35,783 nucleotides of DNA, taken from contig JAOQAF010000082.1 in the NCBI GenBank assembly GCA_025963735.1, positions 1 through 35,783 of the forward strand, read 5' to 3'. Of this stretch, positions 1 to 35,783 are shown one piece after another (within the stretch, counting starts at the first letter, position 1; every line of letters starts with the position of its first letter). The position numbers and the translations under genes were made by a program. Source of the stretch: Bacteroidota bacterium. Lineage in GTDB: Bacteria > Bacteroidota > Bacteroidia > B-17B0 > Aurantibacillaceae. The notes below the pieces were generated by a model. It was not told the DNA's origin. It made no database searches and saw only the letters and a list, made by a program, of their open reading frames with translations.

Positions 1-1
1 A

Positions 2-463
2 AAAGCCCAGGTATTAGAAACACCTTCCAGTATTGAAAATGTGGTAACCGACGAAGAAAGACAAGCTTATGAGGACGCAATAGATACCAGGAACATAGAG
101 ATTAAAAAATTAAAGGAAGATCTTATATCTGTAAAAGTTGCAAATGCAAATCCAAATAAGGAGGAAAAGGAAGAAGCAGGGCCAGTGCCTCTTAATACAA
201 ATGCTCTTATAATGGAATTAGAGCCGGAATTCAAAGCGTGTATTGAAAAGATAAAGGAATTCAGAGTGAAAAAATTTGAAGAGCTGAGCGAAGAGGATAA
301 AGCGGAATTCATGCCATTTGAAAAATACATAAAAACCACTTTATTACGAGGTTTTAAAAGATCCTTTAATAATGGCATGTTAAAATCTGCAACCGGGATA
401 AATTTAGAGGACGTTTCTTTAATGGCAAAAGCTGCCGGGATTGATTATGATGACGACATCTAA
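2..463 (+). CDS. 3' end of an unrecognised charged, coiled-coil protein (partial)
   Basis: The reading frame is open from base 2 with no stop, so the gene begins outside the window; an internal GTG at 41 is only the first possible start inside it. The visible 153 residues are rich in Glu, Lys and Asp. A heptad-like charged stretch suggesting a coiled coil is followed by a more globular C-terminal half (around KYIKTTLLRGFKRSF) and an acidic end, DYDDDI. I see no signal peptide, membrane segment or catalytic motif and cannot assign a family. Its stop overlaps the start of a possible small membrane peptide (447/450-545) and is followed by a hairpin with a T tract. Its place beside other unrecognised small genes suggests accessory or element DNA. 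The frame is convincing; the function is unknown. Confidence 0.7.
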   Translation, partial: KAQVLETPSSIENVVTDEERQAYEDAIDTRNIEIKKLKEDLISVKVANANPNKEEKEEAGPVPLNTNALIMELEPEFKACIEKIKEFRVKKFEELSEEDKAEFMPFEKYIKTTLLRGFKRSFNNGMLKSATGINLEDVSLMAKAAGIDYDDDI

Positions 464-545
464 ACTTAAAAGCATTGCTATTATACTGCTCTTAATGGCA
501 ATGCTTTTTTTCAGAGCCAGACAGATATTAAAAGAGGAAAGTTAA
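450..545 (+). CDS. Possible 31-residue single-pass membrane peptide
   Basis: A short frame starts at ATG 450 (or ATG 447, one residue longer) inside the last codons of the upstream gene, in a different frame, and ends at TAA 543-545. It encodes a short polar N-terminus with a lysine pair, a hydrophobic core of about 14 residues (IAIILLLMAMLFF) and a basic-acidic tail (RARQILKEES), the layout of a single-pass micropeptide. A GGGA-like sequence lies about 7 nt before ATG 447. Against it, the sequence also forms a good hairpin with a T tract (471-511), so the hydrophobic codons may simply reflect the terminator's T run. The next gene starts 7 nt after its stop, compatible with an operon. Confidence 0.35.
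   Translation: MTTSKLKSIAIILLLMAMLFFRARQILKEES
471..511 (+). terminator. Hairpin with T tract, possible rho-independent terminator
   Basis: AGCATTGC (471-478) pairs perfectly with GCAATGCT (498-505) around a 19-nt loop, followed directly by seven T (505-511). It lies just after the stop of the first gene, as a terminator would. It also lies inside the possible 31-residue frame, so ribosomes translating that frame would open the hairpin. Confidence 0.6.
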
Positions 546-551
546 ACCCAA

Positions 552-785
552 ATGAAAAAGCTTGTTATATCACTACAAAGGCCTGACGGATCAAAAATAT
601 ATTACTTGAATTTAAGCAGTAGAGAAAAATCTTTAAATAACTACCAAATAAGGCACAAAATGAAGGTTAAGGAATTAATTTTTGGTGGGTGCTTCTCTTC
701 ATATAATCCTGAAATGTGTTTTGAAAGGGCTCTAAGCAAAGGTTATATTATTTTGAAAGACAACAGATATAAATTTAACATCTAA
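552..785 (+). CDS. 77-residue hypothetical protein
   Basis: Small basic protein with no signal peptide or membrane segment. It begins with a beta-like stretch (KLVISLQRPDG) and has two cysteines (in GGCFSSYNPEMCFERA). A GAGGAAAG ribosome-binding site lies about 10 nt before the ATG, which supports the start and the reality of the gene. The end (GYIILKDNRYKFNI) looks like the wing of a small winged-helix or beta-rich fold, but no family is recognised. It is the last gene before a strong bidirectional terminator (880-900). Spacing to the preceding 31-residue frame is 6 nt. Confidence 0.6.
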   Translation: MKKLVISLQRPDGSKIYYLNLSSREKSLNNYQIRHKMKVKELIFGGCFSSYNPEMCFERALSKGYIILKDNRYKFNI

Positions 786-876
786 AGCAAGGCCAGCGTG
801 ATTTTTAAAGGGTGATTGATAAAATTTATTGGTCAGACATTCATAAACCTGTGGTTTGGAATATTTCGAAAATATA

Positions 877-905
877 AAAACCCCGTCCTATGGACGGGGT
901 TTCAA
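877..905. terminator. Bidirectional rho-independent terminator
   Basis: ACCCCGTCC (880-888) pairs with GGACGGGGT (892-900), a perfect 9-bp GC-rich stem with a 3-nt loop. It is flanked by A5 on the left and T3 on the right, so it can stop transcription both from the 77-residue gene (+) and from the convergent STAS/ATPase gene (-). A second, weaker inverted repeat (AGGTTTT 949-955 with AAAACCT 977-983) may help on the minus-strand side. Confidence 0.85.
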
Positions 906-1040
906 ATTTTATAATAACCCCCACATGTTTTATTTGTTTCCCCCAGCAAGGTTTTTCGGAATTTTTAATTTTTGGGAAAACCTGTAAATAGTTTACAAAT
1001 ATAATGCAAATTTAAGCCGATGCGACATTTTTAACAAATT

Positions 1041-2291
1041 CTAACTCATTGACTTAGAATACTCTTCATAAAAGCGCTGTCCTATTGATCTATGAAGAAT
1101 ACTTTGAATTGTATTATTCATGTTAACTAGTTTAAATATTTGTTGATATTGAAAAAAACCTAATTTCTCAATCAATTTTCCAATTAATTCATCTGCAAAT
1201 GAAGAAGATATGATCCCTATGTTTACAAAATCAATTATCACTGGTTTTTTAGTTGCTGTATAAAGATTTAATAATTCATTACGAATAGCAACCGCAGATT
1301 CTCGAGTTCCCGTTCCTGAAGAAACGTCTTCAATCTTGAAAAGCACTTGTCCATAATCATTCTCGAAACTTTCAACATATAAATCAACGAAGGTATACCC
1401 TTTTATTGCATTAGTCAATAGAGTTTCTTTATTCAAATTTAAATGAAAATTAATTGTAGTTGCCTGATTCTTAAAATTTAAAACAATTACATCTTTAAAA
1501 GTAGTCGCTTGCTTGTTTTTGAAATGGATTGCTCCTGTTCCCGAAGTAATATTCAAATGACCGTAATTTTCATTTACAATATTATATAATCCCCACATAC
1601 CATTGCCCTGGCCAATACTTTTAGCACCCTTTTTGCCTTCTTGAACTGAAAGTGAAATAGCATCCACGGAGTTACGGGGCTTAGATGATGAATCTTTCAT
1701 GGTTTGATATATTCCTACACCATAATCAAAAACACAAATATTAAAGCTTTTACTCACTTTATTAATTTGAGCCATAACAAAACCTTTTTTTATTTCAGAA
1801 TGTTGAATAACGTTGTCCATAATTTCATAAATTCCCCATTCGCAAGATTCAATGACACCCACTTCACAATCTATGGTTCGCCTTATTCCTTTTATAATAC
1901 CCATAACGAGAGAATAAACTTCCTCAGAATTACTAAACGTCCAGATCTTATCTAAAAAACTGTGTGTACTTTTAACAACACTCTCGAACGGAGTTATAGG
2001 ATTGTTGAATGAAGTATTGATTAAATATGAGGGCGCACCAATAATTTCAAATGTTATCCCTTGCTGTTTGAAAAATTCGATATAAGCAGCAATTGGAACA
2101 GTTGGATGTGGATATATTGAATTTACAATAGTAAAATCTAATTTAATATGGGTATGTTTAAACTGTTTAGTTAGTCTAGACATCGAATATAAAAACTCTT
2201 GTGTAACCCTGTGATCAGTAAGATTTTTAAAAACAATAGAATTCTCCCTTACCCAAGTATTATAATATTTAAATTTGGCACTAGTTTTCAT
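1041..2291 (-). CDS. STAS-like / GHKL ATPase / STAS-like (DUF4325) fusion protein
   Basis: A soluble 416-residue protein with three visible parts. Residues about 45-90 resemble a STAS fold (KLDFTIVNSIYPHP, then an IEFFKQQGITFEIIGAP strand-helix-strand). Residues about 120-285 are a GHKL (HATPase_c) domain with N-box E156xxxN160xxxH164, G1 box FDYGVGI (189-194) and glycine lid GQGNGMWG (227-234), so ATP binding looks intact. Residues about 315-410 match the STAS-like DUF4325 family (RESAVAIRNELL; IDFVNIGIISSSFADE). Such parts are known from partner-switching systems, where a kinase-like ATPase and a STAS antagonist are separate proteins; here they are fused. No H-box, membrane segment or receiver domain is present, and no sigma factor or phosphatase gene is adjacent. 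It stands alone in the accessory region, convergent with the small genes on its left. Biological role unknown. Confidence 0.85.
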   Translation of the reverse strand: MKTSAKFKYYNTWVRENSIVFKNLTDHRVTQEFLYSMSRLTKQFKHTHIKLDFTIVNSIYPHPTVPIAAYIEFFKQQGITFEIIGAPSYLINTSFNNPITPFESVVKSTHSFLDKIWTFSNSEEVYSLVMGIIKGIRRTIDCEVGVIESCEWGIYEIMDNVIQHSEIKKGFVMAQINKVSKSFNICVFDYGVGIYQTMKDSSSKPRNSVDAISLSVQEGKKGAKSIGQGNGMWGLYNIVNENYGHLNITSGTGAIHFKNKQATTFKDVIVLNFKNQATTINFHLNLNKETLLTNAIKGYTFVDLYVESFENDYGQVLFKIEDVSSGTGTRESAVAIRNELLNLYTATKKPVIIDFVNIGIISSSFADELIGKLIEKLGFFQYQQIFKLVNMNNTIQSILHRSIGQRFYEEYSKSMS

Positions 2292-2451
2292 ACTTGAGTA
2301 AATTTATAAAATTACGGCCCATAATCTATGGAGTTGATAAATTTATTTATTATTGAATTGGATCCTGCATGATAGCTTGTATTAATTAGATAAAGATATA
2401 ATGGTATGCTAATATCCGTAACTGAAATAAAATTTTGAAGATGTTTAATTA

Positions 2452-2550
2452 AAAGATAAAGCTGCGCGTATTAATGATGACGAGACGTTAAATGTAACAA
2501 AATGGCATTTCAACCGACTTGCTTTAATATGCAAACAGATTAACGAATAA
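2452..2550 (+). pseudogene. Possible remnant of a coding frame
   Basis: A frame without a start runs from just after an in-frame stop (TAA 2446-2448) to TAA 2548-2550. It encodes about 32 residues of normal protein-like composition (KAARINDDETLNVTKW, then a helix-like HFNRLALICKQINE). The same frame upstream of the stop (NFEDV) also reads plausibly, as if a longer gene had decayed. No family is recognised. It lies in a 490-nt gap between the STAS/ATPase gene and the ompA-like gene, beside an inverted repeat, fitting decayed element DNA. It could equally be chance. Confidence 0.3.
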
Positions 2551-2582
2551 AAACACGCCTTTTATGTTACCATTTTGTTACC
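2493..2582. repeat. 12-bp inverted repeat with a tandem GTTACC pair
   Basis: GTAACAAAATGG (2494-2505) recurs as its exact reverse complement CCATTTTGTTAC (2570-2581), 64 nt apart. The right arm also contains GTTACC twice, at 2566-2571 and 2577-2582, an 11-nt period matching one DNA turn. This resembles arms bound by a regulator or recombinase at the edge of an element. No matching copy was noticed elsewhere in the window. Confidence 0.5.
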
Positions 2583-2672
2583 TTTTAATTTTGTAGCTTC
2601 TGCGAAACTCTGATACCACACTATAAAAAGCTGAACGCCTTGTCCAAGTGGGACTACTTTTAAAAACGCTTT

Positions 2673-2706
2673 AAACCCCTGTCGATCAAAAAACGCGGGG
2701 GTTTTT
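2673..2706 (+). terminator. Rho-independent terminator
   Basis: AAACCCCTG (2673-2681) pairs with CGGGGGTTT (2696-2704), one T-G pair included, around a 14-nt loop and is followed by T to 2706. No intact plus-strand gene lies directly upstream, so it probably belonged to something now lost, or insulates the ompA-like gene. The rest of the 2292-2781 gap shows only the frame remnant, the inverted repeat and the promoter listed separately. Confidence 0.65.
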
Positions 2707-2734
2707 CATGTAGACAGTTTTAAAACCATTGTAT

Positions 2735-2764
2735 TTTGACAATTAACTTATAAGTGTAATTTTG
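2735..2764 (+). promoter_or_regulatory. Bacteroidota-type promoter for the OmpA-family gene
   Basis: TTTG at 2735-2738 (the -33 element) and TAATTTTG at 2757-2764 (the -7 element, matching TAnnTTTG) are 18 nt apart. The ATG follows 17 nt after the -7 box, giving a very short leader. Confidence 0.75.
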
Positions 2765-2781
2765 TTTTCAAAATCAATCCC

Positions 2782-4155
2782 ATGAAAAAAGTATTTTCTT
2801 CTCTATTATTTTTTGCCTTCACGGTTTGCTTGCAGGGGCAAATAAATGTTACACAAAAAATTAAAGATAAAGTAACAGAGAAAGCCAATCAGAAAACGGA
2901 GGAAGCTATTGATAAAACACTTGATGAGGCGGAAGATGGAGCAACTAAACCCGCAAAAAGTAAAAAGGAAGAATCTCAAAATGAAGATGAAAGTGTTAAG
3001 GAAGGCGGAAATCCTGCTCATGAAGGCGGCTCCAAAAACGAGCCAGCAACTGAAAGCAAAACTGCCGCCGGGGCGCAACCTAAAATTGACGAATTTAAGA
3101 GTTATTCAAAATTTGATTTTGTTGCCGGTGAAAAAATAGTTTATTATGATGATTTTTCTCACACCGCCGTGGGTGATTTTCCTGCTAACTGGAACACAAG
3201 CGGTTCGGGAGAAGTGACTACCACAAATAGTGTGGCAGGTAAATGGTTGAAATTACAAAACGGACAGATTTATTTTCCTGAAATAAATACAAAGCTTCCG
3301 GAAAACTATACACTAGAATTTAATGTGATTGTAACAGGTAATGATATTGGTGATGGTCAATTGGGTTCACTTACAACTTTTTTCGCTGCCACTAAACCTA
3401 ATGAGGCAAAAGAGCCGGTGCAGCCCGCCGGAAATCTTGATTATTATGGAAGTTCTTCCGCCAAGGTGGCCGTTGATTTTGCGAATGCAAATCATGCAGT
3501 TATATCAATTCAAAACCAAAAAAACAATGAATCAGGCGGAGTAAACAGTCAGATAAACGATGATATTCTTAAAGGAAAAATAGGCAAGGTGATACGTTTT
3601 TCGTTTACAGTTCAAAAACAAAGACTGCGCTTTTATATTGATGATAAAAAAGTGATTGATCAGCCTAAAATGTTTCCGCAGGGCGATATTTATGACCGGA
3701 TCCTTTTTGAAATGTGGGGCTTTTCTGATAATTCTGAATCAAAACAAAATGTTTATTTATCGAACATACGATTGGCAGTGGGCATGCCCGATATGCGCAG
3801 CAGGTTAATGACAGATGGAAAACTGGTTACCAGAGGTATTACATTTAATTCCGGGTCCGATAAAATTAAACCTGAATCTTATGGCACTATGAAAGAAATT
3901 GCAGCTGTATTAAAAGATAACCCCGCAATAAAAGTTAAAATAGTTGGTCATACAGATAACGATGGTACTGCAGCTTCCAACCTCGAATTATCTAAAAAAC
4001 GTTCAGTAGCAGTTAAAAACTCATTAGTGAAAGATTTTGGAATAGATGCCTCAAAACTTGAAACTGATGGTAAGGGGCAAAGCGAACCCTCAGGTCCAAA
4101 CACAACCTCCGAAGGGAAGGCCAATAACAGAAGGGTAGAGTTTATAAAACTATAG
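2782..4155 (+). CDS. Secreted OmpA-family protein with beta-sandwich middle domain
   Basis: Residues 1-20 form a signal peptide (KK, then a hydrophobic core ending CLQGQ). Residues about 21-100 are a very charged, Lys/Glu-rich linker with amphipathic repeats (KIKDKVTEKANQKTEEAIDK). Residues about 110-335 look like a concanavalin/laminin-G-like beta sandwich (YYDDFSHTAVGDFPANW; YTLEFNVIVTG; RFYIDDKKVIDQPKM). Residues 352-457 are an OmpA-like peptidoglycan-binding domain (FNSGSDKIKPES; VKIVGHTDNDG; LSKKRSVAVKNSL; NNRRVEFIKL). The family anchors the outer membrane to peptidoglycan, and this arrangement is known in Bacteroidota, so a periplasmic or outer-membrane-attached role is likely. What the middle domain binds is unknown. 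It is probably transcribed alone from the promoter just upstream. Confidence 0.9.
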   Translation: MKKVFSSLLFFAFTVCLQGQINVTQKIKDKVTEKANQKTEEAIDKTLDEAEDGATKPAKSKKEESQNEDESVKEGGNPAHEGGSKNEPATESKTAAGAQPKIDEFKSYSKFDFVAGEKIVYYDDFSHTAVGDFPANWNTSGSGEVTTTNSVAGKWLKLQNGQIYFPEINTKLPENYTLEFNVIVTGNDIGDGQLGSLTTFFAATKPNEAKEPVQPAGNLDYYGSSSAKVAVDFANANHAVISIQNQKNNESGGVNSQINDDILKGKIGKVIRFSFTVQKQRLRFYIDDKKVIDQPKMFPQGDIYDRILFEMWGFSDNSESKQNVYLSNIRLAVGMPDMRSRLMTDGKLVTRGITFNSGSDKIKPESYGTMKEIAAVLKDNPAIKVKIVGHTDNDGTAASNLELSKKRSVAVKNSLVKDFGIDASKLETDGKGQSEPSGPNTTSEGKANNRRVEFIKL

Positions 4156-4515
4156 AGAGAAGTTGCTTTGTTTTAAGTTATTCATTTTTACTTTTTTTAT
4201 ATTCTTTTCTTGAAATAAACGTTTGAATTTTTAATACCTGATGTTTTCTAATACCAATATTAGATGTAATAACATTATCCCATTTTTTCAACCAAAATTT
4301 AAAACCTGTCTTTAGCGTAAAGGCGCCGGTTAGATGCGAAAAAATATCCATAAGCAGCTGAAAAATTTCCTCAATCTTACATATGGATCTATCGTTTTTA
4401 TTTCAAAAATAATACCAGACAATAATCAAACAGGTAAAAATGTAGAAAGCACACCTCAATTTGGTTCCAAAAAAATTCGGTACACTACTTGTTTATTTAC
4501 TATTAAACAGGAAAT
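4156..4515. other. 360-nt intergenic stretch with one doubtful short frame
   Basis: No convincing gene. A 61-codon frame at 4334-4519 overlaps the next ATG in an ATGA arrangement, but its product is compositionally random and shows no motif, so it is not called. Small inverted repeats occur (CTAATA/TATTAG around 4249-4264; CTTTA/TAAAG near 4312-4324). TTTG at 4460-4463 may be a -33 element for the 4516 gene, but the -7 element is poor. Confidence 0.4.
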
Positions 4516-4947
4516 ATGAAAGTTTTTGAACTCCCCCTTCATGATGGTAAACCAATAGACATAATGGATTACAAAGTTGATTTACTGGTGTCTCCCCCGT
4601 TAATTGAAGAAAGGATAATCGACACTGTTGACAATTACATTGATACTCAAACTCAACCCTTAAAAATCGAATACAAGGACGCCCCAACGGATGAAGGCCG
4701 GCTTAATATATATATCTGCCGGTTTCGAACAGGTAAATACCGTTTGCATATTTTCGGAAAAATAAGGGGACAGGAATTCAGAACTGAAAAGGAAGTGGTA
4801 GACGGAAATTTTTCGCAGAATGACATTTTAAAACAACGCATAAAGTATGTTTTAAAAAGCAGCCGTAATATTTTGCGAACATATTATCTGAACTCAAATT
4901 TAAAAAGCATGGAAGATCATTTAATAGCATTTCTGATTCCTGCATAG
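4516..4947 (+). CDS. 143-residue hypothetical protein
   Basis: Soluble protein without signal peptide or membrane segment. The start has a good AGGAAAT ribosome-binding site. The N-terminal half is acidic and beta-rich (VFELPLHDGKPIDIMDYKVDLLVSPPLIEERI), and a strand-like RLHIFGKIRGQEFRTEKEV follows; the C-terminal third looks helical and basic (LKQRIKYVLKSSRNILRTYY). No family recognised. It sits 17 nt upstream of the GDCCVxC-type gene on the same strand, so the two are probably co-transcribed and may share a function. Confidence 0.7.
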   Translation: MKVFELPLHDGKPIDIMDYKVDLLVSPPLIEERIIDTVDNYIDTQTQPLKIEYKDAPTDEGRLNIYICRFRTGKYRLHIFGKIRGQEFRTEKEVVDGNFSQNDILKQRIKYVLKSSRNILRTYYLNSNLKSMEDHLIAFLIPA

Positions 4948-4964
4948 TTAAATAAATTGGTGAT

Positions 4965-5174
4965 ATGCCTAAAAGCATAAAAATAAAATCTGTTGTGGTA
5001 TGCCCGGTTTGCAAGTTTAAACGCGAACTTTTTATGGCCGCTAATCATTTTCTAAAAGTGTATGAATGTGAAGAATGCAATGCTCTATTGAAAACCGATA
5101 AAAAGCAATGCTGTATTTTTTGTTCATATGGATCGGTTCCCTGTATACCTGTGCAAATGGAAAAAAAGACCTAG
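4965..5174 (+). CDS. GDCCVxC-domain-like small cysteine-rich protein
   Basis: A 69-residue protein with CPVC (13-16), CEEC (35-38) and the signature CCIFCSYGSVPCIP (49-62). This matches the GDCCVxC (seleno)protein family, in which a zinc-ribbon-like pair of CxxC motifs precedes CCVFCSYGSVPCPP. Here the usual Gly-Asp before the double cysteine is Lys-Gln, and all key positions are cysteine rather than selenocysteine. Family members often occur near metal-resistance genes; their biochemical role is not established. No mer or other metal gene is adjacent here. It probably forms a two-gene unit with the 143-residue protein upstream. Confidence 0.8.
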   Translation: MPKSIKIKSVVVCPVCKFKRELFMAANHFLKVYECEECNALLKTDKKQCCIFCSYGSVPCIPVQMEKKT

Positions 5175-5261
5175 TGCTTCTGCCACCATAATTTAAAATA
5201 AATGTATCTACCTGAAAATCATTTAACTAAGTGTTTTCAAAAAGCCAAAAATTGTTTATAA

Positions 5262-5293
5262 TTTGTTAATTACCTAAAGTATACATATATTTG
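5262..5293 (+). promoter_or_regulatory. Promoter and long leader of the helicase/cold-shock operon
   Basis: TTTG (5262-5265) and TATATTTG (5286-5293, a perfect TAnnTTTG) are 20 nt apart. The helicase ATG is at 5446, so the leader would be about 145 nt. Long leaders are common in cold-induced genes. No riboswitch class was recognised in it. Confidence 0.75.
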
Positions 5294-5445
5294 TACTCTA
5301 ATAAAAACAATACAATAATAACAACGAAGACTGTATCTCAATTCCGCTTGTAGCCCACCTCATTGCAATTCGAAAAAACCTTTACACTTTTCACAATTTT
5401 AATAAACCAACACTAACACGCGTGCATTTGCATGCCAAAAAAATA

Positions 5446-6573
5446 ATGACATTTTCCGAATTAAAATTAATTAAACCCCTTGTTTTAGCGCTTGATAAAA
5501 AAGGATACACACAGCCAACTCCTATCCAGGAACAAGCCATTCCTCATGTTTTAGAAGGAAAGGACATTTTTGGATGCGCCCAAACAGGAACCGGAAAAAC
5601 CGCGGCTTTCGCATTACCAATACTTCAAATGCTTAGCGCAAAAAAAGCAACTAATAATACGCGTGGTATTAAAGCTCTTATTCTTGCTCCTACCCGCGAA
5701 CTTGCCTTACAAATAAGCGAAAGTTTTTCTGCTTATGGAAATAATCTTGGAATCTCTCATACCACTGTGTTTGGCGGAGTTTCCCAAAACAAACAAACAA
5801 CCGCTTTAAGAAGAGGTGTTGATATTTTAGTTGCTACTCCGGGTCGTCTTTTAGATCTTATGCAGCAAGGGTTCATTAAACTAGACACTATTGAACATTT
5901 TGTGTTGGATGAAGCTGACCGTATGTTAGACATGGGTTTTATCAACGACATTAAAAAAGTAATCACCAAGCTGCCTTCAAGAAGGCAAACTTTATTCTTT
6001 TCTGCTACAGCCGCGCCCGACATTATGAAATTGGCGAATACCATTTTGAAAAATCCGGTAAGTGTAGCTGTTACTCCTGTTTCTTCAACCGCTACTTTAG
6101 TTCAGCAATCGGTGTTTTATGTAAAAAGAGAAAACAAACGCTTATTACTTAAACATGTATTGAAAAACGGAACCATTGAACACGCTCTTGTTTTTACACG
6201 CACTAAAAGAGGTGCCGATAAAGTTGCCAAAGAATTAAACAGCAGTGGAATTTCAGCGGAAGCTATTCATGGTAACAAGTCGCAGGGCGCGCGTGAAAGA
6301 GCTTTAAAAGGATTCAAAGATCGTTCAATCCGGGTATTGGTTGCAACTGATATTGCTTCACGTGGAATTGACGTTGATAAACTTTCGCACGTAATTAATT
6401 TTGAATTACCTGAGGTTGCCGAAACTTACGTTCACCGGATTGGTCGTACTGGCCGTGCGGGAAGCACAGGCATAGCCTTATCGTTTTGCGCGCAGGACGA
6501 AATGACTTATCTTCGTGATATTAATAAACTGATCAAGAAAACTATTGAGGTTTCTCCTCACCCTTTCTCTTAA
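5446..6573 (+). CDS. DEAD-box ATP-dependent RNA helicase, RhlE-like
   Basis: A minimal 375-residue DEAD-box core that unwinds RNA at the cost of ATP. Visible motifs: Q motif around residues 20-29 (GYTQPTPIQ), motif I AQTGTGKT (45-52), Ia APTREL (81-86), Ib TPGR, motif II DEAD (155-158), motif III SAT (186-188), and in the second RecA domain [11 protein letters not shown] and motif [12 protein letters not shown]. It ends shortly after the core, without the basic tail of many relatives. The frame could start at GTG 5422, but ATG 5446 gives the usual family N-terminus ([12 protein letters not shown]) and is preferred. The cold-shock gene follows 67 nt downstream with no terminator between, so cold-linked ribosome or mRNA work is the likely role. 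Confidence 0.95.
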
Positions 6574-6607
6574 TAAATAACAAAAACAAATAACAAATCA
6601 ATAACCC

Positions 6608-6623
6608 GTCCCGGTCCCGGGGC
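6608..6623 (+). promoter_or_regulatory. GC-rich hairpin between helicase and cold-shock gene
   Basis: GTCCCG (6608-6613) pairs with CGGGGC (6618-6623), including one T-G pair, around the loop GTCC. The hairpin sits in an otherwise A-rich gap, 17 nt before the cold-shock ATG, and no T tract follows. It is therefore not a terminator; it may be an RNA processing or stability element or a translation-control element. Confidence 0.45.
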
Positions 6624-6640
6624 ACAAAACAAAAAACAAA

Positions 6641-6829
6641 ATGAAAAACGGAACAGTAAAATTTTTCAACGAAGAAAAAGGCTTTGGCTTTATTAAAGAA
6701 GATAATGGACAAGACATCTTTGTTCATGTATCAGGTCTTAAAGCAGAAATTCGTGAGAACGACAGAGTAGTGTTTGAAGTTGAACAAGGTAAAAAAGGTT
6801 TAAATGCAGTAAACGTACAAATAGCATAA
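6641..6829 (+). CDS. CspA-family cold-shock protein
   Basis: A 62-residue OB-fold nucleic-acid-binding protein. It has the RNP1 motif KGFGFI and RNP2 motif DIFVHV and the family start NGTVKFFNEEKGFGFI, at the usual length for the family. Such proteins bind single-stranded RNA and melt secondary structure; its neighbour is a DEAD-box helicase that does the same by ATP hydrolysis. The two appear to form an operon ending at the terminator at 6851-6879. Confidence 0.95.
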   Translation: MKNGTVKFFNEEKGFGFIKEDNGQDIFVHVSGLKAEIRENDRVVFEVEQGKKGLNAVNVQIA

Positions 6830-6850
6830 TCACTTTTAATCATACCAAAC

Positions 6851-6880
6851 AAAAAGGCTCCTTACCCAGGGGCCTTTTTG
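6851..6880 (+). terminator. Rho-independent terminator of the cold-shock operon
   Basis: AAAAAGGCTCC (6851-6861) pairs with GGGGCCTTTTT (6869-6879), one T-G pair included, around a 7-nt loop and ends in T5. It lies 22 nt after the cold-shock stop. Confidence 0.85.
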
Positions 6881-7009
6881 CATTTTAAACATTTTTGCTT
6901 TAGTGCAAAAAAATTTACTCGCTTAACAATTCAACAATTCAAAATTTTGTATCTTCGCTTGTAAAGCGTTGCTGCCCTAAGAGCACGTATGAATATAAAA
7001 TATTGTATT

Positions 7010-8125
7010 ATGACATTTACTCCAATCCGTTTTAGCCACAACGATAAAAATAAGGCCCTCTTTTTCGCAGAATTACGAAAACGGGTTGACGGATATTTTA
7101 AAGAAAATAATATATCCAAACATTATAATACACAAATGGTTATAAAAACCATTGTTCTATTATCCGCATACATCCTGCCTTTTATTGCTTTACTTGTATT
7201 TCAGCCTTCTTTTGGTATGGCGCTTTTACTTTGGTCGGTAATCGGGCTGGCTCTGGCCGGAATAGGCATGAGCGTCATGCATGACGCTAATCACGGGGCC
7301 TATTCCTCAAGCAGTAAAACAAATTACTGGTTAGGCCACTCTTTAAATCTTCTGGGAGGTTCTGTTTTTAACTGGAAACTTCAGCATAATATATTACATC
7401 ATACCTACACCAATGTTGCAGGAGTAGACGATGATATTGATGATAAACTTGTAATGCGCTTTTCTCCGCACACACGTGTTAAGTGGTTTCATAAATTTCA
7501 GGTAGTGTACGCGTTTTTGTTTTACGGAATTCTTACCCTTTACTGGGCTTTGCTTAAAGATTTTATTCAGTTTAACCGTTATACAAAAGATGGCGTAAAT
7601 AAAAGTTCAAAAGCAGAGAACAGAAAAATTTTGCTGCGTATAATTCTGAGTAAAATCGTGTACTTTTCAATTTTTATGGTGTTACCGCTGGCTGTTCTGA
7701 AAATGCCGGTGGGCCAGTATGTGCTGGGCTATTTACTAATGCAGTTTATTGCAGGACTTGTATTAACAGTTATTTTTCAGTTAGCGCATACTGTTGAAAA
7801 AACCACGCATCCGTTACCGGATGAAAATTTTACAATTGAAAATAACTGGGCCATACATCAAATGAACACAACAGTAAATTTTTCAAGAAAAAATAAATTC
7901 ATTTCATGGTACGTGGGAGGCTTAAATTTTCAGGTGGAACACCATTTATTTCCAACTATTTGCCATGTACATTACCCGCAGATTTCTCACATTGTAAAAA
8001 CCACGGCTGAGGAATTTGGTGTGCCTTATCTTGAAAATGAAAGCTTTACCGACGCTTTAAGGTCACATGTTAATACGCTTATCCGTTTTGGTAAATTGCC
8101 TTCCATTAATGAGGCTTTAGCATAA
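7010..8125 (+). CDS. Membrane fatty acid desaturase (acyl-CoA/lipid desaturase)
   Basis: A 371-residue integral membrane di-iron desaturase with all three histidine boxes: HDANH (91-95), HNILHH (126-131) and QVEHH near residue 305. Hydrophobic pairs around residues 42-62 and 70-90 and again around 215-260 give the four-helix layout of the family. The QxxHH third box is typical of front-end (delta-5/6-type) and linoleoyl-CoA desaturase-like members, so it may insert a double bond toward the carboxyl end; there is no fused cytochrome b5. The frame could begin at ATG 6989, but MTFTPIRFS at 7010 is the more family-like start. A -7-like TATCTTCG (6950-6957) lies upstream. Substrate and regioselectivity cannot be told from sequence. 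Confidence 0.9.
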   Translation: MTFTPIRFSHNDKNKALFFAELRKRVDGYFKENNISKHYNTQMVIKTIVLLSAYILPFIALLVFQPSFGMALLLWSVIGLALAGIGMSVMHDANHGAYSSSSKTNYWLGHSLNLLGGSVFNWKLQHNILHHTYTNVAGVDDDIDDKLVMRFSPHTRVKWFHKFQVVYAFLFYGILTLYWALLKDFIQFNRYTKDGVNKSSKAENRKILLRIILSKIVYFSIFMVLPLAVLKMPVGQYVLGYLLMQFIAGLVLTVIFQLAHTVEKTTHPLPDENFTIENNWAIHQMNTTVNFSRKNKFISWYVGGLNFQVEHHLFPTICHVHYPQISHIVKTTAEEFGVPYLENESFTDALRSHVNTLIRFGKLPSINEALA

Positions 8126-8129
8126 AACT

Positions 8130-9065
8130 TTAATAAAGGAATTCCTTTATGGAAGGATCCAGCCTGTTCAAATCCGGCGCCGGATTGGAACGATGAAACT
8201 GTTTTAGCTCATCGTTAATTTGATCAACGCTTTGACTAATTTTTTCGTAAGTGTATTGCTTTTTAATTTTCACTGTGGAGTTACCATACGTTTTTGGAAC
8301 AATCTTTTCACCTTTGTCTTTGGCGGCTAAGTCTGCAAGAAATGTTGGATTGCACATGAAAAACAAGGCGGTACCACCGGCGGGTAGAGGGGTTACATTA
8401 ATAGGCATGGTGTAGGAAGTAAGGTTGGAATTTTTTTCTTTTACACAATAAGGGAAAGGCCCTTTTAACTGATGTCCGTACTTGTTTTTTATTACCACTG
8501 CCATTTCGCGAACCGGATTTCCAACCTCTACTACTTTTCGGGCCGAATCTTCCTTTACAAATCCGATGGAAGAATTATATCCGTAATCATGCTCGGCCAG
8601 TAAATAAAATTTTTCAGTCATTGTAATTGAAGGATCAATGTTAAGATTAGAATCGAGAAAAATACCTGTTCTGGTGCCATTTAATAAGCTATCAGAGCTA
8701 TTACTGAATATAAAATATACTTTACAAAATGTCAGATAGTCCTTATAAGCATGGTAGGTATTGATATTTATAGCGAATTGTTCCTTTTCTTTTTCAAGTG
8801 CAAGCTCAATCTTTCCCTGTGTGCGTAAAGCATCAATGAGTTTGCGGCTGGTTTTTAAACGAACAACCAGTGCGCCTTCTTTCAATTGGTTGATTTGCCA
8901 TGCAGCAATGATGGATTTCTTTTTTCTGAATTTTTCAAACTGCTCCGGATCTTTATAGTCAGCAGATCCATGAATGTTCTTTGAATCGTTATCGCTTTGC
9001 GACATTGCCAACATGGAGGATATAACCAGTAAAAAAGTTATTAATTTATTTAACGCCGGCGCCAT
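8130..9065 (-). CDS. Secreted hypothetical protein overlapping metG
   Basis: A 311-residue protein from ATG 9065 with signal peptide [21 protein letters not shown] longer frame reaches 9095, but residue 11 of that frame gives the proper signal peptide. The mature part is charged and mixed alpha/beta, with a basic helix near the start ([19 protein letters not shown]); no lipobox, catalytic motif or repeat was seen. No family recognised. Its start lies 20 nt inside the end of metG in another frame (both read the same GGCGCCGGCG run), suggesting translational coupling, though a functional link with tRNA charging is not implied. Its last codons overlap an 18-bp palindrome (8133-8150). Confidence 0.75.
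8133..8150. repeat. 18-bp perfect palindrome at a convergent gene end
   Basis: ATAAAGGAATTCCTTTAT is its own reverse complement. It sits between the desaturase stop and the last codons of the convergent secreted protein gene. Being AT-rich and without a T tract it would be a weak bidirectional terminator; a protein-binding site is the alternative. Confidence 0.5.
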
Positions 9066-11091
9066 TTTCAATTTGGTTTTTTGTAGGGGAAACAAAGCTT
9101 AATTCACCCTTGACGTTTTCGGCCATTAAAATCATTCCCTGACTTTCAATACCCTTAATTTTACGGGGCGCCAGGTTTGCGAGCATAATTACTTTTTGTC
9201 CGATAATGTTTTCAGGTTTGTAATAAGCGGCAATACCACTTACAACGGTTCGCGTATCTATGCCTGTGTCGAGAGTTAACTTTAAAAGTTTATCTGTCTT
9301 GGGAACCGCTTCAGCCGCGGTAATGGTGGCCACCCGAATATCCATTTTAGAAAAGTCGTCGAACGTAGTTTCTGTTTTAACGGGTTCCACCTGCTTTTCA
9401 ATTATATTGGCTTCTTTACTTTTTTGCAGTTTTTCTAATTGCTTTGCTATTTCATCATCATCTATCTTCGCAAATAGAATAATATTATCCGCACTTATTT
9501 TGTGCCCTGCCGCAATGTTATTTGTGTTCTTACTGCTGTTCCATTTCAGTTGCGGCATGTTAAGCATACTGAATAATCTTTTGCTGGTAAAAGGAATGAA
9601 TGGTTCGCATACAATGGCAAGGTTCGCGGAAATCTGCAAGGCAACATTCATAATTGTTCTAACCCTCTTTTCATCGGTTTTAATTACTTTCCAGGGTTCC
9701 TGCTCAGCAAGGTATTTATTTCCTACACGGGCAAGGTTCATCATTTCTGAAAGCGCTTCCCTGAATTTAAATTTTTCAAGTGCGGCCGATATTTTTCCGG
9801 GAGTTTTTGCAATTTCATCTAATACCAAAAGGTCTGTTTTGGTGTACTCGCTAACTTCAGGTACAATACCATTATAATTTTTATTGGTTAATACAACCAC
9901 GCGATTAATAAAATTACCAAGTATATCTGCAAGCTCGCTGTTATTTTTTGTTTGAAAATCTTTCCATGTAAAATCATTATCCTTGGCCTCGGGGGCATTG
10001 GCACACAATGAATAACGCAATACGTCCTGCTTGTCCTTAAATTCAAGCAAGTATTCATGCAGCCATACCGCCCAGTTGCGTGACGTAGAAATTTTATCGC
10101 CTTCCAGATTTAAGAATTCGTTGGCCGGAACATTATCGGCAAGTATAAATTCACCGTGCTCCATTAACATGGCAGGAAAAATAATACAATGAAATACGAT
10201 ATTATCTTTACCTATAAAATGTATAAGACGCGACTCTTCGCTTTTCCAATAGCTTTCCCAGGTTTCGGGTAAAAGTTCTTTAGTGGCAGAGATGTATCCT
10301 ATTGGAGCGTCAAACCAAACATATAATACCTTTCCTTCAGCCCCTTCAACCGGTACGGGAACGCCCCAATCCAGATCACGTGTCATGGCCCTTGGTTGTA
10401 AACCGTCTCCGCTGTCAAGCCAGCTTTTACACTGACCATAAACGTTAGTTTTCCAGTCTTTATGTTTTTCTAAATAATCTTTAATTTTTGGTTGTAATTT
10501 ATCAAGAGGTAAAAACCAGTTCTTTGTTTTTTTTAATACCGGTTTACTTCCACTCAAGGTGGATTTAGGGTCTATTAAATCGGTAGCGTTTAAAGAAGAC
10601 CCGCATTTTTCGCACTGATCGCCATATGCATTTGGGTTAGCGCATTTCGGACAGGTGCCAACAATATACCTGTCGGCCAGAAATTGCTGAGCGCTTTCAT
10701 CAAAATATTGTTCGGTAATCTGTTCGGTGAAACTGTTTTTGTCGTAAAGTTTTTTAAAAAAATCTGACGCCGTTTGACTGTGTACTTTTGAAGATGTTCT
10801 TGAATAAATATCAAATGAAATCCCAAATTCATTAAAGGCGTCACCCATTATTTTGTGGTACTTATCTACTACTGCCTGCGGTGTTGTATTTTCTTTTTTC
10901 GCTTTAATGGTTATAGGAACACCGTGCTCATCACTTCCGCATATAAACTTCACATCGTGACCAATGCTTCTAAGGTAGCGAACATAAATATCCGCGGGTA
11001 AATAACAACCCGCCAGATGACCTATATGAACAGGCCCGTTGGCATAAGGAAGAGCAGCTGTAACAAGGGTTCTTTTAAATTGTGAAGCCAT
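9046..11091 (-). CDS. metG: Methionyl-tRNA synthetase
   Basis: Charges tRNA-Met with methionine in the cytosol. The class I signature HIGH is present (PVHIGHLAG, residues 20-28), with KISTS in place of KMSKS ([10 protein letters not shown]). A CPKC...CEKC zinc knuckle (in [20 protein letters not shown]) lies in the connective domain, followed by the anticodon-binding helical domain. A C-terminal EMAP/Trbp111-like tRNA-binding domain ([14 protein letters not shown] to the end) is included, so this is the long dimeric form of about 681 residues. ATG 11106 would add five residues; [11 protein letters not shown] at 11091 looks the more natural start, but the choice is not firm. A TATCTTTA -7-like box (11181-11174) lies upstream. 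Confidence 0.95.
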
Positions 11092-11173
11092 AAATTGATT
11101 ATTCAAAAACGCAGACCGTTATATTAAAATAAATGCGTTTGCTTGTGAATTGAATGTTTTTATTAATTTAGCG

Positions 11174-11181
11174 TAAAGATA
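11174..11181 (-). promoter_or_regulatory. Probable -7 box for metG
   Basis: Read on the minus strand this is TATCTTTA, one mismatch from TAnnTTTG, about 83 nt before the metG start. No clear -33 TTG is seen, so it is a weak call. Confidence 0.35.
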
Positions 11182-11224
11182 CTTATAAGTGTTGTAAAAA
11201 ATAAATTAATAAGTCATTAAAAAA

Positions 11225-11902
11225 ATGGGAAATCAAAAAGAAATCTGGAAACCTGTAAGCTTTAAAGGTAAAAAGCCGGGAGTAAAGTATGCAGTGTCAA
11301 GTCAAGGAAGATTTGGCGTTATTACTGATAAGAAAGGTAGCGTTGAGGTTAGAACTTTTCAACCACAGGACGGAGGTTACCGGTATAACTATAAACTTAA
11401 CGGTAAATCAAAAGGTTTGTTCATCTATAAAGAAGTTGCAAAAGCGTTTGTAAAAAAGTCTTCTCCAAAACAAACGATGGTTATAAGAAAAGATCATGAT
11501 TATTTAAATGATAAACCTTCTAATTTAAAATGGGTAACACCTCAGGAGCACAGAGAACATGTTACATTCAGCCCTAATTCTATACAATCGCGCAAGCGTA
11601 GGGCAATAACAATAAGCAGTACCGCAAAAGTTTTTGATGAAAAGAAAGTACTTGAAGTAAAAAAACTTATCTGGGATCCTAAAAGAAAATTAACCTTTAA
11701 GCAGATAGCGGCTAAATTTAAAGTTTCTGAAATGCAGATTTATCGTATCAAAAGCGGTGAATTGTGGTATCATGTTAAAGTGAATAATGAACCTGAAAAT
11801 AAAAAGTACAAACAAAATATTCAGAACATCGCTTTTCAGGAAAAACAAAAAGAGAAGAAAAATAAAATAACGGTTAAAAAATCAGCGAAAGCCCGCAGAT
11901 AA
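11225..11902 (+). CDS. NUMOD4/HNH-derived DNA-binding protein, apparently catalytically dead
   Basis: A 225-residue basic protein. Residues about 6-55 resemble NUMOD4 (EIWKPVSFKG; YAVSSQGRFGVI), the DNA-recognition module of homing endonucleases. Residues about 66-112 align without gaps to the HNH nuclease core of that family (VAKAF...VIRKDHDYLNDKPSNLKWVTPQEHREH), but where active members have VNH, the catalytic histidine is Arg88; Asn95 and the NLxW part are kept. Residues about 138-180 form a helix-turn-helix (LTFKQIAAKFKVSEMQIYRIKSG). The tail is strongly basic (KKSAKARR). It probably binds DNA without cutting it, as a domesticated regulator or chromosome-associated protein. It lies between metG and the LD-carboxypeptidase gene, with no intron or element boundary visible. 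Confidence 0.75.
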   Translation: MGNQKEIWKPVSFKGKKPGVKYAVSSQGRFGVITDKKGSVEVRTFQPQDGGYRYNYKLNGKSKGLFIYKEVAKAFVKKSSPKQTMVIRKDHDYLNDKPSNLKWVTPQEHREHVTFSPNSIQSRKRRAITISSTAKVFDEKKVLEVKKLIWDPKRKLTFKQIAAKFKVSEMQIYRIKSGELWYHVKVNNEPENKKYKQNIQNIAFQEKQKEKKNKITVKKSAKARR

Positions 11903-11916
11903 TTCCGGTATTATTC

Positions 11917-12813
11917 ATGATCACTGTTCCTGCCTATTTACAAGAAGGCGATTTGATTTTACTTATTGCCACCGCCCGTAAGCGCTCCAGGGAAAGCGTT
12001 CAGCCTGCCATAGACATACTTACAGGTTGGGGACTTAGGGTTGAAACAGGCCTCAATGTTTTTAAAGAGCATCATCAATTCGCAGGAAGCGATGAAGAAC
12101 GGGCGCGGGATTTGCAATGGGCACTGAATCATAAAACAGCAAAGGCTATTTTAGTAACCGGCGGCGGATACGGTACCTTAAGAATAATTGATTCCGTTAG
12201 TTTTAAAGGGATGGTTAAATATCCAAAATGGTTTATCGGTTATAGTGATGTTACGGTTATACATAACCGTCTTCATAACTTAAAAATGGCATCGTTACAT
12301 GCCACCATGGCTTTCCAGTTTCCAAAACATACTGAAGCAACACATTCGCTAAAAAAAGCATTGTTCGGAGAAAAAATAAATTATAATCTTAAACCAAATG
12401 CATTCAACAGAAAAGGCAAGGCCAAAGGAATAATTATAGGTGGTAATCTTTCACTTTTGTTTGCGGTAAGCGGAAGTATTGATGATATTTCTACCAGAGG
12501 TAAAATATTATTTCTTGAAGATCTGGATGAACAATTATATCATTTGGATAGAATGATGCTTCAGTTAAAGCGAAGTGGTAAATTAAAACATTTGAAAGGT
12601 TTGGTTGTAGGAGGCATGAGTGAAATGAAAGACAATGCCGTTCCTTACGGGAATACACCTGAACAAATAATAATGGATGCGGTAAAAGATTATAATTATC
12701 CGGTATGTTTTGAATTTCCCGCGGGACACATAGACGATAACAGGGCCATATATTTTGGTAAAAAAGTAACGATGGATATAACTGCTAAAAAAGCTATTTT
12801 AAAGTATATATAA
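11917..12813 (+). CDS. LD-carboxypeptidase, peptidase family S66
   Basis: A 298-residue serine peptidase that removes the terminal D-alanine from murein tetrapeptides during cell-wall recycling. The S66 catalytic triad is visible: Ser110 in GYSDVT, Glu201 in LEDLDEQLYHLDRM and His271 in PAGHIDDN, plus the conserved VTGGGYGTLRI turn. No signal peptide, so a cytosolic LdcA-like role is likely; substrate preference cannot be proven. It starts 14 nt after the NUMOD4-type gene and is followed 17 nt later by the alpha/beta hydrolase gene; the three may be one transcript. Confidence 0.9.
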   Translation: MITVPAYLQEGDLILLIATARKRSRESVQPAIDILTGWGLRVETGLNVFKEHHQFAGSDEERARDLQWALNHKTAKAILVTGGGYGTLRIIDSVSFKGMVKYPKWFIGYSDVTVIHNRLHNLKMASLHATMAFQFPKHTEATHSLKKALFGEKINYNLKPNAFNRKGKAKGIIIGGNLSLLFAVSGSIDDISTRGKILFLEDLDEQLYHLDRMMLQLKRSGKLKHLKGLVVGGMSEMKDNAVPYGNTPEQIIMDAVKDYNYPVCFEFPAGHIDDNRAIYFGKKVTMDITAKKAILKYI

Positions 12814-12830
12814 AAAATTAAATAAAAAGT

Positions 12831-13631
12831 ATGATCTGCAAAACTCACGATAATCTTGACGTATACTATGAGGTACAAGGCAACGAGCAAAGCATGGAAA
12901 CCATTGTTTTTTTAAATGGATTAACTCAGTCTACCTTATCCTGGTATTTTGTACAACAGCATTTTAAAGCAGATTATAAAATAATTCTTTTAGATTTTAT
13001 TTTTCAGGGACAAAGCAGTAAAGAAGGAGAGTGGAGAAATTTTGATCAGCACGCAAAGGATGTTAAAGCTGTACTTGATAAAGAGAGTATTAAACATCCT
13101 GTGATAATTGGTTTGTCTTACGGCAGCGCTGTGGGGCAGCACTTTGCAGTTCTTTACCCAACGTATTTAAAAAAGCTTATACTTATTGCTACTTTCGCTC
13201 ACAGTACTCCTTATTTTGAAGCTATTGGTTACAGCTGGGCGCGCGCGCTCGAAACCGGCGGATATAACTTAATGCTGGATGTAATGTTGCCAAACGTATT
13301 AAGCGAAAATTATTTTAATAACCCTTTAATTCCAATTGACATGATGAAGGCTGCGAGAAAAGGACTGAATGAAAATAATGAAGCCTTAATGAAGTTGATG
13401 CATGCAACAAACGACAGGAAAGATTTCCGGCCAAGGTTGAAAGAAATTCAAGCTCCTACTTTAATAATACATGGAGAAAAAGATCTTTTGATCCCCTTAC
13501 ACATGGCAAATGAAGTACATCTGAACATTAAAAATTCTGAAATGACAATTATTAAAAAGGCAGGTCATACTTTGAATCTTGAAGCGGTGCCTGAAGTTTG
13601 CGAAGCCATTAAAAGTTTCCTTGCTAAATAA
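12831..13631 (+). CDS. Alpha/beta-fold hydrolase
   Basis: A 266-residue cytosolic hydrolase. Nucleophile elbow GLSYGS with Ser96, acid Asp218 (HGEKDLLIP) and base His246 (KAGHTLNLE) form the triad, and an FLNGLTQS loop at 27-34 gives the oxyanion region. It resembles the many 3-oxoadipate enol-lactonase or esterase-like proteins, but no specific substrate can be read from the sequence. It is probably co-transcribed with the LD-carboxypeptidase. Its stop overlaps that of the convergent bshB1 gene by 8 nt, leaving no room for a dedicated terminator. Confidence 0.85.
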   Translation: MICKTHDNLDVYYEVQGNEQSMETIVFLNGLTQSTLSWYFVQQHFKADYKIILLDFIFQGQSSKEGEWRNFDQHAKDVKAVLDKESIKHPVIIGLSYGSAVGQHFAVLYPTYLKKLILIATFAHSTPYFEAIGYSWARALETGGYNLMLDVMLPNVLSENYFNNPLIPIDMMKAARKGLNENNEALMKLMHATNDRKDFRPRLKEIQAPTLIIHGEKDLLIPLHMANEVHLNIKNSEMTIIKKAGHTLNLEAVPEVCEAIKSFLAK

Positions 13632-14340
13632 GATCAAATAGGTTATTTACACCCGCATATCTGTTAGTAGTAAATCCTTCGGCATACTGAACATTTATCG
13701 CCCTTCCCCAAACAGACATTTTTGCGTTTACGTTTTCTAAAAAATTTTTTCCGGAAATGGGAGTTTCAGGTTCTTTTGAAGAAGGATCATAAAATTGCGA
13801 TGAAAATGCCATAATGGCTTTATGTTTTGTTTCCACAAAATCACTTATATCAATTACAAAGTGAGGATGAATATATTGATCCTGTATGTAATGATAAACT
13901 GCTTTTGGTCGCCAGGCGGCCTGAGCCGCATTATCGAATGATGTTTCAATCTTAACAAGACCGCTGTAAAAACAAGCGTCCGTTACAAGTTTGGCGGCTC
14001 GTCCATGATCAGGATGCCGGTCACTAATGGCGTTACACAATATAATGTCGGGTCGGTGCAGTCGTATCTGTTCGATAATTCTTAGCTGGTGAGTCTGATC
14101 GTTGGTAAAAAAACCGTCTTTAAAATTAAGTTGTGTTCTGAAATCAACGCCGAGTATTTTAGCCGACTGCATGGCTTCTTTTGTTCTGAGTTCGGCACTT
14201 CCCCGTGTACCAAGCTCTCCAAGAGTAAGATCAAGAATGCCAGCTTTTTTCCCGAGTGAAATATGTTTGAGTATGGTACCGCTGCAGGAAAGTTCAACAT
14301 CATCGGGGTGAATACCTATGGCGAGAATATCTACTTTCAT
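13624..14340 (-). CDS. bshB1: Bacillithiol biosynthesis deacetylase BshB1
   Basis: A 238-residue zinc-dependent LmbE/PIG-L-family deacetylase that removes acetyl from N-acetylglucosaminyl malate in bacillithiol (BSH) synthesis. The metal-site motifs HPDD (11-14) and HPDH (109-112) are intact, with the family's [13 protein letters not shown] and AEGFTTNRY near the end. BSH is the main low-molecular-weight thiol in many Bacteroidota. Its ATG overlaps the lpxD stop (ATGA, 14337-14340), so the two are translationally coupled. The BshA and BshC genes are not in this window. Confidence 0.95.
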
Positions 14341-15374
14341 TTGGAGTTTAATTTTTTGGTGAGATCATTAATGCGGTCGTTCAATTTAGGAAGGCTTCTG
14401 AACAAAACATAACTCCGTTTATAATCACCTATGCTGAACGCCGGTGAGCCCTGAACAATGTCTCCTTCTTTTTCAATGCTGTTGCCTATGCCTGACTGCC
14501 CGGCAATTTTAACACCGTCGGCAATCTTAATATGGCCTACAATTCCAACCTGTGCAGCAATCATGCAGTTTTTGCCAACTTTGGTTGAGCCGGCTACGCC
14601 TGTTAATCCGGCTATAACAGTATTTTCACCCACCTCGACATTATGCGCTATCTGAACAAGGTTGTCAAGTTTAACTCCTTTGCGCAAAATGGTTGAACCC
14701 ATGGTTGCCCTGTCAATTGAGCTATTTGAACCTATCTCTACCTGATCTTCAATAATAACATTTCCTATTTGCGGCACTTTTGCAAATGCTTCACCCTGCG
14801 AATTTGGCGCGAAACCAAAGCCGTCGCTTCCTATAACAGTGTTGGAATGAATAGTACAATGTCCGCCAATCTTACATTCGTGATAAATTTTTACGCCGGG
14901 ATAAATGCACGTGTTATCTCCTATTGTACAGTTATCGCCAACATACACATTCGGGTAAATTTTTACATTATTTCCAATCTGAACATTCTGACCAATGTAT
15001 GCGAAAGCTCCTATGTAGCAATCGGTGCCAAGCTTAGCGGTTTGATGGATAAAACTTGGCTGTTCTATACCTGTTTTCGAACCTTTTACTTCATGATACA
15101 TTGCCAGTAATTTGGCAAACGATTCATATGCATTGTCAACGCGAATTAAAGTGCATGTACTCTTAATGGGTTTGTCAAGTACAAGACTGTTATTAACTAT
15201 AACTATGCTTGCATCCGTTGTATAAATGTACGGTGTGTATTTTGGATTTGATAAAAATGAAAGTGTTTTAGGTAAACCTTCTTCAATCTTGGAGAGATTA
15301 TTAACCAGGGCATTTTTGTCGCCTTCAACGGTTCCGTTAAGGAGTTGCGCGATTTGTTGAGCTGAAAATTCCAT
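14337..15374 (-). CDS. lpxD: UDP-3-O-acylglucosamine N-acyltransferase LpxD
   Basis: A 345-residue left-handed beta-helix enzyme that N-acylates UDP-3-O-acyl-glucosamine with an acyl-ACP, the third step of lipid A synthesis. The N-terminal uridine-binding domain (residues 1 to about 100; [16 protein letters not shown]) is followed by hexapeptide repeats ([20 protein letters not shown] onward) with the catalytic-histidine segment [16 protein letters not shown], and a C-terminal helix ([15 protein letters not shown]). It lies 27 nt downstream of the glycosyltransferase gene on the same strand and overlaps bshB1, so the three form one run. It acts at the inner membrane's cytosolic face, and its presence indicates a lipid A-containing outer membrane. 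Confidence 0.95.
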
Positions 15375-15401
15375 AATGTTTAGTATATAAAAGTAATAAA
15401 A

Positions 15402-16529
15402 TTAATAGTGAATGTTTTTAATTATCTCTAAATACTTTTGTCTTTCATTCTCCCAGTTGAGTTCACCTGCCGCCTTAAATGTATTTGTTTTTAATTGATT
15501 TAATCTGTCGGAAGAAAGAAGGCCATTGATCACTGAGGCAATGTGTTTGGGGTCATGATTCTCAATAAAAATACCAACGTCATATTTGGAAATAATTTTT
15601 TCCAGTTCCGGTAAACGGCTTGATAATACGGGGATTCCGGCGTGGAGATAATCAAATATTTTATTGGGCAGACTATTAAAATAATTGAGATTGGTGTTTT
15701 TGTCGATGCTCACGCCAAGATCGGCATTGTATGTATACGCCATTAATTCTTTACGCGGTATTTTTTTTATAAGGATTACTTTTTCGCGGAGGTTAAGTTC
15801 CAATATCCTCTTTTCAAGAATCCGCCACACGTCTCCGCTTCCAATAATATAAAGAATGGCATTGCTTACATACCGCATGGCCTCAATTAATTCTTCGGCT
15901 CCCCGGTCAATATTAATTCCCGCGCCCTGCATGATTATTATTTTTTTATCGGTGCGCATATTAAGGCGTTGCCGTGAAACAGGTTTAAAATCTTTTAATG
16001 GAGAAGGAATGTTTCTTATGACTTTAAATTGAACCCCATACTTATTTTCAAAAATTTTAGCAATACTTTCATTAACGGTTAAACAATTTTTTAAGCGAGG
16101 AATAATTTTTCTTTCAAGTTTAAGCCAAGCCTTTCTTTTAAACGAAGAGTTTATTAATTCGGGTACCTCGGTAAAAAGTTCGTGACTATCATACACGAGA
16201 GGAATTTTTTTTAGTTTACTGACCAGATAATTTGGTAAAAGCGTGTCAAGATCGTTTGCAAAAAGCAGATCTCTTTTAATAAATAATAATTTAAGAAAAA
16301 GCCGCAGGTTAAAAAACAGATAAAACAGCGGGCCTTGTTTGAAAATCAGATTCATCCTTACCGCCTTAAATTGCCATGCAGGCAAAGGAAGAGATTCGGG
16401 CAACACTCTGCCAATCAGAATTACCTCATAACCTGACTCTATTAGCACCTGACATGTTTTATTAACACGGTTATCGGTTACAAGATCGTTAATAACACTA
16501 ACGGCGGCTATTTTTTTTGTTGTAAACAA
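15402..16529 (-). CDS. GT4-type glycosyltransferase
   Basis: A 375-residue glycosyltransferase with two Rossmann-like halves. Residues 91-97 (ANDLDTL) and 112-124 (VYDSHELFTEVPE) are typical acceptor-side motifs; residues 199-218 (MQGAGINIDRGAEELIEA) form the N-terminal edge of the sugar-nucleotide domain, and 287-310 (LPNKIFDYLHAGIPVLSS...ELE) the nucleotide-sugar site with the conserved glutamate. There is no signal peptide, but a hydrophobic stretch at 68-85 may touch the membrane. It likely adds a sugar to lipopolysaccharide or another surface glycan, which fits lpxD downstream. Donor and acceptor are unknown. Confidence 0.85.
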   Translation of the reverse strand: MFTTKKIAAVSVINDLVTDNRVNKTCQVLIESGYEVILIGRVLPESLPLPAWQFKAVRMNLIFKQGPLFYLFFNLRLFLKLLFIKRDLLFANDLDTLLPNYLVSKLKKIPLVYDSHELFTEVPELINSSFKRKAWLKLERKIIPRLKNCLTVNESIAKIFENKYGVQFKVIRNIPSPLKDFKPVSRQRLNMRTDKKIIIMQGAGINIDRGAEELIEAMRYVSNAILYIIGSGDVWRILEKRILELNLREKVILIKKIPRKELMAYTYNADLGVSIDKNTNLNYFNSLPNKIFDYLHAGIPVLSSRLPELEKIISKYDVGIFIENHDPKHIASVINGLLSSDRLNQLKTNTFKAAGELNWENERQKYLEIIKNIHY

Positions 16530-16549
16530 ACGGTTTGTTGATATCAGCC

Positions 16550-16557
16550 TAAAGATA
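16550..16557 (-). promoter_or_regulatory. Probable -7 box for the glycosyltransferase-lpxD-bshB1 run
   Basis: On the minus strand this reads TATCTTTA, the same form as the metG box, 20 nt before the glycosyltransferase start. No clear -33 TTG. It lies in the 68-nt gap divergent from murB. Confidence 0.35.
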
Positions 16558-16582
16558 GAAATATTACCCTTATTTTATTGGT

Positions 16583-16590
16583 TATTTTTG
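16583..16590 (+). promoter_or_regulatory. Possible -7 box very close to the murB ATG
   Basis: TATTTTTG matches TAnnTTTG exactly but ends only 7 nt before the murB ATG, and no -33 TTG at normal spacing was found. If used, it would give an almost leaderless mRNA. Confidence 0.35.
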
Positions 16591-16597
16591 TTGATGA

Positions 16598-17617
16598 ATG
16601 CTGAACATCGCGGAAAATATAAACCTTAAAGGGTATAATACATTTGGTATTGAAGCTTTCTGCACATATTTTACCGAAGTAAATTCTATCGCGGATTTTC
16701 AGGAACTTATAACCCATCCGGTTTTCATAAATAATGAAAGATTAATAATTGGCGGAGGCAGTAACATTCTCTTCACTAAAAATTTCAACGGCATTGTTTT
16801 AAAAAACAATTTAAAGGGTAAGGAAATTATTTTCGAAGATAATGACACTGTTGTTGTAAAGATTGGGGCAGGAGAAAGCTGGCATGGCTTCGTATTGTGG
16901 TGCATTGAAAAAGGGTTTTGCGGAGTGGAAAATCTTTCGTTAATACCGGGATGTGTTGGTGCCAGTCCGATGCAGAACATAGGCGCCTATGGTGTTGAAA
17001 TAAAAGAAATTTTTGAAGAACTTGAGGCTTACGATATTAATACCGGAAGTAAAAAGGTTTTTAAAAAGGAAGAATGTAAATTCGGTTATAGAGAAAGTGT
17101 TTTTAAACACGAATTTAAAAATCAATATTTGATAGGATCTGTAAGTTTTAAATTAAAAAAACATGCTGATGTGAATGTATCTTATGGGGCTATAACAAGC
17201 GAACTTCAGACTGCCGGAATAACTAATCCCGGCATCAAAGATGTTTCTGACGCGGTAATTCGCATTCGTCAAAGTAAGCTTCCTGACCCTGCGGTAACAG
17301 GCAATGCCGGAAGTTTTTTTAAAAATCCGGAAGTGAGTGCGGAAAAATACAATCAATTAAAAGTTGACTTCCCTGACCTTGTAGCATATCCGCTGGCAAA
17401 TGGTAATTATAAACTGGCCGCTGGCTGGCTTATTGAACAGGCAGGATTAAAGGGATATCAACATCATGGTGCCGCGGTGCACAATAAGCAGGCGCTTGTA
17501 CTTGTAAATATGGGTCAAGCCAAAGGCGGGGATGTAATGGAACTTTCAGCATATGTGCTGCAAAAAGTTTTTGATAAATTCGGAGTAAAGCTTGAAAGAG
17601 AAGTAAACATCATTTAA
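16598..17617 (+). CDS. murB: UDP-N-acetylenolpyruvoylglucosamine reductase MurB
   Basis: A 339-residue FAD- and NADPH-dependent enzyme of peptidoglycan precursor synthesis: it reduces UDP-GlcNAc-enolpyruvate to UDP-MurNAc. FAD-binding stretch IIGGGSNILF, the PGCVGASPMQNIGAYGVEI segment, KFGYRESVFK (tyrosine loop, type I MurB) and the serine proton-donor motif GNAGSFFKNP are all present. Length matches the type I (E. coli-like) enzymes. An out-of-frame ATG lies 4 nt upstream, so ATG 16598 is chosen by homology of the N-terminus (NLKGYNTFGI). It heads the plus-strand glycan gene run; the next gene is 17 nt away. Confidence 0.95.
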   Translation: MLNIAENINLKGYNTFGIEAFCTYFTEVNSIADFQELITHPVFINNERLIIGGGSNILFTKNFNGIVLKNNLKGKEIIFEDNDTVVVKIGAGESWHGFVLWCIEKGFCGVENLSLIPGCVGASPMQNIGAYGVEIKEIFEELEAYDINTGSKKVFKKEECKFGYRESVFKHEFKNQYLIGSVSFKLKKHADVNVSYGAITSELQTAGITNPGIKDVSDAVIRIRQSKLPDPAVTGNAGSFFKNPEVSAEKYNQLKVDFPDLVAYPLANGNYKLAAGWLIEQAGLKGYQHHGAAVHNKQALVLVNMGQAKGGDVMELSAYVLQKVFDKFGVKLEREVNII

Positions 17618-17634
17618 TTCTTGTAATTGTTATT

Positions 17635-18684
17635 ATGAATTTTTTGTTTTTATATACCGAGCTGGCAGATTATTTCATTAACAGCTGCAAATACTTGTCT
17701 CACTACGGAACGGTTCACATTGTTCGCTGGCCGGTAAATAAGGAAGCGCCTTTTCAATTTGAGTTTCCCGATAAAATTAAAGTTTATGATAAGAATAATT
17801 ACACACTTCAACAGTTGCATAACCTTGTTGCGGGTATTAAACCCGACATTATCATTTGCAGCGGGTGGATAGATAAAGATTATCTTAAGGCAGTTAAACC
17901 CTATTTTAAAACAATACCCACAGTGGTTGCTTGTGATACGCATTGGACCGGATCTGTAAAGCAACGGCTGGCAACTTTGTTAAGTCCGTTTCTTTTAAAA
18001 AATCGTTTTTCACACGCATGGGTGCCCGGCAAGCCACAACTAACTTACGCGCAAAAACTGGGATTTCGTGCAGACCATATAAACACCGGATTTTATTGCT
18101 GCGATCTGGATAAATTTAATCTTTTGTATAAGGAACTTATTGAAGAAAAGAAGAAAAATCTTCCTCACAGGTTTTTATTTGTTGGAAGGTATTATGAATT
18201 TAAAGGAATTACAGATCTCTGGGAAGCCTTTATTCAGTTGCAAAACGAAAGCCCAAACGACTGGGAATTATGGTGCCTTGGCACAGGTAGTATTTCACCT
18301 GTTGAGCATCCGAAAATAAAACATTTCGGTTTTGTTCAGCCTAAAGATTTAACACCCATTCTTAAACAATGCTCTGTTTTTGTTCTTCCAAGCAGATTCG
18401 AGCCCTGGGCCGTGGTGGTGCAGGAATACGCTGCGGCAGGATTTCCCTTGCTTTTGAGTAATGAAGTTGGGGCCAAAGAAGCTTTTCTTAATGAAAATAA
18501 AAACGGATATTCTTTTAATAAAGAAAATGTTCAGGAAATTAAAAATTCATTAAAAAAGGTAATATCTTTAGGTAATGGCGAATTACTGAAAATGTGTTTA
18601 GAAAGCCATGATTTAGCCCAAAAAATAACGCCGCTTCAATGGGCAAAAACTGTAAAAGACATTATTAATGGATACCGCAAATAA
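17635..18684 (+). CDS. GT4-family glycosyltransferase
   Basis: A 349-residue GT-B glycosyltransferase. The C-terminal domain begins around residue 178 (HRFLFVGRYYEFKGITDLWEA) and contains the donor-binding EPWAVVVQE (256-264, an E-x7-E motif) and LLLSNEVGAKEAF. The N-terminal domain includes VACDTHWTGS (98-107), probably acceptor side. No signal peptide. It overlaps the epimerase gene by 17 nt, so the two are almost certainly co-translated. Sugar and acceptor unknown. Confidence 0.85.
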   Translation: MNFLFLYTELADYFINSCKYLSHYGTVHIVRWPVNKEAPFQFEFPDKIKVYDKNNYTLQQLHNLVAGIKPDIIICSGWIDKDYLKAVKPYFKTIPTVVACDTHWTGSVKQRLATLLSPFLLKNRFSHAWVPGKPQLTYAQKLGFRADHINTGFYCCDLDKFNLLYKELIEEKKKNLPHRFLFVGRYYEFKGITDLWEAFIQLQNESPNDWELWCLGTGSISPVEHPKIKHFGFVQPKDLTPILKQCSVFVLPSRFEPWAVVVQEYAAAGFPLLLSNEVGAKEAFLNENKNGYSFNKENVQEIKNSLKKVISLGNGELLKMCLESHDLAQKITPLQWAKTVKDIINGYRK

Positions 18685-19627
18685 AATATTGGTTACCGGA
18701 GGAGCGGGTAATATAGCCAGCGCTCTTATTGAAAAAATAATTTCCGACGAAAAAAATTACGTTGTTATTTTTGATAATCTTTCAACGGGTGTTATAACTA
18801 AACTTCCTTCAAAAGAAAAAAGCAATTGGGAGTTTATTGAAGGAGATGTCAATAATCTGAACAACATTTCCAACGTCATGCAAAAGCATCATTTTGAGTA
18901 TGTCTTTCATTTTGCTGCTGTAGTAGGTGTGCAACGTACACAGGAGAATCCTATAAGTGTTCTAAACGATATAGATGGAATTAAAAACATTTTAAACCTT
19001 TCAAAAAACTCTTCGGTAAAACATGTGTTTTTCGCATCAAGCTCCGAAGTATATGGTGAGCCTGTTGAATTACCACAGAATGAATACAGTACCCCGCTTA
19101 ATTCCAGGGTGCCTTATGCCGTTGTGAAAAATGTAGGCGAATGTTTTTTTAGAAGTTACTGGCAGGAATACGGCTTGCATTATACTATTTTCCGCTTCTT
19201 TAACACTTATGGTCCTAACCAAAGTACAGATTTTGTGGTATCACGTTTTTTAGAAGCTGCGCTTAAAAATAGGGACATTGTAATTTATGGCGATGGATCG
19301 CAAACCCGCACCTTTACTTATGTTGAAGATACGGTTGCCGTATGTTATAAGATCATGGAACAAAAGTTACTTGAAAACGATGTTATTAATATTGGTAATG
19401 ATCAGTTAATGTCAATAAAGCAATTAGCCGAATTAGTCATAAAAGTTACCGGCTCCTCCTCTAAAATAGTTTTTCACCCTCCTTTAAAAGATGGTGATAT
19501 GACACGCAGGCAGCCCGACAATTCAAAAATGAAGACTATTTTAAACAAAGAACTGATAAGCATTGAAGAAGGCTTGAAATTAATGATGAATGACAAACGC
19601 TTCTTAAAAGCTATCGGTAAAGAATAA
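18668..19627 (+). CDS. NAD-dependent sugar epimerase/dehydratase (extended SDR)
   Basis: A 319-residue extended short-chain dehydrogenase. Cofactor-binding TGGAGNIAS (10-18), catalytic SSSEVYG (124-130) and YAVVK (Tyr150, Lys154) are intact, and DNLST in the second strand region favours NAD. FFNTYGPNQ and the GDGSQTRTFTYVEDT stretch match nucleotide-sugar 4-epimerases and UDP-glucuronate decarboxylases. It probably makes the activated sugar used by the neighbouring glycosyltransferases, but which sugar cannot be told. Its stop TAA (19625-19627) is followed directly by the asnB-like ATG. Confidence 0.85.
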   Translation: MDTANKILVTGGAGNIASALIEKIISDEKNYVVIFDNLSTGVITKLPSKEKSNWEFIEGDVNNLNNISNVMQKHHFEYVFHFAAVVGVQRTQENPISVLNDIDGIKNILNLSKNSSVKHVFFASSSEVYGEPVELPQNEYSTPLNSRVPYAVVKNVGECFFRSYWQEYGLHYTIFRFFNTYGPNQSTDFVVSRFLEAALKNRDIVIYGDGSQTRTFTYVEDTVAVCYKIMEQKLLENDVINIGNDQLMSIKQLAELVIKVTGSSSKIVFHPPLKDGDMTRRQPDNSKMKTILNKELISIEEGLKLMMNDKRFLKAIGKE

Positions 19628-21517
19628 ATGTGCGGCATTACAGGGATAATTTCTAAATCACTGGATCAGGGCAGCCGTGAAGTAATTGTGAAGGGAATGA
19701 ATAAATGCCTTGCACATCGCGGACCGGATAATGAAGGGCTCTGGAGTAAAGACAATGTTACGCTCGGTCACCGGCGCCTATCTATCATAGATATTAGTTC
19801 TGAAGGTAATCAGCCTTTTTTTTCAGGTGATAAGCGATATGTCATTGTTTATAATGGCGAACTTTATAACTATCGCGACCTTAAACTGCAGCTGCAGCAA
19901 GCCCCGCACGGTACAGCACAAAAACCTTATTTTTTTAAAACCAATAGCGATACTGAAGTTATTCTGGCCGCGTATATACGATGGGGTAACGGATGTTTGC
20001 AAATGTTCAGTGGTATGTATGCATTTACCATTTATGATACGGTAAATAAAACAATATTTATTGCCAGGGATAGAATTGGTGTAAAGCCTTTATATTATTA
20101 TTACGATGAAAATGTGTTCACTTTTTCAAGTGAAATCAGACCCATTATACATTCCGGTATAAAACAGTTCAAACTCAATACTACAGTCTTAGGTGAATAC
20201 TTCATGTTTCAAACTGTATTTGCACCCAATACAATAATTAGAGGAATAAAAATGTTAATGCCCGGCCATTTCATTGAATTGAAAGAAGGCCAAGCGCAGA
20301 TAACAAAATATTATTCAATCAACAATATTTCGAATATTACTGAGGGCTTATCTTATGCTCAGATTTGCGCAAAAATTAAAGAGCTCCTTGCGCATTCTGT
20401 GCAGCAACGGTTGGTAGCTGATGTGCCCTTTGGCGCTTTTTTATCCGGGGGAATAGATTCAAGTGCCATAGTAGGTCTAATGTCTAAAGTAAGTTCTGAG
20501 AAAATTCAAACGTTTAATATAAGTTTTGATGAAAGTGAATTCTCAGAATCGCAGTACGCACGGTTAATAGCAAAAGAATACAATACCACACATCACGAAA
20601 TAAAATTAAGTCCGGGTGATTTTTTAAAACAGTTGCCCGAAGCCTTATCTGCCATTGATCACCCCAGTGGTGATGGCCCTAATACATTCATTGTTTCAAA
20701 GGCTACCAGGCAAGCCGGTGTAACAATGGCCCTGAGCGGAATTGGAGGAGATGAACTTTTTGCAGGTTATGATGTGTTTAAAAGAATGGCTGAGTTGCAA
20801 AAAAAGGCATGGCTAAACGCTGTTCCTCAACTACTGCGGAAAGCTGGCGCGGAAATCATAAGGCGAAGAAAAAAGTCTGTGAGTGGCAATAAAATTTCTG
20901 AACTTTTAGGTCAGCCCTCCATAAATTTTAATTCGGCATATCCTTTAAATAGAAGTGTATTCACTCAAAAAGAATTGTCGGCACTTTTAAAAAATCCTTC
21001 TTCCTTTATCCAGATGAATCAAATTCTTTCTGCCGTTCCGCAGGTTAAAGATCATTTATTAAGTGCTGTTTCCATATGTGAGATAAGCACGTATTTGCAA
21101 AACACACTTTTGAGAGATACAGATCAAATGAGCATGGCAGTGGCCCTTGAAGTGAGAGAGCCGTTTCTTGATTATAAACTTATAGAATTTGTTTTATCGG
21201 TTAACGATGAACATAAATTTCCTCACACGCCTAAAAAATTATTGGTCGATAGCCTTGGCGATCTTCTTCCCTCTGAAATAGTGAACAGGCCGAAGATGGG
21301 CTTTACACTGCCCTGGAAAGACTGGATGAAAAATGAACTAAAAAGTTTTTGTGAGCAAAATATTAATGAGTTAAGCGAGCGCGATTTCTGTTATGGAACG
21401 GAAATAAAAAAACTGTGGAATAAATTTTTGATTAATGATCCTACCGTTACCTGGAGCAGAATCTGGCACCTGGTTGTTTTTAATAATTGGCTGTCTGAAA
21501 ATAAAATACAAAGTTAA
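19628..21517 (+). CDS. asnB: Asparagine synthase-like, glutamine-dependent amidotransferase
   Basis: A 629-residue two-domain enzyme. Cys2 directly after the initiator Met (MCGITG) with RGPDNEG, LGHRRLSIID and VYNGELYNYRDL forms the class II glutaminase domain, which frees ammonia. The synthetase half has the ATP pyrophosphatase loop LSGGIDSS (about residues 271-278), SGIGGDELFAGYD and LRDTDQMSMAVALEVREPFLD. The family makes asparagine from aspartate, but members inside glycan clusters often amidate sugar acids or other carboxylates. Its location between an epimerase and glycosyltransferases favours that, without excluding free asparagine. It abuts the epimerase and is overlapped by the next gene. 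Confidence 0.85.
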   Translation: MCGITGIISKSLDQGSREVIVKGMNKCLAHRGPDNEGLWSKDNVTLGHRRLSIIDISSEGNQPFFSGDKRYVIVYNGELYNYRDLKLQLQQAPHGTAQKPYFFKTNSDTEVILAAYIRWGNGCLQMFSGMYAFTIYDTVNKTIFIARDRIGVKPLYYYYDENVFTFSSEIRPIIHSGIKQFKLNTTVLGEYFMFQTVFAPNTIIRGIKMLMPGHFIELKEGQAQITKYYSINNISNITEGLSYAQICAKIKELLAHSVQQRLVADVPFGAFLSGGIDSSAIVGLMSKVSSEKIQTFNISFDESEFSESQYARLIAKEYNTTHHEIKLSPGDFLKQLPEALSAIDHPSGDGPNTFIVSKATRQAGVTMALSGIGGDELFAGYDVFKRMAELQKKAWLNAVPQLLRKAGAEIIRRRKKSVSGNKISELLGQPSINFNSAYPLNRSVFTQKELSALLKNPSSFIQMNQILSAVPQVKDHLLSAVSICEISTYLQNTLLRDTDQMSMAVALEVREPFLDYKLIEFVLSVNDEHKFPHTPKKLLVDSLGDLLPSEIVNRPKMGFTLPWKDWMKNELKSFCEQNINELSERDFCYGTEIKKLWNKFLINDPTVTWSRIWHLVVFNNWLSENKIQS

Positions 21518-22676
21518 TATCGCGCGTAAATTAAAAATAGTCATTCTTACCGATTGGTATTTGCCGGGCACCAAAGCGGGTGGGCCTGTCCGTTCCATTT
21601 TTTCGCTTACCTCTCTTTTAAAAACCGGGTATGATTTTTATATAATTACCACCAACAACGATCTTGGTTCAAATCTTGCTTATAAAGATATTCAGCCGGA
21701 TGTTTTTTTCGAAAAAGACGAACTTACCTATTACTATTTTTCCAAAGAAGAGTTAAACAGTAAAAATGTAATAAATAAAATAAACGAAATTAATCCCGAT
21801 CTTGTTTATATAAATAGTTTTTGGTCCTACTTTTTTTCTATAAACATAATTAAAGCAAAAAGTAATGGGTTGCTTAATTTTCCGGTGTTACTGGCTCCCA
21901 GAGGAATGTTAAGCAAGGGAGCGCTGGGTTTAAAACCATTAAAGAAAAATTTATTTTTACTCTTCGCCAAACTTTCGGGCGCTTATAAGAATGTTTTTTT
22001 TCATGCCACTAATCAGGAGGAAAAAAATGACATATTAAATCAATTTAAAAAGGCGAAGGTTTTTTTGGCACCTAATATTAATTCCGGAACAATATATTCC
22101 ATCTCAAAGCCGAAACAAGAAAAAGGCCTAAAGCTTTTTTATCTTTCCAGGATAGCAAAAGTAAAAAATCTGGCGTATGCACTGGAAGTATTGGCGTTAG
22201 TTCCTAAGGACTATGATGTGGAATATGATATTTACGGAAACATTGAAGACAAGCTTTATTGGGAAAATTGCTTAAGCCTTATTACTAAATTGCCTTCAAA
22301 TATAAAAGTTAAGTACCGGCAAGAACTGCAGTTTAATGAGGTGCAATCTATAATTTCTTCTTATCACGCACTGTTTTTGCCAACGTTAAACGAAAACTTT
22401 GGTCATTCTATTGTTGAAAGTTTGTTATGTGGTTGTGTTGCAATTATTAGCGACCAAACACCATGGAATGATCTGGAAAAAAATAATGCCGGCTATGCGT
22501 TGAGTTTAAATGATAAACAAGCCTTTGTAAATGCGATTACCGAATTGGCGGATCTTAATGGAAAGGATTATGGACTAAAGAGTGAAGCTGCGATAAACTA
22601 TATTAGCGGTAAACTGAACATCGAAAAAAATCTGGAACAATATAAAAGTATATTTAATGAATCTGGTCAAAAGTAA
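21435..22676 (+). CDS. GT4-like glycosyltransferase, start uncertain
   Basis: A glycosyltransferase of about 385-413 residues. The family N-terminus LKIVILTDWYLPGTKAGGPV begins near 21525, with IYINSFWS-like strand (VYINSFWSYF), LLAPRGMLSKGALG, and the donor domain FYLSRIAKVKNLAYALEVL and ENFGHSIVESLLCGC (catalytic-site glutamates) to follow. Only one ATG (21435) precedes this segment in frame; it adds about 30 residues overlapping asnB, without a good ribosome-binding site, and no ATG or GTG lies nearer. A TTG at 21474 or a non-standard start is possible, as is a base error. Its end overlaps the acetyltransferase start by 20 nt. Function in the glycan module is likely; sugar unknown. Confidence 0.75.
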   Translation: MILPLPGAESGTWLFLIIGCLKIKYKVNIARKLKIVILTDWYLPGTKAGGPVRSIFSLTSLLKTGYDFYIITTNNDLGSNLAYKDIQPDVFFEKDELTYYYFSKEELNSKNVINKINEINPDLVYINSFWSYFFSINIIKAKSNGLLNFPVLLAPRGMLSKGALGLKPLKKNLFLLFAKLSGAYKNVFFHATNQEEKNDILNQFKKAKVFLAPNINSGTIYSISKPKQEKGLKLFYLSRIAKVKNLAYALEVLALVPKDYDVEYDIYGNIEDKLYWENCLSLITKLPSNIKVKYRQELQFNEVQSIISSYHALFLPTLNENFGHSIVESLLCGCVAIISDQTPWNDLEKNNAGYALSLNDKQAFVNAITELADLNGKDYGLKSEAAINYISGKLNIEKNLEQYKSIFNESGQK

Positions 22677-23214
22677 TCTGTCAACCTTTGATAACTCCTG
22701 GTATAAGCCGGGAGGAAGCAAACTAAAAAGAGCGTTATGGTATTTTATCAGTGCCTATTTTTTTAAGTCTTCTTTTCCGTTTTACGGAGTTAAACGCTTT
22801 TTATTAAGAGCTTTTGGCGCTAAAATTGGAAAAGATGTTACTATAAAGCCTCATGTGTCAATTAAATATCCCTGGAAATTAGAAGTGGGAGATCATGTAT
22901 GGATAGGCGAACAGGTGTGGATTGATAATCTTGCTAAAGTAACTCTTAAAAGCAATTCCTGTCTTTCCCAGGGAGCCCTGTTATTATGTGGCAATCACAA
23001 TTATAAAAGATCAACCTTTGATTTACTTGTAGGTGAAATAACACTTGAGGAGGGAGCCTGGGCCGGAGCAAAAACGGTTGTTTGCCCTGGTGTTAGACTC
23101 GGGAGCCACAGTTTACTAACGGTTGGCAGCGTTGCCACTAAAAGCCTTGAGCCATATTGGATTTACCAGGGTAACCCCGCGGGTAAACTAAAAGTACGCG
23201 AAATGAAAAGCTAA
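22657..23214 (+). CDS. WcaF-like sugar O-acetyltransferase
   Basis: A 185-residue left-handed beta-helix acetyltransferase like WcaF of colanic acid clusters. A basic N-terminal helix precedes hexapeptide repeats (IGKDVTIKPHVSIKYPWKLE; VGDHVWIGEQVWID; LEEGAWAGAKTVVCPGVRLG). His in LLCGNHNYKRSTFD matches the catalytic position of the family, and YWIYQGNPAGKLK is the usual end. It probably transfers acetyl from acetyl-CoA to a sugar of the glycan made by the neighbouring genes. It ends the plus-strand run; its stop overlaps the convergent (p)ppGpp enzyme gene by 4 nt. Confidence 0.85.
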   Translation: MNLVKSNLSTFDNSWYKPGGSKLKRALWYFISAYFFKSSFPFYGVKRFLLRAFGAKIGKDVTIKPHVSIKYPWKLEVGDHVWIGEQVWIDNLAKVTLKSNSCLSQGALLLCGNHNYKRSTFDLLVGEITLEEGAWAGAKTVVCPGVRLGSHSLLTVGSVATKSLEPYWIYQGNPAGKLKVREMKS

Positions 23215-25412
23215 TGTTTTTCGTCAATCCTTTCAATTTTTGTAACCCCTTTTACTTTTTTAAGATTTTCCACCAGGTGACTCAGGTGCTTGGTGTCGTG
23301 TACGTAAATCATAATGGTACCTTCAAACATTCCTCCGTCCGTATCAAAATTAATAGAGCGCATGTTTACATTATTTTCGTTTGAAATTATTTTCGTAATA
23401 TTATTTACAAGACCGATTTCATCTGTTCCAATAATTTTAATTCCGGCAAGAAATGAAATCATCTGGTCGTTCATCCATTTAGCCTTTACAACACGGTAAG
23501 CATAGTTTGATAAAAGTTTAATGGCATTAGGGCAGTTAACCCGGTGAATTTTTATTCCTTCGCTTACAGTTATGAAACCAAAAACGTCGTCTCCGGGAAT
23601 AGGATTACAGCAAGGGGATAGTTTATAATCCAGCTTTTGCATATCATCGCCAATAACCAGCATGTTTGTAGAGCCTCTAGCGTTGGTTACAAGTTGCTCT
23701 AATTTAGGAGCTTCCTTTTTGTGCTGCGGCTTGCCCGGGGTTTCCTTAAATCTTATCCATGCTTTTATTTCTTTAAGATCAACATTTCCTACCGCGGCCC
23801 GGTAAAAGAGTTCCTGTGAGGATGGCAGTTTTAAATAGTTACAGAAATCATTAACGTTCTGCAGGGTAAAATCCATTTTCAGTTTATAAAACTTCCTTTC
23901 AAGTATTTCTCTGCCGTCTTCCGCAATCTTTTTCCGTTGTTCCTTAAGCGAATTTTTTATTTTAGATTTTGCCTTGGCGGTAATAACATAATTAAGCCAG
24001 TCTTCTTTTGGGGTTTGCTTATTACTGGTAAGTATTTCAACCTGATCGCCGCTTTTTAAGGCATAACTTAAGGGAACAAGTTTGTGATTTACTTTTGCCC
24101 CAATGCAATGCTCACCTACCTGCGTGTGTATTTCAAATGCAAAATCAAGGGCGGTGGAGTGAATGGGTAATGTTTTCATATCGCCCTTTGGAGTGAATGC
24201 AAACAACTCATCGCTGAACAAATTCAATTTAAAATCATCGATAAACTCCAGGGCGTTGGGATCAGGATTTTCCAACATTTCGCGAATGCGTAAAAGCCAG
24301 CTTTCGAGTTTACTTTCTTTATCAGCTGCATGTGCCTTGTATTTCCAATGAGCGGCATAACCGTTCTCGGCAAGATCATCCATTCTAACGGTTCGGATCT
24401 GAACCTCAACCCATTTGCCCTGCGGCCCCATAACGGTAGTATGAAGGCTTTCATATCCATTGCTTTTTGGGGTGCTGATCCAATCGCGTAAACGATCGGG
24501 ACTCGGGTGATAAAAATCTGTTATAATGGAGTATACTTTCCAGCAATCCGATTTTTCCAGTTCCTGCGGCGTATCAATAACTATACGTATCGCGAACAAA
24601 TCGTAGATCTCTTCAAACAGTACTCCCTTTGTTTTAACTTTATTAAAAATACTGAAGATAGATTTTGGCCGTCCAAACATTTTAAATTTAAAACCCTGTT
24701 CGGTAAGAATTTCTTTTAAAGGCTCAATAAATTTTTCTATAAAACGTTGTCTCTCCGGTTCGGTTTCTTTTAATTTGGCTGCAATCTCATTATATCCTTC
24801 TGTATCGGTATACTTTAAGCCAAGATCTTCCAGTTCTGTTTTAATGGTGTTTAAGCCAAGCCTGTGAGCGAGCGGCGCATACAAAAAAAGTGTTTCGCTG
24901 GCTATTTTCATCTGCTTATCACGCTTCATGTGCTCAAGCGTTCGCATGTTATGAAGCCTGTCGGCAAGTTTGATAAGAATTACCCTGATATCCTCACTCA
25001 TGGTGAGGAGTACTTTTCTAAAATTTTCTGCCTGAATGGAAGATGTATTATCTATTACACCAGATATTTTCGTAAGTCCATTAATGATTTGCGAAACCTT
25101 ATCCCCGAACAATCCGCTTATATCCTCAAGTGTAAGGTCGGTATCTTCAACTGTATCGTGAAGAAGTGCACATACAATGCCTGTTGTACCGAGGCCAATT
25201 TCTTCTGCGCAAATTTGTGCTACAGCAATGGGATGATAAATATAAGGCTCACCGCTTTTGCGTCGCATTTCTTTATGCGCTTCAACGGCTACTTCGAAGG
25301 CCTTTCGAATTATTTCTTTATCGCCTTTTTCAAGTCTGCGCTTGCAGGCCTTCATTAAAAGCTTATAGCGGTTTAAAATTTCTTTACGTTCCGCCTCTAA
25401 ATCTATTTCCAT
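23211..25412 (-). CDS. Bifunctional (p)ppGpp synthetase/hydrolase (RelA/SpoT family)
   Basis: A 733-residue long RSH enzyme that makes and degrades the stringent-response alarmone. The HD hydrolase domain has His60 (IYHPIAVA) and HDTVEDTD (85-92), so hydrolysis looks intact. The synthetase domain (about 240-390) has GRPKSIFSIFNK, then STPKSNGYESLHTTV and VEVQIRTVRMDDLAENGYAAHW. TGS domain about 395-455 (LFAFTPKGDMKTLP), a conserved-cysteine region (LSPCCNPIPGDDVFGF) and a C-terminal ACT domain (ISFLAGIKIIG... to the end) complete the long form. Probably the sole or main RSH, as in most Bacteroidota, but other copies cannot be excluded from this window. Confidence 0.95.
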   Translation of the reverse strand: MEIDLEAERKEILNRYKLLMKACKRRLEKGDKEIIRKAFEVAVEAHKEMRRKSGEPYIYHPIAVAQICAEEIGLGTTGIVCALLHDTVEDTDLTLEDISGLFGDKVSQIINGLTKISGVIDNTSSIQAENFRKVLLTMSEDIRVILIKLADRLHNMRTLEHMKRDKQMKIASETLFLYAPLAHRLGLNTIKTELEDLGLKYTDTEGYNEIAAKLKETEPERQRFIEKFIEPLKEILTEQGFKFKMFGRPKSIFSIFNKVKTKGVLFEEIYDLFAIRIVIDTPQELEKSDCWKVYSIITDFYHPSPDRLRDWISTPKSNGYESLHTTVMGPQGKWVEVQIRTVRMDDLAENGYAAHWKYKAHAADKESKLESWLLRIREMLENPDPNALEFIDDFKLNLFSDELFAFTPKGDMKTLPIHSTALDFAFEIHTQVGEHCIGAKVNHKLVPLSYALKSGDQVEILTSNKQTPKEDWLNYVITAKAKSKIKNSLKEQRKKIAEDGREILERKFYKLKMDFTLQNVNDFCNYLKLPSSQELFYRAAVGNVDLKEIKAWIRFKETPGKPQHKKEAPKLEQLVTNARGSTNMLVIGDDMQKLDYKLSPCCNPIPGDDVFGFITVSEGIKIHRVNCPNAIKLLSNYAYRVVKAKWMNDQMISFLAGIKIIGTDEIGLVNNITKIISNENNVNMRSINFDTDGGMFEGTIMIYVHDTKHLSHLVENLKKVKGVTKIERIDEKH

Positions 25413-25496
25413 ATAAGAACTCCAGTCTTCAAGACTATCATGTGAAGGTACGAAAACTAAGTAAATTTAAAACAGTTAAGGCCGGGAAGTAAATGG

Positions 25497-25991
25497 TTAA
25501 AAAAGCTTATTGTAAACGCCGGTTATCCTGGCTTCATGGTCTAAAAGCCACTGTTTCCGCCAAAGCTGACCCGCATAACCCGTTAAGTTTCCATTTTTTC
25601 CAATAACGCGGTGGCATGGAACTATTATGGCAAAAGGATTTTTGCCATTAGCCGAAGCCGCTGCCCTAATGCACTTTTCATCTTCAAGCTGTATTGCCAG
25701 CTCAAGATAGGAGATGGTTTTTCCGAAATTTATCGTGCAAAGCCGTGACCATACTTTTTTCTGGAACACTGTTCCTTCCATTTTTAAAGGAAGATCGAAT
25801 TGCTGCAAATTACCATTAAAATATCTGTGCAGCTGATCATGAGCTTTTTGTATGACGGGGGAATGTACGGCCGAAATTATATGTGAGGATTTATTATCCA
25901 CAAAATGAAAAGAATAGATGTTGTTATTATCATATTTTATTTCAATTTCTCCAAGAGGAGATTGAAAGCTACTATAAGAAAATTCTTTCAA
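25497..25991 (-). CDS. ogt: Methylated-DNA-[protein]-cysteine S-methyltransferase
   Basis: A 164-residue suicide repair protein that takes the alkyl group from O6-alkylguanine onto its own cysteine. The acceptor is Cys126 in VPCHRVIG, with the preceding GTVFQKKVWSRLCTI and AAASANGKNPFAII and following LTGYAGQLWRKQWLL as in the family. The start is a TTG (25991-25989) right after the acs stop (TGA TTG); an AAAGGAAAA ribosome-binding site about 10 nt upstream supports it. Overlapping or abutting acs implies one transcript. Confidence 0.9.
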   Translation of the reverse strand: MKEFSYSSFQSPLGEIEIKYDNNNIYSFHFVDNKSSHIISAVHSPVIQKAHDQLHRYFNGNLQQFDLPLKMEGTVFQKKVWSRLCTINFGKTISYLELAIQLEDEKCIRAAASANGKNPFAIIVPCHRVIGKNGNLTGYAGQLWRKQWLLDHEARITGVYNKLF

Positions 25992-27881
25992 TCAGATTTT
26001 TCCTTTCACGATTTCTTCAACAACCAAAGGATCGAGCAGGGTAGAAATATCTCCCAGATTATGTATTTCTCCTTCGGCAACTTTTCTTAAAATTCTACGC
26101 ATAATCTTGCCGCTGCGGGTTTTTGGCAGACCACTGACAATTTGTATTTTATCAGGTTTAGCTATGGGCCCGATAATTTTGTTCACTGAATTTAGGATCT
26201 CTTGTCTGATCTCTTCATGCGTTTTAGTGGTTTTAGGTACAATACAAAAAGCGTAAATACCCTGACCTTTTATATCATGAGGATACCCCACAACAGCCGA
26301 TTCCACCACCGCAGTGCATTCGTTAATGGCACTCTCAACTTCTGCGGTGCCAATACGATGTCCACTTACGTTTATAACATCGTCAACACGGCCGGTAATC
26401 CGGTAATAGCCATCTTCATCGCGCTTGCAGCCGTCTCCTGTAAAGTACAAGCCCGGGTAGGTTGTAAAATAAGTCTGGCGGCACCGTTCATGATCGCCAT
26501 ATGTTGTTCTTATTATTGAGGGCCACGGGAATTTGATGCATAAATTTCCTTCTACCCCATTTCCTGTTATTTCTTTTCCTTTATCGTCAACCAGAATGGG
26601 TTGTATTCCAGGCAAAGGAAGCGTGGCATAGCCGGGCTTGGTACTTGTAATATTTGCTAAAGGAGAGATTAAAATTCCACCGGTTTCTGTCTGCCACCAG
26701 GTGTCAACGATCGGACATTTTTCTTTGCCAATATTTTTATGATACCATTGCCATGCTTCTTCATTAATTGGTTCGCCAACACTACCTAACACTTTTAAAG
26801 AAGACAAATCGTATGGCTTTACAAAATCAAGGCCGGCGGCTTCCAGGGCCCGGATCGCAGTGGGAGCTGTATAAAAAACATTCACTTTTAATTTATCAAC
26901 GATTTTCCAGAATCTGCCGCTGTCGGGGTAGTTTGGAACACCTTCAAATAACACAGAAGTGGCTCCGGCAAGGAGCGGACCGTAAGTAATGTAAGAATGA
27001 CCGGTAACCCATCCAACATCAGCGGTGCACCAGTATACCTGACCCGGCTGATACTGGAACACATTTAAAAAGCTGTAACAGGTAAATACCATGTATCCCC
27101 CACAGGTATGCACAACGCCTTTTGGTTTTCCGGTGCTGCCCGATGTGTACAAAATAAATAATGGATCTTCGCTATCCATTGAAGTGGCTTCACATACAGG
27201 GGGCTGTGTTACTGTTTCGGTTTCCCAATCGTGGTCGCGAACTGCCACCATATTAACTTTTTCAAGTGTATGTTTTAATACCAATACTTTTTTAATGGTA
27301 GGACAAGCACTTAAAGCTTCATCAACTGTAGCTTTCATTGGTATTTTTTTACTTCCACGAAAGGCGCCGTCGCTTGTAAGCACTACTTTACATGAGCTGT
27401 CATTAATGCGGTCCTGCAAGGCTTGCGCGCTAAAGCCACCGAATACTACCGAATGAACAGCGCCAATTCTTGCACAGGCCAACAGTGAATAAACCGCTTC
27501 GGGCACCATGGGCAAATAAATACAAACCCTGTCACCTTTATTAACACCAAAATTTTTTAATACGTTCGCAAGTTTACAAACTTCATCATGCAGATTTTGA
27601 AAGGTAATTGCCTTATTCGGTTTTCCATCTTCATTCTCTTCAAAATAAAAAGCAACGTCGTTGGCTTTTGCCGGTAAATGCCTGTCAATACAGTTCTCAG
27701 TAATATTGAACTTAGCATTTAAAAACCATTTTATTTCAGGGGTCTTAAAGTTCCACTCTAAAACTTTATCCCATTTTTTCTTCCATGTAAAATTTTCAGC
27801 AATGCCTGCCCAAAACTGTTCGGGTTCGCGAACGCTATGTTCATAGGTATTTTTATATTCTTCAAATGATTTAATCTGCAT
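25992..27881 (-). CDS. acs: Acetyl-CoA synthetase
   Basis: A 629-residue AMP-forming enzyme turning acetate, ATP and CoA into acetyl-CoA. ATP-binding YTSGSTGKPKG (245-255), the TWWQTETGG core, TGDGCKRDEDGYY hinge, SGHRIGTAEVES and the C-terminal RSGKIMRR, whose lysine is the site acetylated in regulated members, are all present. It has the length and N-terminal extension of Acs rather than of shorter acyl-CoA ligases. A perfect -7 box lies just upstream (27911-27904). It shares a transcript with ogt; whether that has a functional meaning is unclear. Confidence 0.95.
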   Translation of the reverse strand: MQIKSFEEYKNTYEHSVREPEQFWAGIAENFTWKKKWDKVLEWNFKTPEIKWFLNAKFNITENCIDRHLPAKANDVAFYFEENEDGKPNKAITFQNLHDEVCKLANVLKNFGVNKGDRVCIYLPMVPEAVYSLLACARIGAVHSVVFGGFSAQALQDRINDSSCKVVLTSDGAFRGSKKIPMKATVDEALSACPTIKKVLVLKHTLEKVNMVAVRDHDWETETVTQPPVCEATSMDSEDPLFILYTSGSTGKPKGVVHTCGGYMVFTCYSFLNVFQYQPGQVYWCTADVGWVTGHSYITYGPLLAGATSVLFEGVPNYPDSGRFWKIVDKLKVNVFYTAPTAIRALEAAGLDFVKPYDLSSLKVLGSVGEPINEEAWQWYHKNIGKEKCPIVDTWWQTETGGILISPLANITSTKPGYATLPLPGIQPILVDDKGKEITGNGVEGNLCIKFPWPSIIRTTYGDHERCRQTYFTTYPGLYFTGDGCKRDEDGYYRITGRVDDVINVSGHRIGTAEVESAINECTAVVESAVVGYPHDIKGQGIYAFCIVPKTTKTHEEIRQEILNSVNKIIGPIAKPDKIQIVSGLPKTRSGKIMRRILRKVAEGEIHNLGDISTLLDPLVVEEIVKGKI

Positions 27882-27903
27882 ACTTTATAATTTGGAAGGT
27901 CAT

Positions 27904-27911
27904 CAAATATA
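27904..27911 (-). promoter_or_regulatory. Probable -7 box of acs-ogt
   Basis: Read on the minus strand this is TATATTTG, an exact TAnnTTTG match, ending 22 nt before the acs ATG. A clear -33 TTG at 18-23 nt was not seen. Confidence 0.5.
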
Positions 27912-27980
27912 AACACCTTTATTGTTAAAAACATCCGATAACCCCGCGTTTAGTGTTGAATTTTACCCTTAAATTTAAAC

Positions 27981-28988
27981 ATGATTAAAAAATATTTTTC
28001 AATAGCAATTATAACGGGCGCTCTGGCGTTTTCATGTGTTCCCGCAAGATTAATGGAAGAAACAAAAGCCAAACTGAATGCCTGCGAAACAGAACGCGAA
28101 TCTCTTAAAAAAAGCGCCCAGGAAAACGAAGCGAAAATTGCGGAGTTAAAAGAACAAATGGTTAAAAACGAAAAAGAGAATGTTGGTTTAAAACGCGATA
28201 CTTCTATCATTGGCAGTAATTACCGTAATCTTACTTCAAAATATGATAAGTTAAATACGCTAAACGAACAGTTAATGGACCGGTTAAATAAATTGCTTAC
28301 CGGCAGCAATAATGATAACTCTAAGCTTAGCGGCGATTTGCAAATGACAAGAGAGCAACTTCTTAAAAAGGAAGATGAACTGAAAGCTCTCGAAGCAAAA
28401 TTAAACAAACAAAAACAAGATCTGGATGAATTAAGCGTTCAGTTAAAGCAAAGAGAAGCGCGTGTAAATGAACTCGAAGACATACTTAAGAAAAAAGATC
28501 AGGCTGCGACCGATCTTAAGAAAAAATTAAGTGATGCTCTGTTAGGCTTTGAAAACAAGGGATTAACCATCACTCAGAAAAACGGAAAGGTGTATGTAAG
28601 TATGGATGAGAGTCTGTTATTTGCCAGCGGAAAAACCAATGTGGAAGCGCGCGGCGTTGAAGCGTTGAAAAGTGTGGCAAAAGTACTCGAAACAAATACA
28701 GATATCAATGTAATGGTGGAAGGTCACACGGATGATGTTCCAATGAAAGGTGCCGGTGAAATTAAAGATAACTGGGATCTTAGTGTTATTCGCGCTACCT
28801 CTGTAACTAAGATTTTATTGTCAAATGCCAAAATAGACGCGCAAAGAATTACATCTGCAGGGCGCGGAGAATATTTTCCATTAGATCCTGCTAAAACTCC
28901 TGAAGCAAGAAAAAAGAACCGCAGGACAGAAATAATACTTACTCCAAAACTTGATGAATTGTTGAAAGTTTTAGGAAACAATAATTAA
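27981..28988 (+). CDS. OmpA/MotB-family lipoprotein with long coiled coil
   Basis: A 335-residue envelope protein. Residues 1-18 are a signal peptide with a lipobox-like end (ALAFS, then Cys19), so it is probably lipid-anchored. Residues about 24-190 form a long charged coiled coil (LNACETERESLKKSAQEN; LEAKLNKQKQDLDELSVQL). Residues about 205-325 are an OmpA-like peptidoglycan-binding domain (YVSMDESLLFASGKTNVEA; VMVEGHTDDVPM; NWDLSVIRATSV; NRRTEIILTP). The coil likely spans part of the periplasm between membrane and wall. It lies 14 nt upstream of mscL on the same strand, linking wall contact with an osmotic safety valve. Homologous OmpA domains occur in the gene at 2782, but the remainder differs. 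Confidence 0.9.
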   Translation: MIKKYFSIAIITGALAFSCVPARLMEETKAKLNACETERESLKKSAQENEAKIAELKEQMVKNEKENVGLKRDTSIIGSNYRNLTSKYDKLNTLNEQLMDRLNKLLTGSNNDNSKLSGDLQMTREQLLKKEDELKALEAKLNKQKQDLDELSVQLKQREARVNELEDILKKKDQAATDLKKKLSDALLGFENKGLTITQKNGKVYVSMDESLLFASGKTNVEARGVEALKSVAKVLETNTDINVMVEGHTDDVPMKGAGEIKDNWDLSVIRATSVTKILLSNAKIDAQRITSAGRGEYFPLDPAKTPEARKKNRRTEIILTPKLDELLKVLGNNN

Positions 28989-29002
28989 AAAACTTACACC
29001 TT

Positions 29003-29380
29003 ATGGCCATTGTAAAAGAGTTTAAAGAGTTCGCTTTAAAAGGAAACGTAATTGATCTTGCGGTTGGTGTTGTAATTGGCGCGGCATTTAATAAGATAAT
29101 CGGTTCACTTATAGATGATGTAATTACCCCGCTACTCCTGAAGCCTGCGCTGGAGGCGGCTCACTTAAGCAATATTAAAGATCTTACTGTTTTTGGCTCG
29201 GTTAAATACGGTGCGTTTTTATCTAACGTAATAAATTTTATTATTGTCGCCTTTATTCTTTTTTTAATAATTAAAGCAATTAACCGAATGAAAAAGAAAG
29301 AAGAGATTGTGGTGGTTGTTCCTGAATTAACTAAAACGGAAATTCTTTTAGCGGAAATAAGAGATTCGCTGAAAAAATAA
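29003..29380 (+). CDS. mscL: Large-conductance mechanosensitive channel MscL
   Basis: A 125-residue inner-membrane channel that opens under extreme membrane tension to release solutes during hypo-osmotic shock. The N-terminal amphipathic helix (KEFKEFALKGNVIDLAVG) leads into TM1 (VVIGAAFNKIIGSLIDDVI), the periplasmic loop is short, and TM2 (FLSNVINFIIVAFILFLIIK) ends in the basic RMKKKEE and a C-terminal helix. Family length. It follows the OmpA-like lipoprotein gene by 14 nt. Confidence 0.95.
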   Translation: MAIVKEFKEFALKGNVIDLAVGVVIGAAFNKIIGSLIDDVITPLLLKPALEAAHLSNIKDLTVFGSVKYGAFLSNVINFIIVAFILFLIIKAINRMKKKEEIVVVVPELTKTEILLAEIRDSLKK

Positions 29381-29410
29381 ATTCTTATTTATGTCTGTTG
29401 CGGGATAACC

Positions 29411-29428
29411 TTGTTAAAAAGTTAACAA
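29411..29428. terminator. Weak AT-rich hairpin between convergent mscL and hutU
   Basis: TTGTTAA (29411-29417) pairs with TTAACAA (29422-29428) around AAAG. It lies 30 nt after mscL, and T-rich sequence follows a few bases later. AT-rich stem, so a weak terminator at best. Confidence 0.35.
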
Positions 29429-29455
29429 TGCTTGTTTTATGTTTTTCCAATGGTC

Positions 29456-31477
29456 TTAAACTTGATCCACAAGACCCTCCAGGGTTTTATCATCAACTAA
29501 ATTAGGCAGTGTAACTTTAAGATTAGGCGTGCGCGCCATTTCACGTTTAATTGCAAAAATGGCTTCTTGGTTGCGTGCCCAGCTTCTTCTTGCAATTCCA
29601 TTATTAACATCCCAAAACAGCATGGAGTTGAGTCTTCTTTCAGAGTCTGCGGTACCATCAAGCACCAATCCAAAACCACCGTTTATAACTTCTCCCCATC
29701 CAACACCTCCGCCATTATGCAGGCTTACCCACGTTGCGCCCCTGAATGCATCACCCACGAAATTTTGTACGGCCATGTCTGCGGTAAATTTACTGCCGTC
29801 ATAAATGTTTGAAGTTTCACGGTATGGCGAATCGGTTCCGCTAACATCGTGATGATCTCTTCCTAACACTACAGGTGCGGATATTCTGCCTTCTTTAATT
29901 GCTGCATTAATAGCTTGTGCAATTTTAACCCTGCCTTCACTATCAGCATACAAAATCCGGGCTTGTGATCCCACCACTAAATTATTTTCACCAGCCTCTT
30001 TTATCCATACAATATTATCGTGTAATTGCTGTTTAATTTCTTCAGGAGCTGTTTTATAAATTTCTTCCAAAATCTCCAGAGCTATTTTATCAGTAAGGGC
30101 AAGGTCTTCAGGCTTGGCCGAAGTGCACACCCATCTGAAAGGTCCAAAACCGTAATCGAAACACATGGGCCCTAAAATGTCCTGAACGTAGGAGTTGTAT
30201 TTAAACTCATCTGATCCTTTATTTTTAAAGACGTCTCCGCCTGCCCTTGACACTTCAAGTAAAAAAGCGTTTCCATAATCGAAAAAATACATTCCTGTTT
30301 CATGTAGAGTATTAACAGCATTAATGTGCCTCACGAGCGTTTTCTGAACTTCTTTTTTGAACTGGCCGGGTTGTTCAGCCATCATTTTATTGCTTTGCTC
30401 CAAGGTTAGATCGGCAGGGTAGTAACCCCCTGCCCACGGATTATGCAGTGAGGTTTGATCTGAACCTATATCAACTTTTATATTTTCTTTTACCAGTCTT
30501 TCCCATAAATCAACCACGTTGCCCTGGTAAGCCAGGCTAATTGCTTCTTTATTGGTTTGTGCGGTTTTTGTTCTGGCAATTAATTTTTCCAGGTCTTCAA
30601 ACACTTCATCCACCCAACCCTGGGCGTGTCTTGTTTTTACAGCTTTCGGATTTATTTCTGCAGTGATGGATACCAGGCCCGCTATTTTAGCCGCTTTGGG
30701 TTGGGCCCCGCTCATGCCCCCTAAGCCACAGGTTACAAATAATTTACCTCTGCGTTCTTCTTCGGTTTTAAATTTTTTACGCGCAGCATTCATTACCGTA
30801 ATGGTTGTTCCATGAACTATTCCCTGCGGACCAATATACATGAAACTGCCTGCCGTCATTTGTCCGTATTGAGTTACGCCCATAGCGTTAAACTTTTCCC
30901 AATCGTCAGGCTTGCTGTAATTCGGAATCATCATTCCGTTTGTAACAACAACACGAGGCGCGTCTTTGTGAGAAGGAAAAATGCCCATGGGATGCCCGCT
31001 ATACAGAACCAGTGTTTGTTCATCCGTCATTGTGGCCAGATACTGCATGGTTAGCAGGTATTGTGCCCAATTTTGAAAAACCGCGCCATTACCGCCGTAA
31101 GTTATTAATTCATGTGGATGCTGTGCCACCGCGTAATCAAGATTATTACTGAGCATATGCATGATGGCGGCAGCCTGCAAACTGTTATGAGGATATTCAA
31201 GAATCGGACGGGCAAAGATTTTATAATCAGGACGAAAACGAAACATATAAATCCGTCCGTATGTTTTTAATTCTTCAGCAAATTCAGCGGCCAGAACAGA
31301 ATGGTGCTTCTCTTCAAAATAACGGAGCGCATTACGTAAGGCTAGTTTTTTTTCTTCTGTTGAAAGAATATCTTTACGTTTGGGTGCGTGATTAATTTGT
31401 AAGTCGTACACTTTGATTGGGGGCAACACTTGAGGAATGCCCTCTAAAATAAGCTGCTGAAATTGTTCTGATGTCAT
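29456..31477 (-). CDS. hutU: Urocanate hydratase
   Basis: A 673-residue NAD-dependent enzyme of histidine degradation converting urocanate to imidazolonepropionate. Signatures: TYGGNGAVFQNWAQYLL near the N-terminal active region, VTCGLGGMSGAQPKAA for NAD binding, GSDQTSLHNPWAGGYYP, and FRWVCTS with Cys451 at the catalytic cysteine position. It is longer than the roughly 555-residue Proteobacterial form, matching a longer Bacteroidota type. No other hut gene is nearby, so the pathway is presumably scattered. It is divergent from the deacetylase-like gene, 106 nt apart. Confidence 0.95.
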   Translation of the reverse strand: MTSEQFQQLILEGIPQVLPPIKVYDLQINHAPKRKDILSTEEKKLALRNALRYFEEKHHSVLAAEFAEELKTYGRIYMFRFRPDYKIFARPILEYPHNSLQAAAIMHMLSNNLDYAVAQHPHELITYGGNGAVFQNWAQYLLTMQYLATMTDEQTLVLYSGHPMGIFPSHKDAPRVVVTNGMMIPNYSKPDDWEKFNAMGVTQYGQMTAGSFMYIGPQGIVHGTTITVMNAARKKFKTEEERRGKLFVTCGLGGMSGAQPKAAKIAGLVSITAEINPKAVKTRHAQGWVDEVFEDLEKLIARTKTAQTNKEAISLAYQGNVVDLWERLVKENIKVDIGSDQTSLHNPWAGGYYPADLTLEQSNKMMAEQPGQFKKEVQKTLVRHINAVNTLHETGMYFFDYGNAFLLEVSRAGGDVFKNKGSDEFKYNSYVQDILGPMCFDYGFGPFRWVCTSAKPEDLALTDKIALEILEEIYKTAPEEIKQQLHDNIVWIKEAGENNLVVGSQARILYADSEGRVKIAQAINAAIKEGRISAPVVLGRDHHDVSGTDSPYRETSNIYDGSKFTADMAVQNFVGDAFRGATWVSLHNGGGVGWGEVINGGFGLVLDGTADSERRLNSMLFWDVNNGIARRSWARNQEAIFAIKREMARTPNLKVTLPNLVDDKTLEGLVDQV

Positions 31478-31552
31478 AAGGCGGTAAATTTACAAAAAAA
31501 GATAATGGCAAATGGTGCTCTGAAGTGATGAAAAGCAGTGATTTGAAGGACA

Positions 31553-31586
31553 TTGAATAACGGCCCGATCATTTTTTGTATATTTG
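31553..31586 (+). promoter_or_regulatory. Promoter-like pair directly before the deacetylase-like gene
   Basis: TTG (31553-31555) and TATATTTG (31579-31586, exact TAnnTTTG) are 23 nt apart, the upper end of the usual range. The ATG at 31590 follows the -7 box by 3 nt, so transcription from here would begin at or after the ATG. Either the box is decoy or the true translation start is different. Confidence 0.4.
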
Positions 31587-31589
31587 ATT

Positions 31590-33683
31590 ATGATTTTCTT
31601 TCGCAGTTTATTTTTTATTATTTTTTCTGCGTCGGCATTGTTCCTTACCTCACAAAACAAAGAAATTTGCATTCTTGATCTTACTTCAAAAAATAATGAA
31701 CCAACCTCAGGCAATGTTTTTTCTATTGAACACATTTTAAAGACTGCCGGCTTTTCTTATACGGTTTCTTCGTCAATGAACGAAGCTATTAAAAGTCATT
31801 TCATAATTCCATCCTCAAATATTGAAACAACAACTTTTGTTCAGGCAGAAAGAGATTCTCTTAAAAATTTTATTGCACGTGGAGGGGTTGCCGTTGTTAC
31901 AAATTTGAAAGATCCTTTATTATTTCCCTTTTTTGGGATCTCGTCTACCTCCTTTTCCACCAATCGGTTTGAGTTAAAATTTAAAACGGATTATAACGAT
32001 ACCATTTTTAAAATGTTTGACGATGTAAATGAAAAAAAAATTAGTTTGGGTGATGCTTCAGATTACACCCTCACTATTGGCACCCGTTCTTATTCAATGA
32101 CTATTGGAGATACGTTAGCAACATACGAAACCTCTGAAATCGCCGCATGCCACTCGCGGTACATTTCGGGGCACACCTATCTGGTAGGTACACAGTATAA
32201 GGATGTTATTTTAAGGCCACAGGTAAAACAGGATTATAAGGCTTCGCGCGCTTATTCAAATTCATTTGAACCGGGACAAGATGTTTTTATTTTTTTAATA
32301 TCGGGAATAATTAAGAGACATTCCCCGAATGTGATCTGGAAGCATACCGCACCTTGTAAGTTCAAATCCGCCATGGTTATTACACATGACGTGGACGCAA
32401 CTTCTTCAATAGACATGTTCGACAACTACGCTAATTATGAAAAAATCAATACTATTTTTTCAACTTATCTTATTACAACCCATTACATGCATGATAAGGT
32501 GGCTAAAGATTTTCTTGAGGGAAATGAGGATGATATTCAGAGAGTGAGCGAAATGGGGCATGATATACAAAGTCACAGTGTTTCTCATGTGCCTGATTTT
32601 GACATTGAAAGTATTATTCCTGTAGGGTCGCCCGGAAATAATAAAAATAATTATCAGCCTTATTACGATGGGGTAAGGTCCAGTAACGTAACGGTTTTTG
32701 GAGAAGCGGAAGTTAGCCGCGACTTATTAAAAGGGATAACGAAAAAAGAAGTCACATGTTTCAGGCCTGGCTATTTGGCTTTCCATAATAACCTCATTAA
32801 CGTTCTAGATAGCCTTCATTATTCGTTTAGCACAAGTCACAGCGCGAACGATGTCATGACAAATTTTCCTTTTTTTTCACATACTGATTTAAGTATGAAT
32901 GGAAGATTAACAAAAGTACTTGAAATACCAAACCACATTTCAGATATTTTTGCAAGTGATCCGATAAGCGAAGAAAATTTTTTACAAAAAGTAGATATAT
33001 GGAAAACTAATTTTTTTAGAGCATATCGCAACAATGCTTCGTCAGTGTTACTGATACATCCAACACGCTATTACAAGCTTTTTGCCCAGCAAATGCTTAT
33101 TCAAGCTTTGCCTGAAAATGCCATCATCACTAATATTACCGAATTTGGTAATTACTGGTTAAACAGAAATGAAGTTGACATGAACACCGTGATAAGTGGC
33201 GACACCGTGTTTGTTTACCTCAACAAACCTGTCTCACAAATAAATAAATTTGTATCATTTATAATTAATAATGGAAGAAAATTTTATACGGTAAAAGTTT
33301 ACGATGCAAATATGACCTTAGTTAATTATTCAATAAGTAATTGGGATGAGAACGATCTGATTTTGCATAATGATTGTGTAAGACCTGATTACAGTAAGTA
33401 TCTGATTAATGAAAGTCCTGAAACATCTAATCTTTATATATATCCAAATCCTTCAGATAAAACAAACGGAAGATTTCATTTTGAGTTAATGAATGAACTT
33501 GATATAAATATTAATGTTTATGATCTGAAAGGAAAACTGGTTTGCATACCGGTTAAAAATAAGACGTTCAACCTTGGGGTTTATGATTTGGAGCTATCTA
33601 CATGCGGATTAGCAGCGGGAACATATATAGTTAAAGCGAAGATCGGGGAAAAAAGTTATTCTCTTAAATGGGTACTTGAATAA
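31590..33683 (+). CDS. T9SS-exported polysaccharide deacetylase-like protein
   Basis: A 697-residue secreted protein. An N-terminal signal peptide (IFFRSLFFIIFSASALFLTS) precedes a Rossmann/glutamine-amidotransferase-like domain (about residues 25-235; ICILDLTSKNN; RGGVAVVTNLKDPLL). A NodB-like deacetylase region follows with the metal-site pieces HDVD (266-269) and SHSVSH (328-333) and the FRPGYLAFH segment. The last 85 or so residues (LYIYPNPSDKTNG, then SCGLAAGTYIVKAKIG-like, here STCGLAAGTYIVKAK) are a T9SS type A sorting domain, which directs export and attachment to the cell surface. It probably deacetylates an extracellular or surface glycan; the substrate is not known. A TTG two codons upstream is not preferred. 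Confidence 0.85.
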   Translation: MIFFRSLFFIIFSASALFLTSQNKEICILDLTSKNNEPTSGNVFSIEHILKTAGFSYTVSSSMNEAIKSHFIIPSSNIETTTFVQAERDSLKNFIARGGVAVVTNLKDPLLFPFFGISSTSFSTNRFELKFKTDYNDTIFKMFDDVNEKKISLGDASDYTLTIGTRSYSMTIGDTLATYETSEIAACHSRYISGHTYLVGTQYKDVILRPQVKQDYKASRAYSNSFEPGQDVFIFLISGIIKRHSPNVIWKHTAPCKFKSAMVITHDVDATSSIDMFDNYANYEKINTIFSTYLITTHYMHDKVAKDFLEGNEDDIQRVSEMGHDIQSHSVSHVPDFDIESIIPVGSPGNNKNNYQPYYDGVRSSNVTVFGEAEVSRDLLKGITKKEVTCFRPGYLAFHNNLINVLDSLHYSFSTSHSANDVMTNFPFFSHTDLSMNGRLTKVLEIPNHISDIFASDPISEENFLQKVDIWKTNFFRAYRNNASSVLLIHPTRYYKLFAQQMLIQALPENAIITNITEFGNYWLNRNEVDMNTVISGDTVFVYLNKPVSQINKFVSFIINNGRKFYTVKVYDANMTLVNYSISNWDENDLILHNDCVRPDYSKYLINESPETSNLYIYPNPSDKTNGRFHFELMNELDININVYDLKGKLVCIPVKNKTFNLGVYDLELSTCGLAAGTYIVKAKIGEKSYSLKWVLE

Positions 33684-33887
<204 letters not shown>

Positions 33888-33891
33888 TTAT

Positions 33892-34509
33892 CTACTCCAC
33901 ACGTTTTATCGTACAACCGATAGATTTTGTTTCCTGTACGGCTGGTGCAGAATTTTTAATAACAGCTGTAATTGCATCTTTCAGATAAGCCGCTTTTACG
34001 GCAGAGGCATCTTTTACATTATCGTCGATGGCACCTTTATAAACCAAACCTTTTGAGTTAAATAAAAAACACTGCGGGGTACGTGTGGCGCCAAACGCAT
34101 TAGCTAAAAGACTTTTCGAATCCAGCACATAAGCACATTTTAATTTTTGCGAAGAGTAATAGGAGGTCATTTTTTCAAAACTATCATCTTCGGTTCTTTG
34201 CGCTTCGTTGCTGTTAACCAAAACACAGCCAATAGCATTATTTAAACAATAGTCCGAATACTCTTTAATTCGCGCTTCGCTTAATTTTACATAAGGGCAG
34301 GTATTGCAACTAAAAATAACTAAAAGACCTTTGGATGTTTTTATTTCGTTTAAACTTATTTCTTTCCCTGAAACATCTTTCATTTTAAGGTCTGCACGTG
34401 GAAGAGCTCCATTTAAAGGTAACTCATCTATTGGAGCAGTTGTTATAAATGACAAGGTAATTGCGCAGGTAATGGCTAAAATAAATAAGAGGGAGAGTTT
34501 TCTTTTCAT
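33892..34509 (-). CDS. Periplasmic thioredoxin-fold redoxin (AhpC/TSA-like)
   Basis: A 205-residue exported redox protein. Residues 1-24 are a signal peptide (KRKLSLLFILAITCAITLS). The thioredoxin-like fold carries CNTCPYV, a CxxC with Cys68 and Cys71, and FGATRTPQCFLFNSKGLVYK in the position of the cis-proline loop. An extra cysteine near the end (SIGCTIKRVE) could act as a resolving or metal-binding site. It probably reduces or oxidises envelope thiols, or serves as a thiol peroxidase-like protein; no partner is visible. The DUF5522 gene follows in the same transcript. Confidence 0.85.
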   Translation of the reverse strand: MKRKLSLLFILAITCAITLSFITTAPIDELPLNGALPRADLKMKDVSGKEISLNEIKTSKGLLVIFSCNTCPYVKLSEARIKEYSDYCLNNAIGCVLVNSNEAQRTEDDSFEKMTSYYSSQKLKCAYVLDSKSLLANAFGATRTPQCFLFNSKGLVYKGAIDDNVKDASAVKAAYLKDAITAVIKNSAPAVQETKSIGCTIKRVE

Positions 34510-34639
34510 GAGGTGGAATGAATTTCTCTAATGAAGGTAGTGATAAAAGGGCGGGATTTATAACTACAAATGTTAAAATTAAAGAGACAAGCATCTGTAT
34601 ATTACTGTTAATTAACTATTTTAATAATATTCAGGAACC

Positions 34640-34668
34640 TTGAAAGCGCCTTTAATTTTATATATTTG
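34640..34668 (+). promoter_or_regulatory. Promoter of the lamin-tail-like secreted protein gene
   Basis: TTG (34640-34642) and TATATTTG (34661-34668, exact TAnnTTTG) are 18 nt apart. The ATG is at 34771, giving a leader of about 96 nt. The 261-nt gap 34510-34770 holds nothing else recognised. Confidence 0.7.
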
Positions 34669-34770
34669 TTATGCTTAAAAAGTGATCACCCTAAAGGAAT
34701 TTTGGCCGTCCGGCTTAAAAGAAACCCTAAACCGCTTTTTGTTTTGTGTTTGATTTTTTAAAAAAGTAAA

Positions 34771-35783
34771 ATGAAAAAAATTAATGTGGTAATTGTATTT
34801 ATTTTTCTGTGGTTCAGCAATGGATACAGGGCACAAATAATCATTGAAGAAGAGTTTAACGGCGGTACTACTGCGCCCGGCGGGTGGATTTTTACTTCAA
34901 TAACAGCCACTATGAATAGTGTGTCCAATTACGGTAAAAGTCAGCCCAGTGTGGTGATGGATGCCACGGGAGACCAAATAACTTCCGCCTCTTTTGTTGC
35001 AGGAACTGCTAATACTATATCTTTCTGGGCCGTATCTACCAGTGGTGCACCAAACACCTCAGACATTATTACGGCGCAATATTTTAACGGTTCATGGAAC
35101 AATTGTACCCCTGCCACTTTTACATTTAATACAACAACACGCATGTTTGAGGCTACTTTTCCAAACACCGCTACCAGGGTAAGATTAACATATACAAAAT
35201 CTTCTGTTAATGTTGCAATTGATGACTTTACGGTTTTAAATAATACCGGAACTTGTACTACAAACAGTTTCTTATGGTTTACTAGTATAGTTTATAACAG
35301 CTGTAATGCTGCATGTGAAGGTACTGATGAGTTTTTATCTTTTCAAAATGGAAATTCATCATTAAGTTTATCGGATTTGGAAATTACAGTTCCCACTTCC
35401 GGTGTAGGCCAGGAAGGCACCACTTTTTGCGGAAACAGCGCAAATCCCTGTGACGAATTTTTTACAACCAATGCAGCCTACGTTACTGCCTTAAATGGTG
35501 TTGCCGGGTGCGCGGGATTTTTTCTTTCCCCGCCGGGGAATGTGATTCCGGCAAATGGAAGAGTTTTAGTTTTTATGGGAAATCCGCCTTCGTCAACCAT
35601 CAATTTTGGAAGCTTGTGTAGCGGAGGTGGTAATTATTATTGTGTTTTTGTAAGTAATACTACTAATTGCGCAGGACGTTATTCTAATAATGTGAATGCT
35701 TTAAGATATACTACGATAAGAAACAGAGGTACTGGATGTTCCGTGGAACGATCCTTTAATCCGAGTTTAGGTATCAATACCGA
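34771..35783 (+). CDS. Secreted lamin-tail-like protein, 5' part (runs off the right edge)
   Basis: The frame is open from ATG 34771 to the last base, 337 full codons. Residues 1-21 are a signal peptide (VVIVFIFLWFSNGYRA). Residues about 24-150 are a Ser/Thr-rich beta sandwich (EEFNGGTTAPGGWIF; FVAGTANTISFWAVST; VAIDDFTVLNNTG). The part from about residue 165 (SFLWFTSIVYNSCNAACEGT, then DEFLSFQNG, and PANGRVLVFMGNPP) resembles lamin-tail domains found in large Bacteroidota surface proteins. Many cysteines suggest disulfides outside the cytosol. A C-terminal sorting domain is expected beyond the window but cannot be seen. Likely a T9SS cargo or adhesin; function unknown. Confidence 0.8.
   Translation, partial: MKKINVVIVFIFLWFSNGYRAQIIIEEEFNGGTTAPGGWIFTSITATMNSVSNYGKSQPSVVMDATGDQITSASFVAGTANTISFWAVSTSGAPNTSDIITAQYFNGSWNNCTPATFTFNTTTRMFEATFPNTATRVRLTYTKSSVNVAIDDFTVLNNTGTCTTNSFLWFTSIVYNSCNAACEGTDEFLSFQNGNSSLSLSDLEITVPTSGVGQEGTTFCGNSANPCDEFFTTNAAYVTALNGVAGCAGFFLSPPGNVIPANGRVLVFMGNPPSSTINFGSLCSGGGNYYCVFVSNTTNCAGRYSNNVNALRYTTIRNRGTGCSVERSFNPSLGINT

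Follow-up and report, generated by a model that had tools for sequence, protein, structure and literature searches.

A 225-residue protein encoded beside metG in a Bacteroidota genome (ORF 11225–11902) is an I-HmuI-like protein made of NUMOD4, HNH and helix-turn-helix (HTH) parts with a basic tail. We think it somewhat more probable than not that an I-HmuI-type endonuclease was captured within the host's class, which we take to be Bacteroidia, lost its HNH metal site and was kept as a non-cutting, site-specific DNA binder. Sequence comparison establishes the ancestry of the protein, the catalytic changes in the relatives that were read, the fixed place of the gene in its own family and its maintenance by purifying selection. 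The first-pass annotation of this DNA had proposed a degenerate homing endonuclease with its DNA-binding parts kept, and that finding is real and better founded than could be foreseen, on grounds other than those it gave.

A degenerate I-HmuI-like protein

The window, meaning the whole stretch of 35,783 nucleotides that was analysed, carries the gene and its parts at the following positions:

11225–11902, + strand: gene for the degenerate NUMOD4–HNH–HTH protein, 225 amino acids (ATG at 11225, stop codon ending at 11902; PHROG 59)
11240–11323, + strand: NUMOD4-like N-terminal segment, residues 6–33 (Pfam NUMOD4 match below cut-off; I-HmuI fold match)
11477–11560, + strand: HNH (beta-beta-alpha metal) remnant, residues 85–112 (aligned to phage HNH proteins and I-HmuI)
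11639–11758, + strand: helix-turn-helix, residues 139–178 (helices in the predicted structure; identity; dN/dS)
11789–11899, + strand: basic C-terminal tail, residues 189–225 (13 Lys plus Arg, 4 Asp plus Glu)

Taken alone, the window protein scores below the Pfam cut-offs for NUMOD4 (residues 6–33, 17.7 bits versus 23.4), HNH_3 (residues 81–109, 16.0 versus 24.8) and HTH_23 (residues 147–176, 18.1 versus 24.6). These matches are not due to chance, because three other comparisons agree with them: PHROG 59, 'HNH endonuclease', matches residues 3–217 at 8.1e-21; the 18 members of our alignment A1 contain HNH_3 in 15 cases, HTH_7 in 13 and NUMOD4 in 10 (E ≤ 0.01); and the structure of I-HmuI is recovered as described below. 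The sole PADLOC match is to a 'homing endonuclease' model. In NCBIfam, the window protein has no match near any cut-off, and the best value among the 18 members is 0.0006, to a sigma-factor model. A LAGLIDADG-type Pfam match is absent from the window protein, whose N-terminal part is I-HmuI-like instead.

I-HmuI (PDB 1u3e) is the only solved chain recovered by sequence (E 0.008) and, when the predicted structure was searched with Foldseek, the sole PDB match at E ≤ 0.001 (E 1.1e-4). A VIA superposition of model residues 6–123 on I-HmuI gives Z 10.4 and 4.1 Å over 105 residues. Confidence in the model is middling (pLDDT 69.5 overall), with blocks of 74–92 across residues 11–110 except 41–50 (61), 73–84 across residues 141–170 and an uncertain tail. 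The C-terminal HTH helices (139–149, 158–164 and 169–177) follow a linker, residues 117–135, with pLDDT below 50. The VIA matches of the HTH (Z 4 to 5) were set aside as evidence of kinship, since they reflect no more than a common trihelical fold.

Changed HNH catalytic residues and a possible order of loss

The conserved catalytic residues of I-HmuI are D74, H75 and N96, according to an excerpt of a published account (PMC12724721). The corresponding columns of the window protein hold I87, R88 and H109, so that all three catalytic residues are changed:

11483–11485, + strand: Ile87 codon, I-HmuI D74 column (Asp or Asn in 0 of 103 relatives)
11486–11488, + strand: Arg88 codon, catalytic His column, I-HmuI H75 (Arg in 5 of 103 relatives)
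11549–11551, + strand: His109 codon, I-HmuI N96 column (Asn in 5 of 103 relatives)

The relatives tallied are 103 distinct sequences, each with a family-model score of 100 bits or more; 166 matches were reduced to 107 rows by their last 150 residues, L031–L033 were removed as copies of L003, L006 and L010, and four rows below 100 bits were kept apart. Column 87 among them is Ile in 79, Leu in 18, Ala in three, Ser in two and Gly in one. Column 88 is His in 93, Arg in five, Leu in two, Cys in two and Gln in one. All eight phage relatives first compared have His at 88 and Asn at 109, and seven have Asn at 87 (Arg in one); five further phage relatives have Asn, His and Asn throughout, making 13 compared of the 140 phage records with a match. 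The four weaker matches, which come from genomes of the class, likewise carry Asp or Asn, His and Asn at columns 87, 88 and 109.

Arg88 had been read in the first-pass annotation as the mark of lost catalysis, in an HNH segment aligned without gaps. The alignment to I-HmuI is indeed gap-free over residues 80–113 and puts Arg88 in the H75 column, but the substitution is confined to a clade of five (L001–L005; gene tree 100/99), and the changes at Ile87 and His109 had been missed. The five Arg codons are AGA, CGA, CGA, AGA and CGC; from these sequences, Arg88 is a late change in that clade, retained through synonymous codon changes. A consistent loss of the histidine, which the annotation had proposed to test for, is not what the family displays, since His stands in 93 of the 103 relatives and in 21 of the 27 at the metG locus (the others being Arg in four and Cys in two). 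None of those 27 has Asp or Asn at 87, and none has Asn at 109. Their His-bearing members are thus not intact, no homologue with an intact HNH was found among the 27 read at the locus, and the idea of domestication stands on other grounds.

On a family tree built without columns 87, 88 and 109 (quickly built, and with long outgroup branches), the 103 dead-type rows lie on one side of a single branch (SH-aLRT 97); column 87 needs one change on this tree and column 109 three. The residue preceding the histidine was therefore lost a single time, and early. The distribution suggests an order of loss in which that residue went first and everywhere, Asn109 later, and His last and in some clades only. 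The HNH site of the window protein looks dead, and we infer from these columns that the protein is unable to cut DNA.

Two further forms were seen among the rows. A sister form (L042, L052, L107, L108, L109 and L114) has an insert of about 60 residues, Ala, Ser or Gly at column 87 and Asn at 109 in five of the six; it is perhaps a half-way stage of the catalytic loss. L161:568-1692 (−) is a 375-residue frame with two family matches in tandem and Leu-Leu at columns 87–88.

Selection on the HNH remnant, the HTH and the tail

Codon comparisons were made without L161 and the four weak rows. Of 36 pairs with pS < 0.6, we kept the 23 with pN < 0.1; the full set was rejected because it includes 13 distant pairs (pN > 0.3) whose low pS we attribute to saturation or chance. 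Over the 23 close pairs, most of which lie within one near-species group, dN/dS ranges from 0.007 to 0.134 with a median of 0.019. In eight non-overlapping pairs picked from these by hand, the ratio is 0.035 across the core; by part it is 0.029 (N-terminal part), 0.055 (HNH remnant), 0.018 (HTH, residues 138–190) and 0.095 (tail). Judged by these ratios, the gene is under purifying selection, the HNH remnant as well as the HTH; a test for such selection had been proposed in the first-pass annotation. Selection on the dead HNH makes it likely that this domain keeps its hold on DNA. Conservation peaks at residues 165–178, the HTH recognition part, with a mean pairwise identity of 0.70 versus 0.24–0.53 elsewhere, and the constancy of this part argues for a fixed DNA site.

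Tails of 17–113 residues with net charges of +4 to +35 occur in 38 rows (L001–L041), and those of L029 and L030 have KKAAPKK-type repeats, which we would liken to histone H1 tails. In 68 of the 69 other rows, which include the four weak matches and a few rows from the window's family, the tail is 0–29 residues long. Among the 28 ORFs of the window, this one ranks first in codon adaptation (z about 2.2 versus codons drawn from window averages). The 22 relatives compared do not share this excess (mean z −0.03, with 11 above 0), and codon usage therefore lends no consistent support to high abundance.

A fixed locus within the family

The gene occurs in a single copy in the window's genome, as a genome search found, and has the following neighbours:

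9046–11106, − strand: metG, divergent neighbour (Pfam tRNA-synt_1g, 4.4e-152)
11107–11224, no strand: intergenic region between metG and the gene, containing a TAAAGATA-type element that we interpret as the −7 box of metG
11917–12813, + strand: LD-carboxypeptidase (peptidase S66), downstream on the same strand (Pfam Peptidase_S66, 2.2e-30)
12831–13631, + strand: alpha/beta hydrolase, next gene of the run (Pfam Abhydrolase_1, 2.2e-25)

The annotation had placed the gene free-standing among housekeeping genes. The metG, LD-carboxypeptidase and alpha/beta hydrolase neighbours agree with the second half of that description, but the gene opens a run of closely spaced genes, and in the window 14 nt separate it from the carboxypeptidase gene that follows. 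The order divergent metG, gene, LD-carboxypeptidase holds in all 27 family loci read, which were chosen among the 59 matches that the window's family yielded. In the 25 of these where the spacing was measured, with start codons picked by motif, gene and carboxypeptidase gene are −13 to +14 nt apart. The end of metG adjoins a 311-residue ORF (8133–9065, −) that has no Pfam match at E ≤ 1e-5 and recurs in that place, at 35–66% identity, in most of the family loci. In nine loci, metG adjoins the carboxypeptidase gene and the gene is absent (L175, L176, L179, L180, L183, L184, L188, L189 and L193), and the gene is therefore dispensable. In one of these, L179, a stretch before the carboxypeptidase start resembles, in frame, the first seven residues of the gene product, perhaps as a deletion scar.

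A conserved upstream TAAAGATA/CAAAGATA-type element was considered as an operator. It sits where the metG −7 box would be, judged by the −7 consensus, and the operator reading was dropped because loci that lack the gene have similar elements too. The upstream region compared across loci revealed no operator at the gene's own promoter.

Outside the family, neither metG nor the carboxypeptidase gene lies near the gene in any of 13 loci from other families of the class. Some of these have shared places of their own, namely the genus pairs L148/L149 and L151/L152 and the within-genus pair L146/L154. Among neighbours, none near the gene is common across the class; the L151 alpha/beta hydrolase groups, at E 1e-6, with its counterpart in the window's family.

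Spread and history

A match at E ≤ 0.001 was found in 69 of 150 relatives tallied. Within the genus, 31 of 39 other genomes have one and in eight none was found; in the rest of the family, the count is 28 of 47. The match in one genome (G059) is weak, and that in another (G033) lies away from the metG locus. A profile search at E ≤ 1e-8 recovered 85 of 396 genomes of the class, some of the weakest matches being of the intact type, and a draw from the phylum gave 25 of 296 genomes, all 25 in the same class, the non-class share of the 296 not being given. Plasmid records yielded two weak matches of 72,556, and a viral-contig scan, whose patterns were this family's own, yielded one relative, of the dead type. 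Phage records with a relative at E ≤ 0.001 number 140, the best being 27–34% identical, and the hosts listed first for the phage relatives are Enterococcus, Staphylococcus, Bacillus and Vibrio.

Presence and absence of the gene need eight changes on the metG tree, which joins L137/L141 to the window's clade (99/99). That grouping is rejected by the carboxypeptidase (p-AU 0.001) and by the gene (p-AU 3e-8), and the metG tree is for that reason an unsafe yardstick; the metG of L137/L141 may itself have been exchanged. Neither metG (p-AU 0.066) nor the carboxypeptidase (p-AU 0.43) rejects a grouping of the Arg clade with L116. The gene and carboxypeptidase trees are for the most part in agreement. 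The gene of L178 joins L137/L141 on a long branch (96/94), and its carboxypeptidase falls within the window's genus (100/99). These disagreements make some exchange at the locus possible, and the gene trees are consistent with a history of descent with losses, perhaps with slight exchange at the locus.

A second dead HNH form in the class

A control search for HNH_3 in 149 genomes of the class returned 30 loci, five of which (L219, L220, L221, L222 and L246) had no A1 match and were left unaligned. Eight loci carry a second degenerate HNH form with Phe at the His column, Leu at 109 and an AP2-like C-terminal segment (L230, L231, L235, L239, L240:1306-1914, L241, L244 and L248, of which L240 and L241 are near copies); some have lysine-rich tails. 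AP2 exceeds the Pfam cut-off only in the relative L223, among four scanned, and L223 is 42% identical to L240. Of nine loci compared, six carry this second form behind folD, and in five a DUF6272-type gene stands beyond it. The existence of this form suggests that the class turned HNH homing enzymes into DNA binders more than once.

Discussion

The closest known likeness of the window protein is to I-HmuI and the phage HNH homing endonucleases of PHROG 59, with which it shares a NUMOD4-like N-terminus, a beta-beta-alpha HNH core and a following HTH. It differs from I-HmuI in its three changed catalytic columns, its fixed chromosomal locus and its basic tail, and we do not file it with the working HNH homing endonucleases. 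The nearest parallel in function may be WhiA, which is described, in an excerpt of the work cited, as a monomeric transcription factor combining an HTH with a degenerate homing-endonuclease domain that has lost its metal-binding and catalytic residues (PMC3781837). Like WhiA (DUF199), the window protein joins a retired homing-endonuclease domain, stripped of metal and catalytic residues, to a C-terminal HTH after a flexible linker. WhiA is derived from LAGLIDADG enzymes, whereas the window protein has an HNH fold, occurs in other bacteria, bears a basic tail and is absent from some congeners. By this analogy, it may work like WhiA without being a member of that family. Other retired nuclease relatives kept DNA binding, as with the HNH-AP2 proteins and plant AP2/ERF factors and with the Smad MH1 domain; both differ from the window protein in their DNA-binding parts.

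We propose that an ancestor within the class captured a NUMOD4–HNH–HTH homing endonuclease, whose HNH metal site would then have been lost while the protein was retained as a non-cutting DNA binder. It would bind as a monomer to one long asymmetric site: the N-terminal sheet would hold one part of the site together with the dead HNH, the C-terminal HTH, with its nearly constant recognition part, would hold another, and the lysine-rich tail would add non-specific grip. The outcome would be transcription control of genes elsewhere, since the gene's neighbours differ between families of the class, and the gene may be co-expressed with the adjoining LD-carboxypeptidase gene. Transcription control is the likeliest use because of the WhiA precedent, and the gene product would on this analogy be a domesticated transcription regulator.

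A protein of the nucleoid or of a chromatin-like kind, in which the dead nuclease anchors and the tail coats or bridges DNA with no gene-specific control, would account for the long lysine-rich tails of the 38 rows, some with KKAAPKK repeats, for neighbours that vary between families and for the window gene's top codon adaptation. We consider it unlikely, because the tails are short in nearly all other rows, the codon excess is absent in the 22 relatives and the recognition part is conserved like that of a sequence-specific protein. The gene could also be a local regulator or a passenger of the carboxypeptidase gene, translationally coupled to it and of no wider role, as its divergence from metG and its near contact with that gene would allow; yet the carboxypeptidase gene does without it in nine loci and the protein is conserved in the 13 other-family loci with neither neighbour nearby, which makes this improbable.

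The preferred reading of a retired, site-specific binder leaves an oddity, in that His88 persists in 93 of 103 relatives, which is odd if catalysis is wholly gone. It could be that most of the family still cuts, with His88 working alongside another metal ligand, and that the Arg clade is one of a few dead exceptions; N100 in all 103 relatives, His112 in 99 and the purifying selection on the HNH remnant are in keeping with this. We find it harder still to credit, given Ile or Leu before the histidine in 97 of 103 relatives, Asp or Asn in none, Asn109 in only five, and an Arg clade that retains the gene as well. Least probable is site-masking immunity, in which the dead protein would cover the target of active phage homing endonucleases and block their invasion. 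The 140 phage records with a relative (13 of them read), the retained DNA-binding parts and the dispensability of the gene would fit, but the best phage relatives are 27–34% identical, the hosts named first are Enterococcus, Staphylococcus, Bacillus and Vibrio, dN/dS gives no sign of diversifying selection, and the one relative from the viral-contig scan is itself of the dead type.

Among the matches listed from titles and abstract openings in mostly open-access literature, none describes this family, and where the libraries searched name these proteins, the label is HNH or homing endonuclease. More tentatively, and at rather less than even confidence, we suggest a class-wide family of retired-HNH regulators, a counterpart of WhiA with an H1-like tail in the window's family, in a class that made this transition at least twice, judging by the second dead family behind folD. 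The relatives, the empty loci and the outgroup of phage enzymes can all be used for experiments. If our reading is true, a set of the class's 'homing endonucleases' would be DNA-binding regulators, and bacteria would then offer, with WhiA, two cases in which a selfish nuclease became a DNA-binding protein.
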